Source: Methylacidiphilum kamchatkense Kam1 (GTDB lineage: Bacteria > Verrucomicrobiota > Verrucomicrobiia > Methylacidiphilales > Methylacidiphilaceae). Taken from it: a DNA stretch of 64,000 nt. Positions within the stretch are counted from its first letter, which is position 1, and each line of letters begins with the position of its first letter. The stretch covers positions 1,488,001 to 1,552,000 of the forward strand of contig NZ_CP037899.1 in assembly GCF_007475525.1 (NCBI RefSeq), in the 5' to 3' direction. The notes under the pieces are model-generated. The model was not told the DNA's origin. It was given only the letters and a program-made list of their open reading frames with translations, and did no database searches. Positions 1 to 64,000 of the stretch are shown here, piece after piece. The position numbers and the translations under genes were made by a program.

Positions 1-1614
1 CACCAGCGGAGGAGGGGAGGGAGGAGGAGCAAAAGGAGGCGGATAAGAAGATCCTTGAGGATAAGGCGGAGGGGGCAAAGGAGGAGCTCCAGGAGGAGGA
101 CCATACCCTTCTGCAGGAGGAACAGAACCAGGAAACTGAGGATAGGAAGGAGAAGATGCTGGCGAATTGGATGGAAAAGGAGGAGGAGGAAGAGGTTGAG
201 AAGAAGTGGTAGGCATATAGGGAGCAGGAGAAGCAGGGATTTGAGGGGATTGTGAAGACGGATTGGGAATTGGATTAACCCCTGATAATGCTAATCTCCT
301 ATTCTCTGCCATTTGCCTTAGTTCTTGTGCATATTGCTCTAACAATCTTTCTTTTTCTTCCCTTGCTTTGGCAGCAGCCCTTCGAAGTGCTGCGTTATGG
401 GCTGCTACTCTTGCACGCCAAGCTTTTTTCTCCTTTTCATACGAATACAAACCTCCTCCTAACCCTCCCAGTATTAGTCCACCAAGAGCTCCCCATCCGG
501 CTCCAGCTCCTCCTCCAGCAAGCCCTCCGATAAGTGCTCCTCCAGCAGCCCCTATTCCCGCTCCCTCAGCAGCAGTCGTAGGTCCACCGGTTCCAGGCTG
601 CAAATACTTAGGTTTTCGGCCAGGACTAGAAACCTCGGATTTCGCATCCATATAAACTTGAGCCGCTTGCTTATCTATTTCTTTAAGCCGATTGGCCAGA
701 TCTACCCATTGACTATCTTCTTGCCTTAGGGCTGTAGCCAGATCATAAGCTGAATAGAGGACCGTTTTTTGTGTTCCTGGGATAGTTTGTTCTGGCATCG
801 CAGCCCAAGGAAACTTATTCTCTTCATTCAAAAATTTCCATCCACCATCAGCTTGTTTTATCGCTTTTACCTTCCAATCTAAAGTAACAGGCTGATTAGC
901 TTCAAAAGCCGTTCGTTTCTGATCCTGATAATAGACCATGCCGGGTTCTTGATCCAAGGTAAAGAGAAGATCTTTAATATGAGATTTTGCCCAAGGTTGA
1001 AGATCTTTAGGAACACCCTCCAATCGCTCCTTTCCAGGAAGCACAGGCCCTACGGGTACCCAAAAAAGCGTAAGCTGCGGTTGAACCGTAACCTCATAAT
1101 CCAAATTCCACTGTCCATTTTGATCTTTAACAGCGCTCTTTTCTTTGATATCAACAAAAGCAAATCCCTTAGGGATTTGGGCTTTAATAGCTTCTTCAGC
1201 CTGAAGTAACGATGGCTTAGACTCCAAAACTTTGAAAATCCCCTTTTGACCATTTATCATTCCATTAAATAGAGGAATAACAAAAAGAAGAGCCAAAACG
1301 GCGACTATCACCAGCCCAATCCCACCGATCAATGGGAACAAAGATCTAGAACTTCTAGCTGCATATCGTGTTACCTCTTCAAGAGGCTTTTTACAAGCTT
1401 TACAGACAAATTCAGCTCCCTCAGGGACTTCAGTGATTTTTCCCGCTTCCTCACATTCTCCAAAATTAATGCATTTGCCTTTCCTTATCCCTGTAGTTCT
1501 TGCCTTTGGAGCTTCCGTTTGTTCGACAAAAAGGCCTTCCGCCTCTCTGTCTTCTATCAATCCGTTTTTTCCTAAATCCTTCGAAATCTTTTCCTTTTTC
1601 AAATCAAATCTCAT
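1..1614 (-). CDS. Zinc-ribbon / TM / extracytoplasmic protein of the tubulin-like cluster (3' end off window)
   Basis: An open frame of 538 codons begins at an ATG at 1614 and runs uninterrupted to base 1, so the C-terminus is missing. Visible parts in order: a putative zinc ribbon with Cys48 and Cys54 (C-x5-C) and Cys71 and Cys74 (F-V-C-x2-C); one TM segment at about 91-117; an extracytoplasmic alpha/beta-looking region at about 125-335; a Gly/Ala-rich glycine-zipper-like stretch at about 342-388; a charged Arg/Lys/Glu helix at about 390-435; and a Pro/Ser/Tyr-rich tail to the edge. The zinc ribbon closely resembles that of the next gene upstream (3316-1721), and the region at about 125-335 resembles the protein at 51044-52111. 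I know no family for it. Gene order suggests a partner of the tubulin-like protein. No clear Shine-Dalgarno precedes the ATG, so the exact start is uncertain. Confidence 0.75.
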   Translation of the reverse strand, partial: MRFDLKKEKISKDLGKNGLIEDREAEGLFVEQTEAPKARTTGIRKGKCINFGECEEAGKITEVPEGAEFVCKACKKPLEEVTRYAARSSRSLFPLIGGIGLVIVAVLALLFVIPLFNGMINGQKGIFKVLESKPSLLQAEEAIKAQIPKGFAFVDIKEKSAVKDQNGQWNLDYEVTVQPQLTLFWVPVGPVLPGKERLEGVPKDLQPWAKSHIKDLLFTLDQEPGMVYYQDQKRTAFEANQPVTLDWKVKAIKQADGGWKFLNEENKFPWAAMPEQTIPGTQKTVLYSAYDLATALRQEDSQWVDLANRLKEIDKQAAQVYMDAKSEVSSPGRKPKYLQPGTGGPTTAAEGAGIGAAGGALIGGLAGGGAGAGWGALGGLILGGLGGGLYSYEKEKKAWRARVAAHNAALRRAAAKAREEKERLLEQYAQELRQMAENRRLALSGVNPIPNPSSQSPQIPASPAPYMPTTSSQPLPPPPFPSNSPASSPSYPQFPGSVPPAEGYGPPPGAPPLPPPPYPQGSSYPPPFAPPPSPPPLV

Positions 1615-1720
1615 AAAGGAAATTAGTTTGTATTTAGTTTATTTGAAAATTTAATAAAAGTCACTAAAAATATTACCAATAAATCACACATTTTTTACTT
1701 TAATATTTTACTAAACCTCA

Positions 1721-3316
1721 CTATTTTTTCGCACAAAGCCAAACTTCCACTCGTCTGTTTTTTTCCCTTCCTGCTTCCGTATCGTTAGAAGCAACTGGCA
1801 TTTCCTCTCCTGCCCCAGCAACATTGACCACTGTTATTCCCTCTTTCTTCAAAGCGTTGGCAACGCTCTGTGCCCTTTCGAAGGAAAGCCCCAGATTATA
1901 AGTGTGGTTGCCTACGTTGTCCGTAAAACCAATCAACAGCACCCCCTTATCTTTATTCGCTGGTTCCAAAAGAAATTGCGCAAGCCTTTTGATATCGACA
2001 ATCCCTTTGTTATCCAATTCCTTACTGCCAAAACGAAACCGAATGTCAAAAGGCACTCTTTTGGCTCCCGTTACTAAACTTTTATATCTTTCCGATGCAT
2101 TAAGAGGAATGATATTCCCCTCATCGGCTCCTTTTGTAGGAATCGATCCGCTGCTTGCTTCTTCTATACCACTGCCGACAAAGCCCAATGATGAAACACA
2201 CTTTTGACCTTGAGTGGATAAAACATAGTGAATGAATTTATGTATCCAGGAACTATTTTTATCAGTGACATAAAGATACAACCGAAAGGCTAATGGATAC
2301 TCCTCAGTACCAATTGTAAAGCGGTTTGGTTTGAAAGCCTCAGCCCCTTTCATAAACAAAGAAAGGATCTTTACATTTCCATTAGCTCCAGAGATTTCTG
2401 AAACAGATGGATAATCTGCAATGCCTAAGCTTGTTGGATTTTCCAAAACCGCTTTTTTCACTTCTTCGACTCCTACGGCTTTAATACGAGCCCCATCAAC
2501 AGGCAGGTGCCGAAAAAAACTGGAAAGCGTTTGATTGCTACAGGATGAGCGTTGATCAGGGACAAAGAGAATAATTTTCCCTTGGTAAGGTAGATTTAGT
2601 TCCTTCCAATGCGTAATATTGCCTGCAAAGATTTTCTCTAATTGTTCTAAGCTTAGGGAATTTAGAGGATTCTGCTTATTAACCAAAACAGCAATGGCAC
2701 TCTGGCCAATAACGATTTCATGGTCTGGAGCAGTCATATCAAAAGGAAATCTTTTCAATTCTTCAGCTTGAATTTTCCGACAGGAAATTAATAGTTCGTT
2801 TTTTGCCGATACTAAATGGTCAAATCCATCTGTTGTCTTTTGAGTTTGTATGTTAATAAGGGCTTGCGTTTTATCTGGCAGCAGAAAAGAAAGCTCAGTC
2901 GATTGAGGATTTTGTTCTCTCCAACCGATCTCTTTTCCCTTGAGGTCCTCATGTAAAAATCCTAAAACCAATGGCCGAACAAGACTCTGAGCTAAACAAT
3001 CCTCAGTGGTAATGCTAAAAAGAAGCTTTGGCTGCAAAGATGAAGAAAGGCCCGCTTTTTTCTTTACAAAAGAAGAGTTTTTGAAGAAAGAAAAAGCAAT
3101 CCCGGCAAGGATTACTCCCGTCAACACTAATAAAATAAAAGGAAATGGTATAAGCGATCTTTTTTTCTTTCTTGATTCCCATTCATCAAGAGGAATAAGA
3201 CGGTTGCCACAATCAGGACAAACAAATTCTTTATCTGATTCAATTTCAATGACTACATGTTGGTCAGCCTTGGAAGGGCAATTTCCAAAATTATCGCAAA
3301 TCCCTTTTTTTGTCAT
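1721..3316 (-). CDS. Zinc-ribbon / TM / PstS-like binding domain / OmpA C-terminal domain fusion
   Basis: A 531-residue protein. N-terminal Cys7, Cys13, Cys33 and Cys36 form a predicted zinc ribbon. A single TM follows at about 56-78. Residues about 95-390 read as a PstS-type periplasmic phosphate-binding fold; the segment VNKQNPLNSLSLEQLEKIFA is very typical of that family. Residues about 415-531 are an OmpA-like peptidoglycan-binding domain with the NR-RVE signature near the end. Inferred topology: zinc ribbon in the cytoplasm, binding domain and OmpA domain outside, the latter gripping the cell wall. PstS-OmpA fusions exist in other bacteria, but a cytoplasmic zinc ribbon in front of one is unfamiliar to me. 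It lies 30 bp downstream of the tubulin-like gene and 106 bp upstream of the paralogous zinc-ribbon gene, all one strand, so probably one transcript. No pst transporter genes are nearby, so a structural or sensory role is as likely as phosphate uptake. Confidence 0.85.
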   Translation of the reverse strand: MTKKGICDNFGNCPSKADQHVVIEIESDKEFVCPDCGNRLIPLDEWESRKKKRSLIPFPFILLVLTGVILAGIAFSFFKNSSFVKKKAGLSSSLQPKLLFSITTEDCLAQSLVRPLVLGFLHEDLKGKEIGWREQNPQSTELSFLLPDKTQALINIQTQKTTDGFDHLVSAKNELLISCRKIQAEELKRFPFDMTAPDHEIVIGQSAIAVLVNKQNPLNSLSLEQLEKIFAGNITHWKELNLPYQGKIILFVPDQRSSCSNQTLSSFFRHLPVDGARIKAVGVEEVKKAVLENPTSLGIADYPSVSEISGANGNVKILSLFMKGAEAFKPNRFTIGTEEYPLAFRLYLYVTDKNSSWIHKFIHYVLSTQGQKCVSSLGFVGSGIEEASSGSIPTKGADEGNIIPLNASERYKSLVTGAKRVPFDIRFRFGSKELDNKGIVDIKRLAQFLLEPANKDKGVLLIGFTDNVGNHTYNLGLSFERAQSVANALKKEGITVVNVAGAGEEMPVASNDTEAGREKNRRVEVWLCAKK

Positions 3317-3346
3317 TGAAATGAAAAAAATAGGATCACAGGGAGA

Positions 3347-6300
3347 TCACAGTTCGCCACGAACCTTTTTTATTGCCAGTTTTCCCCAATCGGCCAACCT
3401 TCTCGATTTTGGATCGGTTGGCTTTATTGTTCCTCTTAGACTGTTAACTTTTTTGACAATCTCAGATTCGACTTCTCTTCTTTTTGGCTCTAGCTTCATC
3501 TCTGAGCTTTTAAGCAATGCCTCAATCTTCTGCTCTAAAAGTATCCCTGCTTCTTCCCTAATATTGGAAAGGGTTTCAGAAAAATCGTCTCCTCCAAGAT
3601 AAACAGGTTGATCAAACCCATATTCATCTTTTTGCATAAAGCCTAACTGCAACGCTCCAGTTTCTGTCTCAATTTTTTGAAGAATTTCTTTTTCAGTCCC
3701 ATCTTCTCCTTTTTCCTTCAGGACCATTCCTAAAAGAAGAATGGGAGCTAACCTGTCTTCCAATTCTGTTCGAGTAGGAACAAAAAGCGAAGGAAGGGTT
3801 TGGCCATCCCCTTCAATATGCAACTCCATACGGGCTCTTTTCGAATCAGAGCCATTAATTCTTTCTAAATATTTGGACTTTAGAAAAGACACATGCTGGA
3901 CAATGCGCAGAGGGAACAGGTTCGTAATGCTCACAAGGATGATTTCATTGAGCCGAGTGTCATTTTCAATAAACTCTTTGCTTGGATTACGAATACATTC
4001 AAAAAAGACTTCCTTGAGAACTTTTATGTAATCTTCCATTTCTGGAGCTTTTGGAAGGATGACTGTAAAATTTGATACAGCTATTTGTGCTGTAGGATTA
4101 ATGCCTTGTCCCACTCTTCTTTTCTCATCCGAATTAAAGATAAGATAATTGCCTGCGGCCTTAACAACGTTGTCTAAGTAGAGTCGAAGAGACTGTCTAT
4201 CCGCATATCTCTCTTTTAGTTTTTCAATAATACTCACTCCAATAAGCCGATCGCTTTCGGTCTGCACCAAATTGTTATGCGCAATCTTTGCATTTTCCAT
4301 GCATTGTCTTTCTAGAGTATCGAGAAAAACTGTCTTAGAAATCCTTTCATTTAGAGTCTTAAAATCGAGTTTTTCTCCAAGCTTTTCAGCAATAGCCGTT
4401 CTAACTCTTTGGGTTTGGGTGGTTGCTTCTTTTTGATCTTTAATCAGTCTTTTTGTAACATTTTTAACAAGCTCCGGGTCGTAAAAACGGATCACCTGTT
4501 TTCTTAAATCGATCATTGCCCCTTGATCAGAACAACGAACAGCTATTTGATCTTCAAATGCTTTAATAGATTCAGCAATCATCGATGCAGCCTTATCCAC
4601 GTCGGCCTTTAATAAAACGATTTCTTCAATGATCACAGGCAGGAATTTCTTAGCAAATTGCCAACCTTCTATTTTTGTCCGCACCGTATAGAGATCTTGC
4701 AATACAGTAGAAGCTGCATCAAAAAGTCGTTTCCTTTTCCCAAACATATCTGAAATTACACCCACTTTAGCCCACTCTTTTTGTTGTTCCGCCAATTTTT
4801 TGGCCAATTCCTCTTCCTGTGGTCTCAATTTGGTGATTTCTTCTTCTATTCGATCGAATCGAGCTTTTAAATGAGGCATTAAAGCTCCCAGAAGAGAGCT
4901 GATTTCGTGAGCGGATTTTGTTCCATTAATCCAATCAGAAAAAAGCTCACGCTCCAATTTTTGCCTTATTTCTCTGGCTCTTTCTCTAGTCGATTGACTT
5001 ACTGTCTCATAAAAAGCTTTAACACCTTGCCCTCTGTATTGCTCTTGAAACCTTGTATCCAACAAGCTTTTCAACCGATCTAACCATTTATCTGCAGTTT
5101 CCTTTCCTTGCACATATTCTTTTAAATTCGTCGTCACATTCATCCAATACCGGCTCACAGGCTGCCATTTTGAGCCTACCCCATCCGATTCAAGAATCGG
5201 AGCAGACAAAATGAAGTGTTCATCGCTGAGCATCCATCGCTCGAGCTGTTCGGGGCTACTCACATAGCTCACCATATCCAGATTCCGTGGATCGGCTAAA
5301 AAGCCATCCGTCTCTGACCAGTTGTTATAGCGAAGCTGCAAGGCTGCTTGCCGAGCAAATTGAAAGGCAATGTACTCAGAAATTTCAGATTCAGGTACAG
5401 AAAGCCTTTTGACACCAAAAGTTAAAAACCTTTTCGAACGAACAGGATCATTTGACCCGGGCAGCGTTTCAGGATTTCCGTCCCCATTCTCTGCATTCTC
5501 AGCCCGCCCGAGCGACTCCCAGTTAATGTTTCTGACTGTCACAATTTTTTGGTAAAGAAAATCAGCCAGAATGTTAGGTATATCTTCTGAGATATCTACG
5601 GCCAGTCCGTTTTCGTTGAAATTGGTAAAAACATAGCACCCATTGAAAGGCGTTTTCAGTTCTTCTAATTTTCTTCCATCCCCGGCAATGTCACAGGGAT
5701 AAAACTTGCCAATACTCAACGCATTGAGTTCAAGCAAAGCGGCATAGCCATTGGCATGATAATTTCCAGTATTCCAGTTGGGTTTCGGATGCTCTTCGGG
5801 CAGTAACGTATAAAGAACAATTCGATATTGAAGGGTATCTGGATAGTTTTTCCTTATTTGACTCACACAATCAATTAGTGTCCCACTGCCTGTTCCACCC
5901 GCCAAGCCACAACAAACATGAAAAGTAACATCCTGTTGGCCACCCTTTTGAATTTCGTTTACAAGATGGGTAAGTCTGCGACAAAATTCGTCGGCATGGC
6001 TAGCAAAAAGAAATCTTCCCAGCCTCCTTTTCTGCCCTCCGATGGCATCCCCAATAATACTATTGAGGATGTCTCTCCAAATGGTTTTGTCTCCAATCCA
6101 AGGCTGAATACCAGGATAACTAGGCAGGTCCTCAAGGATTGAAGCCAAATTGGAAGATTTTATCAAAAGTTGACTAGTTGGTGGAATTTGAACACTCTGT
6201 CCAAGAACTTTCCAACTAGGATCATCAAGACGCATCAGTTCATCGCTGGAATCAACATAAAGGTAAGAGAGCCGGACATTGGGAGGATCGATTTTCCTGA

Positions 6301-6385
6301 ATTCTTGAAAGATGGTCTTTCGGAACGCTCGTATAATTTTTCCTCCCGTTCCACCCAAACCGATAATGAGATGATTTGCATTCAT
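3347..6385 (-). CDS. Large tubulin/FtsZ-like GTPase-fold protein
   Basis: A 1012-residue protein. It opens with a Rossmann-like strand and glycine loop (GLGGTGG, about residues 9-15) and carries a tubulin-type nucleotide signature GLAGGTGSGT at about 160-169, the equivalent of the FtsZ/tubulin GGGTGS/TG loop. The following segment (about 200-300, with conserved NGYAALLEL and FTNFNENG) matches my memory of the Pfam Tubulin_2 type (tubulin-like, function unknown). From about 400 on it is mostly helical, with a likely coiled coil around 480-560 and a long helical C-terminus. It has no TM segment or signal peptide, so it should be cytosolic. It is far longer than FtsZ (about 380-400). The gene downstream starts after 30 bp; the membrane gene 6555-7319 lies 169 bp upstream. 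GTP binding and polymerisation are inferred from the motif only. Confidence 0.82.
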   Translation of the reverse strand: MNANHLIIGLGGTGGKIIRAFRKTIFQEFRKIDPPNVRLSYLYVDSSDELMRLDDPSWKVLGQSVQIPPTSQLLIKSSNLASILEDLPSYPGIQPWIGDKTIWRDILNSIIGDAIGGQKRRLGRFLFASHADEFCRRLTHLVNEIQKGGQQDVTFHVCCGLAGGTGSGTLIDCVSQIRKNYPDTLQYRIVLYTLLPEEHPKPNWNTGNYHANGYAALLELNALSIGKFYPCDIAGDGRKLEELKTPFNGCYVFTNFNENGLAVDISEDIPNILADFLYQKIVTVRNINWESLGRAENAENGDGNPETLPGSNDPVRSKRFLTFGVKRLSVPESEISEYIAFQFARQAALQLRYNNWSETDGFLADPRNLDMVSYVSSPEQLERWMLSDEHFILSAPILESDGVGSKWQPVSRYWMNVTTNLKEYVQGKETADKWLDRLKSLLDTRFQEQYRGQGVKAFYETVSQSTRERAREIRQKLERELFSDWINGTKSAHEISSLLGALMPHLKARFDRIEEEITKLRPQEEELAKKLAEQQKEWAKVGVISDMFGKRKRLFDAASTVLQDLYTVRTKIEGWQFAKKFLPVIIEEIVLLKADVDKAASMIAESIKAFEDQIAVRCSDQGAMIDLRKQVIRFYDPELVKNVTKRLIKDQKEATTQTQRVRTAIAEKLGEKLDFKTLNERISKTVFLDTLERQCMENAKIAHNNLVQTESDRLIGVSIIEKLKERYADRQSLRLYLDNVVKAAGNYLIFNSDEKRRVGQGINPTAQIAVSNFTVILPKAPEMEDYIKVLKEVFFECIRNPSKEFIENDTRLNEIILVSITNLFPLRIVQHVSFLKSKYLERINGSDSKRARMELHIEGDGQTLPSLFVPTRTELEDRLAPILLLGMVLKEKGEDGTEKEILQKIETETGALQLGFMQKDEYGFDQPVYLGGDDFSETLSNIREEAGILLEQKIEALLKSSEMKLEPKRREVESEIVKKVNSLRGTIKPTDPKSRRLADWGKLAIKKVRGEL

Positions 6386-6554
6386 TTTTTAAGGTTCAAT
6401 GCTTCTCCCCAAAGTTCGAGATGTTTTTAATCGCTTCAAATCCGACCTGGCCTTTCCCCTACACACAAGCAAAGATCCTTTCTGTCTTACTGTATTGTGT
6501 TAAAATCACCACTTTTGTAAATACAGAACTTGTATTTTTTTTGCAGTTAAAAAA

Positions 6555-7319
6555 CTAAGTCCTGACTCGAATGTCCTGATAAGCTGCCCATCCAATCAAG
6601 CTAAAAGGGATAAGCTGAAAGACAACAAAAAGCAATGCAAGAATCGACCGGGATAAAACAACGAGCCTTCCCATTTGAGAATCGAGAATTGAAATGAGGT
6701 AGTAGGTAACGATTTTGAGAGCCCTATCCACAGGATATACTTGAGGGCTACTTTGGAAAAAAGCGTTCATGTCTTGGAGTAGAGCTCGGCTGGGTACAGA
6801 AACATCTGGGCGGATAATCAAAGAAAGAGCAGGATGATTTTTTGAAAAATCGTATGCTGCATTCCTTGCATAGATATTGGCTACAATCGCTCTGGAATAG
6901 GGATCTATCAATGGAACGAATTGAGCTTGGGGGGGAGGAAGAAACTTTTCTCTTCCACTGACTCGAATCGCTTCATAAGATTGAGCTAGAGTCCAATCTT
7001 CCCAACGAGAATCCTTTAAAATTTTGGAAGCCCAATTAAAAACTATCAGTTTGCCAACCTCCTTAGAATATTTCAAAGAAAAAAAGCAGATCACAAAAAG
7101 AGTCGTTGCAAGGGCCGCTAAACCACAAAAAAAATGATGGATCGGATTGGCCCTAAATTTTTTATTCCATAGGAGAGTATAGGTACTGGCAATTATCCAG
7201 CACACAGCCCCTAGCAACGCTCCGATTGCCATGGAATAAAAAAAAAGAGGAAGCTCTTTTTTAAGCATATAAGAAAAAGAAGCAGAAAGCAGCCAAAAGA
7301 ATATCTTAAAATACACCAT
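6555..7319 (-). CDS. Multi-pass membrane protein heading the tubulin-like cluster
   Basis: A 254-residue protein with hydrophobic segments at about 5-20, 25-48, 62-84 and 218-245, and a soluble stretch of about 130 residues between the third and fourth. The soluble part includes a Pro/Gln-rich piece (about 128-140). I do not recognise the family. It is on the same strand as, and immediately upstream of, the tubulin-like gene, so it may anchor the complex at the cytoplasmic membrane; this is inferred from position only. The 169-bp gap to the next gene leaves room for a separate promoter, so co-transcription is not certain. Confidence 0.7.
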   Translation of the reverse strand: MVYFKIFFWLLSASFSYMLKKELPLFFYSMAIGALLGAVCWIIASTYTLLWNKKFRANPIHHFFCGLAALATTLFVICFFSLKYSKEVGKLIVFNWASKILKDSRWEDWTLAQSYEAIRVSGREKFLPPPQAQFVPLIDPYSRAIVANIYARNAAYDFSKNHPALSLIIRPDVSVPSRALLQDMNAFFQSSPQVYPVDRALKIVTYYLISILDSQMGRLVVLSRSILALLFVVFQLIPFSLIGWAAYQDIRVRT

Positions 7320-7417
7320 AATATGCTCTTCAGTTCTTTTTTTTAATATACAACCTCTTGCTTAAGGCTATTCCACCATCTGGAGATAAGCCCCCCTTCC
7401 AATGGCTTTCTAAAATG

Positions 7418-7489
7418 AGGCGGGGGTGGGAATCGAACCCACGCATAGGGCTTTTGCAGAGCCCGGCCTTACCACTTGGCTACCCCGCC
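7418..7489 (-). tRNA. tRNA-Cys (GCA)
   Basis: Folded by eye on the minus strand. The acceptor GGCGGGG pairs with CCCCGCC, the anticodon stem GGGCT/AGCCC encloses the loop CTGCAAA with anticodon GCA, and the T loop is GGTTCGATTCC. The discriminator base is U, as usual for tRNA-Cys. CCA is not encoded. It lies between the tubulin-like cluster and the TPR gene. Confidence 0.97.
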
Positions 7490-7531
7490 CTTGCTCTCCT
7501 TTTTATAACATCCCTTGATTCAGCCAACAAA

Positions 7532-8269
7532 TTAATTCAATGTTTGTTTTTTGGCAAACAAGGATTCATAGTCAGCAAGATACTGACTAAAAGCATCGTT
7601 ACCATATATGATGCGAGCGGTATCAAGAAAATTTTTTTCATCCTCATATTTTTTTTGGAACCGACACAGTGCTGCCCTAGCGAAATAATAGCCAGGAGAA
7701 GCTTCATCAAAAGCACTTAATTTAGAAAGCAAATTCTCTGCACCTAAAAGCCTTCCTAATCCAATTTCACAATAGATCCTTTTCAAGAGGATTTCTTTGT
7801 TCATAGGATCATGTAATGCCGCTTGTTCGAACCGATACAATGCTTCTTTGAAATCTTTTTTTGCAAAGAAAACCTCTCCTAAATATTGATAGGCGGGACC
7901 ATAATCTGGTTGTATTTTGAAAACCTTATACAACTCTTTTTCTGCCCTTTCATAATCCTTCTGCTTTAAATAGATCCTGGCGGCTAAAACGATCGTACGT
8001 GGATCATTTGGCCTTAATTCTATAGCCCTAGAAATAGCTTTTTGCGCTTCCTCCAATTTGAGCCTTTTAAAGGCCACCAGAGCATCCTGATAGGCTTGAA
8101 AAAAAACCTTATCCTTTTCTTTTTGATTCTCCAACACCTCACTCCATCCCCATGTTCCTCTCCATAAAATAAAAATAGTGGTAGTTGCCCAAAAAACGTA
8201 TAAAAGCTCTTCCCTTTTTATCCTAAAAAGTCTAATTGGTCTTTTTTTATTATTCAATCCCCTGCTCAC
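7532..8269 (-). CDS. Membrane-anchored TPR protein
   Basis: A 245-residue protein. A basic N-terminus is followed by one hydrophobic segment at about 22-40, then at least four tetratricopeptide-type helical pairs between about 55 and 220, for example AYQDALVAFKRLKLEEAQKA and AYQYLGEVFFAKKDFKEALY with the typical A/G-Y-A spacing. TPR repeats mediate protein-protein contacts; no catalytic motif is visible. The domain probably faces the periplasm, although orientation cannot be read with certainty. The gene ends just upstream of tRNA-Cys. It may or may not belong to the tubulin-like cluster, from which the tRNA separates it. Confidence 0.75.
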   Translation of the reverse strand: MSRGLNNKKRPIRLFRIKREELLYVFWATTTIFILWRGTWGWSEVLENQKEKDKVFFQAYQDALVAFKRLKLEEAQKAISRAIELRPNDPRTIVLAARIYLKQKDYERAEKELYKVFKIQPDYGPAYQYLGEVFFAKKDFKEALYRFEQAALHDPMNKEILLKRIYCEIGLGRLLGAENLLSKLSAFDEASPGYYFARAALCRFQKKYEDEKNFLDTARIIYGNDAFSQYLADYESLFAKKQTLN

Positions 8270-8497
8270 AAAGATAGAAAAAAAGAATAATTAAAACTTT
8301 TTACATTATTTTGTAGTTATATGTATGCGGTATGCCATATAACTATTCAATCTCCTTTTTCAAATTCACTAAAATGGAGTGTTAAAAGCCAAAAAACCCG
8401 AGCACAACTCCTAACTTCTCACGAACACCACTTCCATACAACCAGAAGGCTCAGGCTGCTTGATTAAAGACTGCACGAATATTCTACTTTTTATAAA

Positions 8498-8618
8498 ATG
8501 GAGAGGAGAGCCAGCGTAGGAAAAGCTTCAAAAGCAATAGGACTGTCCCTCTCTACTCTGAGGCAATGAAAAAAGAAGGCAAGTTGCCCAACATTCGGTG
8601 GAGGGGAAGAGCTGGTTA
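8498..8618 (+). pseudogene. Relic resembling the MerR-type DNA-binding end of an IS607-family recombinase
   Basis: Read in one frame from the ATG at 8498, this gives ASKAIGLSLSTLRQ and then a stop. One frame over it continues KKEGKLPNIRWRGRAG. Joined, the two resemble the helix-turn-helix opening of IS607 TnpA (the S-TLR-W-x2-G-K-L-P pattern). The serine recombinase domain is absent. No other coding signal is seen in the 350-bp gap between the TPR gene and pgl. This is recognition from memory of a short motif, so moderate confidence at most. Confidence 0.4.
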
Positions 8619-8619
8619 A

Positions 8620-9297
8620 TTAAGCCTTCAGCCAAATCAACTTTTGGTTTTTGGCCATGACCTTAGCAGCAGGAATTTCAGGAGCCGCAGACAATACTTT
8701 TTCAATGATTGGTTGTTTTTTATTACCAGACACCAAAAACCAGATCTGATGTGCCATGTTTATCAAAGGAAATGTAAAGGTAAGTCGGATTTGTCCGCTA
8801 GTAGGCTGAAGCGAAAGAGCGGTATAGTGTACTTTTTCATCCAGAGCCTTTGAATTAGGGAAAAGTGAGGCGGTATGGCCATCTTCTCCAATGCCTAATA
8901 AGATCAAGTCAAAAATGGGAGGATTCCCTACTTTTTCAAGCAGCATTTTTTCATAGAGTGCAGCTGCTTGAGAAGGCTCTTCAGAGAGATGCCATCCATA
9001 AAATTGGAACTCCTTATTCGTAGCTCCTAAAGTTCTCCGAATCATTCCTTCGTTACTCTGAGCATCTTCAATTGGAACCCAGCGCTCGTCACCAAGCCAA
9101 AAACAAATTTTTCCCCAGGGTAATGTTTCTGTGCACAATCGCGCATAAAAAGGAACTGGCGTGCTGCCTCCCGATAAAGCCACATGGCATATTGGTTTAT
9201 GATATAAGGCAGTTTTTACTATTTCTTTAAAAGATAAAGTAAGGTAGTCAAGCCACTCTTCTAAGCTTTCAAAAGAGATCACATCTATCCGATGCAT
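8620..9297 (-). CDS. pgl: 6-phosphogluconolactonase
   Basis: A 225-residue protein of the Pgl/DevB type. It hydrolyses 6-phosphogluconolactone to 6-phosphogluconate, the second oxidative pentose phosphate step, in the cytoplasm. Family landmarks visible: HVALSGGSTP near residue 40, WGKICFWLGDERWVP (about 75-90), and LILLGIGEDGHTASLFP (about 132-148). Its length is typical. It starts 15 bp after the end of zwf, so the two form an operon and act consecutively. Confidence 0.96.
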   Translation of the reverse strand: MHRIDVISFESLEEWLDYLTLSFKEIVKTALYHKPICHVALSGGSTPVPFYARLCTETLPWGKICFWLGDERWVPIEDAQSNEGMIRRTLGATNKEFQFYGWHLSEEPSQAAALYEKMLLEKVGNPPIFDLILLGIGEDGHTASLFPNSKALDEKVHYTALSLQPTSGQIRLTFTFPLINMAHQIWFLVSGNKKQPIIEKVLSAAPEIPAAKVMAKNQKLIWLKA

Positions 9298-9312
9298 AGT
9301 TTTTCATACCAT

Positions 9313-10881
9313 TTAACTTTCAGCTTCCTGTATTTCTTCTTCTTCCTTTGGAGGAGGTCCCCAATAGCGGCCGTCTCTTCGCAACAATTCATCTGCTTCG
9401 ACAGGTCCCATAGAGCCGGGAGCATAGAGAGGAATAGAATCAACTTCTTCCTCATTCCATGCGTTTCTTAAAGCGTCGATAATTCTCCAAGCATATTCTA
9501 CTTCATCCGATCGGGTAAAAAGGGTTGATTCTCCATTCAGGGCATCCAACAGTAATCTTTCATAGGCTTCTGGAAAATAATGATCTCCATATCTCCTGTA
9601 ATAAAAATCCATCTTTGCCTCCTGCAGAGCAGGTAGATTGGGCACTTTGGTATTAAAAAGAAGATGAATCCCTTCGTTGGGTTGAATACGAATTTTCAAC
9701 CAGTTTCTTGCCACTTTTTTGGTGCTGTTTGCAAACAGGACGCAGGGAGGCCGATTGAAAACAATACAAATTTCGCTGAATTGTTTAGCCAACGCTTTTC
9801 CAGTTCTTAAATAAAAAGGTACCCCACTCCACCTCCAGTTATCGATTTCAAGTTTCACGCACACATAGGTTTCTGTAAGAGAATTCTTAGAGACCTTTTC
9901 TTCTTCCCTATAAGCTTTAATTGTTTTTCCTCCCAGAATCCCAGGTCCATACTGCGCACGGACGCTATTGTGCAGCCATTCTTCGGAAGATGGAATAGGT
10001 ACAGACTTTAAAACTTTCACTTTTTCATCTCTAATTGACTCGGCTTCAAGGGAAGCTGGAGGCTCCATGGCAATCAGACTGAAAAGCTGCATCAAATGGT
10101 TTTGTAGCATGTCCCGTGAAGCTCCAGTGGCATCATAGTATTCTCCACGACTCCCGATGGTTTGCGTCTCAGCAACGGTAATTTGTACATGATCGATATA
10201 TTTTCTGTCCCAGAGAGGCTCAAATATCGAATTACCAAACCGAAAATAAAGGAGATTTTGAACTGTTTCTTTACCCAGATAATGATCGATTCTAAAGATA
10301 CTTTTTTCAGGAAAATATTTTTGCAGAATAGAATTTAGCTCTCTGGCTGATTTTAAATCTGTACCAAAAGGCTTTTCTACAATGAGCCGTCTTTGTCCAG
10401 AGATTCCAGGCTGAGGATTTAAGCCAGCTTTTGCCAAATTTTCCGATACAATAGGAAAATACTTTGGAGCGGTTGCTAAGTAAAAAAGATGGTTATCCTT
10501 ATAATACTTGGATTCAGGCAAAGAGTTGAGGAGATGGGCAAGTTTCACATAATCTTCAGGATTTGCTAAATCCCCTTGCAAATAAAAGATTCTTTCCTCA
10601 AGCCATTGCCAAACCTCTGGATCTATAGGATGCGTATGGGAATAATCCTCTAGGGATTGTTTTAAAAGCGCCCTAAATTCTTTTTCTCCATACGGTCTGC
10701 GTGCAAAACCTACAATGACAAAATGATCTGGTAGTCGCCCATGCTTGCGAAGGTGATAAAAAGCAGGAATAATCTTCCTTTGGGTCAAATCACCAGTCGC
10801 TCCAAAAATAACAACCGCTGTCGGATCAATTTTTGTGGGATAACCAGAGATGGTGGACCGATGAGCTTTATGGCTTTGCAT
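9313..10881 (-). CDS. zwf: Glucose-6-phosphate 1-dehydrogenase
   Basis: A 522-residue protein that oxidises glucose-6-phosphate to 6-phosphogluconolactone with reduction of NADP(+). The N-terminal nucleotide-binding motif FGATGDLTQRKI (about residues 26-37) and the active-site signature RIDHYLGKE (about 197-205) are intact. Length matches bacterial Zwf. It is the first gene of a zwf-pgl pair. In an autotrophic or mixotrophic methanotroph this route would supply NADPH and pentoses. About 200 bp upstream separate it from the pmoC3 group. Confidence 0.97.
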   Translation of the reverse strand: MQSHKAHRSTISGYPTKIDPTAVVIFGATGDLTQRKIIPAFYHLRKHGRLPDHFVIVGFARRPYGEKEFRALLKQSLEDYSHTHPIDPEVWQWLEERIFYLQGDLANPEDYVKLAHLLNSLPESKYYKDNHLFYLATAPKYFPIVSENLAKAGLNPQPGISGQRRLIVEKPFGTDLKSARELNSILQKYFPEKSIFRIDHYLGKETVQNLLYFRFGNSIFEPLWDRKYIDHVQITVAETQTIGSRGEYYDATGASRDMLQNHLMQLFSLIAMEPPASLEAESIRDEKVKVLKSVPIPSSEEWLHNSVRAQYGPGILGGKTIKAYREEEKVSKNSLTETYVCVKLEIDNWRWSGVPFYLRTGKALAKQFSEICIVFNRPPCVLFANSTKKVARNWLKIRIQPNEGIHLLFNTKVPNLPALQEAKMDFYYRRYGDHYFPEAYERLLLDALNGESTLFTRSDEVEYAWRIIDALRNAWNEEEVDSIPLYAPGSMGPVEADELLRRDGRYWGPPPKEEEEIQEAES

Positions 10882-11022
10882 GAAAAAACCCCTTTTACTG
10901 GAAGACTATTTTTTGATGAAAATAGTAAATACTTAAAAACTCTTTTGATTGAGAGGTTGTTAAAAAAAATCAATTCAATAACAAAAGATCCTAAGGTTTA
11001 TATATAATAAGGATGTCTGCCG

Positions 11023-11060
11023 AACCTTAGAGAAAAAACAAAAGTTGTTTTCTTAAGGTT
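11023..11060. terminator. Imperfect inverted repeat after the pmoC3 transcription group
   Basis: AACCTTA at 11023 pairs with TAAGGTT ending at 11060, and an inner AGAAAA pairs with TTTTCT, with bulges. It lies 20 bp past the stop of the gene at 11081. A U tract is missing in the expected place on the minus strand, so it could be a weak terminator for either direction. Confidence 0.35.
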
Positions 11061-11080
11061 AAAAATACTGTGTTATTTTT

Positions 11081-11773
11081 TTATTCTGACTCTTCTTCTT
11101 CAGCCATTTTTCTCATTTTCCATTTAACGTAAAAAGACCGTTCATCATAGAGAATGAAGCTCAGAACAAAAGTAGCCAAAAGAATCCCCATCGCCCATGT
11201 AGCAACCCATCCTAAAGTATATTTCTGCATACCCACAGCAAGAGGAAATATAAAGTCAACATCCTGAGCAACCTGATCTTGGCTAATCGAATCAACCTTA
11301 TTCAGCAACTCTTCAGAGGCGGATTTTGGCACATGCAACACAATCTTATAATGGCCAGGATGATTAAAATTCACAGGAATTTTTGCAATACCATTAGAAT
11401 AAATGGTTGGAGGAATAGAAGCTATGGACCGATGTAAAGGCTCTTCAATCACTTCAATGCGAACAGGGGTATGATTAAGAACATTTTGAACACTGTAAAG
11501 ATCAAATACAAGTGTCATATTGCCAGTAAAAGGCACTTCATGACAATAAACAGTTCCACATTTTTCTAGATCAGAAAGTTTAGAATGTGGGAAAACATCC
11601 ATATGAATCGCAAAATCGCCTTTTTGCTGAATGGGGCATAAAGGTTTAGCAGGAACTAATCGGCCGTGCGCAAAGAGCGAAGAAAGAGAGAAAAATGGGG
11701 AAAAAAGGAGCACACACAAGATAGCCAATATTTTTATTTGCATTTTCTTATTGCTTTTCGGAGATTTTTTCAT
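11081..11773 (-). CDS. Secreted, C-terminally membrane-anchored protein encoded after pmoC3
   Basis: About 230 residues if started at the ATG at 11773, which has a GGGAG seven bases upstream. A longer frame from 11827 overlaps a hairpin and is less likely. A signal peptide of about 35 residues ends near S-L-F-A, which would leave a mature N-terminal His-Gly. The mature part has Cys residues (about 8, 36 and 41 of the mature chain, by eye), several His, and a beta-sandwich look. One TM segment lies near the C-terminus (about 185-207), followed by a charged tail. A mature N-terminal His is a copper ligand in proteobacterial PmoB and in CopC-like proteins, so a copper-handling or pMMO-accessory role is plausible but unproven. 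It does not carry an obvious PmoD signature. It lies 86 bp downstream of pmoC3. Confidence 0.75.
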   Translation of the reverse strand: MKKSPKSNKKMQIKILAILCVLLFSPFFSLSSLFAHGRLVPAKPLCPIQQKGDFAIHMDVFPHSKLSDLEKCGTVYCHEVPFTGNMTLVFDLYSVQNVLNHTPVRIEVIEEPLHRSIASIPPTIYSNGIAKIPVNFNHPGHYKIVLHVPKSASEELLNKVDSISQDQVAQDVDFIFPLAVGMQKYTLGWVATWAMGILLATFVLSFILYDERSFYVKWKMRKMAEEEESE

Positions 11774-11810
11774 TTGAATACTCCCAATAATCATTCTTTT
11801 ATAGGCTCGA

Positions 11811-11845
11811 GCGGGAAACCTTGCCAATAATTATAGGTTTCCCGC
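11811..11845. other. Hairpin directly after pmoC3
   Basis: GCGGGAAACC and GGTTTCCCGC form a perfect 10-bp stem with a 15-nt loop, 15 bp beyond the pmoC3 stop. On the pmo (minus) strand it is preceded by an A tract and not followed by a U tract, so it is not a classic terminator. It may cap and stabilise the pmoC mRNA. On the plus strand an eight-T tract follows, so it could terminate antisense transcription. Confidence 0.7.
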
Positions 11846-11859
11846 CCTTTTTTTTCAAC

Positions 11860-12690
11860 TTATATTTCGCACAATTCCATTTTTGTTGTTCTCTCTGGGT
11901 CCTCTAACACCACCGCAGGTGGCGTAGCTGGCTTGCCATAGTAGACCTGCTTGATCAGCTCCAGGACTCTTGGGCAAGCTTGAAGCCATGTGCCAAGAAT
12001 TGCCAGAGCTCCCCACCCAAACATGACGAATCCCCAGTGCAATGGGGCCACAAACAGCTCTTCCATAAACCAACGGGTATGACCAAATTCGTTCAAACCG
12101 ACGTTGGGGAAGATCATCAAGGGAGAGCCAACCAGCACCGCATAGGGTACAGAGAAAGCTCTCGCATAGGCGGGAAGTCTTGTCATGGCATACACCATCG
12201 ATCCTACCCCAGCTATGATGTAAATAGGATAGCTCTGATAGAACTCGATGATGTGGCTTGGTGTGAAGTCCGTATCCCTAATCACCGTCTGATGCCATGT
12301 GCCGTCTTGCTCCGTATAGTAGCTTGCTCCCCAGTAGAGTAGAACGGTATAAACCACGACAAATAATCCAAGGTTCCAATACCGCCTTAACTCTTCTGCA
12401 GGGGCAAGGTTTTCCATCGCACGATCCCTGGTCACCCACAACCAGGAGCAGAGCGCGATGAGTGTCAGCGGCTCAAGAATCAGCTCGGTGTAAAGGATAC
12501 TCATCCAATAGGTCTGATACTCCGGAGTGAAGTAATCCAATCCCTTGGAAAACGCAAAGGCTCGCTCATAGGCATTCACAGCAATTTCAAAGGCTGTGAT
12601 GATGGCTAGAGCAATCCAGAGGTTTTTCCAAGAGAAGGCTGACTTGTCCGGTATCGATATCGAGACCGTTTGCGTTGTCGCTTGTGCCAT
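11860..12690 (-). CDS. pmoC: Particulate methane monooxygenase subunit C, third copy (no pmoAB partner)
   Basis: A 276-residue membrane protein with six or so TM segments. The copper ligands known from proteobacterial PmoC are present: Asp and His in QDGTWH, His in TPSH (the Cu_C site), and Asn, His and His in NEFGH and APLH (the second, CuD-type site). It is nearly identical to the pmoC2 product, with differences concentrated in the last 15 residues and a short internal stretch. A strong AAAGGAGG precedes the ATG. No pmoA or pmoB follows; the next gene is the secreted protein at 11081. Extra solitary pmoC copies are known in methanotrophs and can be needed under particular growth conditions. 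Confidence 0.96.
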   Translation of the reverse strand: MAQATTQTVSISIPDKSAFSWKNLWIALAIITAFEIAVNAYERAFAFSKGLDYFTPEYQTYWMSILYTELILEPLTLIALCSWLWVTRDRAMENLAPAEELRRYWNLGLFVVVYTVLLYWGASYYTEQDGTWHQTVIRDTDFTPSHIIEFYQSYPIYIIAGVGSMVYAMTRLPAYARAFSVPYAVLVGSPLMIFPNVGLNEFGHTRWFMEELFVAPLHWGFVMFGWGALAILGTWLQACPRVLELIKQVYYGKPATPPAVVLEDPERTTKMELCEI

Positions 12691-12716
12691 ATATCAACCT
12701 CCTTTAATCCATTATC

Positions 12717-12737
12717 GTCTCCATCTCTAATGGAGAC
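12717..12737. promoter_or_regulatory. Inverted repeat in the pmoC3 leader
   Basis: GTCTCCAT and ATGGAGAC form a perfect 8-bp inverted repeat around a 5-nt spacer, 27 bp before the pmoC3 start codon. A TATAGT hexamer lies just upstream on the minus strand and could be a -10 element, which would place the repeat at or just after the transcription start. It could be an operator or a 5' UTR hairpin. Confidence 0.5.
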
Positions 12738-14217
12738 TAACTATAATCAATTAATCTTTTTTAAGGATTCAAACAGACATTTCTTGTATTTGATATTAGG
12801 ATATTCCTGGTATCATCACAAGGTTTATAATTCTTCTATTTTTATTTGATTGCTTTTCTCATCTATTTAAAAGATTCTTAAATATATATTATAATAAATA
12901 ATAAATCATATTATTAATATATCTTATAGAAATAGTTTATTTTTAGGCTAATCTATAAAAAATATTTTCTCTTTTACCTAATTAATAACAAGTTATGACT
13001 CCTATTGTCTTTATTTCATTGAATCATAATCCATTAGCTAGGTGCCTTGATTTTTTCTTCAGATCTTCAGAAATAGTTCATGTAAATTCTCTAACTCTGG
13101 AATCAATTGTTTGATTGATGATCACACGACTCTATTGCTTTTCTTTCTAAAATGGAGCAGTTAAGGAGCAGAAAGGGTGCACCAATAGTGTTAAGTCTAT
13201 CCATTTCACTTCTGATACGATGGGAAAATAGAAGACAGGTTGATTGCCCAACGTTTCGATTCGTCAACGTTGCATCCAGGGTTGTATCATGCCGCGGATA
13301 GGACGGACCGTTAGACTATTGATTATTCATCTCTCTTTATCCTCGAATAGAAAAAATTTGGAGTAGATAAAAACTGAAAATAACTATCCATTCCCTTCTA
13401 AAAATTTAAGTAAATGCAATGTTTTTCTTATCATTCCTGTAGGTAGTGTGACACAGAACCTCCTGCCGATAAACACTTCCTGCTATTCCAACATTGTAGG
13501 CTTTACTTTGAATGCTACTTATACATTTACCACTCCCTTTTTATTCTTGGAAATTCTTCTGGCAATTTTTGCCATGCCTATCCCTAGAGCAGTTCCATAG
13601 TGGTGTTTTATGGTTCTTCCTGAGTAGAATGGACTGGAAACAAAGCCTATGATTGATATCCTTTTCTAGTGCTAAGAAGTTCCATTCGAGTTGAATTAAA
13701 TATTTTGAATTATGTATCTTTGTGATGCACTCTACCAGCCAGTTAACCTTTTGGATCAATATTTCTGAGATCTATAGCTATAACATAGCTGGCTATTGGG
13801 TTGGTGCTGTCAGTGCATTTTTTTATTCATGTAAATCGAAAAACAAAGGAGAAAGGTTGCGGATACACTCCTAATCTCTTAAGGGAATTCCTAGGCGATT
13901 GCAGGCTATCATTTCCACTAGAGAAAGGATGAGGAAAATCTATCTGAGCTTAGAGGCTGAGTAAAAATATTCATTTTTGCTATAGAGAGGTGAAAAACAA
14001 ACCATAGATCAACAAAACTAAATTTTCTGAAACCACTAGAACTGCCCATTTTGTTCTGCTCTTTCAAAACGACCAATAGGTATTCGATCAACTTCGGTAT
14101 GGTTAGCCAGATTTAATCGCAAGGCAGGATGCACAAGGAAAAACCTGTTGATCCGTTAAAATAACATTCCAGGATATGAGCCTTAAAGGAAAACGAATTG
14201 GGATTATCCCCATTAAC
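12738..14217. other. Long A/T-rich non-coding stretch between pmoB2 and pmoC3
   Basis: About 1.5 kb with no credible gene. The part next to pmoC3 (to about 13000) is very A/T rich and presumably holds its promoter. The remainder has balanced composition but only short frames with no recognisable domain, and no inverted ends or transposase motif that I can identify. It may be decayed coding DNA, for example lost pmoA/pmoB partners of pmoC3 or a degraded insertion. I could not align any part of it to PmoA or PmoB by eye. Confidence 0.5.
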
Positions 14218-14254
14218 AAAAGGCCCCCTTCCAGAATCCTAGAAGAGGGCTTTT
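14218..14254 (-). terminator. Terminator-like hairpin after pmoB2
   Basis: On the minus strand an AAAAGCCC...CTTC arm pairs with GAAG...GGGCCTTTT, ending in four U. It lies 31 bp past the pmoB2 stop, which fits the end of the pmoC2A2B2 transcript. Confidence 0.75.
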
Positions 14255-14284
14255 GTCTAATTAAGTACGAATTGTTATATATAA

Positions 14285-15574
14285 TTACATACCGCCGCCC
14301 ATGGTAGCGCCGAATTTTGGAATGACGATTTGGTCGGCAATAGCAAAGACTTGACGTGTTCCAGAAGTATCCGTAAAGAACAGAAGTCCACCAAATCGGT
14401 TCGTTGACTCATGATACATTGTGAGTCTTTGATTTTCCCATTCTGCACTCTGCATGGAGACTTCTAATGTCTTTGTTTCTCCTGGATTGATTGGTTCCGA
14501 TGGGGTTACCCTCATAGGACCACCATTTACTTCAGGATAGTTTTCATTCCAAGTATTTCCAGGGACATCGGGATTTAAAAACCTGACGTTAGCAGTTAAA
14601 AACTCTTTTAACACGACAGGTTTATCACCGATGTTTTTAACCTGCAAATGGAATGACAGGGTGCGGCCTGGAACATCGTAAGTCGCATCTGTGACTTCAG
14701 CTTGAATTAAAGCTGGTTCCGGAGGCAGAGGTTTGATATAGTATTTTGTTTCCTGAATCGGGATCGTTATTGGATACTGAGCTTTGGTTATCATTGCTGC
14801 AGCAGCAACCAATACGATCGTTCCGATGGTAAACAGGAAACAGACCTGTCTATCCATGGGGCTGAATAGATCCTCTTTTCTTCCAGCTGCCACTAATCCA
14901 AGCCTTCTTGTGAAGGGCTTAGAGCACCAATATACAAGCCAGACTACCGCAATGGCAGAAGTTAGCAGCGTCCAAGCTATCATTCGGCCTTCCCCATAAT
15001 TTTCTAGATCGATTGTATTCCCTAACAAGGTCTTTACTGGATTGGTAAAACCAGCACCAGAGCCTTCAATCGTCAAGAATTCTTCCGGTCCGATGAACGG
15101 TCCAGCTTCTTCCATACTAACCATAGGACCAACAGGCCATATTCCGGGTGTTCTGGCTTGATTAATCATCTTATATTCGTAAACTCCTCCTTTTTCCAAC
15201 ACCACAGAATTAAATTGGAAGTACTTTTCATTGACAAAAATAGCCTTCCGCAACACCTGTGGTCCAGGAACGAAGAAGTTAAAGAAGGATATTCCTGAAA
15301 AAGGAATTTCTTGAGGCCATGTTGGCATGAGCATCACTTTACCCGTGCAGGTGAATTCGTCTCCGACTTTCACCCTATTGCTAGGAGTAAATGAAAATCG
15401 GGTATCGAAAAAGGTAACGGTACGCATTCTCAAGAATGCCTCTTGAGATTTTGCTCCCATTCCCTGCACAGCAAAAAGAGATGACATAGGAGCCAGCATT
15501 AGCCCGGAGAGCAAAATTGCTCCTCCTACTCTGACTAATTTTTTCATCCCAGTTTCGCAGTTGAATATTTTCAC
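14285..15574 (-). CDS. pmoB: Particulate methane monooxygenase subunit B, copy 2
   Basis: A 429-residue protein with a signal peptide (about 1-36), a periplasmic cupredoxin-like domain, two TM helices (about 200-222 and 248-268) and a second periplasmic cupredoxin-like domain. The start is GTG at 15574 with AAAGGAG eight bases upstream. The histidines that bind copper in Methylococcus PmoB are absent: the mature N-terminal region reads VQGMGAKSQ instead of HGEKSQ, the RTIHWYD His is Thr, and the HVH pair is replaced by PVG. This loss is known for verrucomicrobial pMMO. It is about 80% identical by eye to the copy at 17807. Last gene of the pmoC2A2B2 operon. Confidence 0.96.
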   Translation of the reverse strand: MKIFNCETGMKKLVRVGGAILLSGLMLAPMSSLFAVQGMGAKSQEAFLRMRTVTFFDTRFSFTPSNRVKVGDEFTCTGKVMLMPTWPQEIPFSGISFFNFFVPGPQVLRKAIFVNEKYFQFNSVVLEKGGVYEYKMINQARTPGIWPVGPMVSMEEAGPFIGPEEFLTIEGSGAGFTNPVKTLLGNTIDLENYGEGRMIAWTLLTSAIAVVWLVYWCSKPFTRRLGLVAAGRKEDLFSPMDRQVCFLFTIGTIVLVAAAAMITKAQYPITIPIQETKYYIKPLPPEPALIQAEVTDATYDVPGRTLSFHLQVKNIGDKPVVLKEFLTANVRFLNPDVPGNTWNENYPEVNGGPMRVTPSEPINPGETKTLEVSMQSAEWENQRLTMYHESTNRFGGLLFFTDTSGTRQVFAIADQIVIPKFGATMGGGM

Positions 15575-15596
15575 TTCGTTTTCTCCTTTTGTGTTT

Positions 15597-15624
15597 GAGG
15601 GGAAGATTCTCCCATCCTCCCCTC
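15597..15624. other. Hairpin between pmoA2 and pmoB2
   Basis: GAGGGGA and TCCCCTC can pair across a 14-nt loop in the short pmoA2-pmoB2 gap. The 3' side sits just before the pmoB2 ribosome-binding site on the minus strand, so it could tune processing or translation between the two genes. Confidence 0.5.
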
Positions 15625-15637
15625 TTCCTTCTATACT

Positions 15638-16375
15638 TTACACCTTCGAATGTTTTATAAATTTGGTCCACCCGAAGAAATATCCGAAGTACCACCATAT
15701 AAAGTACATAATGACCGAACAGAACCCTGAGAAAAATGCCGAGACTCCAAGCACGCCTCCAGCAAAGCTTCTCATTGTTCCTGTTTCGACCATACGGATG
15801 TACTCAGGAGTGGAGGTTCGGATGTACTGATATTGAATTAGGTCAGCAACACTCATGAGCTGTCCATAGTATTCCACAGGAACATGGTATGGAGCAATCA
15901 TGGGCCAATTCGAAGGATAGAAGAGCCATCCCCACAGCTCTCCTCCGATGAGCGCTGTCACCACAAAGTTATTGGTGATCATTAAAACGCCATCGAGGAC
16001 AATCGCTTGCGGAAGAAGCGTTTCAGGGAAAACGAAATTCAAAGGGTAATGTGCCCAACCCCAGAAATTCCAGTACCTGTTCATCCACTGACCAAAAAAC
16101 AATCCGGCACAGCTAAAGGTTGCTCCTATAGGCGCTTTAAACTTTGTCCACAGGATAGCCTGACAAGCTGCTGGGAAAGTTATGTCCATGATAGGCGCAA
16201 CCACTGGCCACCACATTCTATCTTTCCAGTCGATCCAGAAAGACCAGTCCCCGGCTGTCAGCATCTGATGGATGTGAAAGCCAGAAAGGATAGCAAGAAA
16301 CATCGATACAAGAACGACAATGTCGAACTTTCTTTCGAGTGCCCTTGCTTCGGCTTCTGCAGCTACTTGTTGCAT
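15638..16375 (-). CDS. pmoA: Particulate methane monooxygenase subunit A, copy 2
   Basis: A 245-residue integral membrane protein of about seven TM helices, the usual PmoA size. The conserved AGDWSFWIDWKDRMWWPVV stretch (about residues 41-59) and RYWNFWGW (about 98-105) are the standard PmoA landmarks used for pmoA surveys. It starts with ATG preceded by AGGAGG. Middle gene of pmoC2A2B2; it is structural in the membrane trimer and contacts PmoC. Confidence 0.97.
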   Translation of the reverse strand: MQQVAAEAEARALERKFDIVVLVSMFLAILSGFHIHQMLTAGDWSFWIDWKDRMWWPVVAPIMDITFPAACQAILWTKFKAPIGATFSCAGLFFGQWMNRYWNFWGWAHYPLNFVFPETLLPQAIVLDGVLMITNNFVVTALIGGELWGWLFYPSNWPMIAPYHVPVEYYGQLMSVADLIQYQYIRTSTPEYIRMVETGTMRSFAGGVLGVSAFFSGFCSVIMYFIWWYFGYFFGWTKFIKHSKV

Positions 16376-16395
16376 ATTTTTCCTCCTTTTCTTTT

Positions 16396-16426
16396 GGAAT
16401 GGCGAGTTGAATCAACCCGCCATTCC
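16396..16426. other. Hairpin between pmoC2 and pmoA2
   Basis: GGAATGGCG and CGCCATTCC form a perfect 9-bp stem, extended by an inner GTTGA/TCAAC pairing, starting 24 bp past the pmoC2 stop. No U tract follows on the minus strand, so it is not a full terminator; an mRNA-stabilising or processing role is likely. Confidence 0.7.
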
Positions 16427-16449
16427 ATCGAATCCTTTATTTCTTAGTA

Positions 16450-17280
16450 TCAAACTTCACATAGAGCCGGATCCGTAGCTTTTTCAGGGTCGTTCAACAC
16501 AACCGCAGGTGGCGTAGCCGGCTTGCCATAGTAGACCTGTTTGATCAGTTCTACCACTCTTGGGCATATCTGGAGCCATGTGCCAAGAATTGCCAGAGCT
16601 CCCCACCCAAACATGACGAATCCCCAGTGCAATGGGGCCACAAACAGCTCTTCCATAAACCAACGGGTATGACCAAATTCGTTCAAACCGACGTTGGGGA
16701 AGATCATCAAGGGAGAGCCAACCAGCACCGCATAGGGTACTGAAAATGCTTTCGCATATTGAGGCAATCTTGTCATTGCATACACCATCGATCCTACCCC
16801 AGCCACAATATAGATAGGATAGCTCTGATAGAACTCGATGATGTGGCTTGGTGTGAAGTCCGTATCCCTAATCACCGTCTGATGCCATGTGCCGTCTTGC
16901 TCCGTATAGTAGCTTGCTCCCCAGTAGAGTAGAACGGTATAAACCACGACAAATAATCCAAGGTTCCAATACCGCCTTAACTCCTCTGCAGGGGCAAGGT
17001 TTTCCATCGCACGATCCCTGGTCACCCACAACCAGGAGCAGAGCGCGATGAGTGTCGTCGGCTCAAGAATCAGCTCGGTGTAGAGGATACTCATCCAATA
17101 GGTCTGATAGTCCGGAGTGAAGTAGTCCAATCCCTTGGCAAACGCAAAGGCTCGCTCATAGACATTCACAGCAATTTCAAAGGCTGTGATGATGGCTAGA
17201 GCAATCCAGAGGTTTTTCCAAGAGAAGGCTGACTTGTCCGGTATCGATATCGAGACCGTTTGCGTTGTCGCTTGTGCCAT
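16450..17280 (-). CDS. pmoC: Particulate methane monooxygenase subunit C, copy 2
   Basis: A 276-residue membrane subunit with all PmoC metal ligands present: Asp and His in QDGTWH, His in TPSH, Asn and His in NEFGH, and His in APLH. Two DNA blocks of about 167 and 170 bp are identical to pmoC3 (11984-12150 and 12224-12393 correspond to positions 4590 higher). An AAAGGAGG lies upstream of the ATG. First gene of pmoC2A2B2, so this operon has the usual C-A-B order. Since PmoB lacks its copper ligands, catalysis is expected to rely on the PmoC sites. Confidence 0.97.
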   Translation of the reverse strand: MAQATTQTVSISIPDKSAFSWKNLWIALAIITAFEIAVNVYERAFAFAKGLDYFTPDYQTYWMSILYTELILEPTTLIALCSWLWVTRDRAMENLAPAEELRRYWNLGLFVVVYTVLLYWGASYYTEQDGTWHQTVIRDTDFTPSHIIEFYQSYPIYIVAGVGSMVYAMTRLPQYAKAFSVPYAVLVGSPLMIFPNVGLNEFGHTRWFMEELFVAPLHWGFVMFGWGALAILGTWLQICPRVVELIKQVYYGKPATPPAVVLNDPEKATDPALCEV

Positions 17281-17739
17281 GTATCAACCTCCTTTTACCG
17301 ATTAGTCTCTGTTTTTTATTGAATAGAAGATGAGGATTTTTACTCTTATAGCATAGCCTTCCCTTTATCCCTTTAGGCTATTCTTTTCCCCATCCTTATA
17401 ACATTACAAGTTATGGTTCGCTAACTCGAATGTTCATGGCAACCGTAACTCATCCTTCTTGCCCATGACAATTAGATCATACTCTGTATTCTATCTAAGG
17501 TATAACCCGTATATGACATAAGATTACACCTTAGGATCTTACAGACATATAAAAATAAAAGAATTAATAAAAATGATACAGAATTTAAATAGGTAGAATC
17601 ATGTATGTTATTTTTCTCATCATTCTATTTAATATATTATTATGTAGGGGATAAAAGTGGCTTATAAGAATGAATATCACCGAAAAGGAAAGATAACCCC
17701 TTCGATATTATGGAGTTTTATAACTAATTCTTTTCACAG
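17281..17739 (-). promoter_or_regulatory. pmoC2 leader and promoter region
   Basis: About 460 bp without a gene. Near pmoC2 the minus strand has ATAGCC and GGCTAT flanking a doubled AAAGGGA motif, followed by TATGCTATAAG, which could supply a -10 element. The distal part is A/T rich. Assignment as promoter rests on position; no transcription start can be read. Confidence 0.45.
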
Positions 17740-17774
17740 AAAACCCTTTCTCGTCCATGGCGAGAAAGGGTTTT
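17740..17774 (-). terminator. Perfect terminator-like hairpin after pmoB1
   Basis: AAAACCCTTTCTCG pairs perfectly with CGAGAAAGGGTTTT around a 7-nt loop, with U-type tails in both directions. It lies 33 bp past the pmoB1 stop and should end the pmoC1A1B1 transcript, separating it from the pmoC2 promoter. Confidence 0.85.
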
Positions 17775-17806
17775 TAATTTCTAGTTTTTTGATGAAGCCT
17801 CTTGCC

Positions 17807-19093
17807 TTACATGCCTCCACCTATTGCCACTCCAAATTTAGGAATGACAATCTGATCAGCTATGGCATAAATCTGCCTGGTACCACTCGGATCGGTAAAG
17901 AAAAGCAGCCCCCCAAAGCGATTTGTCGTCTCGTTATACATGGTTAATCTTTGGTTTTCCCATTCAGCGCTTTGCATGGAAACTTCTATCGTTTTGGTCT
18001 CTCCTGGATTAATCGGCTCTGAAGGACTTACTTTCATTGGTCCACCATTCACTTCAGGAAAGGATGGATTCCATGTATTCCCAGGGATATCTGGATTCAA
18101 GAACCGGACATTCGCCGTCAGAAATTCTTTCAACACCACGGGCTTATCCCCAACATTTTTGACCTGGATATGAAAGGAAAGGGTTCTGCCAGGAACGTCG
18201 TAAGTCGCATCCGTAACTTCTGCCTGAATGAGTGTCGGCTCAGGAGGAAGGGGTTTTATATAATACTTCGTCTCCTGGATAGGGATGGTTACTGGATATT
18301 GTGCCTTTGTTATTAAGGCTGCGGCAGCGACTATTACAATTGTTCCAACGGTAAAAAGGAAGCAAACCTGTTTATCCAAAGGATTAAACAATTCTTCCTT
18401 TCTACCAGCAGCAACTAGTCCCAACCTTCTTGTAAATGGCTTTGCAAGCCAGTATCCTAACCATACTACCCCGATTAGCGTTGTGAATATTGTCCAGGTA
18501 ATCATTCGGGCCGTGCCATAATTTTCTAGATCAACTGTATTTCCTAACAAGGTCTTTACAGGATTAGTAAAACTTCCTTTTGTTCCCTCGATGGTCAAGA
18601 ATTCTTCTGGACCAATAAAAGGGCCAGCCCCTTCCATGCTCAGCATTGGACCCATCGGAAAGATTCCAGGATTTCTTGCTTGCAACACCATTTTGTAAGC
18701 GTATGTACCTCCTTTTTCAAGCACCACCGAATTAAACTGAAAATACTTTTCGTTTACCCAGATTGCTTTCCGTAAAACCTGAGGGCCAGGAACAAAGAAG
18801 TTAAAAAAGGAAATTCCTGTAAAAGGAATTTCTTCTGGCCATGTTGGCATCAACATGACTTTGCCAGTACAACTAAACTCTTCGCCGACTTTTACCCTAT
18901 TAGTAGGAGCAAACGAAAGAGTGTCATAAAACACAACTGTTCGCATCCGTAAGAATGCCTCCTGAGATTTTGCTCCCATCCCCTGTACCGCATAGCTCGG
19001 CGAGTGAAACCAACTCATTACAAGGCCTAGGGATAGAAAAGAAAGCAGAATTTTTTTTGTCTTAGTCGCTACATGTTCTACCATTTGATTCAC
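17807..19093 (-). CDS. pmoB: Particulate methane monooxygenase subunit B, copy 1
   Basis: About 428 residues when started at the GTG at 19093, which has AAGGAG eight bases before it and matches the GTG start of pmoB2. An ATG at 19114 lies upstream of that ribosome-binding site and is less likely. Layout: signal peptide, cupredoxin-like domain, two TM helices, second cupredoxin-like domain. As in copy 2, the proteobacterial copper-binding histidines are missing (VQGMGAKSQ at the mature N-terminus, Thr or Val at the RTIHW position, and FPMGPM at the HVH position). Third gene of pmoC1A1B1, with 33 bp separating it from pmoA1. Confidence 0.96.
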   Translation of the reverse strand: MNQMVEHVATKTKKILLSFLSLGLVMSWFHSPSYAVQGMGAKSQEAFLRMRTVVFYDTLSFAPTNRVKVGEEFSCTGKVMLMPTWPEEIPFTGISFFNFFVPGPQVLRKAIWVNEKYFQFNSVVLEKGGTYAYKMVLQARNPGIFPMGPMLSMEGAGPFIGPEEFLTIEGTKGSFTNPVKTLLGNTVDLENYGTARMITWTIFTTLIGVVWLGYWLAKPFTRRLGLVAAGRKEELFNPLDKQVCFLFTVGTIVIVAAAALITKAQYPVTIPIQETKYYIKPLPPEPTLIQAEVTDATYDVPGRTLSFHIQVKNVGDKPVVLKEFLTANVRFLNPDIPGNTWNPSFPEVNGGPMKVSPSEPINPGETKTIEVSMQSAEWENQRLTMYNETTNRFGGLLFFTDPSGTRQIYAIADQIVIPKFGVAIGGGM

Positions 19094-19126
19094 AGCTTTT
19101 CTCCTTGTCTTCATTTATTTAAACCC

Positions 19127-19864
19127 TTAGACGGTCGAATGCCTGACAAACTTTGTCGAACCAAAAAACTTCCCAAAGAACCACCACAAAAAGTACATAC
19201 AGGCTGACACAAAACCAGAGAAGAATGCAGAAACGCCAAGCACTCCCCCTGCAAAACTTCTCATCGTTCCGGTTTCCACCATGCGTATGTACTCAGGGGT
19301 AGAAGTCCGGATGTATTGATACTGGATGAGATCAGCCATACTCATAAGCTGTCCATAGTATTCCACCGGCACATGATAAGGAGCGATCATGGGCCAATTA
19401 GTTGGATAAAAAAGCCATCCCCAAAGTTCTCCGCCTACAAGCGCAGTAATGACAAAATTATTTGAAATCATTAATACCCCATCGAGAACAACCGCTTGAG
19501 GAATCAATGTCTCTGGAAAAACGAAGTTCAGAGGATAAGTACCCCAACCCCAGAAATTCCAGTACCTATTCATCCACTGGCCAAAGAAAAGGCCAACAGT
19601 GCAAAAGGTTGCTCCAATAGGCATCTTGAATTTTGTCCAAAGAATGGATTGAACAGCCGCTGGAAAAGCTATATCTGCAATTGGCGCAACCACTGGCCAC
19701 CACATCCGATCTTTCCAGTCGATCCAAAATGACCAATCCCCAGCCAATAGCATCTGATGAATATGATAGCCTCCAATAAAGGCAAAAAACATGGAAACAA
19801 TAACAACAATGTCAAATTTTCTTTCAAGAATCCTTGCTTCTGCATTCGCTTGTGCAAGTTGCAT
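19127..19864 (-). CDS. pmoA: Particulate methane monooxygenase subunit A, copy 1
   Basis: A 245-residue membrane protein starting at the ATG at 19864, directly preceded by GGAGG. The open frame extends 41 codons further upstream into the end of pmoC1, but that extension has no counterpart in copy 2, which is also 245 residues. Landmarks: AGDWSFWIDWKDRMWWPVV and RYWNFWGW. It is highly similar to copy 2, the differences lying mainly in the TM helices. It forms part of the membrane portion of pMMO. Confidence 0.97.
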   Translation of the reverse strand: MQLAQANAEARILERKFDIVVIVSMFFAFIGGYHIHQMLLAGDWSFWIDWKDRMWWPVVAPIADIAFPAAVQSILWTKFKMPIGATFCTVGLFFGQWMNRYWNFWGWGTYPLNFVFPETLIPQAVVLDGVLMISNNFVITALVGGELWGWLFYPTNWPMIAPYHVPVEYYGQLMSMADLIQYQYIRTSTPEYIRMVETGTMRSFAGGVLGVSAFFSGFVSACMYFLWWFFGKFFGSTKFVRHSTV

Positions 19865-19885
19865 GTATCCTCCAATCTGTTTTTT

Positions 19886-19917
19886 TAGGGGCGGTAATTG
19901 AGTGTGAACCGCCCCTA
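19886..19917. other. Hairpin between pmoC1 and pmoA1
   Basis: TAGGGGCGGT and ACCGCCCCTA form a perfect 10-bp G/C-rich stem with a 12-nt loop, 44 bp past the pmoC1 stop. On the pmo strand an A tract, not a U tract, follows. It occupies the same place as the hairpins after pmoC2 and pmoC3 but differs in sequence. Confidence 0.75.
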
Positions 19918-19961
19918 ATGGAATCATTTTTTGATTTTGATTTTTCTTTTCGATTCCCCTT

Positions 19962-20789
19962 TCAGACTTCGCAGTAAGCTGGATCAACCGATTTTTCGGG
20001 TTCTTCCATTACTTTTAATGGCGAAGTAGCTGTTTTCCCTAAATAGACCTGCTTGATCAACTCATAGACCCTAGGACATGCCTGGAGCCAAACCCCCATG
20101 ATCGCTAATGCGCCCCATCCAAAGGCCACAAAACCCCAGTGGAGTGGAGCCACAAAAAGTTCCTCCATAAACCAACGGGTATGACCGAATTCGTTCAATC
20201 CCACATTAGGAAAGATCATCAGCGGGGATCCAACAAGTACCGCGTAGGGAATAGAAAAAGACCTAGCAAACATGGGCAGCCTGGTTATGGCATACATGAA
20301 GGACCCTACTCCTAGTATTATATATATAGGATAGCTTTGATAGAACTCGATGATATGACTTGGAGTAAAATCCGTATCACGAATCACCGTTTGATGCCAT
20401 GTCCCATCTTGCTCAGTAAAGTAACTGGCTCCCCAGTAAAGTCCTACCGTATAGACCACAATAAACAGTCCAAGATTCCAGTACCTTCTGAGTTCTTCGA
20501 CAGGAGAAATATTTTCTAAATTTCTATCCCTAGTCACCCATAGCCAGGTGCATACGGCAATGAAAGCCAACGCCTCCAAAGCCAGTTCTGCTATAAGCAG
20601 ATTCATCCAATAGGTCTGATACTCAGGGGAGGTATAATCCAGCCCTTTTGTAAAAGCAAATGCTCTTTCATATAGATTGACCAGAATATACCAACCGCTA
20701 AGTAGACCAATACCCAACCACATTCGATTCCATGAAAAAAGCGATCTTTCAGGAATCGCAATAGTCGTAGCAGTTGTTGCTTGTGCCAT
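19962..20789 (-). CDS. pmoC: Particulate methane monooxygenase subunit C, copy 1
   Basis: A 275-residue membrane subunit, more diverged from pmoC2 and pmoC3 than they are from each other. All ligands are kept: Asp and His in QDGTWH, His in TPSH, Asn and His in NEFGH, and His in APLH. A TAGGAGG lies upstream of the ATG. First gene of pmoC1A1B1. Two complete operons with diverged sequences are usually differentially regulated, for example by oxygen or methane supply; which condition applies here cannot be read from the DNA. Confidence 0.97.
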   Translation of the reverse strand: MAQATTATTIAIPERSLFSWNRMWLGIGLLSGWYILVNLYERAFAFTKGLDYTSPEYQTYWMNLLIAELALEALAFIAVCTWLWVTRDRNLENISPVEELRRYWNLGLFIVVYTVGLYWGASYFTEQDGTWHQTVIRDTDFTPSHIIEFYQSYPIYIILGVGSFMYAITRLPMFARSFSIPYAVLVGSPLMIFPNVGLNEFGHTRWFMEELFVAPLHWGFVAFGWGALAIMGVWLQACPRVYELIKQVYLGKTATSPLKVMEEPEKSVDPAYCEV

Positions 20790-20822
20790 AGAATTCCTCC
20801 TATTTAGTTATTCATACCTAAC

Positions 20823-20853
20823 GGCTTTCATTTTTATATTGAAAACGAAAGCC
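20823..20853. promoter_or_regulatory. Inverted repeat in the pmoC1 leader
   Basis: GGCTTTC and GAAAGCC form a 7-bp stem, with an inner TTTT/AAAA extension, about 35 bp before the pmoC1 start. It is probably a 5' UTR hairpin or operator. Its sequence differs from the leader repeats of the other pmoC copies. Confidence 0.45.
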
Positions 20854-21694
20854 AATAATTGAAGCCGGTATGCCAACCAGACTTCATTTGCAACCGTAAT
20901 ATCTATATTCTTTTTAGGCAATTAGTGAGATGGAGGAAAATGATGGATTATAACTTAGGTGTTATCTCCTATTAAAAGAGGGAATGTTCGTATCGCTATG
21001 TCCGAAATCCTTTGAAAAGGAAATGATGATGAGGATTTTCTGATAAACATTGTATTTGTATATGCATATCATATTTATATATATAATCATATTTTTTTAT
21101 ATGTTTTTTTTGTCGTAGCTATTGTATTTATAATCATCCTATTTATTATTTTACCCTAATAATAATTCAGTCCCTACGAAAAGGACTATAACCTAATATA
21201 AATTAGGCAGATCCAGTATCTTCGCATTTAAAAATGGGCAGTCCTCTATCCCCTTCCAACTGAAGCTATAAAAACCTGAGACCTGTATTTTAAGGCAACC
21301 TCCTATGATCAGCGGTTTTTCGAAAGGGAATAGAGAAGCCATTTTGGAAAGGATCCTACTTGTTAAAAGGAAAAATCAGACCCTATTAGCCCTTTATGAT
21401 ATTTAGATGTATTGCCCTTCTCAAGGGATTATGGCGCTGTCTGTATAAAAAAGAGCAGCTGGACAAAAAAGACTTGCCCGCAGAGAGGCACTGGATAGGC
21501 TCTTTTCTGGTTGTTTCCTTCAAATAGTAAATATCCTTGCTAGGAGAAGATGCCTATTTGTTTTCTTTCTGTTATCCTCGTTTCAAGTGCTTTAGTTTAC
21601 AAGCCATAAAACATAATTGTTAAGGCACCTATCGGCGCTTTGAACCTATCCACTCAAATGGGGATGGGATTCCATAGATACTCTTTTAAAAAAA
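20854..21694. other. Intergenic region between the response regulator and pmoC1
   Basis: About 840 bp. The half near pmoC1 (to about 21160) is extremely A/T rich with runs of TATAT and probably holds the pmoC1 promoter. The far half has CCTAAT/ATTAGG (about 21193-21208) as a small inverted repeat and otherwise only short broken frames without recognisable domains. I see no RNA gene in it. Confidence 0.45.
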
Positions 21695-22393
21695 TTAGCT
21701 TTTTGTAGGCAGCGTATTGGAATCGACACCACTTGTTTGAGATTGCTGCCAAGAAATGGCATAATGAACAAGTTGAGGACCGCTTTTGAGATAGAGTTTT
21801 TGTTTAATGCTCGCTCGGTAAGCTTCTACAGTTTTTACACTCAAGCTCAATTGCTCAGCAATCTGTCTACTCCCATACCCCTTGCCTATTAATTGAAAAA
21901 CTTCAAATTCCCGGTCGCTTAAAGCTTCAATAGGACTAATCGACAACGCTTTTCTTTTGCCAGAAACCCCTTGGAGGATGCGGTTAGCTACTTGATCACT
22001 TACAGAAATTCCCCCAGCCATAACTTTCTGAAGAGCAGCAATCAATTTTTCTCCTCCTTCACTCTTCATGAGATATCCACGAGCTCCTGCTCGCAAAACT
22101 CTTTCCGCATATAATGACTCTTCATGCATAGACAAAACGAAAATGGCAATATCCGGATAGACCGCATGGATATCTTTAATAAGTTCCAGACCGCTCTTTC
22201 CAGGAAGAGAAATGTCTACCAGCACAAGGTCAGGCTGTGTTTTTTCTATTAGTTCAAAACCCTCATGAGCGTTTTTTGCTGTTCCACACACACTCATTCC
22301 AGGTGTAGAATTAATCAGCTGACAGAGCCCTTCTCTCAATATCGTGTGATCATCGACTATTAAAACTTTGTGTATTTTCTCATTCTGAATCAT
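21695..22393 (-). CDS. NarL/FixJ-type response regulator
   Basis: A 232-residue protein. The N-terminal receiver domain has the acidic pair Asp14-Asp15, the phospho-acceptor Asp60 in LVLVDISLP, and a Lys in YLMKS. The C-terminal LuxR-type helix-turn-helix (about 150-215) includes LSDREFEVFQLIGKGYGSRQ and a recognition helix in LSLSVKTVEAYRA. It is a transcription factor activated by phosphorylation. A GGGAG ribosome site supports the start. No kinase gene is adjacent. It lies on the same strand as, and directly upstream of, the pmo locus, so it is a candidate pmo regulator by position only. Confidence 0.92.
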   Translation of the reverse strand: MIQNEKIHKVLIVDDHTILREGLCQLINSTPGMSVCGTAKNAHEGFELIEKTQPDLVLVDISLPGKSGLELIKDIHAVYPDIAIFVLSMHEESLYAERVLRAGARGYLMKSEGGEKLIAALQKVMAGGISVSDQVANRILQGVSGKRKALSISPIEALSDREFEVFQLIGKGYGSRQIAEQLSLSVKTVEAYRASIKQKLYLKSGPQLVHYAISWQQSQTSGVDSNTLPTKS

Positions 22394-22489
22394 ATATTCT
22401 CCCTCAGCATATAGTCTTACTATAAACTATACTATGAACGGTAGCAATTTTCTATTATTAGTAATTGCATATAAAATTTTTTATTATTT

Positions 22490-23599
22490 TTAATAAAGCC
22501 TTTTTTTAAACAAAAACCAGCTAAAACTCATGCTTATAAAGCCAATAATCAAAAGAGGAAAATATTGAGTCCACAAAGTATCCAATCCCCTACCTTCTAG
22601 GAAAACACCTCGAACAATGATGAGAAAATACCGCATAGGATTAAGATAGGTCAGCATTTGGATCGACTCAGGCATATTGCGAATAGGAGTAGAAAAACCA
22701 GATAATATGATAGAGGGAACCAAAAAGAAAAACACTCCAAGGAGAGCCTGTTGTTGAGTGGACGCAATGGAAGAAATGGCAAGCTCTATCCCAATGATGG
22801 CAAAGAGAAAAAAAAGAAGCCCTAAATAAAGAACCAATATATCTCCATTAAAAGGAATTCTAAACCAAAGAAGAGCAGCAAGCAAAATAAGGGTAGCCTC
22901 GAGTAAAGCAAAAATCAAACCTGGAATGGTTTTACCTATCAGAATTTCTATTGGCCTAAGGGGAGTAACAAGCAACTGATCAAAAGTGCCCATTTCTTTT
23001 TCTCGGGCAATGGAAAGTCCAATGGTCATGGCCGAAACGACAAAAGTCAAAATAGCAATCAATCCTGGAACAATAAACCATTGGGAAAGAAGATTTGGGT
23101 TGTGCAAGGCACGAAAAGAAATTTGGGAAACAGGAGCATTCCCTCCATTGCGTTTCAGCCAATCGGCATTGTAATCAGCAATGATTTGATTAGCATAGCC
23201 AGAGAGAATAGCTGCCGTATTAGAATTTCTTCCATCTATGATCAACTGGACTTTTCCACTCCTTCCAGAAAGTAGATCACGATCAAATCGCTGATCGATA
23301 TGGAGCACGAAAAGGACATTTCTTTTTTGAATTTCATCGGTAAGCTGGGATTCATTAAAAATTTCCTTTTTTAAGATAAAGACTGGAGAGCCTTTAAATT
23401 TCGAAATCAATTCTCTGGAATGGTACGTTCTATTTTCGTCATACAGAGCAAAGGAAACTTTAAAAAGATCAAAGGTTGCGGCGTAGCCAAAGACAAACAT
23501 TTGAATGACTGGGGGAACGATGAGAACAAACCGACTCCGTGGATCCCGTATAAACACAAGGATTTCTTTAATAATCAATCCAACAACCCGGTTCCACAT
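22490..23599 (-). CDS. ABC-2 type exporter permease (YbhR-like)
   Basis: About 369 residues from the ATG at 23599. The frame opens much further upstream, but that part overlaps the 3' end of the preceding permease in another frame and reads as spurious. One N-terminal TM (about 25-45) is followed by a large extracytoplasmic domain and five TM helices in the C-terminal half, including the family-typical REKEMGTFDQLLVTPL stretch. The partner permease ends 43 bp upstream. The two permeases would form the membrane part of an exporter driven by the double ATPase at 24764-26514. Substrate unknown; relatives export cationic compounds or drugs. Confidence 0.9.
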   Translation of the reverse strand: MWNRVVGLIIKEILVFIRDPRSRFVLIVPPVIQMFVFGYAATFDLFKVSFALYDENRTYHSRELISKFKGSPVFILKKEIFNESQLTDEIQKRNVLFVLHIDQRFDRDLLSGRSGKVQLIIDGRNSNTAAILSGYANQIIADYNADWLKRNGGNAPVSQISFRALHNPNLLSQWFIVPGLIAILTFVVSAMTIGLSIAREKEMGTFDQLLVTPLRPIEILIGKTIPGLIFALLEATLILLAALLWFRIPFNGDILVLYLGLLFFLFAIIGIELAISSIASTQQQALLGVFFFLVPSIILSGFSTPIRNMPESIQMLTYLNPMRYFLIIVRGVFLEGRGLDTLWTQYFPLLIIGFISMSFSWFLFKKRLY

Positions 23600-23642
23600 A
23601 TTTTTTTTACTTCTTCTCTCTACTCTTCTCTGCCCTCTGCCT

Positions 23643-24767
23643 TTATTCCAATCGTCTTTTCCACAACAAATAAGAAACCCCATTGATAGCAATAGCAAAA
23701 AGGACCAGCACCGAGAGGTTTCCAACCAATACACTCCAGACATTCCCAGCCAGGAAAAGGGTTTGAAGAATTGAAACAAAATATCTAGCTGGGAACAGAA
23801 GAGTAAAAAACTGGATACCAACGGGCATGGAGTTAATATCGAAAATAAAACCAGAAAGCATGAAGGCCGGCAAAAAACTAGTAACGATTGCGACCATGCT
23901 TGCAACAAAAGAGTTTTTCGAAAGATTTGAAATCAATACGCCAATTCCCAGTACCGCAAGCAGGAAAAAGATCGAGGAAAGAAAAAGAACCCAAAAAGAT
24001 CCTCTAAAAGGTACTTTAAAAAGAAAGACAGCCAGCAAAAAAGAAAATAACATCCCTCCCATTCCAAGTGCAAAATAGGGCAGGAGTTTGCCAATGAAAT
24101 GTTCTAACTTCGTCAGAGGGGTGGCAAGCATGGCTTCCATGGTTCCTCTTTCCCACTCTCTGGCAACAACTAAAGCAGTAAGCAAAGCTCCAACCACCGT
24201 CATGTTAATGACAATGATGCCTGGAACTAGATAATTCTTTGTAATCAGAGCAGGATTAAACCAAACTCGGATTTCTTGGCTAACGGGCAAGTTTACTTGT
24301 AGGTTCCGATCAATTTTTTCCCGTTTGAGCCAATCCATCCATACTCCCAATAGATAGCCTTCGATTAGCCGAGCGGTGTTGGCATCCGTTCCATTGACTA
24401 TTGTCTGGATCCTTCCTTTATCAAAAGCCAAAGATTCTCTATTCCAATTACCCCTTAACCAGACGATGCCCAAAAGTCGACCTTCCTCAAAATCAAACTC
24501 TGCCTTTTGGATTGTCTCATAGGATATTGGAGAAAAGTAGATGGAATTTTTAAGACTAGATTCAAAACTAGACGAAAGGCTTGTGGGACGCTCCACAACC
24601 ACTCCAATTGGTAGGTGGATCGCATCTAGAGAAATGCCATATCCAAACAAAAAAAGTAAGATCGAAGGGAGCACAAAAGCAATACCAAAGCTTGATGGAT
24701 CTCGTAGAATTTCGATCCATTCCTTTTGAATAAATCCAAAGAGTCGTTGATTAAAAAAAAAATTCAA
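23643..24767 (-). CDS. ABC-2 type exporter permease (YbhS-like)
   Basis: A 374-residue permease with one N-terminal TM, a large extracytoplasmic region and about five C-terminal TM helices. The EWERGTMEAMLATPLTKLEH segment (about 207-227) is the characteristic cytoplasmic loop of this family. The start overlaps the ATPase stop by four bases, indicating translational coupling. It works with the neighbouring permease, the double ATPase, the HlyD-like adaptor and the TolC-like protein as a tripartite efflux system across both membranes. Confidence 0.92.
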   Translation of the reverse strand: MNFFFNQRLFGFIQKEWIEILRDPSSFGIAFVLPSILLFLFGYGISLDAIHLPIGVVVERPTSLSSSFESSLKNSIYFSPISYETIQKAEFDFEEGRLLGIVWLRGNWNRESLAFDKGRIQTIVNGTDANTARLIEGYLLGVWMDWLKREKIDRNLQVNLPVSQEIRVWFNPALITKNYLVPGIIVINMTVVGALLTALVVAREWERGTMEAMLATPLTKLEHFIGKLLPYFALGMGGMLFSFLLAVFLFKVPFRGSFWVLFLSSIFFLLAVLGIGVLISNLSKNSFVASMVAIVTSFLPAFMLSGFIFDINSMPVGIQFFTLLFPARYFVSILQTLFLAGNVWSVLVGNLSVLVLFAIAINGVSYLLWKRRLE

Positions 24768-26514
24768 TTTTCCTCTTTACTCTGTTCTATCAATCCTATG
24801 AACGCATCCTCTATAGTAGGGGTAGGATTGTCCACAGTTTGAAAAGGTTTTTTAATCTCTTGAGGACTACCTTCGATCAAAATTTTCCCCCTTGAAATGA
24901 TCACTAGCCGGTCACAATACTCGGCTTCTTCCAAATAATGGGTGGTGATAAGTAAAGTAGTATTCCGCCTTGAGAAACGGATCATTCTTATCCAAAATTC
25001 TCTTCGACTTTGAGGATCCATTCCAGAAGTCGGTTCGTCAAGAAAAAGAATATCCGGATCATGCAAAGTAGCACAAGCGATAGCCAACCTTTTCTGAAAT
25101 CCTAAAGGAATCCGCCCAGCGTCACTATCCAGAACCGATCCAAGCTCATACTCTTCAATTACCGAAGCAATCCGCTTTTTTTGTTTTTCACCTGAGAGAT
25201 CATAAGCCCGGGAAAAAAATAGGAGATTTTGAAAAACGCTTAAATTGGTATAAAGGGAGAACTTTTGGGAGACATAGCCGATTCGAGAACGAGCGGATGC
25301 TGGAGAAGTCCTCAAATCGAAACCACTTACAGATACCTTTCCTTCTGAGGGAGGCAACAGGCCACAGAGCATTCGAAATGTGGTCGATTTACCTGCTCCA
25401 TTTGGTCCCAAGATTCCAAAAATTTCTCCTAGATTAACCGAAAAGCTTATTTTTTTACAGCTTCAAATTTTCCAAAAAACCGGGAGAGCCTCTCTACAAC
25501 AATTACTTTTTCCATGGATCGCTCTTTTCTTTTCTCTTTCAAAGCTGTCTCTTCTTTGGAGGATAAGAGAGAGGGTTGTTGTCTTTGAGGATAAAAAGAC
25601 AATACACAATCAGCAATTTTTCTTTCTGCAGGAATAGCAACAATCCCAAATTTTTCATTTTCCTTTAAGAATGTATCTATTTTGTCCTTTTGAAGCAGAA
25701 CTCTTATATATTTTCCTTCGAAAGAATGATCGATCACGGAAGGATCTGACGAAATTTCCAATAAAAGTTCTTTTGAATCCATTTTCTCCGAATGAATCAA
25801 TAAAACGATACCCCTTGCATTTTCTTCTAAATACGAAGGACTTCCTTGGACAAGTTTTTGTCCTTTGTCCAAAAGGAGGATATCCTGGCAATACCGGGCT
25901 TCCCCTAAATAAGAAGTACTGATCACCACAGAAAGTCCACGATCTTTGACTAGATCAAACAAGATTTTCCAAAGTTCTCTTCTGGACAAAGGGTCTACGC
26001 CAACGGTCGGTTCATCCAGCAACAACAGCTTTGGGGAAGAAAGTAGCACTGAGGATAAGGCTAGTTTTTGTTTCATTCCGCCAGAAAGGCTTCCGGCAAG
26101 TCTTTTCATAAACTGGCTAAGCCCAGACATAGCCAGCAGTTCCCTAAACCTCTCTTCTCTTTCATTTTTTGGCAGACAGTAGAGATCAGCATACAACCGG
26201 AGATTTTCTTCTACAGTCAAATCTTCATAGAGCCCAAAATTCTGAGGCATATAGCCTAGCTGAGCTGACAAAGCCTCTTTATTTTCTATGGGACTAAGCC
26301 CAAGAACTTCGATCTGCCCACAGTCCGGTACATACATTCCAGAGAGAAGACGCAATAGGGTACTTTTGCCTGAGCCATCAGGGCCGACAATCCCGGTTAT
26401 TATTCCAGAGCCAATTGTAGAAGAAAGCTCCTTGATTGCAAAATGCTTTCCTCTCACTGTTTGAAAGGATTTACTTACATTCTGTAATCGAACACAGTAG
26501 GATTTTCCATCCAT
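24764..26514 (-). CDS. Double ABC ATPase (YbhF-like), frame interrupted at an A7 tract
   Basis: Two ATP-binding cassettes in two frames. The first (from 26514) has Walker A GPDGSGKST, signature LSGGMKQKLAL, and Walker B LLLLDEP. It ends in FEAVKK and a stop at 25447. Read one base back at the heptamer A-AAA-AAA, it continues ISFSVNLGEIFGILG into the second cassette, which has GPNGAGKST, LGFQKRLAIA in place of a canonical LSGGQ, and ILFLDEP. Family members such as YbhF carry both cassettes in one chain, so the pieces belong together. The break can be programmed -1 frameshifting, transcriptional slippage, a true mutation or a sequencing error. On its own the second cassette would start right before its Walker A and lack its first strands. 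Confidence 0.85.
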
Positions 26515-26520
26515 AAGGGC

Positions 26521-27399
26521 TTAATCCATAGTTAAGGGAGGTTTTTCGGGTGGATACGGTTGATTTAATGGTATCCGTACTGTTGCGGGCATCCCTAATC
26601 TCAACCTATAATCAGCATTTTCACTGTAGACTCTGACTTGATAAACAAGCTTCGTTCTTAACTCTGGCGTTTCGACATTTTTAGGAGTAAATTCAGAAAC
26701 TGGAGAAATGAAACCGATCCAGCCCTGAAAAACACTGCCTGGATAGCTATCAGTGAGAATTTCGGCTTTCATGCCTAAAAATATTTTTCCAAGATAGGTT
26801 TCAGGAACATAGGCTCTTACCCAAACAGGACGGTCAAGCGCCATTGTGAAAACTGGCGTTTGAGGGGTAACCATATCTCCTGGCTCTAGAATCCTATCTT
26901 CAATCACTCCGTCTTGTGGAGCATAGAGTTTGGCATCCTGCAATTCTCTTTTCGCAAGAGAAAGAGCAGCTTCATCAGCCTTGAGTTTGTTTTTAGCTTC
27001 TTTCAATGCTGCTAAGGCATTGTCTCTTTCTTGGAGAGAAATGTATTGCTCCTTGGCAAGTGCTTCGTCTCTTTTGTAGGTAATTTCTGCATTTTCTAAA
27101 GCCGCCTTATCGACCGCCACCGCATGTTCGGCTTGTCTTACTGCATCTTCAAAACGAACTGGATCCAATTCAGCTAATAACTCGCCCTTTTTTACCCGCT
27201 GCCCCTCCTGCACATAGATTTTCAAAATTCTACCCGTATCGTAAAAAGCCAGCTGAACTTCGCGGATATCGACATTACCATAAATAGTCAAGGTCTCAGA
27301 GGCAGAGAGCCGAAGTCGAATATAATAGAAAAGGCCAAAGCACAGAATGATCAAGGTGCCAAAAAGCACAAGCATGATTTTTTTCTTCTTCGCTGTCAT
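26521..27399 (-). CDS. HlyD/membrane-fusion adaptor (YbhG-like)
   Basis: A 292-residue periplasmic adaptor. One N-terminal TM (about 7-27) is followed by a lipoyl/biotinyl-like half motif, a long alpha-helical hairpin rich in Ala, Lys and Glu (about 80-155), the second half motif with APQDGVIEDRILEPGDMV, and a beta-barrel end. It joins the inner-membrane exporter to the outer-membrane channel. It ends 6 bp before the ATPase gene and begins 8 bp after the TolC-like gene, so the five genes form one tight operon. Confidence 0.94.
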   Translation of the reverse strand: MTAKKKKIMLVLFGTLIILCFGLFYYIRLRLSASETLTIYGNVDIREVQLAFYDTGRILKIYVQEGQRVKKGELLAELDPVRFEDAVRQAEHAVAVDKAALENAEITYKRDEALAKEQYISLQERDNALAALKEAKNKLKADEAALSLAKRELQDAKLYAPQDGVIEDRILEPGDMVTPQTPVFTMALDRPVWVRAYVPETYLGKIFLGMKAEILTDSYPGSVFQGWIGFISPVSEFTPKNVETPELRTKLVYQVRVYSENADYRLRLGMPATVRIPLNQPYPPEKPPLTMD

Positions 27400-27407
27400 G
27401 GCTCTTC

Positions 27408-28742
27408 TTACCTTTTAAGAATGCTATTGAAAGCTAGAATATCCTCTTGATTTAAGATACCGGCAGCGGCTTTTAGCTGAGCCCGAGATACAAGATGATT
27501 ATAGAGTGCATTATAATAATTTCTTGTTGCATTCGACAAATCAGAAATCACTGTCAACAAATCGATGACCGATCTTGTCCCCAACTCATAGCCTTTTTTA
27601 GTAGCTGCGTAAGAAGTTTTAGCGGACTCTAAAGCTGTTTTAGCGCTTTTGAGCTGAAGGACGCTACTTTGCAAATTTAGGAATGCTTCTTCTGTATCTA
27701 ATTTTGTCTGATCTGAAGTATTTCTTAAAAATTCTGAGGTGGCTTTGGCTTGAGCTTGGGACTGTTTAATTCGTTGATCAATCTGCCCATCATACAGTGG
27801 AACAGAAAGAGTCAAAAAACCCGCAGCTACCTGCAAATTGACTGGAATTGCATTGACAGCCAACTGGCTGGAAGAACCCACGAGAGATAAAACTGGCCAA
27901 TGCCCCCTTTTATTCTGCTCAAGCTGAGCATAGGAAACGTCAACTAAAGCTTTTGCTTGCTTGATCAACGGCTGATTTGCCATGGCCGTTTGAACCCATG
28001 GCCCCAGTTCATTAGGGGTTGGACTCATTGGAGAAATTTCCTTGACCTCGGCAAGTTCTCCTACGGGTTTATGAGTGATTCTTTCTAGAATCGCCTTTGA
28101 AATATTCAGTGCATTTTTTGCTGTAATAAGGCTGGACTGTGACAAATCATACCTAGCTTTTGCTTCTTTGACAGCGACAATATCTCCTTTTCCTATTTTC
28201 AAGAAAGCCTCGGTTTGCTTAAGAATCTCCTCATAAAGAGCCAATTCGGTTTCCGAAACCCGCTCGTTGGCTTGGGCTTGTAAAACTCCAAAATAGGCTT
28301 GAATAACACGGAAGATGAGCTGCTGTCTTTGATATTGGACCGCAGAACTTTGAGCTTCTTTTTGATATTTAGCAGCTTTCAAAGCGGATAGCTTTTGGCC
28401 ATCGAACAGAGGCTGCGTTAAAAGCACGGTGTAAAATTCAAAAGAGGTTCCTGTCGCAAGAGAAAAGGAATTGATATTCACATCAATCAAACTGCCCACT
28501 CCGGCAGCGGAGTTTAGCGAAAGGGTGGGGCCTAGCGCCGCCTTAGCCAGGGATACTCCAGCCTGAGACCCATTAAAAAGATAGCTTTCCCTTGAAAGAA
28601 TGGGATCAGACTCCAAAGCCTGATGAAAAACCTGCACTAGATCTTCTATGGCTATAGCTGAAGAGGCTAGCACAAGCATCGTACAAAACCATAAACAAAA
28701 GGGAAAGAAAAGGCAATAATATTTCTGGAATTGTCGAATCAT
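27408..28742 (-). CDS. TolC-like outer-membrane efflux protein
   Basis: A 444-residue protein with an N-terminal signal peptide (about 1-31, ending in A-I-A) and two tandem OEP repeats made of long helices and short strands, for example SSAVQYQRQQLIFRVIQAYF and the parallel stretch near the C-terminus. It forms a trimeric channel through the outer membrane and periplasm. First gene of the exporter operon. A promoter must lie in the 227-bp gap to the divergent nadE, but I cannot point to its boxes. Confidence 0.93.
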   Translation of the reverse strand: MIRQFQKYYCLFFPFCLWFCTMLVLASSAIAIEDLVQVFHQALESDPILSRESYLFNGSQAGVSLAKAALGPTLSLNSAAGVGSLIDVNINSFSLATGTSFEFYTVLLTQPLFDGQKLSALKAAKYQKEAQSSAVQYQRQQLIFRVIQAYFGVLQAQANERVSETELALYEEILKQTEAFLKIGKGDIVAVKEAKARYDLSQSSLITAKNALNISKAILERITHKPVGELAEVKEISPMSPTPNELGPWVQTAMANQPLIKQAKALVDVSYAQLEQNKRGHWPVLSLVGSSSQLAVNAIPVNLQVAAGFLTLSVPLYDGQIDQRIKQSQAQAKATSEFLRNTSDQTKLDTEEAFLNLQSSVLQLKSAKTALESAKTSYAATKKGYELGTRSVIDLLTVISDLSNATRNYYNALYNHLVSRAQLKAAAGILNQEDILAFNSILKR

Positions 28743-28969
28743 AGATTCATTCTATATTATACTGTTAAACAGAGAATGCTTAAAGCAAAAATTCGGCTGA
28801 GAAACTAAACGCTACTTTTCGCTCCACACTCTTGAGGAGCATCTCCAGTAGGTCTTAAGAGGATTTCCCTTTGCTAGCTTCTTGAGCAAAGAGAAAAAGA
28901 GGCCTGAATGGACGAATTTTTCTTTTCTTTTCTCTTTCTTCTCCTAGATAATCAAAAAATATTTTAATA

Positions 28970-31048
28970 ATGGAAAGATATAATTTTTTTAATTTTTATA
29001 ATCACAATTTTGTAAGAGTAGCTATAGCTATTCCTGTAGGCAAAGTAGCAGATCCTTTTTACAATATTGAACAGATCATTGAGCTGAGCAAAAAAGCGGT
29101 TCAAAACAAATCGATGCTCGTCGTTTTTCCAGAACTAAGCATTTCTTCCTATTCCTGTGAAGACCTGTTTCATCAATCAGCACTGCTTGATAGTTCTCTA
29201 AAAGCCTTAGCAAAACTTCTCGAAGCCTCGGTTTCCTTTCCTCTGCTTTTGCTTGTGGGGCTTCCTTTACAAGTCAATCAGCTCCTTTTCAATTGTGCCG
29301 CTCTGCTTTGTCAAGGAAAAATACTGGGCATCATCCCCAAAAGCTATCTTCCCAACTATCGGGAGTTTTACGAGCCAAGGCAGTTTTCTCAAGCTTCTTT
29401 TGCAACCGAAAAATCCATTGATTTATTAGGCCAATCTGAGATTCCCTTTGGTACTAATTTGATTTTCCAGTGGGAGGAACAGCCTCTATTTAAAATGGCA
29501 GTGGAAATCTGCGAAGATCTCTGGGTACCACTACCCCCTTCTTCTTTTGCAGCTCTTGCCGGGGCTACCATCCTAGTCAATCTTTCGGCTTCCAATGTGA
29601 CAATTGGCAAAAGTGACTACAGAAAACTTCTTGTTGCCAGTCAGTCTGGAAGGTGCATAGCCGCCTACCTTTACAGTGCAGCTGGATTTGGGGAATCCAC
29701 TACGGATCTTGCTTGGGATGGGGAAGGGCTGATTTACGAAAATGGGACGAAGCTAGCAGAAACTCAAAGATTTTCTTATGAATCACAGATTATCTTTGCT
29801 GAGATTGATCTGGATAGACTCCAAGCAGATAGGATGCGTCAAAATAGTTTTGGACAAACGAAATTAGAGTTTCGTAACGAGATTGAAGCATTCAAAACCT
29901 TATCTTTTTCTCTAGGCAGAGAAAAAGATAGCTTTCTTTGTTTAGAAAGAGAACTGGAACGCTTTCCCTATGTTCCAACTGATCCATTGACACGGGATCA
30001 ACGCTGCCAGGAAGTTTTTTCCATCCAGACTCAAGGACTGGTCCAGCGATTAAGAGCTACGGGGATTTCTAAAGTGGTAATTGGAGTATCCGGAGGACTC
30101 GATTCTGCCCATGCTCTCATTATTTGCGCAAAAGCAATGGACATATTGAGATTACCACGAAAAAACATTGTGGCCTGCACGATGCCTGGTTTTGCAACGA
30201 CCAAAAAAACACTTGAGCAAGCTCGCAAACTTATTGAAGCCATTGGTGCTCAAGAATATTTCATAGACATTCGACCTAGCTGCCTACAGCTTTTTAAAGA
30301 CATTGGCCATCCGTTTGCCCAAGGACAAAAGCTTTACGACATTACCTTTGAGAATGTTCAGGCGGGAGAACGAACCAATCATCTGTTCAGGCTTGCTAAT
30401 CTAGTAAAGGGATTGGTCGTTGGCACGAGTGATTTAAGCGAACTTGCGTTAGGTTGGTCTACCTATGGCGTTGGCGATCACATGGCTCATTATCATGTTA
30501 ATGCCAGTGTCCCTAAGACGCTTATCAAATTTCTTGTTCGTTGGGTTTCCAAAAAGGAGGAGCTAGGCCAACAAGTGAGTATTGTTCTCAACGAAGTCCT
30601 TGATACGATTGTCAGTCCTGAACTTATTCCTGGAGAAGATGGTCAGGAATTTCTGCAAAGTTCCGAAAAAGAAATTGGGCCTTATAACCTCCAAGACTTC
30701 CATTTATACTACACGCTAAGATATGGGTATTTACCTACAAAGACCGCCTTTTTAGCATGGACTGCATGGCATGATCCGAATAGGGGCCATTGGCCAGAAA
30801 TTGAAGGAAATAAGGAAGCCTATAGGATAGATCAAATAAAACACTGGTTAAAAGTCTTCCTTGACCGCTTTTTCCGAATGAGCCAATTCAAAAGAAGCTG
30901 CATAGCTAACGCTCCTAAAGTTGGTTCTGGAGGCTCCCTGAGCCCAAGAAGTGACTACCGAGCCCCATCGGATAGTTCTTCTCTCCCCTGGTTAAAGGAT
31001 TGGGAACGGATCCCCGATTCCGAAGAGAGTTTCTTAAATAAGCTGTAA
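28970..31048 (+). CDS. nadE: Glutamine-dependent NAD(+) synthetase
   Basis: A 692-residue two-domain enzyme. The N-terminal nitrilase-type amidase domain has the Glu-Lys-Cys triad in VVFPELS, IIPKSYLPNY and EICEDLW. It releases ammonia from glutamine for the C-terminal synthetase domain, whose ATP loop is GVSGGLDSAHALI (about residues 369-381). The product is NAD(+) from deamido-NAD(+). Its length matches the long glutamine-hydrolysing form. The last 94 bp overlap the 3' end of the converging PabC-like gene. The first residues are unusually Phe/Asn-rich, so the true start might be further in. Confidence 0.95.
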   Translation: MERYNFFNFYNHNFVRVAIAIPVGKVADPFYNIEQIIELSKKAVQNKSMLVVFPELSISSYSCEDLFHQSALLDSSLKALAKLLEASVSFPLLLLVGLPLQVNQLLFNCAALLCQGKILGIIPKSYLPNYREFYEPRQFSQASFATEKSIDLLGQSEIPFGTNLIFQWEEQPLFKMAVEICEDLWVPLPPSSFAALAGATILVNLSASNVTIGKSDYRKLLVASQSGRCIAAYLYSAAGFGESTTDLAWDGEGLIYENGTKLAETQRFSYESQIIFAEIDLDRLQADRMRQNSFGQTKLEFRNEIEAFKTLSFSLGREKDSFLCLERELERFPYVPTDPLTRDQRCQEVFSIQTQGLVQRLRATGISKVVIGVSGGLDSAHALIICAKAMDILRLPRKNIVACTMPGFATTKKTLEQARKLIEAIGAQEYFIDIRPSCLQLFKDIGHPFAQGQKLYDITFENVQAGERTNHLFRLANLVKGLVVGTSDLSELALGWSTYGVGDHMAHYHVNASVPKTLIKFLVRWVSKKEELGQQVSIVLNEVLDTIVSPELIPGEDGQEFLQSSEKEIGPYNLQDFHLYYTLRYGYLPTKTAFLAWTAWHDPNRGHWPEIEGNKEAYRIDQIKHWLKVFLDRFFRMSQFKRSCIANAPKVGSGGSLSPRSDYRAPSDSSSLPWLKDWERIPDSEESFLNKL

Positions 31049-31728
31049 GCATTGGCCAATAGTCCCTCCAGCTCAGTGGTGATCTTTCCTTTTTTGAGAA
31101 TCTTGCTTTCGAATCGCACAACCGGCTTGATGCCTATCCAACTGTTGGTTAGGAAAATTTCATCAGCAGCCTGGAGAGTTTCTGGACCAAAATGTTCTTC
31201 TGCCACCTCGATCTGCGACATCACCCACTGCCTGATTACTCCGTTGCGGCATCCTGTCTGCAGAGAGGGAGTAAAAACCTTGTCTTTTTTCACAAAAAAA
31301 ATATTGCTCATTGCTCCAGAAACCACTTGCCCCTGCTCATTTAATAGCATCGCTTCATCAGCATTGACTGAAAGCCTCGCTTGAAAGTGGGAAAGATAAC
31401 TTAATGTTTTTAACCTACTGTCCCAATTTCGGGAACCAACCCTAACCTCAGAAATCTCCAAGGAAAAGCCCTCTTTGGTTTCAACAGGAAGGGGCTCAAA
31501 AAATTCTTTTTCTTCTCTAGGTCCAACAATCCACCGCCATTTCCCACTTGCTTCTTTAGGTAAATGAAGGCTCTCATTGCGGAAATCTTTTTTAGGGTAA
31601 AGCCCTAGTGTTTTTGCACTTTCCAATAGACTTCTCCAATGTTCTTCAACAAAAAATGCCGTTCCATTTTCTACTCTAAGGGTTTCAAAAACTCCAAAAC
31701 CAGGAGAAAAGGTGATAGGCAGCTCCAT
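30955..31728 (-). CDS. Class IV aminotransferase-fold protein, PabC-like
   Basis: About 257 residues from the ATG at 31728; a longer frame extends to 31959 but lies inside dsbD. The fold-type IV PLP-enzyme layout is visible: FGVFETLR near the N-terminus, the PLP-lysine region SRLKTLSYLSHF, and SNIFFVKKDKVFTPSLQTGCRNGVIRQ split over the C-terminal half. The nearest function is 4-amino-4-deoxychorismate lyase (p-aminobenzoate for folate); a branched-chain or D-amino acid aminotransferase is the alternative. The Glu that usually contacts the PLP ring nitrogen (the E in V-x-E-x3-SN) seems to be replaced in VVSGAMSN. It begins 17 bp after dsbD on the same strand and overlaps the 3' end of nadE. 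Confidence 0.8.
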   Translation of the reverse strand: MELPITFSPGFGVFETLRVENGTAFFVEEHWRSLLESAKTLGLYPKKDFRNESLHLPKEASGKWRWIVGPREEKEFFEPLPVETKEGFSLEISEVRVGSRNWDSRLKTLSYLSHFQARLSVNADEAMLLNEQGQVVSGAMSNIFFVKKDKVFTPSLQTGCRNGVIRQWVMSQIEVAEEHFGPETLQAADEIFLTNSWIGIKPVVRFESKILKKGKITTELEGLLANAYSLFKKLSSESGIRSQSFNQGREELSDGAR

Positions 31729-31745
31729 AAGTAGGTAGAATAAGC

Positions 31746-33929
31746 TTATTGAAAAAATTCCTCGCTCTTCGTTTGTGCTTCTTTCTGTTTTTTGGCTTTT
31801 TCGATTTTGTTTAACACATCCAAAAGCATGTTTGGAGTAATGACTTCTGGCAAAAGGATAGGCGAGGAGGAATCGACACCATAAAATACATAGGTTGGTA
31901 CTCCACTTCTTCCCAAGCTTTCCAACGCTTGAGTAATTTTTGGATCCCGATTGGTCCAATCCGCTTCCATTTTCACAACACCGACTTCTTCAAACTTTTT
32001 TTTCACCGCCGGGTTTTGCAATGCTATCTTTTTATTCACCTGACAGGTAAGGCACCAAGAAGCGGTAAAATCAACAAAAACAGGAATTCCCTGCTGTCTA
32101 TATTCTTCTAATTTAGCTTCCGAAAAGGGAATCCATTCCTCTTTTTTAGCCGTTTTCAGTGCAAAAAGCCGCTCCGTTTCGACCACCGCATAATAAAAAC
32201 TACTTGAAAGGATAGCCAAGGCAAGGAGGGATGATACCACTCGCACTCCAAGCGGATGAAAGGGAGTACTAAATTTACCATAAATCCAAGAGCCAAAGCC
32301 GATAAAAAGCAACGCCACTAGAATATCCAATGCTCCATCAATTCCTCGGAGTTTTCCATAAACCCAAATCAGCCAAATCACCGCACCAAGAATTGGAAAG
32401 GCAAGGAACTGTTTAAAAGCAACCATCCATGGCCCAGGTTTTGGCAGCAATCTCAAGAGGCTTGGAAATACTGACAACAAAAAGACAGGGAAAGCCATCC
32501 CCAAGCCAAGCGAAGTAAAGACCAGGAAAATGACAACCGGTGGTTGTGCAAGGGCAAAACCAATGGCCGATCCCATGAATGGAGCCGTACAAGGAGAGGC
32601 TACTAAGGTTGCTAAAACCCCATTTAAGAATGAGCCTAAATATCCCTTTGCCTTTTCAACTAAAGACTGAGCAGATATCAAAGAGAGGCCAATCTCATAG
32701 ACTCCCAGTAAGTTCAAAGCAATAAGGAAAAAGAAAAGAGCCATAAAAGCAACGAACGGTGGCGATTGCAGTTGAAAACCCCACCCTAATTCTAATCCTT
32801 TTTCTCTTAAAAAAATTAACAACCCTACCACAATCCAAAAAGAACTCAGCACGCCCAATACAAACAAAAGCCCATGGATTATGGAAGAACTGCCCTCTTC
32901 CTTAGCCGCACCTACCAAATTTAAGACTTTCAATGAAATCACCGGCAACACACAGGGCATCAGATTGAGAATTAGTCCACCAATAAAACCAAGGCCTAAA
33001 TAAGAAAAAAATTTTTTGTTGAAATAAAATGGAACCTCTTTTTTTTGCGGTTCCGTTTTGGGGGAAATGAATTTTTTAGCTCGAATATCCCAATTAATCT
33101 TTTCAATACCTTTCCAATCCGAAAGTTTTGCTGTGAATACCCCACTTAGAGGCTCCGTAACTGCCCCCGCGTTACTGGGACGCGCAATTTCCAGCGAGAT
33201 CCCTTCTTTTCGTAATCGAATCTGCTGTGGAGCAGAATATTGAATAATTCCATTCTGATAAGGGAAAAAATGAGCCGATTCGAAATTAAGGACTTTGCCG
33301 GTTTTATTTTGAAAAAAGAGGGTAAGATTTTTTTCCGAGGCTAAAAAGCTTATTTCTATAGAAGAGGGAGGACTACGGGGGATTTCATATTTAGCCTTTT
33401 GAAAACTTTCTTTCAAAGATTCATCAACTCTTGGACTATTTTCAACTGGCAAGGTCAATGTAAGAGCTGCACTTCCAGGAAGACAACTTTGTGCGCATTC
33501 AACCCATTGGACATCAGCCTTCAGCGTTACGGTAGAACCCACCTGCTGCTCTTGAGACAGATCCATAGGTATCAACAGCCAGCATTCTCCTTCATATCCA
33601 TAGCTAGTAAGAGGAGGCAGTGAGATAACAGTTGGACTTGGCCATTGAATCGGCCCTGCATGCAATCCAGCAGGAAGAGTCCAATCGATTTTAGTAGCCG
33701 AACCAGCATCTCCTGGATTCAACCAATAAGTATGCCAGCCCTCATCCATTTTCAGCCGAACGGCCACATAGAAATGACTACCCGGAGCAATAGCATCAAG
33801 TTCAGATAAAAGACTAGCCTCTACATGCTTGCTTTTAGCCACATTCGATGTTGCCGCTAAAGCAGTGGAAGAAAAATAAAAAATAAGGAGAAAAAAAAGG
33901 CACGACAATCTACAATAACAAGCTTTCAT
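31746..33929 (-). CDS. dsbD: Thiol:disulfide interchange protein, DsbD/ScsB type
   Basis: A 727-residue protein. A signal peptide (about 1-25) is followed by an N-terminal periplasmic domain with the ECAQSCLPG cysteine pair, then an eight-helix membrane domain with the two redox cysteines in NLMPCVLPV and SPCTAPFMG, and a C-terminal thioredoxin-like domain with CLTC in ASWCLTCQVNKK. It passes electrons from cytoplasmic thioredoxin to periplasmic proteins, for example during cytochrome c maturation or disulfide repair. The N-terminal domain is larger than in E. coli DsbD, hence the ScsB-type comparison. All three cysteine pairs are intact. Confidence 0.94.
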   Translation of the reverse strand: MKACYCRLSCLFFLLIFYFSSTALAATSNVAKSKHVEASLLSELDAIAPGSHFYVAVRLKMDEGWHTYWLNPGDAGSATKIDWTLPAGLHAGPIQWPSPTVISLPPLTSYGYEGECWLLIPMDLSQEQQVGSTVTLKADVQWVECAQSCLPGSAALTLTLPVENSPRVDESLKESFQKAKYEIPRSPPSSIEISFLASEKNLTLFFQNKTGKVLNFESAHFFPYQNGIIQYSAPQQIRLRKEGISLEIARPSNAGAVTEPLSGVFTAKLSDWKGIEKINWDIRAKKFISPKTEPQKKEVPFYFNKKFFSYLGLGFIGGLILNLMPCVLPVISLKVLNLVGAAKEEGSSSIIHGLLFVLGVLSSFWIVVGLLIFLREKGLELGWGFQLQSPPFVAFMALFFFLIALNLLGVYEIGLSLISAQSLVEKAKGYLGSFLNGVLATLVASPCTAPFMGSAIGFALAQPPVVIFLVFTSLGLGMAFPVFLLSVFPSLLRLLPKPGPWMVAFKQFLAFPILGAVIWLIWVYGKLRGIDGALDILVALLFIGFGSWIYGKFSTPFHPLGVRVVSSLLALAILSSSFYYAVVETERLFALKTAKKEEWIPFSEAKLEEYRQQGIPVFVDFTASWCLTCQVNKKIALQNPAVKKKFEEVGVVKMEADWTNRDPKITQALESLGRSGVPTYVFYGVDSSSPILLPEVITPNMLLDVLNKIEKAKKQKEAQTKSEEFFQ

Positions 33930-34108
33930 CTAAGGCATAAAATTTGTGATAAGTAAGTTTAACCATTCTTTTATAAAGAACTAATCATATTCGCTGCTAA
34001 CAGGGAAAAAAAATAATGACCTTTCTCTTTTTAAAAGTGGCTTACATTATATGGGAATAAAACAAAAACGCTTTTTAATATGTTACGGGAGGTTGTAAAC
34101 AATAGGCT

Positions 34109-35563
34109 ATGTCGGTGCAAGAAAAAATCAGAATGCTTCCTCATAAACCAGGGGTATATCTTTTTAAAGACAAGCTCAACCGGATTATTTATGTCGGCAA
34201 AGCCGTGGATCTTCACAAAAGGGTTAGCCAGTATTTCCATCCGTCGAAAAAATTTAGTGGGGATAGAAAATTAAAGGCACTGGTCGAGGCAGTAGCCGAT
34301 CTTGAATTTTACTGCGTTCATTCGGAAGCCGAAGCAGTACTCTTAGAAGGAAGACTGATTAAAGAATTTAGACCTCGGTATAACATAAGCTTTAGAGATG
34401 ATAAACGGTTCTTGTTGGTCAAAGTCGATTTAAACACTCCATTCCCAAGATTTCAAATTACGCGGTTAAAAAAACAAGACAATGCGAGATATTTTGGTCC
34501 ATTCGCTAGTGCTGGTGCACTGAGAACCACCCTCAACTTAATGAAAAAAAACTTTGGCCTGCGTTCCTGTTCAGCTGTGATTCCTACCGAAAAAGACTAC
34601 AAACACTGCCTGGACCATATCATAAAAAATTGTTCGGCACCCTGCATAGGCAAAGTAAGTCAGGCTGAATACTATCAAAGGGTTCAAAAAGCCTGTGAAT
34701 TTCTTGAAGGCAGGTCCAAAGAAATGATTCAGGAAATACGCCAAAAAATGGAGGAAGCCGCTCGGGCCCAAGAGTTTGAAAAAGCCGCAGAACTAAGAGA
34801 TTTATTGGAAGCCTTAGAACAAACCACAAAGCCGACCAGACGTTTTGCTAAACAACTTCCAAAAGCCCTTTCTCCACTCGAAGATTTAGAGGAACTAAAA
34901 ACTGTCCTCTCACTTCCTAAACTTCCAGTGATAATCGAATGCTTCGACATATCTAACATTTCTTCACTGCACAAAGTGGCTTCGATGGTTTTGTTCCGAG
35001 AGGGAAAAGCCGACCGTTCTTCCTACAGGCGATACCGAATTAAGACCGTTGTTGGACAAGATGATTTTGCCTGCATGGAAGAAGTCATTCGAAGAAGGTA
35101 TAAAAGGATCCTTGAGGAGGGAGGAAAACTAGCCGATCTGATCATTGTCGATGGAGGCAAAGGTCAGCTTTCGAGCGCCCTGAAAGCGTTACATTCCCTT
35201 GGATTAAGCAACCTTTCTTTGATTGGACTTGCTAAAGAAAATGAAGAAATCTACCGGGTTGGATGCTCTGAGCCCCTTATCCTTGATAAAAGCAGCGGGG
35301 CTTTACGCTTACTCCAAAGAATCAGAGACGAAGCTCATCGGGTTGCTAATGCCTATCATCAACTGCTTTTGAAAAAAAGAATGAAAGAAAGCATTCTCGA
35401 TGAATGTCCTGGGGTAAGTGAAAACAGAAAAAAACTACTCATTCAATCTTTTGGCTCTGTAGATAGACTGAGAAAGGCTACTATTGAAGAAATCGCAGCT
35501 GTCAAAGGAATTGGGAAAAAACTTGCTGAAAAAATCTTCTCCTTTCTTGCTTCACGAAATTGA
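34109..35563 (+). CDS. uvrC: Excinuclease ABC subunit C, short form
   Basis: A 484-residue protein against about 600 in most bacteria. Present: the GIY-YIG nuclease domain (PGVYLFKD, IIYVGKAVDL), four cysteines spaced like the UvrC iron-sulfur ligands (RSC, KHC, KNC, APC at about 155-180), the UVR helix motif EFEKAAELRDLL, the RNase H-type nuclease core starting IIECFDISN with VDGGKGQL, and a C-terminal helix-hairpin-helix pair (GVSENRKKLL, GIGKKLAEKI). Missing: most of the roughly 120-residue section normally lying between the UVR motif and the RNase H core. It makes both incisions in nucleotide excision repair with UvrAB. A GGGAGG precedes the start. Confidence 0.93.
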   Translation: MSVQEKIRMLPHKPGVYLFKDKLNRIIYVGKAVDLHKRVSQYFHPSKKFSGDRKLKALVEAVADLEFYCVHSEAEAVLLEGRLIKEFRPRYNISFRDDKRFLLVKVDLNTPFPRFQITRLKKQDNARYFGPFASAGALRTTLNLMKKNFGLRSCSAVIPTEKDYKHCLDHIIKNCSAPCIGKVSQAEYYQRVQKACEFLEGRSKEMIQEIRQKMEEAARAQEFEKAAELRDLLEALEQTTKPTRRFAKQLPKALSPLEDLEELKTVLSLPKLPVIIECFDISNISSLHKVASMVLFREGKADRSSYRRYRIKTVVGQDDFACMEEVIRRRYKRILEEGGKLADLIIVDGGKGQLSSALKALHSLGLSNLSLIGLAKENEEIYRVGCSEPLILDKSSGALRLLQRIRDEAHRVANAYHQLLLKKRMKESILDECPGVSENRKKLLIQSFGSVDRLRKATIEEIAAVKGIGKKLAEKIFSFLASRN

Positions 35564-35809
35564 TTGGATGGTTAATAGGGATTCATCTAGGAAAAATTTT
35601 ATCTTATTTTTTATCGCTTTTCTCCTTTTCCTTGTCTTCGATTCACTCTGATCCATTTCTAAGTTGCCGTGTGCCTCCAGTTTGGGTGGAAAGAAGAAAA
35701 ATTTTGCAGTCGGGGTCAGTTACTGGGTGTATAGGGAAAGAGTTAAAACTTTAGTTATCCATCGGCTAATGGAGCCCTTCTATTGGAGCGCAAAACTCAC
35801 ACTATCGTC

Positions 35810-38085
35810 TCAGGTTGTTGAGAGGATGGCCTCAAGCCCATTTTTCCAAGACTCTTCGATCTCTGTTCCCTTTAGTTCGATGCTTTCTTCTCCCTGCTGT
35901 AACTTCAGGACATAATCCTCAAGGACTTCTCCTATAATGACTGCTTCTAGTCCCTTCTGTTGGCAATTCCAAAGAACTGCAGACAGTTTGTTTTTGGGGA
36001 CCGAAACTATTGTTCTAGCTCCGGCTTCGTTAAACAGTAGCTCATCAAGCCTACGATTCGTGGGGAAAACAATCGAACAGCCCAGTTTTTTTCTTCCACT
36101 TACCACACTTTCGATTAAGGCCAAAGCCAGTCCCCCTTCTGATAGATCATGGGCAGACGAAACCAATCCTTCTGAAATCAAAAGAAGTAAAACTTCGTTG
36201 TGTTTCTTTTCTGCTTCTAACTGGAACCATGGAAGTTGATTTCCAGTTATTCCCAATCGTTCTTGAAGATATAAGGAGCCTTGGAGACCTTCGCCCCAAC
36301 CACCCAGAAGAACAATCGTCTCTCCGGGGTGTTGAAAGGATAGTTTGGGGATAGGCATATCGGTTTCAATCAACCCTACGGCTCCAATGACCGGGGTGGG
36401 GAGAATGGCTCCAAGTTTAGAATAATTATAAAAGCTTACGTTGCCGCCTGTCACAGGGATATCAAAGAACCGACACGCATCAGCAATGCCTCTAATCGTC
36501 TCTTTAAACTGCCAATAAACAAAAGAATCATTAGGATCAGCAAAATTTAGATTATCGGTTATCCCTAGAGGAAAAGCTCCTACCACTGACAAATTTCTTA
36601 TTGCTTCAGCCACGGCTATTTTTGCTCCATTATAGGGATCTATACCACAATAGCGTCCATTCCCATCTAAAGTAGCTGCTAAGCGGACCGGCTCATTTCC
36701 TAAAAACACTCTCAATACAGCAGCATCTGCGCCTGGGCCTTCAATGGCATGCAATCCTACAAGATAATCAAACTGCCTATAAATCCATTCTCGAGAGGAA
36801 TTTTGAGGAAGGGCAGCAAATGCCAACAGGAAAGCTTTGTAATCTAGAGGTTGCGGTATTTTCTCTAAAGGCAGAACAGACGTATTTGTTATCAATGGCT
36901 CTGTGGCAGGCAATTCATAAACTGGAGCTTGATGGACGATCAATTCTGGAGAAATCTCGATGGCTTTTTTGCCCCGATGATAAAAACAAAGTTTTTCTTC
37001 TTTAATTACTTGTCCAATTTGAGTAAAAGGCACCCCCCATTTAGCGAAGACCGCTTTAGCTCGGTCTACTTTGTCTTTATGGATGATTAGAAGCATTCGT
37101 TCTTGTGACTCAGAAAGCAAGATTTCTTCAGCTAGCATATCTGCTTCCCGTACGGGAACATCATCCAAATTTATTTCCATGCCCCTCTTTGCTCTCGCGG
37201 CCGTTTCAGAAGTCGAACAGATCAATCCTGCCGCTCCCATGTCCTGTATCCCAACTACTACTCCTGGTTCCTCAAACAGCTCAAGACAAGCCGACATTAA
37301 GATCCTTCCCATAAAAGGATCGGCAATCTGAACAGAATATCGATCTTCGGTTTTATGTTCTTCCAGTTTCCGCGACGCAAAAGCTGCCCCTTTAAGTCCA
37401 TCTCTTCCTGTCTTTGATCCAGCTATAAAAACCGGATTCCCAATCCCCTCGGCCTTACCCCGCTGGATCTGATCTACCCTGACCACTCCAAGACAAAAGA
37501 CGTTGACTAATGGATTGCCCTCATAACTGCTATCAAAGGCTAGTTCCCCGCCCACAGTAGGCACTCCCACACAATTCCCGTAATGTGCAATGCCTCCTAC
37601 GACATGCCGAAGCAGAAAAGCATTGTGAGCGGCTTGAGTACTTTTTTCAGCTCGAATCTCTCCAAATCTCAAAGAATTCATAAAGCAGACTGGTCTAGCC
37701 CCCATCGTAAAAATGTCCCTGAATATGCCTCCAACTCCTGTTGCTGCTCCCTGAAAGGGCTCTACGGCACTGGGATGATTATGAGATTCAATTTTAAATA
37801 CAACAGCCCATCCGTTACCCAGATCGACTACGCCTGCATTTTCTTCTCCCGCTTTAACTAAGACCCTTTTGCCTGTTGTGGGTAACTTTTTAGTTCACTC
37901 TTCGAACTTTTATAACAACAGTGTTCACTCCACATGACACCGATCAGGGCCATTTCAGCCCGCGTAGGGGCTCTACCCAGTAGCTGGACAAGCCTTTGGT
38001 ATTCGTCAATGGACAGCCCAAAGGATTTCAGTTCTTCAAGTACATCACCATTTTCAGTACTTAACCCCTCATTAGATGTTTTCAT
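35810..38085 (-). CDS. purL: Phosphoribosylformylglycinamidine synthase, small-type PurL, single-base frameshift
   Basis: Together the two frames give a 758-residue PurL, the normal size for the small type that works with PurQ and PurS in purine step 4. Frame 1 (from 38085) holds [20 protein letters not shown] and stops at 37858. Frame 2 carries on with [24 protein letters not shown] and [17 protein letters not shown] through to the end. Adding one A to the A5 tract at 37887-37891 (minus strand) restores [23 protein letters not shown], as expected. Because the enzyme is normally essential without a purine supply, a sequencing error or recoding is more likely than a dead gene. nagA lies 5 bp upstream. 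Confidence 0.9.
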
Positions 38086-38090
38086 GTCTA

Positions 38091-39230
38091 TTATTGGCTA
38101 GAAGGATATACTTTTTTTCCTTTGTGGTAAAGCTCTCTCAAGATCGGCCGAGGAGAAAGATCCAACAGACAAAAACTGGCTTCATTGCCCTCTGTTAAAC
38201 CATGAGGTATGCCCAGGATTTCGGCAGGACGGACCGAATAGGCATCCCACCACTCCCACCAGGGTATTCCTGTCATTTTATGAGCAAGAAAGACTCCATC
38301 AAAAGGTCGTAAGGTAGAGCCCCCGAGTCGACCACTTTGCTTCTCAATGGCTTTACCTTGAGGATCAACTACTACTTCTATATGCCCTAGGTGATAAATT
38401 CCAGGAGAAGCAGCCGCTCCAGCCATCGCATCAGAAACGAGGATGACTCTTGAACCCAAAGCTTTGGCTAATGCCCGAAAGGCTACCATAGGCACATGTT
38501 TACCATCAGGAATCAAAGAAGCATAGGGAAGATCCGAGGCAATAACATTGAGCAGCACATTCTGAAATTTAGGAACAACAGGAGAAAGGGCATTGCCTAA
38601 ATGCGTCCAAAGCTTAGCTCCTGCAATGATAGCGGATTCTATAATTTCCCATGAAGCTTCTGAATGCCCAATAGCTACTTCCGATCCCAAAGCAACCGCG
38701 TTTTTTATAAATTGTAACGAAAGCTCCCTATCTATTTCAGGGGCAATCGTGATTAACTTGACCTTTCCCCCAGAGGCCTTCATAACTTCGTCTAACCAGG
38801 ATAGATCAGGCTTCATCATCCATTCTATTCGATGGACTCCTCGACAGCCTTCCGTAGAGGAAAGGAAAGGTCCCTCTAAATGAAAGCCAATACAGTTGAG
38901 CGGCAAAGCGCGAACGAGCTGGTGAAGTTCTTGAAGATGTTTTTGGTAGCTATTCCTAGGACGAGTAATAATGGTAGCTAAAAAATGGGTACAGCCATTT
39001 TCAAAAAGTTTCCGACAAAGTATTTCAAACCGCTCGCTAGAAAGTCCTTCGCTGTTTAAATCAACACCTCCAAAACCGTTGATTTGAAGATCAACAAGTC
39101 CTGGGGCTATCCAGGGAAGCCAAAAAGAATCGGGACTGTTTGGTATCCTGTCGATTTTTTTGTATACACCCTTCTCGATACTGATTGACAGGGGCAGTCC
39201 GCTACGATAATCTCTTGCTTCAATCTTCAT
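38091..39230 (-). CDS. nagA: N-acetylglucosamine-6-phosphate deacetylase
   Basis: About 379 residues from the ATG at 39230; a TTG at 39296 would add 22. It is an amidohydrolase-fold enzyme that removes acetate from GlcNAc-6-phosphate in cell-wall sugar recycling. Visible family marks: PGLVDLQINGFGGVDL (first metal region), FHLEGPFLS with the metal-binding Glu, AIGHSEA and WTHLGNAL with metal or substrate histidines, and the catalytic Asp in LVSDAMA. It ends 5 bp before purL and shares its strand, so the two are probably co-transcribed. Confidence 0.93.
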   Translation of the reverse strand: MKIEARDYRSGLPLSISIEKGVYKKIDRIPNSPDSFWLPWIAPGLVDLQINGFGGVDLNSEGLSSERFEILCRKLFENGCTHFLATIITRPRNSYQKHLQELHQLVRALPLNCIGFHLEGPFLSSTEGCRGVHRIEWMMKPDLSWLDEVMKASGGKVKLITIAPEIDRELSLQFIKNAVALGSEVAIGHSEASWEIIESAIIAGAKLWTHLGNALSPVVPKFQNVLLNVIASDLPYASLIPDGKHVPMVAFRALAKALGSRVILVSDAMAGAAASPGIYHLGHIEVVVDPQGKAIEKQSGRLGGSTLRPFDGVFLAHKMTGIPWWEWWDAYSVRPAEILGIPHGLTEGNEASFCLLDLSPRPILRELYHKGKKVYPSSQ

Positions 39231-39431
39231 GGCTCTGTTTTGAAGGCTCCAATAAGATTTAGGAAGTTCCTTGAGTAATTGTATTTTTACGGTCAATAAA
39301 AATAAAGAAAGATAAAGGAAAGCTTCTTTTTTTATATGTCCTTCTATACAGTCTTGATATGGTTCTTATAAAATAGGTTATTTTGTTATTTTAAAACAAA
39401 ATGATTTTTTCGAACAAAAACAGAAAAGATT

Positions 39432-40826
39432 ATGCCATTGGTTTTTCTTAAAACGTTTGGATGTCAGATGAATGTCAGGGATTCGGAGCAGGTCCTCCAG
39501 GATTTTATTGAGAAGGGCTATACAATTGCTCCCTCTGAAAAGCTTTCGGACATCATTCTCATTAATACCTGTTCTGTAAGAGCTATGGCTGAAGATAAAG
39601 CCATCGATAAGATGCTTTCTCTGAAGGGGCTTAAAGATAAAAATCCTTCGGTTGTATTAGGAATTATTGGCTGTATGGCACAAAACCGTGGGGAAGAAAT
39701 AGCCAAAAAATATCCTTTTATTGATCTTATCCTGGGCACACAAAAATTCCATAAAGTTGCAGAAATTGCTGATCAAATTTATAGAAATCCAAGAAGGCAG
39801 CAATGCTATGTAGATCTTTCTGAAGAAGCAAACTCTCAAAATGCGATCACCAAGCATTTAGCAAAGAAAAGACAAGCGGTAGCCTATGTTTCTATCATGC
39901 AAGGCTGCAGCATGCATTGTGCCTTTTGCATTGTCCCTTCAACCCGCGGTGAAGAGCGCTCTAGACCAATTTCCGAAATCTTCGAAGAAGCACAAAACCT
40001 TACAGCAAACGGGGTAAAAGAAATTGTTTTGCTTGGCCAAATTGTTAATCGCTACGGAGCCAAAGAATTTTCTTGGAAAAACGGAAAATCTCCTTTTGTA
40101 CAACTTCTCGAACAATTAAGTACCCTAAAAACTTTAGAACGACTGCGGTTTACCTCTCCACATCCCATTGGTTTTAAAGAAGATCTTATCCAAGCTCTTA
40201 AAGAAATTCCTCAACTGTGTGAGCATGTGCATATTCCTGTACAATCAGGGAGCGACAGAATATTAAAAGCTATGCGCCGAGGATATACCCGTTCAAAGTT
40301 TCTACAGCTTATCGAAAAGTTAAGGAAAGAGATTCCTGACATAGCTCTTTCTACGGATGTGATTGTGGGGTATCCTGGAGAAAAGGAAGAAGATTTTCTT
40401 CAGACTTGCTCATTACTTGAAGAAGTACAATTTGACAACGCTTTTATTTTTCGATATTCTCCTCGGGAAGGAACCACTGCAGCCAATCTGAACGAGCAGC
40501 TGAGCGAAGACGTAAAATTTGAGCGCAATTACCGATTGTTAGAGATCCAAAACGCCATCACCTTAAAAAAATCGCAAAGACTTGTGGGGCAGACGGTAGA
40601 AATTTTAGTTGAAGGAGAAAGCAAAAAGAAAGCTGAAAGATTTCAGGGACGGACAAGGACCAATCATCTTGTCATTATACCTAAAAACGAGCGATGGAGA
40701 GGAGAACTGCTACCAGTAAAAATTTTACAAACTACAGGTCATACCTTCTATGGTATTCCGATACTTTCTGGCTTCGAGGATCAACCAGCCTTTGACCAAA
40801 AAGAAGAGATAAGCTCCGCTAGGTAA
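39432..40826 (+). CDS. miaB: tRNA-2-methylthio-N6-dimethylallyladenosine synthase
   Basis: A 464-residue protein. The N-terminal UPF0004 domain has three cluster cysteines (FGCQMN, NTCSVR, IGCMAQ). The radical SAM domain has CSMHCAFC (about 158-165). A C-terminal TRAM domain follows. It thiomethylates i6A37 in tRNAs reading UNN codons. MiaB rather than RimO or MtaB is indicated by the FGCQMN-x2-DSE start and by ENRAMAEDKA-like spacing. It is a single gene on the plus strand, divergent from nagA. Confidence 0.95.
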   Translation: MPLVFLKTFGCQMNVRDSEQVLQDFIEKGYTIAPSEKLSDIILINTCSVRAMAEDKAIDKMLSLKGLKDKNPSVVLGIIGCMAQNRGEEIAKKYPFIDLILGTQKFHKVAEIADQIYRNPRRQQCYVDLSEEANSQNAITKHLAKKRQAVAYVSIMQGCSMHCAFCIVPSTRGEERSRPISEIFEEAQNLTANGVKEIVLLGQIVNRYGAKEFSWKNGKSPFVQLLEQLSTLKTLERLRFTSPHPIGFKEDLIQALKEIPQLCEHVHIPVQSGSDRILKAMRRGYTRSKFLQLIEKLRKEIPDIALSTDVIVGYPGEKEEDFLQTCSLLEEVQFDNAFIFRYSPREGTTAANLNEQLSEDVKFERNYRLLEIQNAITLKKSQRLVGQTVEILVEGESKKKAERFQGRTRTNHLVIIPKNERWRGELLPVKILQTTGHTFYGIPILSGFEDQPAFDQKEEISSAR

Positions 40827-41134
40827 AAAAAAGAAAAATAGCAAAGGGACTCTACTAATAATCATTAATTTTGCTTCCTTTTTGAATAAAAAAAATATTT
40901 AGGAAATCTTACAGAAGGGAACATTTTTATCACCAATAGAAGCCCGTAAAGCTTACGGTTTACGATTGATCAGAGAAAAAGTATTTTAGAAAAAAGGATT
41001 TTTGATTTATTTTTGGCTGATTTTCCTTTGCTTTATGTGGAAAATTACATCTTTGAGCATCCAAAAAAAGTGGAAAAGACCTCCTCAACATACCATTGTG
41101 TAATCTTGGACAATCTTTGCTTCCTAGCAATACA
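40827..41134. other. Intergenic region between miaB and the PerM-like gene
   Basis: About 308 bp, A/T rich. It contains one short open stretch at 40903-40989 reading EILQKGTFLSPIEARKAYGL and on to a TAG. That stretch looks protein-like but has no start codon and is only 28 codons long, so it may be a gene remnant. Nothing else is recognised. Confidence 0.35.
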
Positions 41135-42187
41135 ATGACATCCATGACACCAACTACCTACCAAAAAACCGCTAGGATCATCGCTTCGGTCCTCTTTGTC
41201 TTATTGGGTTTTTGGATTCTTCACGGCTTTCTTGTCGCTATGGCTTGGGCATTCCTTATCGCTATTGCCACCTGGCCTTTCTATAGTTGGGCAAGACTCA
41301 AACTGCCGCGCAAAACCCCTAGTTGGGTTAGCTCCTTACTTTTTACCCTATTAGTTGGCGCTTTACTTTTTGGTCCCTTAATCTATGGGGTGTTTAAAGC
41401 AGGACAGGAAGCCATGGTCCTCGGTCAATTTATCGCACATGCACAAAGAGAAGGGGCTCCTGCTCCCGAGTGGTTACAACATATTCCTTTTATTGGCAAT
41501 TGGTTAACCATACGCTGGAATAGCAATCTGGCAACGCCGGAAGCTGCCTCGAAGACTTTGGCTCATATCGATTCAGCGTTTTTATTCCGATGGGGTAAAA
41601 CTATTGGGTTTCAAGTTATCCATAGGATGGAAGTCCTAGCTTTCACTCTGCTTACTCTGTTCTTTCTCTACCGGGATGGCAGAATACTTGGGAAAAAATC
41701 ACTATGTCTTATCCGCAAGCTTCTGGGCACTGCTGGAGAAAGGTACGCTTTACACCTTGTTTCGGTCATTCGAGGAACTGTCAATGGCTTGATTTTAGTG
41801 AGCTTAGGCGAAGGCATTCTTTTAGGAATCGCCTATGCCATTGTGGGCTTACCAGATCCCGTTACCCTTGGAGGAATTACGGGGATTCTGGCGATGATTC
41901 CTTTTGCGGCTCCACCAGTCTTTTGCACCGCGGCGCTTTTTCTTATCGCCCAAGGAATGATCATTCAAGCCATTGGGATAGTCATTTTCGGTTTTAGCGT
42001 TCTGTTTATAGCCGATCATTTTATAAGACCCGTTTTAATTGGTGGAGCAGTAAACCTTCCTTTTTATTGGGTCCTGCTAGGAACGCTTGGAGGGCTTAGT
42101 ACTTTTGGCTTGCTGGGTCTTTTTGCAGGGCCAACGATCATCGCGGCGCTCCTGGTCGCCTGGAAAGATTTTGTAGACACGCCATAA
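41135..42187 (+). CDS. AI-2E/PerM family membrane permease
   Basis: About 350 residues from the ATG at 41135, with another ATG nine bases on; an upstream TTG at 41096 is less convincing. It has roughly eight TM helices in the arrangement of the PF01594 family. Landmarks are ALLFGPLIYGVF, LTLFFLYRDGRIL (about 175-187) and the C-terminal IADHFIRPVLIGGAVNLP. Members export or regulate various small solutes; the name autoinducer-2 exporter reflects one E. coli protein, so no substrate is claimed here. No SD is obvious. It lies 56 bp upstream of putA. Confidence 0.88.
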   Translation: MTSMTPTTYQKTARIIASVLFVLLGFWILHGFLVAMAWAFLIAIATWPFYSWARLKLPRKTPSWVSSLLFTLLVGALLFGPLIYGVFKAGQEAMVLGQFIAHAQREGAPAPEWLQHIPFIGNWLTIRWNSNLATPEAASKTLAHIDSAFLFRWGKTIGFQVIHRMEVLAFTLLTLFFLYRDGRILGKKSLCLIRKLLGTAGERYALHLVSVIRGTVNGLILVSLGEGILLGIAYAIVGLPDPVTLGGITGILAMIPFAAPPVFCTAALFLIAQGMIIQAIGIVIFGFSVLFIADHFIRPVLIGGAVNLPFYWVLLGTLGGLSTFGLLGLFAGPTIIAALLVAWKDFVDTP

Positions 42188-42243
42188 ACTTTCCTTTGGC
42201 AATCCTCTCAAAATAGAAAAATTTTTTCTAATCCCCTTTCCTC

Positions 42244-45200
42244 ATGAACGCCTATTTTCAGTTTTATACTTCCGCTTATGTCTCAAGAGCTAGCCGAAAA
42301 AAAATGAGACAGTTGGCTGCCTTGCCTGAAGCCAAGAGAGCAACAGAATTGATCTCCTCTTTTCAAAAGCTCGATCTTTCTGTTCCAGAAATAAACAATA
42401 GGCTCAACTCGATGCTCAAGTCTATAGGTCTGCACCAGAAAAGATCTCTAGCCGAAGCCTTGACAAAAGCCTATCCATTGAATAGAACCGAAGGTCTCCT
42501 GCTTCTTAGGCTAGCTGAGGCCTTACCCAGAATGCCTAACGATGAAACAGCTCTTCTTCTGTTTAAAGAAGCAATTCGAAGAGGAAATTGGCATAATACA
42601 GACAGCAACCAATGGACTTCTTATCTATTGAGCAAGTTAAAATTTTTGCTTACTCACTGCCCCTCTCTTCCCCTACCCTCCTTCCTAACTGATGCAGTCC
42701 TCAAAACTTTTCTGCGCATCGTAACAAAGGTATTGGTTAACATATTCGTTTTTGCTCCAGATATTGAAAGCAGCCAGAAAAAGCTCCTTGGTCTAGTAGC
42801 CAAAGGAATACCTATATCTTTGGATCTTCTCGGAGAAGATGCATTAGGCAGTAGAGATGGCACAAGGCACTGGGAAAACTGTCATAAAGTAATTGAGTTA
42901 CTAGGGATGATCAAAGCTTCCTTCCCACGGTCAGATCCAGAAATCTCCGTGAAATTGTCCGCATTAGATTCGAAATACGAGCTTCCTTACGGCCGCATTT
43001 CTTTTGAGAGAATATACTCTAAACTAAAATCTCTCTGTTTGAGTGCCTATGAAAAAGACATCAGTCTCTGTATCGATGCCGAACAATATTTTCGCTTTGA
43101 ATTTTCACTGGAACTCCTTGAAAGCCTTTTATCAGATCGGGATCTTGAGGGCTATAATAGATTAGGATTTGTTGTTCAGTCCTATTTAAAAAATAGTGAA
43201 TCTCTAATCGACTATTTGGGAGAACTGTGCAAAGAGAAAAAAAGAAAACTCTCCATTCGCCTCGTCAAAGGGGCCTACTGGGATCATGAGATCATCCGCT
43301 CCCAATCATTAGGTCTTGCTCAATATCCCGTTTATACCTTAAAAGAGCTAACCGAACTTTCCTATATGGCTTGTGTAAGCAAGCTGTACGAACATAGAGA
43401 ACTATTATCCACTCGCATTGCTACGCACAATCCTGCAACAATTGCAGCTGTCCTTGAGTTTTATAGTTCCCGAAAAGAAAACAGGATTGAATTTCAAAGA
43501 CTTTATGGTTTAGGAGAAGCTGTAGAAAACTATCTGAAAACGCAAGGATTTTCCACCAGAGTGTATATTCCAATTGGAACAGGCAAAGAACTGTTTGGCT
43601 ATTTGGCAAGAAGACTCATAGAAAACGGAGCAGGATTGGATGCCTTCGTGGCGCCTTTTGATTTTGACAAATTGTACTGGAATCCGCTGCAGAAACTACA
43701 AAAAAGAGAGCATTTAGAAAATACGAAAATTCCTTTACCGCCTTTCCTTTATAGAGATAGAGAAAATGCTCCTGGTTGCGATCTATCCAATCCGGAGGTT
43801 TGGGAGGAATTTGGAAGGAGGAAACCACCTTTTTTCTCACCTCTCCAGGTCTTTTCTAAGAACGCTACCACTAGCCGATTACGGGTCTTATCCCCTGCCA
43901 ATAGCAAAGAAGTAGTTGGGGAAGTCCCGCTACCTTCAGATGCTGAAATGGAAAAGGTTCTTTCTAATACTGCCTCTTTTGCCTTGGAATGGGACCGACT
44001 ACCGGTCGAACAAAGGGTAGAAATGGTCCAAAGGCTTGCCAAGGAAATTTGGGAATACAGGCATGATTTTCTCTATCTTTTGTGCGCGGAGGCAGGGAAA
44101 ACGATTCCAAACGCCCTTGCTGAAATAAGAGAAGCAATAGATTTTTGTCATTACTACTCCAAAGAAGCGCTTAGGCTTTTTTCTAAGCCCATCCTGCTTC
44201 CTGGCCCAATGGGAGAAGAAAACAAACTACACTATCATGGAAGGAGCCTGTGGGTATGTATCAGTCCTTGGAATTTCCCGCTTTCTATTTTTTTAGGCCA
44301 GCTGGTAGCCGCTTTATTAACTGGCAATGTGGTTGTGGCTAAACCAGCTGAAGAAACCCCTCTTATCGCCTTGTTAGCCACAGAGCTTGCCTACAAAGCA
44401 GGCATTCCTAAAGAAGCTCTTTCTGTCGTCGCTGGGGATGGACAGATTGGACAAAAGCTCATCCTACATCCCTCCGTGCGGGGTGTTGCCTTTACGGGTT
44501 CTTTTGAAACAGCCAAAATTATCGCTCGATGCCTAAGTCAAAAAGAAGGCCCCATTGTCCCTCTGATCGCAGAAACAGGTGGGATCAATGGCATGGTGGT
44601 AGATGCTACGGCGGCAATAGAAAGAGCAGTCAAAGACATTATCCATTCAGCCTTCAATCATGCTGGCCAAAGGTGTTCCTCATTAAGAGTGCTGCTTGTC
44701 CAAAAAGAGATTTCCAAACAGTTGCTCTCGATGCTATCAGATGCTTTGGAAGACATGTTTGTTGGCGATCCGCGTTATTCAGAAACTGATGTTGGACCAA
44801 TTATCAGTCCCTCTCAGCTGGAGACACTCAATCAATTTTCTCATCTTTTTCGAACGCATGGGCATCTATTGACTCAAGCACCTATTGGGAAAACCGCCTC
44901 AGCCTATGGTTATTACTTTGCTCCTCAGCTATTCGAAATTCCTTCGATAGATCTTATCGATCGGGAGATATTTGGTCCTATCCTTCCCGTTATATCATTT
45001 TCTAAAGACGAACTTCGTAGGCTCCTTTCAAAGCTTTACCAAAAAGGTTACGGTCTGACTATGGGACTTCAAACAAGGCTGGATAGTGAAATAGAAAGGC
45101 TATCTTCTGAAGCTCCTGTTGGTAATTTTTATGTCAATCGCTCCATGATAGGAGCAACCGTTGAATCCCAACCTTTCGGTGGAGAAGGTCTTTCAGGAAC

Positions 45201-45315
45201 AGGGCCAAAAGCCGGAGGACCAAATTATCTTTTGCGCTTCGTTTATGAAAGAGTCTCTACCATTAATACGGCTGCTTTAGGAGATCCCTCCCTCTATTTT
45301 TTAGATGGCTCTTAA
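42244..45315 (+). CDS. putA: Bifunctional proline dehydrogenase / delta-1-pyrroline-5-carboxylate dehydrogenase
   Basis: A 1023-residue protein of the short PutA type without the N-terminal DNA-binding domain. The FAD-dependent proline dehydrogenase barrel (about 130-480) shows SVKLSALDSKYE, IRLVKGAYWDHEI and RIATHNPATI. The NAD-dependent aldehyde dehydrogenase half (about 520-1000) shows SPWNFPLSIFLGQLVAALL, AFTGSFETA, the catalytic Glu in IAETGGIN and the catalytic Cys in HAGQRCSSLR. It oxidises proline to glutamate in two linked steps. In this organism it could serve amino acid recycling or redox balance. It ends 13 bp from the converging protease-like gene. Confidence 0.96.
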   Translation: MNAYFQFYTSAYVSRASRKKMRQLAALPEAKRATELISSFQKLDLSVPEINNRLNSMLKSIGLHQKRSLAEALTKAYPLNRTEGLLLLRLAEALPRMPNDETALLLFKEAIRRGNWHNTDSNQWTSYLLSKLKFLLTHCPSLPLPSFLTDAVLKTFLRIVTKVLVNIFVFAPDIESSQKKLLGLVAKGIPISLDLLGEDALGSRDGTRHWENCHKVIELLGMIKASFPRSDPEISVKLSALDSKYELPYGRISFERIYSKLKSLCLSAYEKDISLCIDAEQYFRFEFSLELLESLLSDRDLEGYNRLGFVVQSYLKNSESLIDYLGELCKEKKRKLSIRLVKGAYWDHEIIRSQSLGLAQYPVYTLKELTELSYMACVSKLYEHRELLSTRIATHNPATIAAVLEFYSSRKENRIEFQRLYGLGEAVENYLKTQGFSTRVYIPIGTGKELFGYLARRLIENGAGLDAFVAPFDFDKLYWNPLQKLQKREHLENTKIPLPPFLYRDRENAPGCDLSNPEVWEEFGRRKPPFFSPLQVFSKNATTSRLRVLSPANSKEVVGEVPLPSDAEMEKVLSNTASFALEWDRLPVEQRVEMVQRLAKEIWEYRHDFLYLLCAEAGKTIPNALAEIREAIDFCHYYSKEALRLFSKPILLPGPMGEENKLHYHGRSLWVCISPWNFPLSIFLGQLVAALLTGNVVVAKPAEETPLIALLATELAYKAGIPKEALSVVAGDGQIGQKLILHPSVRGVAFTGSFETAKIIARCLSQKEGPIVPLIAETGGINGMVVDATAAIERAVKDIIHSAFNHAGQRCSSLRVLLVQKEISKQLLSMLSDALEDMFVGDPRYSETDVGPIISPSQLETLNQFSHLFRTHGHLLTQAPIGKTASAYGYYFAPQLFEIPSIDLIDREIFGPILPVISFSKDELRRLLSKLYQKGYGLTMGLQTRLDSEIERLSSEAPVGNFYVNRSMIGATVESQPFGGEGLSGTGPKAGGPNYLLRFVYERVSTINTAALGDPSLYFLDGS

Positions 45316-45328
45316 ATGGCAAAGGATT

Positions 45329-46726
45329 TTATTTGTGTTGAGAAGCCTTTTGTTCGGGTATAAAAAAATAGATTTTTTGGTTCTTGTAGTCGATCGTCGA
45401 GACTTTATCATAAAAAAAGCCAAAACCGATCATCCCCCCTGTCCAAAATCCTAAATTCCAGCTCATGTCCATTGGCAAGGATCCAACACCCCCTTGCAAG
45501 ATCCCTCGGATTCTTTCACCCATGATTTCAAGCTGATTAGCAAGTCCAAGTTCCAATGGGCTTTGGCTCGTGCCCAACCCCCAGTGCATGTCAATCGATT
45601 GACCACTCTCATGATGAATGAAAGGTCCGCTTTGATCCGAAAAAAAATTTTGCTGTAGCCAAACCTTTGAGAGCTTAGCCACTAGTGGAGAACACATAAA
45701 ATATCCAGGAGTTCCTGTATCTAATAGGAATAAAAGTGGCACACTATTGTTGATTTTCCCTTGTACCACAAGCGTCTGTGCTGGTCCTATGAGAAAGGGA
45801 ATGACTCTTATTTTTCCGTCACTTAAATTCAAGCTTTTGAAGCTGGATAGAGGATCGTCCTTCGAAAATCTTAAGAAAAAGAATTTAGGAACACTTTTCC
45901 ATCTGCCGCGAAGATCGAATGTTGGAAGAAAATGAGACAAAAAATTTTCTCCAAGGATCCCATCAATTTCCAATCCTGTCCTAGGGATGGCTAACAAAGA
46001 ATGGACCACGGCCGGAATGTTCCTGATAGTTGCCCCTCCAATGTTCATAGAATGGATTTTACCAAACTGAATCCAATAGCTTCCCATCGTACTCGTTTCT
46101 TTTTCTTTTCTGAACAGTACTATTTGAGCCTTATTGGCAAGGCGCGGACTCAAAATAACGTAGGTTGATCCCGTATCGATCATAAATCGGGCTTTAATCC
46201 CTCCCGATAATTCAGTTTCAATAATTGGATAAGGAACAAAGTCTTTGAACCGAACAACTGCTTGTTCTCTGGTTGAGTCTACCGCAAAAGGCTTTTGGTC
46301 TTTAAAGCTTTTTAAAAGATCACCTAGTCCTAATTCACCCAGTTCATAAGCGAGTGGAGCGGCAAGGGAATAACGATCCTGCCGTATGTATATTTCTTTT
46401 AAAAGAGCCTTTGGCCGTCTCTCTCCAGGCTGAATTTTTAAGGCTCTATGAAAAGCCTCTCTTGCCAGCTCAAGATTCCCCCTGCAAAGAGCAGTCTCAC
46501 CTATAATCATCCAGCAAGAAAAACAGGAAGGATTCTTTTGCAAAAGAGCCCTTGCCATTCTAGAAGCTTCTTCAAAAAGGCCACTCCGGTAGAGTATATT
46601 TAACCGTTGCTCTGCTACTTGTTGCTCGCTACTTAAGGCAAGAAGGCCTGAAGAAAAAAAACTAAGACAAAGGGCATAAAAAGAAAAAAGAAAAAAAGAC
46701 TGCTTTAGAGGTTCTTTGCCCTTCAT
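45329..46726 (-). CDS. Secreted protein with TPR and two retropepsin-like aspartic protease motifs
   Basis: A 465-residue protein with a signal peptide or signal anchor (about 1-31), TPR-like helices at about 35-130, then a region with two D-T-G motifs: FMIDTGSTYVILSP (about 176-189) and FLLDTGTPGYFMCSP (about 325-340). This is the layout of a single-chain retropepsin-like or gag-asp_proteas protein, in which each lobe gives one catalytic Asp. It presumably acts in the periplasm on an unknown peptide or protein. The same TPR-plus-aspartyl domain combination occurs in many bacterial hypothetical proteins. It converges on putA. Confidence 0.82.
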   Translation of the reverse strand: MKGKEPLKQSFFLFSFYALCLSFFSSGLLALSSEQQVAEQRLNILYRSGLFEEASRMARALLQKNPSCFSCWMIIGETALCRGNLELAREAFHRALKIQPGERRPKALLKEIYIRQDRYSLAAPLAYELGELGLGDLLKSFKDQKPFAVDSTREQAVVRFKDFVPYPIIETELSGGIKARFMIDTGSTYVILSPRLANKAQIVLFRKEKETSTMGSYWIQFGKIHSMNIGGATIRNIPAVVHSLLAIPRTGLEIDGILGENFLSHFLPTFDLRGRWKSVPKFFFLRFSKDDPLSSFKSLNLSDGKIRVIPFLIGPAQTLVVQGKINNSVPLLFLLDTGTPGYFMCSPLVAKLSKVWLQQNFFSDQSGPFIHHESGQSIDMHWGLGTSQSPLELGLANQLEIMGERIRGILQGGVGSLPMDMSWNLGFWTGGMIGFGFFYDKVSTIDYKNQKIYFFIPEQKASQHK

Positions 46727-46768
46727 AAAGAGTAAAACAGAAAGAACACACCACCCGCTACAGATTTT

Positions 46769-47482
46769 TCATTCCGCCCCTTTCCGTGGAATCACAATTT
46801 CGGTCAGCCAACACGCCTCTGATAAACTTAATAGATAAAGAACCGTTTGAGCGATATCTTCGGGCTGTATATAGAACACTCCTTCCACCCCAGTCATCGG
46901 AGTAGCCACCATCCCGGGGCAAATGGCAGTCGCTTTTATATTATACCTTTTTCCTTCATCGGCCATGGCTTTCGTCAGGCCCATTACACCAAACTTCGAA
47001 GCGCTATAACCTGCCGTATTCGCCCAAGCATCCACTCCTGCCAGAGAGGAGATATTGATAATATACCCTCCTGTCTGCTGCTTTTTCATCTGCTTAAAAG
47101 CTTCCCTTGAACACCAAAAGGTTCCATAAAGATTGGTTTTGAGCATCCGATCAAAACTTAAGGTGGACAACTCATCTAATGGAGCATAAATCCCAATGCC
47201 GGCATTGTTCACAAGAATATCTAAGCGCCCAAAACAATTGACGGTCTCAGTAATAAGCCGGATACAACTTTCTTCTTTAGAAACGTCGATTTCCAAGGGT
47301 AGAATTTTAGCAAATGTTTTGGCCTCAATTTCTAAAGCGACTTGTTGATTTAACTCCATTCTTCGAGAAGCGATCACAACGCTAGCTCCAGAAGCAGACA
47401 GAGCATAGGCAATTTCTTTGCCTATTCCACTGTTGGCACCTGTTACTATGGCGATCTTTCCATTTAAAAAATTAGCTTCCAT
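46769..47482 (-). CDS. Short-chain dehydrogenase/reductase
   Basis: A 237-residue classical SDR. The cofactor loop TGANSGIG (about 14-21), structural NNAG (about 91-94), catalytic Ser in INISSLAG and the YSASK catalytic Tyr-Lys pair (about 155-159) are all present. An Arg-rich loop after the second strand (ASRRME) suggests NADP(H) preference. The substrate cannot be told from sequence. It is on the same strand as the 5-formyl-THF cycloligase gene 70 bp upstream. Confidence 0.93.
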   Translation of the reverse strand: MEANFLNGKIAIVTGANSGIGKEIAYALSASGASVVIASRRMELNQQVALEIEAKTFAKILPLEIDVSKEESCIRLITETVNCFGRLDILVNNAGIGIYAPLDELSTLSFDRMLKTNLYGTFWCSREAFKQMKKQQTGGYIINISSLAGVDAWANTAGYSASKFGVMGLTKAMADEGKRYNIKATAICPGMVATPMTGVEGVFYIQPEDIAQTVLYLLSLSEACWLTEIVIPRKGAE

Positions 47483-47552
47483 AGACTACCTTATGCCCAG
47501 AACCTACTCAGGCAGCAAGCTCCTAAAAGCTCTTGGAAAAAATCAAAAAATA

Positions 47553-48146
47553 TTAAGATCGCAAAACGACTCGAATCAATTCCTTTTCAGTAATTATAAG
47601 GTCCAGCCGTTGATCATGAGGTTCGGTATAGATTTTATGAATTTCCTGGAAAGAGAAAAAAAGGCCAATTCGACATACTTTTGATGGAAGTGTGGAAAGA
47701 CAGCGATCATACAATCCAAGGCCTCTGCCAAGCCTTTGACCTTGACGATCAAAGCCAACTCCTGGAACAAGAATCAGATCCATCTCTTGGCTTGGAACTT
47801 CAATGCAGGAAGACTTCGGTTCCATGATCCCCATGAAATTTTTTTCTAGATCTTCCTTTTTTTCTACTTCGAAAAACAAAAGTTGCTTCTCTACCACTTT
47901 TGGGAACAAAACTTTCTTTTTGCTGGCTTTGGCTAATCGGAAAGTATCAGAGGTGTCCGGTTCAGAGGGGAGAGAAGAATAAAGGGTGACCACACGAGCA
48001 TCTTGCCAGACCGGATGACTGCACAACCGATGTGTGATCTCAATGGAAGCTTTTTTTCGATCCTCCTCCCTCAAGCAACCCATCACTTTAGATTTTAAAA
48101 GCCTCCTTTGAACCTGTTTTAAAGAATAAGACGTAGTAATAGCCAT
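47553..48146 (-). CDS. 5-formyltetrahydrofolate cyclo-ligase
   Basis: A 197-residue protein that converts 5-formyl-THF to 5,10-methenyl-THF with ATP. Family marks are a basic N-terminal helix, LYSSLPSEPDT (about 55-65), FPKVVEKQLLFF, and the C-terminal nucleotide loop PGVGFDRQGQRLGRGLGLYDR region (positions about 125-145; the usual G-x-G-x-G-x-Y-D-R). Length is typical. In a methanotroph, folate one-carbon pools are central, but this is an ordinary repair-type enzyme. Confidence 0.93.
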   Translation of the reverse strand: MAITTSYSLKQVQRRLLKSKVMGCLREEDRKKASIEITHRLCSHPVWQDARVVTLYSSLPSEPDTSDTFRLAKASKKKVLFPKVVEKQLLFFEVEKKEDLEKNFMGIMEPKSSCIEVPSQEMDLILVPGVGFDRQGQRLGRGLGLYDRCLSTLPSKVCRIGLFFSFQEIHKIYTEPHDQRLDLIITEKELIRVVLRS

Positions 48147-48235
48147 TTAGTATAAAAATCTGAAAAAAAAGAAAATGTAAAATAAAAAAGAAAATATAAA
48201 ACCTTTCTTTATTCTATGCCATTTTTTTTAAAGTT

Positions 48236-48390
48236 TTATTCATGACGTCGTTGTAAAAAAAGATTATGCTGCATAAGCTTATTAAATTTTTCGTCACGAG
48301 AAACATCCGAATTCTTTATTAATTTATCCATTGCTTCCACCACAGGATCTTTGGGTAGAATCTTTTTTTCTTTTTTTCTCTTTTTTTCAT
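48236..48390 (-). CDS. Possible small basic protein, frame broken in A-rich start
   Basis: A protein-like stretch ends at 48236: PVVEAMDKLIKNSDVSRDEK and about 14 further residues to a TAA. No ATG lies in this frame before the internal Met (48331, giving 31 residues). An ATG at 48390 starts MKKREKKKK in a neighbouring frame through three A7 runs, so one base gained in those runs would join them into a protein of about 51 residues. It could be a real small gene with a homopolymer miscall, or chance. Nothing else is recognised in the 48147-48558 gap, which is otherwise very A/T rich. Confidence 0.3.
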
Positions 48391-48558
48391 GAAAATCACT
48401 TTTACTGTTTTTTTTTACTCTTTTTTACAGGCAATATCATAGCCCTCAAAAAATAATAACAAAAGAATAATTACAATTTTTAGCTAAAGAAGGAAATAGG
48501 TATATATTCCATAATATTTTCCCTATTTCTATAGAGAAATCATCAGGGAAAATGATAG

Positions 48559-49245
48559 TTATTCTTTAGGGTAAGGCTCATTCAATGTATCGATAAGGCT
48601 CTGGGCACTTTTAGGCGGTTGTACCTGTCCAGAGAAGATTTCAGAGGGACTAACAGCTCTATGATAATAACGTTCATTGACTTCTGGTTCTTCACGAATT
48701 TCTACCCCTTGCAGAGCAATGCCACCAAAGAGCCCTTCCGTAGATCGATAAGTATAGATATTACTTTTAGGCTTTATCAAAGCCTGTCTTTCGCTTTCAG
48801 GCCCAGCAACCCCACTCATTTCGCCTGTTAAGTGGACTTTACCCCCACGAGAAAATTGTCTGACAGCTTTGTCTGAATTAAGAATAATCACATAGTCAGT
48901 TTTGGTTCCACCCACTTGTAACCCCACCCCAATGCCACTCATTGAAATTGCTGATGGTCCTGACCAACCTCCAATAGGAAGTCGAACAACAACAAGGCCT
49001 TTGCCGTATTCTCCACTAATGACAAAACCCCCTTTAGTTACTTCCAGATAAGCTACCCCTTTTGCTTTATCCCATACTGATTTTGGAATCTTCCCTTCCT
49101 GTTTAAACTGATGAATGACCGCAGAGGCATCGTGGACTATTTCTTTTAAATTCCAAGAGGCATGGAGTGGCCCCATCAGACCAAAAAACGAAAGGATAAA
49201 CGCAACCAGGAATCTATTAAAAAAAAGAGAACGTGTTGAATTCAT
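48559..49245 (-). CDS. SYLF/YSC84-domain lipid-binding protein
   Basis: A 228-residue protein with a signal peptide (about 1-29). The SYLF (Ysc84 actin-binding-like) domain spans most of the mature chain. Typical segments are IPKSVWDKAKGVAYLEVTKG, GEYGKGLVVVR, WSGPSAISMSGIGVGLQVGG and the later SRGGKVHLTGEMS. In bacteria such proteins are secreted or periplasmic and may bind lipids; the function is not defined. A single gene, with the FecR-like gene 100 bp upstream on the same strand. Confidence 0.9.
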   Translation of the reverse strand: MNSTRSLFFNRFLVAFILSFFGLMGPLHASWNLKEIVHDASAVIHQFKQEGKIPKSVWDKAKGVAYLEVTKGGFVISGEYGKGLVVVRLPIGGWSGPSAISMSGIGVGLQVGGTKTDYVIILNSDKAVRQFSRGGKVHLTGEMSGVAGPESERQALIKPKSNIYTYRSTEGLFGGIALQGVEIREEPEVNERYYHRAVSPSEIFSGQVQPPKSAQSLIDTLNEPYPKE

Positions 49246-49348
49246 AAGGTTAATTCTCTGATAATCAAAATAGTTAGCTTAAGCAATCTTTTTTATAATT
49301 TCTGAAACGCCTTATGGAGGAAAACAAGGAACAGAGAAAGAAAGACCG

Positions 49349-49903
49349 TTACTTTTTATCTTGATTCTTATCTTGAGAGATTGGTCTTTTTTCGGCGGTG
49401 CCATCTGCTCTTACATAGACCATCTCCCCTGAATGAAGCTGATATGTTTCATTTTTTGCATTTAACAAGAGGGTTGCCTCTCCCTGTTCTGCTGCGTACT
49501 GTTGTTCGCCAGAAGCATAAGAAGCATAAAATTTTCCCGATGTCTGAGAAGTAAAGGTCCCTCCTTTTGTAATCACCTTAAAATCCTTTGAACTAAACTC
49601 AATCTTGCCTCTATCTAGCTCAAAGACAATAGGATTTTCATTTTTTAATGTAACGACGGTAAGGCTATCGACGGTCGCTTCTTCCCCTTTATCTTTCCAT
49701 CCGATCGTACAAACGGAAAAGTAGTCCGTTTTTATCACTTGGCCTACTTGAATAGAACTACCTGCTTGGACCGGTATCCCATAGGTGGTAACCACGCTAT
49801 TCTGATCTCCTCCTTTAATCGATGTGATTTCGGCCGCATAACAAACTATGGGAAGAAAACTGAAAAATAAAAATACTTTTATCGGGAATAAACTTTTTTT
49901 CAT
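49349..49903 (-). CDS. Secreted FecR-like protein
   Basis: About 184 residues from the ATG at 49903 (a TTG at 49921 is possible). A signal peptide ends near V-C-Y-A-A. The rest is a FecR-type beta domain: VQAGSSIQVGQVIKT, VTLKNENPIVFELDRGKIEF, and VITKGGTFTSQTSGKFYASY fit the pattern in which an extracytoplasmic FecR domain follows a leader. Unlike true FecR anti-sigma regulators it has no cytoplasmic part, and no sigma factor or TonB receptor is adjacent. Function unknown. Confidence 0.78.
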   Translation of the reverse strand: MKKSLFPIKVFLFFSFLPIVCYAAEITSIKGGDQNSVVTTYGIPVQAGSSIQVGQVIKTDYFSVCTIGWKDKGEEATVDSLTVVTLKNENPIVFELDRGKIEFSSKDFKVITKGGTFTSQTSGKFYASYASGEQQYAAEQGEATLLLNAKNETYQLHSGEMVYVRADGTAEKRPISQDKNQDKK

Positions 49904-50130
49904 AAAAAATTTTTTTAACAATATGTTTGTTAATCAAGCAAAAATTGCAAGCATTTTACCTCATTATACTTTGAAGATTGTAGGAATTTTTCCTAACAAC
50001 GGTTTTTATCTTTTTTTACCATATCTCTTTATTGGATGGAAGGATAGAAAAAATAGAAAAGCATAGGATTTTTCTTTTGCAATGATTGCTCATAAAAGGA
50101 GATGTGCGAGAATAGCTATCCGATCGAGAG

Positions 50131-50610
50131 GATTGGATGAAATTGCTTAGGCTGGCTCCATCTTGTTTTTTGGCTTGAATCTATCCCTGATAAAGCTAGA
50201 ATAACAGGAATGGTATAATGGTGGATCTGCCTCAGCAGAAGCATAGACTCCTTTGAAGCAGATACCGGTTTAAGTGCCTGATCAGAAACAGGCCAAGCTT
50301 GTTTAGTTTGTGTCTGGAATGTGGTACCTGCCACAAGCTCTGCAGGCGGGGAATGGACAAAATTTAGCTTTTAGGACCAGTGGATGGTTATTAGCTGGCT
50401 AAACCTGGATGGCATTGGCATGAGTGCAATGATGTGAGTTTCTAAAAAGCATCAGAAAATCTCCTGCATAGCAGGAGACTGAGCAAGAAAGTTGTCTAGC
50501 TTCAGTCACACCTCAAGCCCAGTACCTGAAATGGGGTATGTTCCCTATGGGATGAGCACAGAGTTTGGGGAGCTTGTCAAGAAGCCCATCCCTAGAGGGT
50601 TACAGTAGTG
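50131..50610 (+). mobile_element. Probable relic of an IS200/IS605-type element (TnpB 3' end and right-end RNA-like sequence)
   Basis: No intact gene lies between 49904 and 50616. Plus-strand fragments read SLCLECGTCHKL (about 50290-50325), reminiscent of the second half of a TnpB zinc finger. A perfect hairpin TCTCCTGC-ATA-GCAGGAGA sits at 50460-50478. The stretch near 50575-50600 (GTCAAGAAGCCC, then a CCCT/AGGG mini-hairpin) resembles the guide-RNA-bearing right end of these elements. It stops just before tRNA-Thr. This is pattern memory only; no transposase is intact. Confidence 0.35.
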
Positions 50611-50616
50611 CCACAT

Positions 50617-50689
50617 TGCCGGCTTAGCTCAGAGGTAGAGCAACGGTTTTGTAAACCGTGGGTCGAGGGTTCGAATCCCTCAGCCGGCT
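50617..50689 (+). tRNA. tRNA-Thr (TGT)
   Basis: Acceptor GCCGGCT/AGCCGGC, D arm TAGCTCAGAGGTAGAGC, anticodon stem ACGGT/ACCGT around TTTGTAA with anticodon TGT, and T arm GAGGG-TTCGAAT-CCCTC. CCA is not encoded. Confidence 0.97.
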
Positions 50690-51043
50690 CTTCTTCCTGC
50701 TAAAATTGCTTTGGTAGCTGCTTTAAGTTTTTTCCCCCAATAGATGAGAACCCACCAAAAAAAGCCTAATTGGCATTTCAAAAAAAGGCCCCTTCGAGCC
50801 TTAAGAGACACCCGAATCTTCTGACTTTAGCCTTCAAAAGACCTTAGAGCATCTATTCTTGGAGCCCTCTCTATTCTTTCTGCACTTTTTCGCCAGCTCC
50901 ATAAGGCAGTATTGAAACCCATTGCGATTAATTTTTCCCCAACTGGTTCCAGTGCAACAAGCTGGATGGATCATCATTATTTTCTTTTTCTCTCAGCAAG
51001 ACGAAAAAGGGTCAATGGATTTAAATTACTCAAGGATCTCATC
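50690..51043. other. Non-coding gap after tRNA-Thr
   Basis: About 350 bp with no recognised feature. An open frame reaching back to 50912 is continuous with the next gene but precedes its ribosome-binding site and signal-anchor start, so it is probably untranslated leader. Confidence 0.4.
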
Positions 51044-52111
51044 ATGAAAAAAATAATAGCTATTGGCACTACCCTTATCATTCTTATTGTATTTGTCTCC
51101 TTCTATCTTTTTAAGTTTCATCTTGGGTTCCTTCTCGATATTCATAAGGCATATCAGACCCTAGAGAAAAATAGGCCTACCATCGATCAAATTGAGGCGG
51201 CTGTCGAACAAGCCATTCCAGAATATCTGAGCATCATAGAAATCAATATAGAGCAGATAGAACAAACCCCCATCGGTTTGCGTATTGACTGTTCCTTTAG
51301 GGTTTCAATCGACATGGATATCTACAAAGTTGCTTCCACCCCTGTCCTTCAAAACCCAGAGGAATTAAAGTCTATTGATCTAATTCCAAAAGATCTTAGA
51401 GAGATGGCAATCAAAGAAATAGAAAATACGGTCTTTATTCCTTCGCTTCCCTCTGGAATGACTTACGATTACACCCATCAACAAATAGCTTTTAGGCAAG
51501 GAGAAGAGCTGCAGTTAAAAGCAGCTGTTAGAGCATCGGAAAATTCGCTAGGGGGATGGACCCTTGAAGCTGAAATAGAAGATGCTCCATGGGGTATTAA
51601 AACTCCAGGAACTTATCTAAAAACGGCTTTGCAGATGGCCAACGATAGGAGGGATGAAATCTTAGTATGGGAACAAATTTGGCGTAAGTATTTAGAGTTA
51701 GAACAACATCCAAAAGAAAAACAGGAAGCTTTGAGGAGGTTTGCTGAAGAGAAAAAGAAACAACCACCTCTTTCTCCAAAACACGAAATGGTTGCAACGA
51801 CAGAAAATGCAACAAAGGAAAAAATCAAAACTAGTAAAGAACACCCCTATGCTAAATTTGAGCCGTGCTTTGTCAAAGTTGCCTTCTTTCGGGCAGCCGC
51901 TGTGTATAGAAAAATAGGCTCAGATGTGACCATTCGCATTACAAGAACCATAAGAGTGCTATCTTATACTATCCCTGAAGGCACCAGAGCCTTTGGTAAG
52001 GTAATAAAGAATGATGGAAGAAATGGCATGGATGTACAATTTACTCGAGCGATTCTTCCCAGAGGTACCATCGTAAAATTCAACAAACGGGCAAAGATTA
52101 TTCCTATATAG
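51044..52111 (+). CDS. Signal-anchored extracytoplasmic protein, relative of the protein at 1-1614
   Basis: About 355 residues from the ATG at 51044, with AAGGAT upstream; the frame is open further back, but that part has no membrane-protein start. One TM (about 4-24) is followed by an extracytoplasmic domain (about 35-230), a charged linker (about 235-275) and a beta-rich C-terminal domain (about 280-355, possibly SH3-like). Residues about 40-235 follow the same order of landmarks as the 1-1614 product: A-Q-x-I-P near the start, PVL, a P-x-DL-x3-A segment, a G-x-x-Y step, AFRQGEE-type, GW, then APW and PGT. I infer a shared domain. No function is known, and it lacks the zinc ribbon. Confidence 0.7.
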   Translation: MKKIIAIGTTLIILIVFVSFYLFKFHLGFLLDIHKAYQTLEKNRPTIDQIEAAVEQAIPEYLSIIEINIEQIEQTPIGLRIDCSFRVSIDMDIYKVASTPVLQNPEELKSIDLIPKDLREMAIKEIENTVFIPSLPSGMTYDYTHQQIAFRQGEELQLKAAVRASENSLGGWTLEAEIEDAPWGIKTPGTYLKTALQMANDRRDEILVWEQIWRKYLELEQHPKEKQEALRRFAEEKKKQPPLSPKHEMVATTENATKEKIKTSKEHPYAKFEPCFVKVAFFRAAAVYRKIGSDVTIRITRTIRVLSYTIPEGTRAFGKVIKNDGRNGMDVQFTRAILPRGTIVKFNKRAKIIPI

Positions 52112-52606
52112 TCTCTTAGCTTTTATAGTCGCACAGAAAGATCCCATCTTCGAGTCGGTTGCTTAGTAAGCAGTTTGGTAAAATCTAGAAAATTCTCTCC
52201 TCCTACCCCATCGGCTCCAAGCGCTCTTGGAAGCTGTAGGCAATACGAGCTAAACTTCACTAGCGCTGCAAACGATACAGGGAGGTAGCTTATACCACAT
52301 GGCGATTCCTAAAGCCTACAGTGGTACAACAAAGAGGGTATACCGACACTTTTCTTTGGCAACCTAGACAGGATGCAAAGAACCTATGCCGACCCTCACT
52401 CCTAGCAGAGCCTGTGCCCTTTCTATATTTATTACTCCCAGCTTTTATAATCTGGCAAAGAGTATTCAAAAATGTGATGAGACTACAGACAATATCCTAA
52501 GAGCTATCCGATTTTGGAAGGGTTATGATATGAATTTTACCTAGAAAAGGAGCAAGTAGCTTTCCTTATTTTCCATTTTCATGCCAATTGCTAAGCTTTG
52601 CACTTT
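52112..52606. other. Gap between the 51-kb membrane protein and the protoglobin
   Basis: About 495 bp. It includes a 53-codon ATG frame (52389-52550), MPTLTPSRACALSIF onward, with no recognisable domain and no ribosome site, probably chance or decayed sequence. No RNA gene or inverted repeat of note. Confidence 0.4.
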
Positions 52607-53194
52607 ATGCATGCCAACATAGTTGCTGTCACTCAATTCATTCTTGAGCAGATGCCAGAAAGTTGCCGTTTCGACCCGGAAGATGGAGAAAAACTGCTCT
52701 CATTAAGGCCTTACCTTTATCCTCTAGAAGACAAACTTGTCAAAGGATTTTATGACCTTCTGTATAGTCATCCTCCAACGGCTTCTATTTTTGATCCAAC
52801 GGAAAGAGAAAAAAGGGAATGGACGCTTAGAAATTGGTGGAGACGAACCTTAGATGGTCCCTTTGATCTACAATACTGGACCTGGCAAGCAGCGGTCGGA
52901 ATTATTCACATTCGGAGAAAAGTCAAAAATCCAATGATGATAGGGATGTGGGGCTGGATATTGAATTTCATTGGGAAAGAAATTTCAAATTATCTTTCCT
53001 ACAATGAATTTCTAAGCGCTACCGAAGTCTTGCACCGGCTGGCGGCAACAGCCCAAGCATTGACTGCCGAAAGTTATTTGCACCACTACCTTATTGCTCT
53101 TTCCCAAGCAACAGGTACAGAGCTGCAACTCCTTGACCGGCTTGTTCTTATTGAATTAGATCAGATCCAGGAAATTTTGTCCCAAAGACGCTGA
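52607..53194 (+). CDS. Single-domain protoglobin-like heme protein
   Basis: About 195 residues from the ATG at 52607; a TTG three codons earlier is also possible. It matches the globin-sensor/protoglobin pattern: LEDKLVKGFYDLLYSHPPTA (about 42-61), the WTLRNWW segment (about 72-78), a Trp-rich DLQYWTWQAAVGIIHIRRKV with the likely heme-binding His (about 106 in IIHIRR), and NPMMIGMWGW. No kinase, cyclase or methyl-accepting domain is attached. Such proteins bind oxygen, CO or NO; in an organism handling methane and nitrogen oxides, gas binding is plausible. Transcribed alone. Confidence 0.85.
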   Translation: MHANIVAVTQFILEQMPESCRFDPEDGEKLLSLRPYLYPLEDKLVKGFYDLLYSHPPTASIFDPTEREKREWTLRNWWRRTLDGPFDLQYWTWQAAVGIIHIRRKVKNPMMIGMWGWILNFIGKEISNYLSYNEFLSATEVLHRLAATAQALTAESYLHHYLIALSQATGTELQLLDRLVLIELDQIQEILSQRR

Positions 53195-53229
53195 CTCATT
53201 GCTTAATGACCCTTTGATCTTAGATCCAC

Positions 53230-53736
53230 TCAAGGGGAAGCATAGGAAGGAACAGGAGCACTAGAGAGAAGGCAGCTAGCAAAAGCAGCGATTCCCTCAG
53301 CTCTTCCAAGAAACCCAAGTTTTTCGTTGGTTGTTGCTTTAATCCCAATTTGGGAAGGATCGATTCCTAAGGACAAACTAATTTTTATTTTCATTTCATC
53401 GATAAAAGGGGACAGTTTTGGCTGTTCACAAATAACGACAGAGTCTATATTTTCAACTTTCCAATTTTCTTTCGAAAGCAGCTGGCTAATTTCATTTAAA
53501 AAAACTAAACTAGAAACGTCTTTCCATCTTTGCTCCGAATTAGGGAAAAAGAAGCCAATATCTCTTTTGCCAATAGCTCCAAGGATAGCATCCGCCATTG
53601 CATGAATCAACACGTCGCCATCTGAGTGTCCCAAAAGACCAAATTCAAAAGGTATTTCTACTCCACCAATAACCAGTTTTCTTCCTTTAACCAGCTTATG
53701 CACATCATATCCAATTCCTGTTCTGATCATGGTCAT
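53230..53736 (-). CDS. ispF: 2-C-methyl-D-erythritol 2,4-cyclodiphosphate synthase
   Basis: A 168-residue IspF of the non-mevalonate isoprenoid pathway. The zinc ligands Asp and His in GYDVHK (about 9-14) and His in LLGHSDGDVLIHA (about 43-55) are present, as is the C-terminal ATTNEKLGFLGRAEGIAA signature. It forms cyclic methylerythritol diphosphate. Two Met codons start the frame; either is possible. It converges on the protoglobin gene. Confidence 0.97.
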   Translation of the reverse strand: MTMIRTGIGYDVHKLVKGRKLVIGGVEIPFEFGLLGHSDGDVLIHAMADAILGAIGKRDIGFFFPNSEQRWKDVSSLVFLNEISQLLSKENWKVENIDSVVICEQPKLSPFIDEMKIKISLSLGIDPSQIGIKATTNEKLGFLGRAEGIAAFASCLLSSAPVPSYASP

Positions 53737-53803
53737 ACATTAACGGATGCAAAAAAAATAAAAATCTATTTTTTTTTATTCTTTCCTTTGTTTTAATTTT
53801 TAC

Positions 53804-54673
53804 GTGAGCGTTCATAAAATTGCTCTCATAGGGACGGGTCTACTTGGGCATAGCATAGCTGAAAGATGGCTCCTTACTAGCCACTCTCTTTTGGTTTACA
53901 ACCGTACCGCTTCAAAAGCAATGGATCTTATCGCTCTTGGAGCAAAGTTGTGCAGCTCTGTCTCTGAAGCCATAGAAGCTGCCAATGCTATTTTCCTTGT
54001 CCTTTCTGATGCCACCGTTACTAAAAATCTCCTTTTTGAGTCTAACGTGCCAAGTGCTTTCCATGGAAAAACTTTCTTTCAAATGGGAACCATTAGCCCT
54101 GAGGAATCCGAAGAGCTAGCGCTCAAAATCCAAGAAAAAGGAGGGTCTTTTGTCGAACTACCTGTATTAGGGAGCAAAAACGAAGCAAAGAGTGGAACCC
54201 TTCTGTTAATGTTTGGAGGCAGTGAAGAAGAATACCACCGTTGGTATCCGCTTTTATCAGCGCTGGGTAAAGTTTTTTTTACAGGGGATCCAAGAAAAGC
54301 TGCTGTTTTGAAACTCGCCTTGAATCAACTTATTATTTCTTCTATTATTGCCTTTTCTACAAGCTTCTCCATGGTCTTAAAAGAAAGGATCGATCCTGAG
54401 CTATTTATGGAAATCCTCCGAAAAAGTAGTCTTTATTGTGCGACTTTCGATAAAAAACTGCCTCGAATTCTAAACAAAGATTATTCTTCAGCTAATTTTA
54501 CTTTAAAGCTACTCTTAAAAGACTTAACATTATGCTTGAAGGAAACAGAAAAGCTTTCGATCCAATCGGAGCCTTTAAAAGCCTACGAAAAGCTTATCCG
54601 CAAGGCTATCGATCAAGGTTTTGAAAATTGCGATTATTCTTCTGTTTTCGAAGCCATTTATCAAATCCTATGA
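53804..54673 (+). CDS. Beta-hydroxyacid dehydrogenase (3-hydroxyisobutyrate dehydrogenase / glyoxylate reductase family)
   Basis: A 289-residue protein starting at GTG (53804). The N-terminal NAD(P) loop IGTGLLGHSIAERWL is followed by VYNRTASKA. The substrate loop is FVELPVLGSKNEAKSGTL, and the catalytic Lys lies in LKLALNQLI (about 169). Exact substrate unclear: hydroxyisobutyrate, tartronate semialdehyde and glyoxylate or succinic semialdehyde are the usual options. Its stop overlaps the cupin start (ATGA), so the two are translationally coupled. Confidence 0.92.
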   Translation: MSVHKIALIGTGLLGHSIAERWLLTSHSLLVYNRTASKAMDLIALGAKLCSSVSEAIEAANAIFLVLSDATVTKNLLFESNVPSAFHGKTFFQMGTISPEESEELALKIQEKGGSFVELPVLGSKNEAKSGTLLLMFGGSEEEYHRWYPLLSALGKVFFTGDPRKAAVLKLALNQLIISSIIAFSTSFSMVLKERIDPELFMEILRKSSLYCATFDKKLPRILNKDYSSANFTLKLLLKDLTLCLKETEKLSIQSEPLKAYEKLIRKAIDQGFENCDYSSVFEAIYQIL

Positions 54674-54957
54674 ATAATCAATCCATGGAAATTCGAATAG
54701 AAAAAAATCCTACCCAGCAACGGCTAAAGGAACTTGGAATCAGTCATTGGCCGATATGGGAAAAAGAGGTTTCTAAATTCGACTGGCATTATCCAGAAGA
54801 AGAAACTTGTTATCTACTGGAAGGAGAAGCAATCATTTCTAGTGCCAATAATAAGCCCATTCGAATTGTTCAAGGCGATCTGGTCGTTTTTCCTAAAGGA
54901 CTCTCTTGTCAGTGGGAAATAGTAAAAAAAGTAAAAAAACATTATAAAATCGGTTAG
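54670..54957 (+). CDS. Small cupin-fold protein
   Basis: About 95 residues from the ATG at 54670, which overlaps the dehydrogenase stop as ATGA. It is a single-domain cupin of the DUF861 / Cupin_3 type: a conserved FDWHYPEEETCYLLEGEA strand pair, GDLVVFPKGLSCQWEI, and a short tail. The usual metal-binding His set is mostly replaced. Function unknown; the coupling suggests a shared pathway with the dehydrogenase. Confidence 0.82.
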   Translation: MNNQSMEIRIEKNPTQQRLKELGISHWPIWEKEVSKFDWHYPEEETCYLLEGEAIISSANNKPIRIVQGDLVVFPKGLSCQWEIVKKVKKHYKIG

Positions 54958-55039
54958 CTTCGATAGATTTTTTCTTAACATTGAGTATTGTTGAGTATTG
55001 ACAGAAACATCGATAAAGTTTTTCTATCATCGATCTTCA

Positions 55040-55112
55040 GGCCCCATCATCTAGTCGGTTAGGATACGGCCCTCTCAAGGCCGGTGGACGGGTTCGAATC
55101 CCGTTGGGGCTA
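55040..55112 (+). tRNA. tRNA-Glu (CTC)
   Basis: Acceptor GGCCCCA pairs with TGGGGCT (one G-U), anticodon stem CGGCC/GGCCG encloses CTCTCAA with anticodon CTC, and T arm ACGGG-TTCGAAT-CCCGT. Discriminator A. CCA is not encoded. Confidence 0.96.
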
Positions 55113-55127
55113 TTTTTTCCTAACCAA

Positions 55128-56858
55128 CTAATCAAGGAGAGGGAAAAGTAGGGAAAAAGTGCTTCCTTGCCCTAAGGTGGAATGGACCTCGACTTTGCCT
55201 CTGTGATTTTCCATAATTTTTTGGACAATCGCCAGCCCCAGTCCGGTTCCTTCCTTTTTCCGTGTGAGAAAAGGAACGAAAATGTCTTCAATTTCTGCTT
55301 GGGTCATTCCAGAACCTGTATCCTTTACTCGGATGGCTAAGTAAGGCTCGGCATCATTGTGTTGAATTTCAGCTATAATTTCCAACCTGCCTCCTTCTCC
55401 CATAGCTTGAATTGCATTGAGAATAAGATTGAGCACAGCCTGCTCAACTTGCGCTCTATCCGCTTTTAGGTTAGGGAGCAAGGGAGATATTTTGGTCTGC
55501 ACCTCAATCCTCTGCCCCGCCAGTTTATGGCGTGAAAGAAGGAGGACGTCATCGATGATCTCTTCCACTTTCATTACTTCCAAAGCAGGCTCGGTGGACC
55601 TTCCAATAACAAGGACTTGGTCTACAATCCGATTGAGTTGACTCATCTTTTTTTCGAGGACCTCTAAATCCCTCTGAGAAACTGGATCTTCCTTGATTCT
55701 CATCTTAAGACTATGGAGAAGCATATGGATGACGGTCAGAGGATTTCTGATTTCATGAGCGATTTCCGCCGCAAGCAGTCCCAAGGAAAGCAATCTTTCT
55801 CCTTCCCTCAGGTTCTCTTCGGTTTGAACAATTCTTTCTAAAAGCCTAGCCTTGGCTAGGGCCACTGCGGAAAGATCAGCTAGGGTTTGGAGAAGTTGAA
55901 TTTGACTGTTTGAAAATCGATGCGGAGTAGCGGTAAAAATGGCAAGAAGCCCTTGACACTCTTTGCCGAATACCAAAGGGACTGCTAAGAATGAGACCAT
56001 TTCATTTTCCAAAGCAAACTCCGGACAATGCATCAAAGATTCTTCATGAATATCTTGAATGGCTAAGGGCTTGCATTTTTTAACGACGACTCCAAAAATC
56101 GATTCGCTTAACGAAATGACCATCTTCTCTTTTTTTATGTCTTCCTTATTGCTATCATAGGAAGCAATGAGAAGGAGCTCTGACTTTTCCCGATTCAGCA
56201 AAAATAGCTTGCCCTTATTCGCGTTCATAAAAAAGACCGCATTGCGAACCACTCCTTCTAAGGTTTTTTCTAAGTCTTCTTGAGAAACGATCGTTCGTCC
56301 AATCTCAATCAAGGTAGAAAGCTGCTTGGCCTGTTGACGCAATTTCTCTATTTCCCAGGCATAGGAAAGCCACTGTGCTGCTTCAGAAGCAATGGTTTCT
56401 AATTGCTTTTCGTGTTGTGGCCGATAATGACATTTTTCATGACTATCGACATTCAGCACCCCTACGATGGTTGACTGCCACTCGATCGGCACCGCCAGCT
56501 CGGAACGTATCCTTGGATCAATGGAAACATAACGCCAATCCTTTGAAACGTCGTCAATTCGCAGGGTCTTTCCAGAAGTTGCTACCCAGCCGGTAATCCC
56601 TTCCCCCACCCTAAGTTTCGTCTTTTTAGCTCTTCGCTTGAGCCCAAAGCTTGCTTCGATATCAAGAAAACCTGTATTTGGATTGAATAAGACAAAGGAG
56701 CCACTGTCAGATTGGGTGAGGTCAATGGCTATTTTTAAAAAATGCCGGATCACCCCTTGGACAGTAAGCAGTCGTTTGATTTTGTTTATGGACAACAGAC
56801 TAGCTTTTTTGGCTGTCAAGACGTTGTTTTTATCCTCAGATGCACTTTTCATGTTCAT
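55128..56858 (-). CDS. Soluble sensor histidine kinase with two GAF domains
   Basis: A 576-residue protein without TM segments. GAF domains at about 35-165 and 190-335 should sense small cytosolic ligands or redox state. The dimerisation helix has the phospho-acceptor His in IAHEIRNPLTVI (about 365). The ATPase domain has N box LNLILNAIQAMG, G1 DTGSGM, F box and G2 GTGLGLAIV. No response regulator is next to it. It lies 12 bp downstream of glnD on the same strand, so it probably shares that transcript. A link to nitrogen sensing is possible from context only. Confidence 0.93.
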   Translation of the reverse strand: MNMKSASEDKNNVLTAKKASLLSINKIKRLLTVQGVIRHFLKIAIDLTQSDSGSFVLFNPNTGFLDIEASFGLKRRAKKTKLRVGEGITGWVATSGKTLRIDDVSKDWRYVSIDPRIRSELAVPIEWQSTIVGVLNVDSHEKCHYRPQHEKQLETIASEAAQWLSYAWEIEKLRQQAKQLSTLIEIGRTIVSQEDLEKTLEGVVRNAVFFMNANKGKLFLLNREKSELLLIASYDSNKEDIKKEKMVISLSESIFGVVVKKCKPLAIQDIHEESLMHCPEFALENEMVSFLAVPLVFGKECQGLLAIFTATPHRFSNSQIQLLQTLADLSAVALAKARLLERIVQTEENLREGERLLSLGLLAAEIAHEIRNPLTVIHMLLHSLKMRIKEDPVSQRDLEVLEKKMSQLNRIVDQVLVIGRSTEPALEVMKVEEIIDDVLLLSRHKLAGQRIEVQTKISPLLPNLKADRAQVEQAVLNLILNAIQAMGEGGRLEIIAEIQHNDAEPYLAIRVKDTGSGMTQAEIEDIFVPFLTRKKEGTGLGLAIVQKIMENHRGKVEVHSTLGQGSTFSLLFPLLD

Positions 56859-56870
56859 GATTCTTTAGAA

Positions 56871-59633
56871 CTAAATTCCGACAGCCTTTCGAATATTCCT
56901 TAAAATTTCCTTTATCTCTTCATCCTTAACTATTTTTTCCCCATTTTTGTTCACTATATAAAACGTATCTAAAGCGGCTCCTTTTTCGGTAGCGATTCGA
57001 GCTGAAACAATTTCTATGCCTAACGCTAAGAGCGCATTAGAGATTCTGTACAGAAGAGCTGGTTTATCAGGGGTTTGAATATCCAGGATAGTGTATTTTT
57101 TAGAGGAATCCTGATCGAAAGTAATGGAGGTAGGAAATTCTCCTTCGAAATCCTCTTTGATAATGGTCCTGTTTTTAGTAAGCTGCTCAGTAATATCAAA
57201 TGATTCGCTAAGAAAGGCTTTTTCAAGGATTTTACAAAAAGCATTTTTGTACTGCTCTTTAGAAGCAAACTCCTTGTTGGAAGTGCACACTTTAAACACA
57301 TCGAGGACAATGCCATCGTTGCGCGTATGGATATCAGCGCTTAAAATGGAAAGACCAAGAATAGAAAAACTGCCACAGATCCTAGAAAAAACTCCTAACC
57401 TATCCCATGTGACAATAATCACTTCAGAATGATCTAATTCGGGTTTATCGATCCACTTCACCACCGGGGCTAATACATTGGAACTGGAGTCAATTTGATT
57501 CATAAAGAAACGGTGAATGAGCTCGATATGAATAGAGATGGCTTCTTCGGAAAAAGTTTGAAAATACCGTAAAGGCAGATTATTAAAATGCGCTTCTACT
57601 TCTTCCTCGTCGATTCGAGAAGAAAGCCTCGCCTTCGTTTTTTCTTTTATCTGCTCGATCGATTTTCTCCGTTCGATAATAAACTCTTCTCTGTTAGCCA
57701 ATGCTCGTGAGGTTTGATGATAAAGCTCCCACAAAAGCAGATTTTTCCAGCTTGTCCAATTTTTGGATTCCCCTGTCCCTTCTTGATCCGCAAACGTTAA
57801 TAACAGGAGCATATCCAATCTTTGCTGAGAGCCGACCCGCCGAGCAAAATCTAAAATTGTTTCCTCATCCTCCAGATTTCGTCTGACGGCTATCTGTCCC
57901 ATCAAAAGATGTTGGTCCACCAAAAAAACAAGATCGGAAAGCTCTTCAGCAGACAATCTGAGCCGTTTGGCTGCATTCATGGCATTGACCGCACTCAGTT
58001 CTTCATGATGCTTTCTTCGATTGGCTGCCCTGCCTGTATCGTGTAAAAGAATGGCCAAATAGAGTATAAAAGGATTCTGTAATTGATGAAACAAAGAGGC
58101 AAAGTTTTTATAAGGGGCTTCTTTTGCCCCAAGGAGGGAATCGATGACTTCGATAGCCTTCAGGGTATGCTCGTCAGCCGTATAGCGATGAAAGAACTCA
58201 TGTTGGACAAGACAGCGTAAGGGGGCAAATTCTGGAAAAAGTTTTCCAAGTAATCCAATCTCATGCATTTGTCGACAGACTTCTCCAACCTGGCCTTTTC
58301 TGGAAAATATGAGCCGAATTAAATTCCGAACATCTCGACGACGCAAAAAATTGGCATGAATTAAATGCAACCTATTTTTAATCTGGATTTTTAAGGTAGG
58401 TCCTATTTTTAGTCCCCACCGTTGGATAAAAGAAAAGGCTTTGAGGATAAGTAGGGGATTTTCAGTCAATTTTTCTGGATTAACAACTTCCAGGCTATGG
58501 TTTTCTATAGCAAAAGAGCCAAAAGGCTTGCTCGTCCTCCCTTTAGAAAGAAAGCCTTTTTTTTGAGCAGCAATTGCCTGAGCAGTCGTATTGGCAATAA
58601 GATAAATTTGAAGCGCATGATCATAAAAGTGTCGCATGAACTCTTCGACCCGTGCCAAAATATCTTTTTGCGGATATCCTAAGGCCGTGGCAATTTTCCC
58701 CTGACTTCCTAAAGTCAAGAGATCAAATTTTCTTTTTTCTCGAAAATGGAGTTCTTCCCGAACCCGAAGCAAAAAATCATAGGCATTTTCTAATTTTTCC
58801 CAATCTTTTAGCTCCATCCATTTCTCGCTAACAATCTGTTCTTTTTGGGTGATCTTTTCTTTGACTCTAGCGATCCAAAAAAGACTTTGGTAATCTCGAA
58901 GGCCACCACAGCCCCATTTGATGTTAGGCTCCTGAACCAATACCGTCGCTCCATATTTCCTATGCTGTTCTTTGAGATCTTCCAAACGCCATTCGATGAA
59001 CTCCTTTTCTTTCCCATTGATACAGGAAGGCTCAAAAATCCTTTGAAATCTTTCCCATAGCTGTTGTGAACCGCAAATCAAATCGGCATCAAGGAGAGCC
59101 GTCTTCGTTTGCAAATCTCGATTTGCCCAAGCAATAATTTCTTCTAGTTGATGGGTCGAATGTCCTACATCCAATCCTATATCCCACAAAAAATATAGAA
59201 TCTTGTGGATTAATTCATAAATAACATCCTCTGCCCCTTTTTGAGGATCATACAAGAAGAGCAAATCGATGTCACTAGCTGGAGAAAGCTCTTTTCTTCC
59301 AAACCCACCTACCGCCACAAGCGCAACGGATGGCTCTTCAAAGGCCATAGGGGAAAAGAGTTGTTCTAAAGCCATTTCCCACATATGGGTCAATATGACC
59401 ATGAAGAGTTCTGCCCGCTTCCTAGCAATCGATTTGCCGCTAGTCCCTAAAGCCCCCTCCATTCGCAAATGATGCAATTCTTTTTTAAGAAAATTTTTGT
59501 AAAACAAAACAAGATCCTTTGGCTTTTTCTTGCTTTGGATCAGTTCTTTTTCTATTTCCTTTAATGACTTATCGAATGAACTCATCTTCCTTTTGCAACG
59601 CTTAACTTTTCCATTATCATAACTCAACGACAT
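56871..59633 (-). CDS. glnD: [Protein-PII] uridylyltransferase / uridylyl-removing enzyme
   Basis: A 920-residue protein with the usual GlnD order. The nucleotidyltransferase domain has GGFGRKELSPASDIDLLFL (about 108-126). A central HD domain carries the uridylyl-removing activity (HTLKAIEVI and LLHDTGRAANRRKHHE at about 480-545). Two C-terminal ACT domains (about 735-815 and 845-920) sense glutamine. It sets the uridylylation state of PII according to nitrogen status. A second ATG at 59585 would remove 16 residues. Divergent from pdxJ with only 39 bp between them. Confidence 0.95.
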   Translation of the reverse strand: MSLSYDNGKVKRCKRKMSSFDKSLKEIEKELIQSKKKPKDLVLFYKNFLKKELHHLRMEGALGTSGKSIARKRAELFMVILTHMWEMALEQLFSPMAFEEPSVALVAVGGFGRKELSPASDIDLLFLYDPQKGAEDVIYELIHKILYFLWDIGLDVGHSTHQLEEIIAWANRDLQTKTALLDADLICGSQQLWERFQRIFEPSCINGKEKEFIEWRLEDLKEQHRKYGATVLVQEPNIKWGCGGLRDYQSLFWIARVKEKITQKEQIVSEKWMELKDWEKLENAYDFLLRVREELHFREKRKFDLLTLGSQGKIATALGYPQKDILARVEEFMRHFYDHALQIYLIANTTAQAIAAQKKGFLSKGRTSKPFGSFAIENHSLEVVNPEKLTENPLLILKAFSFIQRWGLKIGPTLKIQIKNRLHLIHANFLRRRDVRNLIRLIFSRKGQVGEVCRQMHEIGLLGKLFPEFAPLRCLVQHEFFHRYTADEHTLKAIEVIDSLLGAKEAPYKNFASLFHQLQNPFILYLAILLHDTGRAANRRKHHEELSAVNAMNAAKRLRLSAEELSDLVFLVDQHLLMGQIAVRRNLEDEETILDFARRVGSQQRLDMLLLLTFADQEGTGESKNWTSWKNLLLWELYHQTSRALANREEFIIERRKSIEQIKEKTKARLSSRIDEEEVEAHFNNLPLRYFQTFSEEAISIHIELIHRFFMNQIDSSSNVLAPVVKWIDKPELDHSEVIIVTWDRLGVFSRICGSFSILGLSILSADIHTRNDGIVLDVFKVCTSNKEFASKEQYKNAFCKILEKAFLSESFDITEQLTKNRTIIKEDFEGEFPTSITFDQDSSKKYTILDIQTPDKPALLYRISNALLALGIEIVSARIATEKGAALDTFYIVNKNGEKIVKDEEIKEILRNIRKAVGI

Positions 59634-59672
59634 ACTCTTTACAAAGACTGCTCACAGAAAGAAATTAACATT

Positions 59673-60416
59673 ATGATTCAACTTGGACTCAACATCGATC
59701 ATGTTGCAACGCTCAGGCAGGCAAGGTATAAACATAACCCTTTTGCTTTTAATGCTGAGCCATCACCCCTCGAAGCTGCAAAAATAGCTCAGGATGCAGG
59801 AGCCCACTCTATCACAGCTCATCTGCGGGAGGACAGGCGGCATATTCAGCTAGAAGATATGCAACTTCTCCGCTCTGCGGTCAAACATTTGAATATGGAA
59901 ATGGCTCCCATCTCCGAAATGGTCGAAATAGCCTTGCAGATTAAACCAGAGGAGGTTTGCTTGGTTCCAGAAAAAAGAGAAGAAGTTACAACCGAAGGCG
60001 GCCTGGATGTGGTTAGCCACCTCCCATCAATCAGGAAGGTGGTATCGGAACTTTCTCAAGCCAACATCATTGTCAGCCTTTTTATAGATCCCGATCCCGA
60101 CCAGATAAAAGCCGCCAAGCAAACGGGCGCCCATTGTATTGAACTGCATACGGGCCAATATGCCATGGCTACTGATTTAGAATTCATCGAAAAAGAAATT
60201 GAAAAACATAAGCAATGCGCTTTGCTTGCCCATGAATTGCAGCTACAGGTTAATGCAGGCCATGGGCTAAACTATAAAAATGTTAGTCGATATATTCGTT
60301 CCGTTCCCTTCCTTCACACGCTCAACATTGGCCATGCGATTATTTCGGCAGCCCTCTTTTTAGGTCTTGAAAATGCTCTAAAGAAAATGCTTAGCTTGAT
60401 CGAAAAAGCCGCTTAA
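59673..60416 (+). CDS. pdxJ: Pyridoxine 5'-phosphate synthase
   Basis: A 247-residue TIM-barrel enzyme that joins 1-deoxyxylulose 5-phosphate and 3-amino-2-oxopropyl phosphate in the DXP-dependent vitamin B6 pathway. Recognisable parts are LGLNIDHVATLRQAR at the start, ITAHLREDRRHI, CLVPEKREEVTTEGG (about 92-106), HTGQYA and VNAGHGLNY. Length is typical. It precedes acpS by 3 bp, a common pdxJ-acpS pairing. Confidence 0.97.
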   Translation: MIQLGLNIDHVATLRQARYKHNPFAFNAEPSPLEAAKIAQDAGAHSITAHLREDRRHIQLEDMQLLRSAVKHLNMEMAPISEMVEIALQIKPEEVCLVPEKREEVTTEGGLDVVSHLPSIRKVVSELSQANIIVSLFIDPDPDQIKAAKQTGAHCIELHTGQYAMATDLEFIEKEIEKHKQCALLAHELQLQVNAGHGLNYKNVSRYIRSVPFLHTLNIGHAIISAALFLGLENALKKMLSLIEKAA

Positions 60417-60419
60417 CTC

Positions 60420-60791
60420 ATGGATATCATAGCCGTTGGAATCGATTTGGTGGAGAACAGTCGGATTGAATCGGTTTTAAGCCGTTTTGGGGACCGATTT
60501 TTAAAAAAGATTTATAGAGAATCCGAACTGGCCTATTGCTTTTCAATGGCCAATCCCATTCCTCATCTTTCAGTTCGATTTGCAGCAAAAGAGGCCGCGA
60601 TCAAAGCTCTAGGAAGTCCTATCGCTTATTGGAAAGATATTGAAGTGCTTGCTAAGAAAAATCGAGCACCCCAACTTTTCTTTCATGGGGAAGTTCTTAA
60701 ACTCTCTTCTTCAAAAGGCGTAAGCTCTACCTACATCAGCCTTTCTCATTGCCGTTCGACCAGTGCTGCCGTCGTCATTCTCACGGGTTGA
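60420..60791 (+). CDS. acpS: Holo-[acyl-carrier-protein] synthase
   Basis: A 123-residue protein that transfers 4'-phosphopantetheine from CoA to acyl carrier protein. The magnesium-binding Asp in GIDLVE (about residue 9) and Glu in RFAAKEAAIKALG (about 60) are present, as is ISLSHCRSTSAAVV near the end. Second gene of a pdxJ-acpS pair. Confidence 0.95.
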   Translation: MDIIAVGIDLVENSRIESVLSRFGDRFLKKIYRESELAYCFSMANPIPHLSVRFAAKEAAIKALGSPIAYWKDIEVLAKKNRAPQLFFHGEVLKLSSSKGVSSTYISLSHCRSTSAAVVILTG

Positions 60792-60839
60792 TCGGCCTTG
60801 AGATCTTCCCCCTATAGGAAACAACATTTAGACCTTCGT

Positions 60840-61133
60840 TTATTCCTTATAGAAGATCGCTTTGATCATTCCTTCCTTAAACTCATACAGCGCTTTAGCC
60901 GCAGCCACCTTTGCTTGCCAGCTTTTATCCATTGCCTCAACGTAATGTTCGGCCCCGTTCTCAAGTTCAGCTCCCCATTTGGCCCTTATTTTTTCTTTGA
61001 GGATTTCCTTAAAAACCTCTTCCCAAGCTTCACCGCTTGTCTCTTTATATCTGCTTAGAAGATACTCAATCAGATCTTCCTGTTTTTCACAGCAGGATTT
61101 CGTTGCGCTTTGACAATTTTCGCTCTTTTCCAT
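60840..61133 (-). CDS. Small hypothetical protein with Cys-rich N-terminus
   Basis: A 97-residue protein, not recognised. The ATG at 61133 has AAGGA seven bases upstream, which supports translation. Cysteines at 7, 14 and 15 near the N-terminus could bind metal. The remainder is charged helix with no TM and no signal. It converges with acpS and is on the same strand as the AraC regulator. Confidence 0.6.
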   Translation of the reverse strand: MEKSENCQSATKSCCEKQEDLIEYLLSRYKETSGEAWEEVFKEILKEKIRAKWGAELENGAEHYVEAMDKSWQAKVAAAKALYEFKEGMIKAIFYKE

Positions 61134-61307
61134 GAAATATTCCTTCTTTCTTTTTTTTCTTTTTCGAATCGTTCCATGGACATAAGATTCCCATGAGCCG
61201 ATTCTTCTTTTGAAATAGAGACTAGCCGATTTTCACTACAGAAACAAGAAGTTTAAAAAATGTATCGAGAGTGGTTTATGGCAGAGCCTTGCAACAAACT
61301 TTGGGAC

Positions 61308-62042
61308 TTATTTTTTCACTAACCTCTTTGGGGAAGGATAGACGCAGGGACAACAACCCATGACTTGACAGAAGACCTTACTGAAATAACTCAGGCTTGA
61401 ATAGCCAACAGCGAAAGCAGCTTCGGTAACATTATAATCGCCTCTTTTCAATAGCTCGGCAGCTTTTTCTATGCGCAAATTTCTAACATACACAGGAATA
61501 GACATTCCTGTTTCCTTAGAAAAAAGTCGACTTAAGTAAGAAGGACTTACTCCCAGATACCGAGCTAAATCAGAAAGCCGAATAGCGCTTGTGAAGTGTA
61601 CTTTAAGATATTCTTTTGCCTTACTGACAATCAACTTATGAGCTGGAGAAAGCGGACAGATCTTTTCTTCCGTATGCATAGGCTCAAAGAGGACTTCTGC
61701 CGCTGCTTCCAAGGAAATAGCATGAGCATAAAGAGAGAGAGCTGGTTGAGAAAGAGTCCCAGACAAAAGAATTTCCAGACGTGATTCCAAAGAAAAGGAA
61801 ATTTCATGAGGATTGCCGATTAACGGTTCTTCTCTTTTTCCCTCTAGCCAGGCTTTTACCGATGGCAAAAGCCATTCTTCCAATCCTTTAAGTTCCTGTG
61901 CCAGAGCATTTCTTGACCATTCCACTGTGACAAACTGCGCATATTCCCCGCCGATTCTTTCAGCGCGTAGGTCCTTATCTGTAAGCGCATAAAAACCTAC
62001 CGTTCCAGGTCGAAACTCTACTTGTGCCTCCTCCGAATACAC
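61308..62042 (-). CDS. AraC-family transcriptional regulator (N-terminus unclear)
   Basis: At least 244 residues. The C-terminal 100 residues carry the two AraC helix-turn-helix motifs: IRLSDLARYLGVSPSYLSRL and NVTEAAFAVGYSSLSYFSKVF. The start at the GTG at 62042 is arbitrary: the same frame stays open to 62218 and encodes protein-like sequence (EIVESRLDGSFDWSRSFHR, then LEICINKLGYG) with no usable ATG. Either a non-standard start or a small frameshift near 62200 hides the true N-terminus. Its effector and targets are unknown; the neighbouring genes are kdpE and the small hypothetical gene. Confidence 0.85.
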   Translation of the reverse strand: MYSEEAQVEFRPGTVGFYALTDKDLRAERIGGEYAQFVTVEWSRNALAQELKGLEEWLLPSVKAWLEGKREEPLIGNPHEISFSLESRLEILLSGTLSQPALSLYAHAISLEAAAEVLFEPMHTEEKICPLSPAHKLIVSKAKEYLKVHFTSAIRLSDLARYLGVSPSYLSRLFSKETGMSIPVYVRNLRIEKAAELLKRGDYNVTEAAFAVGYSSLSYFSKVFCQVMGCCPCVYPSPKRLVKK

Positions 62043-62273
62043 AATGCCATAGCCAAGCTTATTGATACAGATCTCAAGGCTGTTTCGATGAAAACTTCTC
62101 GACCAATCAAAAGAGCCATCAAGGCGTGATTCAACAATTTCTAAACTCCAACCCTGAGCATAGAAATTCCCAGCAATCTGCCTCCACCTTCCAGAAATAT
62201 CTTTCCATGCCCCCGTTCAATTTTCGCTAAATTCATCGCTTTTTTTTTCTGCAAAATTAGAAACAGTGTCAAC

Positions 62274-62996
62274 TTATTTTGATGCGGTATCCGCTGGATC
62301 TAAAATCATCAGCCGATACCCGATTCCAGGCTCTGTGAGGAGTAATTTTGGCTGCACAGAATTTTCCTCTATCTTTTCTCTTAGCCTGGCCATATACACT
62401 CGCAGATAATGGATCTGCTCAACTGAATGAGGCCCCCATATTTCCTGCAAAATCTGCCGGTGGGTCAACACCTTGCCGGCATGACGGATCAGTAGTCTTA
62501 AGATGCTATATTCCGTAGCCGTCAAATGAACCTCTTTTTTGTTAAAAAAGACCCGCCTGTGGACAAGATCGACTTCCAAGCCATCAGTCCGAAAAACTTG
62601 CAGGCATTCTTGAGGTTGTAGCCTTCGGAACAACACTCTCATTCTGGCCATTAGTTCTTCATCTCCAAAAGGTTTGGTTAAATAGTCATCAGCCCCACTA
62701 TCCAAAGCCTGGACTTTCTCTTTTTCCTGATCCACTGCCGAAAGAACAAGAATAGGAACTTGGCTCCATTCCCTTATTCTTTGGATAACAGTGATTCCGC
62801 TTATATCTGGAAGTAATAAATCAAGGATGATGAGATCAGGCCTTCTCTGAGCTGCTTCCAATATTCCTTCTTCCCCTTTGGCAGCCACATAAACCCGATA
62901 GCCTTTTGTTTCAAGAATCAATCTTAACAATTTGAGCATTTGCGGCTCATCATCAATGACAAGTACAGCATGTGGCATCTGTCTTTCTTTATTCAT
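62274..62996 (-). CDS. kdpE: OmpR-type response regulator, KdpE-like
   Basis: About 240 residues from the ATG at 62996; the frame is open to 63062 inside the kinase gene. The receiver domain has Asp-Asp in VIDDEPQ, phospho-acceptor Asp in LIILDLLLPD, and Lys in LTKPFGDEE. The winged-helix DNA-binding domain covers the last 100 residues (HLTATEYSILRLLIRHAGKV, LRVYMARLREKIE). Partner of the adjacent KdpD-type kinase. In other bacteria KdpDE induces the high-affinity potassium pump KdpFABC, which is not in this window. Confidence 0.9.
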   Translation of the reverse strand: MNKERQMPHAVLVIDDEPQMLKLLRLILETKGYRVYVAAKGEEGILEAAQRRPDLIILDLLLPDISGITVIQRIREWSQVPILVLSAVDQEKEKVQALDSGADDYLTKPFGDEELMARMRVLFRRLQPQECLQVFRTDGLEVDLVHRRVFFNKKEVHLTATEYSILRLLIRHAGKVLTHRQILQEIWGPHSVEQIHYLRVYMARLREKIEENSVQPKLLLTEPGIGYRLMILDPADTASK

Positions 62997-63009
62997 CGCC
63001 TCTGACTGT

Positions 63010-64000
63010 TCAAACTTTTGAGGTTTCATCCTTTTGCGGCATTGGGAAGGTTTCTGGCACATTTTCTAAGGGGAGGATAATGGAAAAGACAGCACCTCCT
63101 TCCGGACGATTTTGAACCTGCACCTTTCCTCCATGCGCATCGACTACGCCTTTAACGATCGATAGCCCCAATCCTGTCCCTCCCGGAGGAGCGCCTGTGC
63201 CTCGATAAAACTTTTCAAAAATTCGGGTTAACATTTCAGGATCGATGCCGGGTCCTCTATCCGCCACCTGGAGAACCAAAGCATTTTTCTTTACTGAAAC
63301 ATTTAGTTCCACAGGGGAACCAGCGGGGGTGTGTATAGCAGCGTTGAGTAAAAGATTATTTAAAGCTTCTAACATCAACGAAAAATCGATCCGGACTAAG
63401 GGAATGCCCTGCTGAATGTTGACTGTAAGAGGTCTACCAGCCAACTCCTTTTCGGTTTCTTTTAAGGCAAGGTTGATTAAATCATGAATGTCAGTCCATT
63501 CTCTTTTCAATTTAAATCTACCAGATTCGATTCTTGCCATATCCAGTAGATTGCGCACCAGCCTATTGAGCCGAAATGTTGCGGATTTGATTTCTTCCAA
63601 TAAAACTCGCTGATCCGTGCTGCTGATCAAGCGATCTTCCTTACTTAACGATTCGACCGCGGCTGTTATAACTGCTAGAGGCGTTCGCATTTCATGGGAA
63701 ATGGAATTAAGAAACGTACGGCTCAGTCTTTCAGATTCGGCAACTACCCTAGCATGCTCGGCCAACTCAGCAAGCCTTTGCCGATCAATGACAAGAGCGA
63801 TCTGATTAGCAAAAGCTTGAATGAGGCTTTTTTGATCGAAAGAAAGCGATTGGATCCCCGGAATGTTTATCCCAAGAACCCCTACGCATCCCTTATGCGT
63901 GGTCAGGGGAACATAATAGGCTTTGGACAGAGGCAGGTTTTCTGTAAACCTGCCTGCCGCTTTGCCATGTTCAAAAGCCCAATTGGCGACTCCTGCTTCC
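63010..64000 (-). CDS. kdpD: KdpD-like sensor histidine kinase, C-terminal part (start off window)
   Basis: The frame is open to the right edge (330 codons visible), so the sensor N-terminus is missing. Visible: the end of a GAF domain (VGVLGINIPG, FANQIALVIDRQRL), the H box HEMRTPLAVI with the phospho-acceptor His, and N box LNNLLLNAAIHTP. The ATPase domain follows with DRGPGI and GTGLGLSIVKG. The GAF-HisKA-ATPase end, together with the KdpE-like neighbour, fits KdpD. The stop overlaps the beginning of the open regulator frame by a few codons if the regulator starts early. Confidence 0.9.
   Translation of the reverse strand, partial: EAGVANWAFEHGKAAGRFTENLPLSKAYYVPLTTHKGCVGVLGINIPGIQSLSFDQKSLIQAFANQIALVIDRQRLAELAEHARVVAESERLSRTFLNSISHEMRTPLAVITAAVESLSKEDRLISSTDQRVLLEEIKSATFRLNRLVRNLLDMARIESGRFKLKREWTDIHDLINLALKETEKELAGRPLTVNIQQGIPLVRIDFSLMLEALNNLLLNAAIHTPAGSPVELNVSVKKNALVLQVADRGPGIDPEMLTRIFEKFYRGTGAPPGGTGLGLSIVKGVVDAHGGKVQVQNRPEGGAVFSIILPLENVPETFPMPQKDETSKV

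Follow-up and report, generated by a model that had tools for sequence, protein, structure and literature searches.

The window analysed here is the whole stretch of 64,000 nucleotides, taken from the 2.20 Mb genome of a verrucomicrobial methanotroph. At its beginning lies a cluster of five same-strand genes, four within the window and the fifth just outside it, transcribed in the order memA, Tub, ZnR-TM-PBP-OmpA, ZnR-TM-Gly and memB:

6555..7319, minus strand: memA, 254 aa, membrane protein with three TM segments
3347..6385, minus strand: Tub, 1012 aa, Tubulin_2 / FtsZl1 protein
1721..3316, minus strand: ZnR-TM-PBP-OmpA, 531 aa, inner-membrane protein
1..1614, minus strand: ZnR-TM-Gly, inner-membrane protein, 538 aa in the window; the whole gene (539 aa) is at L002:17995-19614
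L002:17069-17785, outside the window: memB, 238 aa, paralogue of memA (phmmer 2e-47)

The final residue and the stop codon of ZnR-TM-Gly fall outside the window. The intergenic gaps between the first four genes were 169, 30 and 106 bases, followed by approximately 210 bases before memB. The cluster is surrounded by housekeeping genes (zwf, pgl, pmo, pntB and protoglobin), with the pmo-type genes located at about 11-13 kb of the window. The four same-strand reading frames of the original prediction were all present at their predicted positions on the minus strand; as a set they were real and incomplete, the fifth gene, memB, having been missed beyond the window edge. In this genome, memB starts with a TTG right after a T-run (L002:17785-17850), and its N-terminus is approximately 14 residues longer in congeners, which points to a frame change or a sequencing error.

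The comparison with two congeners gave dN/dS values of 0.05 for Tub and 0.08-0.19 for the other cluster genes. These values exclude chance as the origin of the open reading frames and indicate, from codon comparison, that the cluster genes are under strong purifying selection. Scans for promoters and terminators at the cluster gave no more matches than expected from shuffled sequence. The TPR gene at 7532-8269, a possible further member, was rejected, as it remains with the flanking genes in the congener G072 despite the loss of the tubulin gene there, and does not accompany the cluster elsewhere.

The Tub protein matched the Pfam family Tubulin_2 (PF13809) with an E value of 3.7e-60 and 204 bits (cut-off 27). 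Its predicted architecture comprises an N-terminal tubulin-like GTPase domain, a long helical middle part and a helical C-terminus, with the following features:

5345..6370, minus strand: Tubulin_2 domain, residues 6-347, by Pfam match and fold match
6341..6361, minus strand: GLGGTGG, residues 9-15, first nucleotide loop, GLGGxGG invariant
5879..5899, minus strand: GGTGSGT, residues 163-169, tubulin/FtsZ signature (T4 loop), GGTGSG invariant in the alignment
4532..4918, minus strand: long helices, likely coiled coil, residues about 490-618

Individual helices were predicted at residues 492-539 and 550-618, in a low-confidence part of the model that also includes the helical C-terminus, and residues 447-542 gave weak coiled-coil-type Pfam matches. 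Tub was 63-64% identical to the protein of Methylacidimicrobium and, over its full length, 33% identical to that of Paraburkholderia. The tubulin fold of the N-terminal part is supported by an AlphaFold2 model, since the 50 best PDB matches (Foldseek, VIA-align 2) were all tubulin, gamma-tubulin, CetZ or FtsZ. The top 50 had Z scores of 13-15.6 and covered residues 2-285, sometimes extending to residue 345. The best VIA-align 2 match covered 190 residues between positions 3 and 283 at an rmsd of 3.5 A; its Z score of 15.6 upholds the tubulin assignment first made from the sequence, but in a model that was built from seven close sequences and was poor overall (pLDDT 43). The Foldseek E values exceeded 0.001, every match listed being a tubulin, and a PDB sequence search with Tub gave marginal tubulin matches only.

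The two genes downstream of Tub encode bitopic proteins of modular composition. The features of the PBP-OmpA protein are:

3194..3304, minus strand: zinc ribbon, residues 5-41, with C7, C13, C33 and C36 invariant
3086..3154, minus strand: TM segment by hydropathy, residues about 55-77, preceded by RKKKR
2174..3028, minus strand: PstS-like periplasmic binding domain, residues about 97-381 (PBP_like_2, 2.7e-20)
1754..2041, minus strand: OmpA domain, residues 426-521 (OmpA, 6.4e-19, and solved OmpA homologues)

Those of the Gly-zipper protein are:

1375..1482, minus strand: zinc ribbon by cross-profile matches, residues 45-80
1261..1335, minus strand: TM segment, residues about 94-118 (predicted helix 96-120)
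751..1209, minus strand: extracytoplasmic alpha/beta domain, residues about 136-288, by predicted structure
445..579, minus strand: glycine zipper, residues about 346-390, by predicted helices
1..279, minus strand: proline-rich low-confidence tail, residues 446-538

The PstS-like domain also matched TIGR02136 at 9e-25, below the curated cut-off of that family. OmpA-type domains grip the diaminopimelate of peptidoglycan through an Asp and an Arg spaced by 15 residues, and the expected pair, D466 and R481, was invariant in the OmpA domain of the cluster. The alpha/beta domain of the Gly-zipper protein is without a known fold, a Foldseek search with this protein having returned no significant match, and the glycine zipper weakly matched the glycine-zipper stretches of NCBIfam PdsO and YiaD. 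The domains predicted initially (tubulin, zinc ribbon with TM segment, PstS-like and OmpA) were borne out by the Tubulin_2, zinc-ribbon/TM, PBP_like_2 and OmpA matches. The description of the 538-aa protein as zinc ribbon, TM segment and extracytoplasmic part was correct in all three elements and had left the glycine zipper and the proline-rich tail unmentioned.

The ribbon and the TM segment are common to the 531-aa and the 538-aa proteins, which are unrelated beyond the TM segment. A profile of the OmpA-protein ribbons found the 538-aa protein at 1.1e-8, and the reverse profile, made from the Gly-zipper ribbons, found the OmpA-protein ribbons at 1e-12. Since basic residues precede the TM segment (positive-inside rule), the ribbons of both bitopic proteins are predicted to lie in the cytosol. 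In Paraburkholderia, a zinc-ribbon/TM/TPR protein is encoded directly after the tubulin gene, and a ribbon profile built without this protein still found it (3.3e-6). The same ribbon/TM module is therefore present on three unrelated extracytoplasmic parts (PBP-OmpA, Gly-zipper and, in Paraburkholderia, TPR), which implies at least two fusions to different envelope modules here and a third in Paraburkholderia. Because this one module is carried by three unrelated envelope parts and lies nearly always beside tubulin genes, the zinc ribbon is probably the tubulin-docking part, as judged from this shared context. Among 376 genomes of the phylum, ribbon scores of 58-104 bits were obtained in Methylacidiphilaceae only, the next best genome reaching 25.5 bits, and the profile search found no zinc ribbon in the tubulin clusters of other Verrucomicrobiota.

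The envelope modules themselves occur elsewhere on other N-termini. The PBP-OmpA module is joined to a kinase in G125, where a Ser/Thr kinase-TM-PBP-OmpA fusion is encoded at L032:1456-3807, and to an unrelated part in Pseudoalteromonas. The Gly-zipper module is found with an N-terminal domain that reads as GYF_2-like or with no cytosolic domain at all. The window's genome encodes a second alpha/beta and Gly-zipper protein, which lacks the zinc ribbon (L087:5782-6975), and L089 carries the same module with an apparent GYF_2-like N-terminus. In G042, the PBP-OmpA gene (L019:5748-7376) is interrupted within its ribbon by a frame change, either real or a sequencing error.

The TM segments of memA were placed at about residues 23-41, 59-81 and 216-240, leaving a loop of approximately 130 residues between the second and the third. 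The protein bears the motifs LWN(K/R) and AAYxDI(K/R) on the predicted cytosolic side, had no match in Pfam or NCBIfam, and was restricted to Methylacidiphilaceae among the 376 phylum genomes.

The mem, Tub, ZnR-PBP-OmpA and ZnR-Gly genes stay together in Methylacidimicrobium and in related MAGs, so the gene order extends beyond a single genus, one of the two points on which the original prediction could have failed. In the compared stretches, no flanking gene was common to Methylacidimicrobium and Methylacidiphilum; the neighbours in the former were PNPase, PFK, radical SAM enzymes and Slp lipoproteins. A single-protein query of the genome contigs matched only in Methylacidiphilaceae, and the viral contigs searched gave no match; phyla other than Verrucomicrobiota were sampled through plasmids only. 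The distribution of Tubulin_2 was patchy: 16 of the 388 phylum genomes had a match at E ≤ 0.001, 11 of them above the cut-off. Weak PF13809 matches with E near 1e-4 occurred in six further genomes. G008, a genome of a third genus of the family, was without tubulin. In the congener G072, synteny is preserved on both sides of the locus; memA, Tub, PBP-OmpA and memB have been lost and ZnR-Gly has been kept (L066:6791-8323). Given this retention without tubulin, ZnR-Gly may function on its own or represent a remnant.

More distant relatives were found in three genomes of another verrucomicrobial family (f4, g6), whose Tub proteins matched that of the window at 1e-31 to 1e-36. They are flanked by 3-TM proteins, mostly with LWNK and DIK motifs, whose homology to those of the cluster rests on 29 columns. 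In two of the three genomes, Tub adjoins a TM-coiled-coil-PBP-OmpA protein (hhalign E 1.5e-14), and ZorB-like and MotA-like proteins also lie beside it. The loci of G229 (L025:970-11699) and G096 (L026:604-11653) combine Tubulin_2 with a ZorB-like OmpA protein (PADLOC 4e-25, G096), a MotA/ZorA-like protein whose tail is a long coiled coil, a TM-PBP-OmpA protein and 3-TM proteins; these clusters may encode a tubulin system with an ion-driven motor. The PDB profile search with the MotA-like proteins returned mainly coiled-coil noise, and the ZorA/MotA identity therefore rests on weak profile matches and a motif. On plasmid p2 of Azospirillum (L056:5895-20753), Tubulin_2 lies amid OmpA, caspase-family and DUF4384 genes, and a DUF4384 gene (L048:10863-11957) precedes the tubulin gene of Paraburkholderia.

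The reading that we favour, with a probability of roughly 0.55, is that the cluster encodes a GTP-dependent, wall-attached scaffold of the inner membrane, built on an FtsZl1-type GTPase. Cytosolic Tub would be recruited to the membrane by the zinc ribbons of the two single-pass proteins, probably with the help of the cytosolic loops of the 3-TM proteins. One single-pass protein would grip peptidoglycan through the OmpA domain located behind its PstS-like domain, and the second would contribute a glycine-zipper module outside. The GTP-dependent assembly of Tub could then cluster or gate the wall anchors, giving rise to a scaffold on the inner membrane with a topology analogous to MotB/Pal-type anchoring. 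The present analysis supports the domains, the predicted topology, the conservation of the unit, the N-terminal tubulin fold and the retention of the peptidoglycan-binding residues; from these we infer ribbon docking, GTP-driven assembly and a role in envelope organisation or remodelling. The path from cytosol through membrane to peptidoglycan, proposed at the outset, agrees with the ribbon/TM/OmpA layout. A wider version, in which the zinc ribbon is a dedicated adaptor between the tubulin-like GTPase and exchangeable modules of the envelope, GTP-driven assembly in the cytosol switches the peptidoglycan anchors on the other side of the inner membrane, and the relatives share this role with a ZorAB-like ion-driven motor, is much more tentative and in our judgement doubtful. 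If true, it would describe a machine of tubulin, motor and cell wall that has not been described previously.

Part of the evidence on relatives would also fit an NTP-dependent anti-phage conflict system, in which tubulin assembles upon infection, with the membrane proteins acting as sensors or executors at the envelope. Predicted conflict systems that include tubulin genes have been described in Firmicutes and Actinobacteria (Kaur et al. 2020, PMC7159879). A plasmid of Meiothermus taiwanensis (L057:941-14137) carries vWA, Tubulin_2 and a hypothetical gene between HmaC/DUF1156 and brxL, an arrangement that suggests a tubulin-containing defence locus. The ZorB-like protein (4e-25) with its MotA-like partner in related verrucomicrobial clusters, the patchiness of Tubulin_2 and the loss of the cluster in a congener point the same way. 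The cluster itself, however, contains no nuclease, helicase, protease or other effector and no vWA or P-loop GTPase gene, PADLOC gave no match for Tub or the 3-TM proteins, and the neighbours are housekeeping genes in both Methylacidiphilum and Methylacidimicrobium. Defence is thus a live rival for the wider Tubulin_2 family and less so for the cluster in the window, for which we consider it quite unlikely.

An envelope sensor, in which the PBP-OmpA protein senses a periplasmic ligand or the condition of the wall and passes a signal through the ribbon to Tub as a switch-like GTPase that forms no filament, would agree with the presence of the same module on the Ser/Thr kinase of G125 and on another N-terminal part in Pseudoalteromonas. 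The T6-H7 elements required in known filaments were not confidently identified in FtsZl1 proteins, and a referee of that work suggested that the family acts in transport or signalling (PMC2875224). Yet the conserved unit lacks a kinase, regulator or transporter, and two different outer parts on one ribbon fit better with anchoring to a single cytosolic partner; we regard the sensor as unlikely. A divergent FtsZ paralogue acting in cell division is very improbable. Tub does belong to the tubulin superfamily, and in Methylacidiphilum several division genes have been lost and ftsZ evolves fast (PMC2474590). The FtsZ_C domain (PF12327) had no match in six Methylacidiphilaceae genomes (G000, G042, G054, G072, G263 and G008), although all five of these that were tested for PF00091 were positive, so the C-terminal domain of FtsZ seems strongly diverged. 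Against a division role, all five genomes of the family that were tested had a separate FtsZ (PF00091), whether the cluster was present or absent; that of the window's genome matched at 1.3e-22. Tub scored 22 bits with PF00091, below the cut-off of 33, FtsZ_C was not detected in it, and the cluster is missing from the congener G072. Since canonical FtsZ is encoded elsewhere in the genome, Tub is not the division FtsZ.

The proposed wall-attached scaffold has partial counterparts among known systems. Like the GAP1-N2-type systems of Kaur et al. (2020), it pairs tubulin with a predicted coiled-coil/helical C-terminus and membrane partners, but a Pfam search found no GAP1-N2, TRAFAC GTPase or vWA gene in the cluster. 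With MotB, Pal and ZorB the PBP-OmpA protein shares a single TM segment and, on the periplasmic side, an OmpA domain that has the Asp and Arg for binding (ZorB profile 1.3e-12), whereas the cluster lacks a MotA/ZorA partner and adds the PstS-like domain and a cytosolic ribbon. Of the Zorya components (ZorA, ZorB, and ZorC/ZorD or ZorE), only the OmpA domain of ZorB finds a match, and no MotA-like gene is present in the window cluster. The TM-PBP-OmpA order also occurs in RefSeq proteins named 'phosphate ABC transporter substrate-binding/OmpA family', with 31% identity to a Pseudoalteromonas protein; the cytosolic part of the latter is not a zinc ribbon, and its gene has no adjacent tubulin gene.

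The tubulin family of the cluster is FtsZl1 (Pfam PF13809, Tubulin_2), published in 2010 by Makarova and Koonin (PMC2875224). Their tree includes Methylacidiphilum infernorum V4, which groups with Polaromonas apart from the main bacterial branch; OmpA-family neighbours were reported, and membrane remodelling was proposed. The claim of the original prediction that no described system has this set is therefore not sustained, as the family, its OmpA link and a Methylacidiphilum member were already in that paper. The set of zinc-ribbon/TM fusions is unmentioned in its main text, in which the word 'zinc' is absent, and a literature search, supplements aside, found no paper on this set; it likewise found no experimental study of FtsZl1/Tubulin_2. 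The cluster shares with FtsZl1 the N-terminal FtsZ/tubulin domain, the OmpA-family and TM neighbours, and the conventional FtsZ encoded in the same genomes; the helical middle and C-terminus would also agree, as far as the low-confidence model predicts them. It differs in that most FtsZl1 operons have a vWA neighbour and many a P-loop GTPase or kinase, none of which turned up in the proteins of the cluster or in those tested from its near neighbourhood. A further difference, which the text of that paper does not describe, is that OmpA sits on a bitopic protein of the inner membrane whose cytosolic part is a zinc ribbon. A referee had objected that an FtsZ-like protein in the cytosol would be unable to act together with partners bound to the wall; as OmpA here belongs to a protein that spans the inner membrane and has a cytosolic domain, this objection is answered for the Methylacidiphilum branch, and such membrane-to-wall connectors suggest how a tubulin-like protein could reach the wall. 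The tubulin family itself is known, and what is new is the anatomy, with one ribbon/TM module on three unrelated envelope parts, through which a vague association of tubulin with OmpA becomes a specific, testable docking model.
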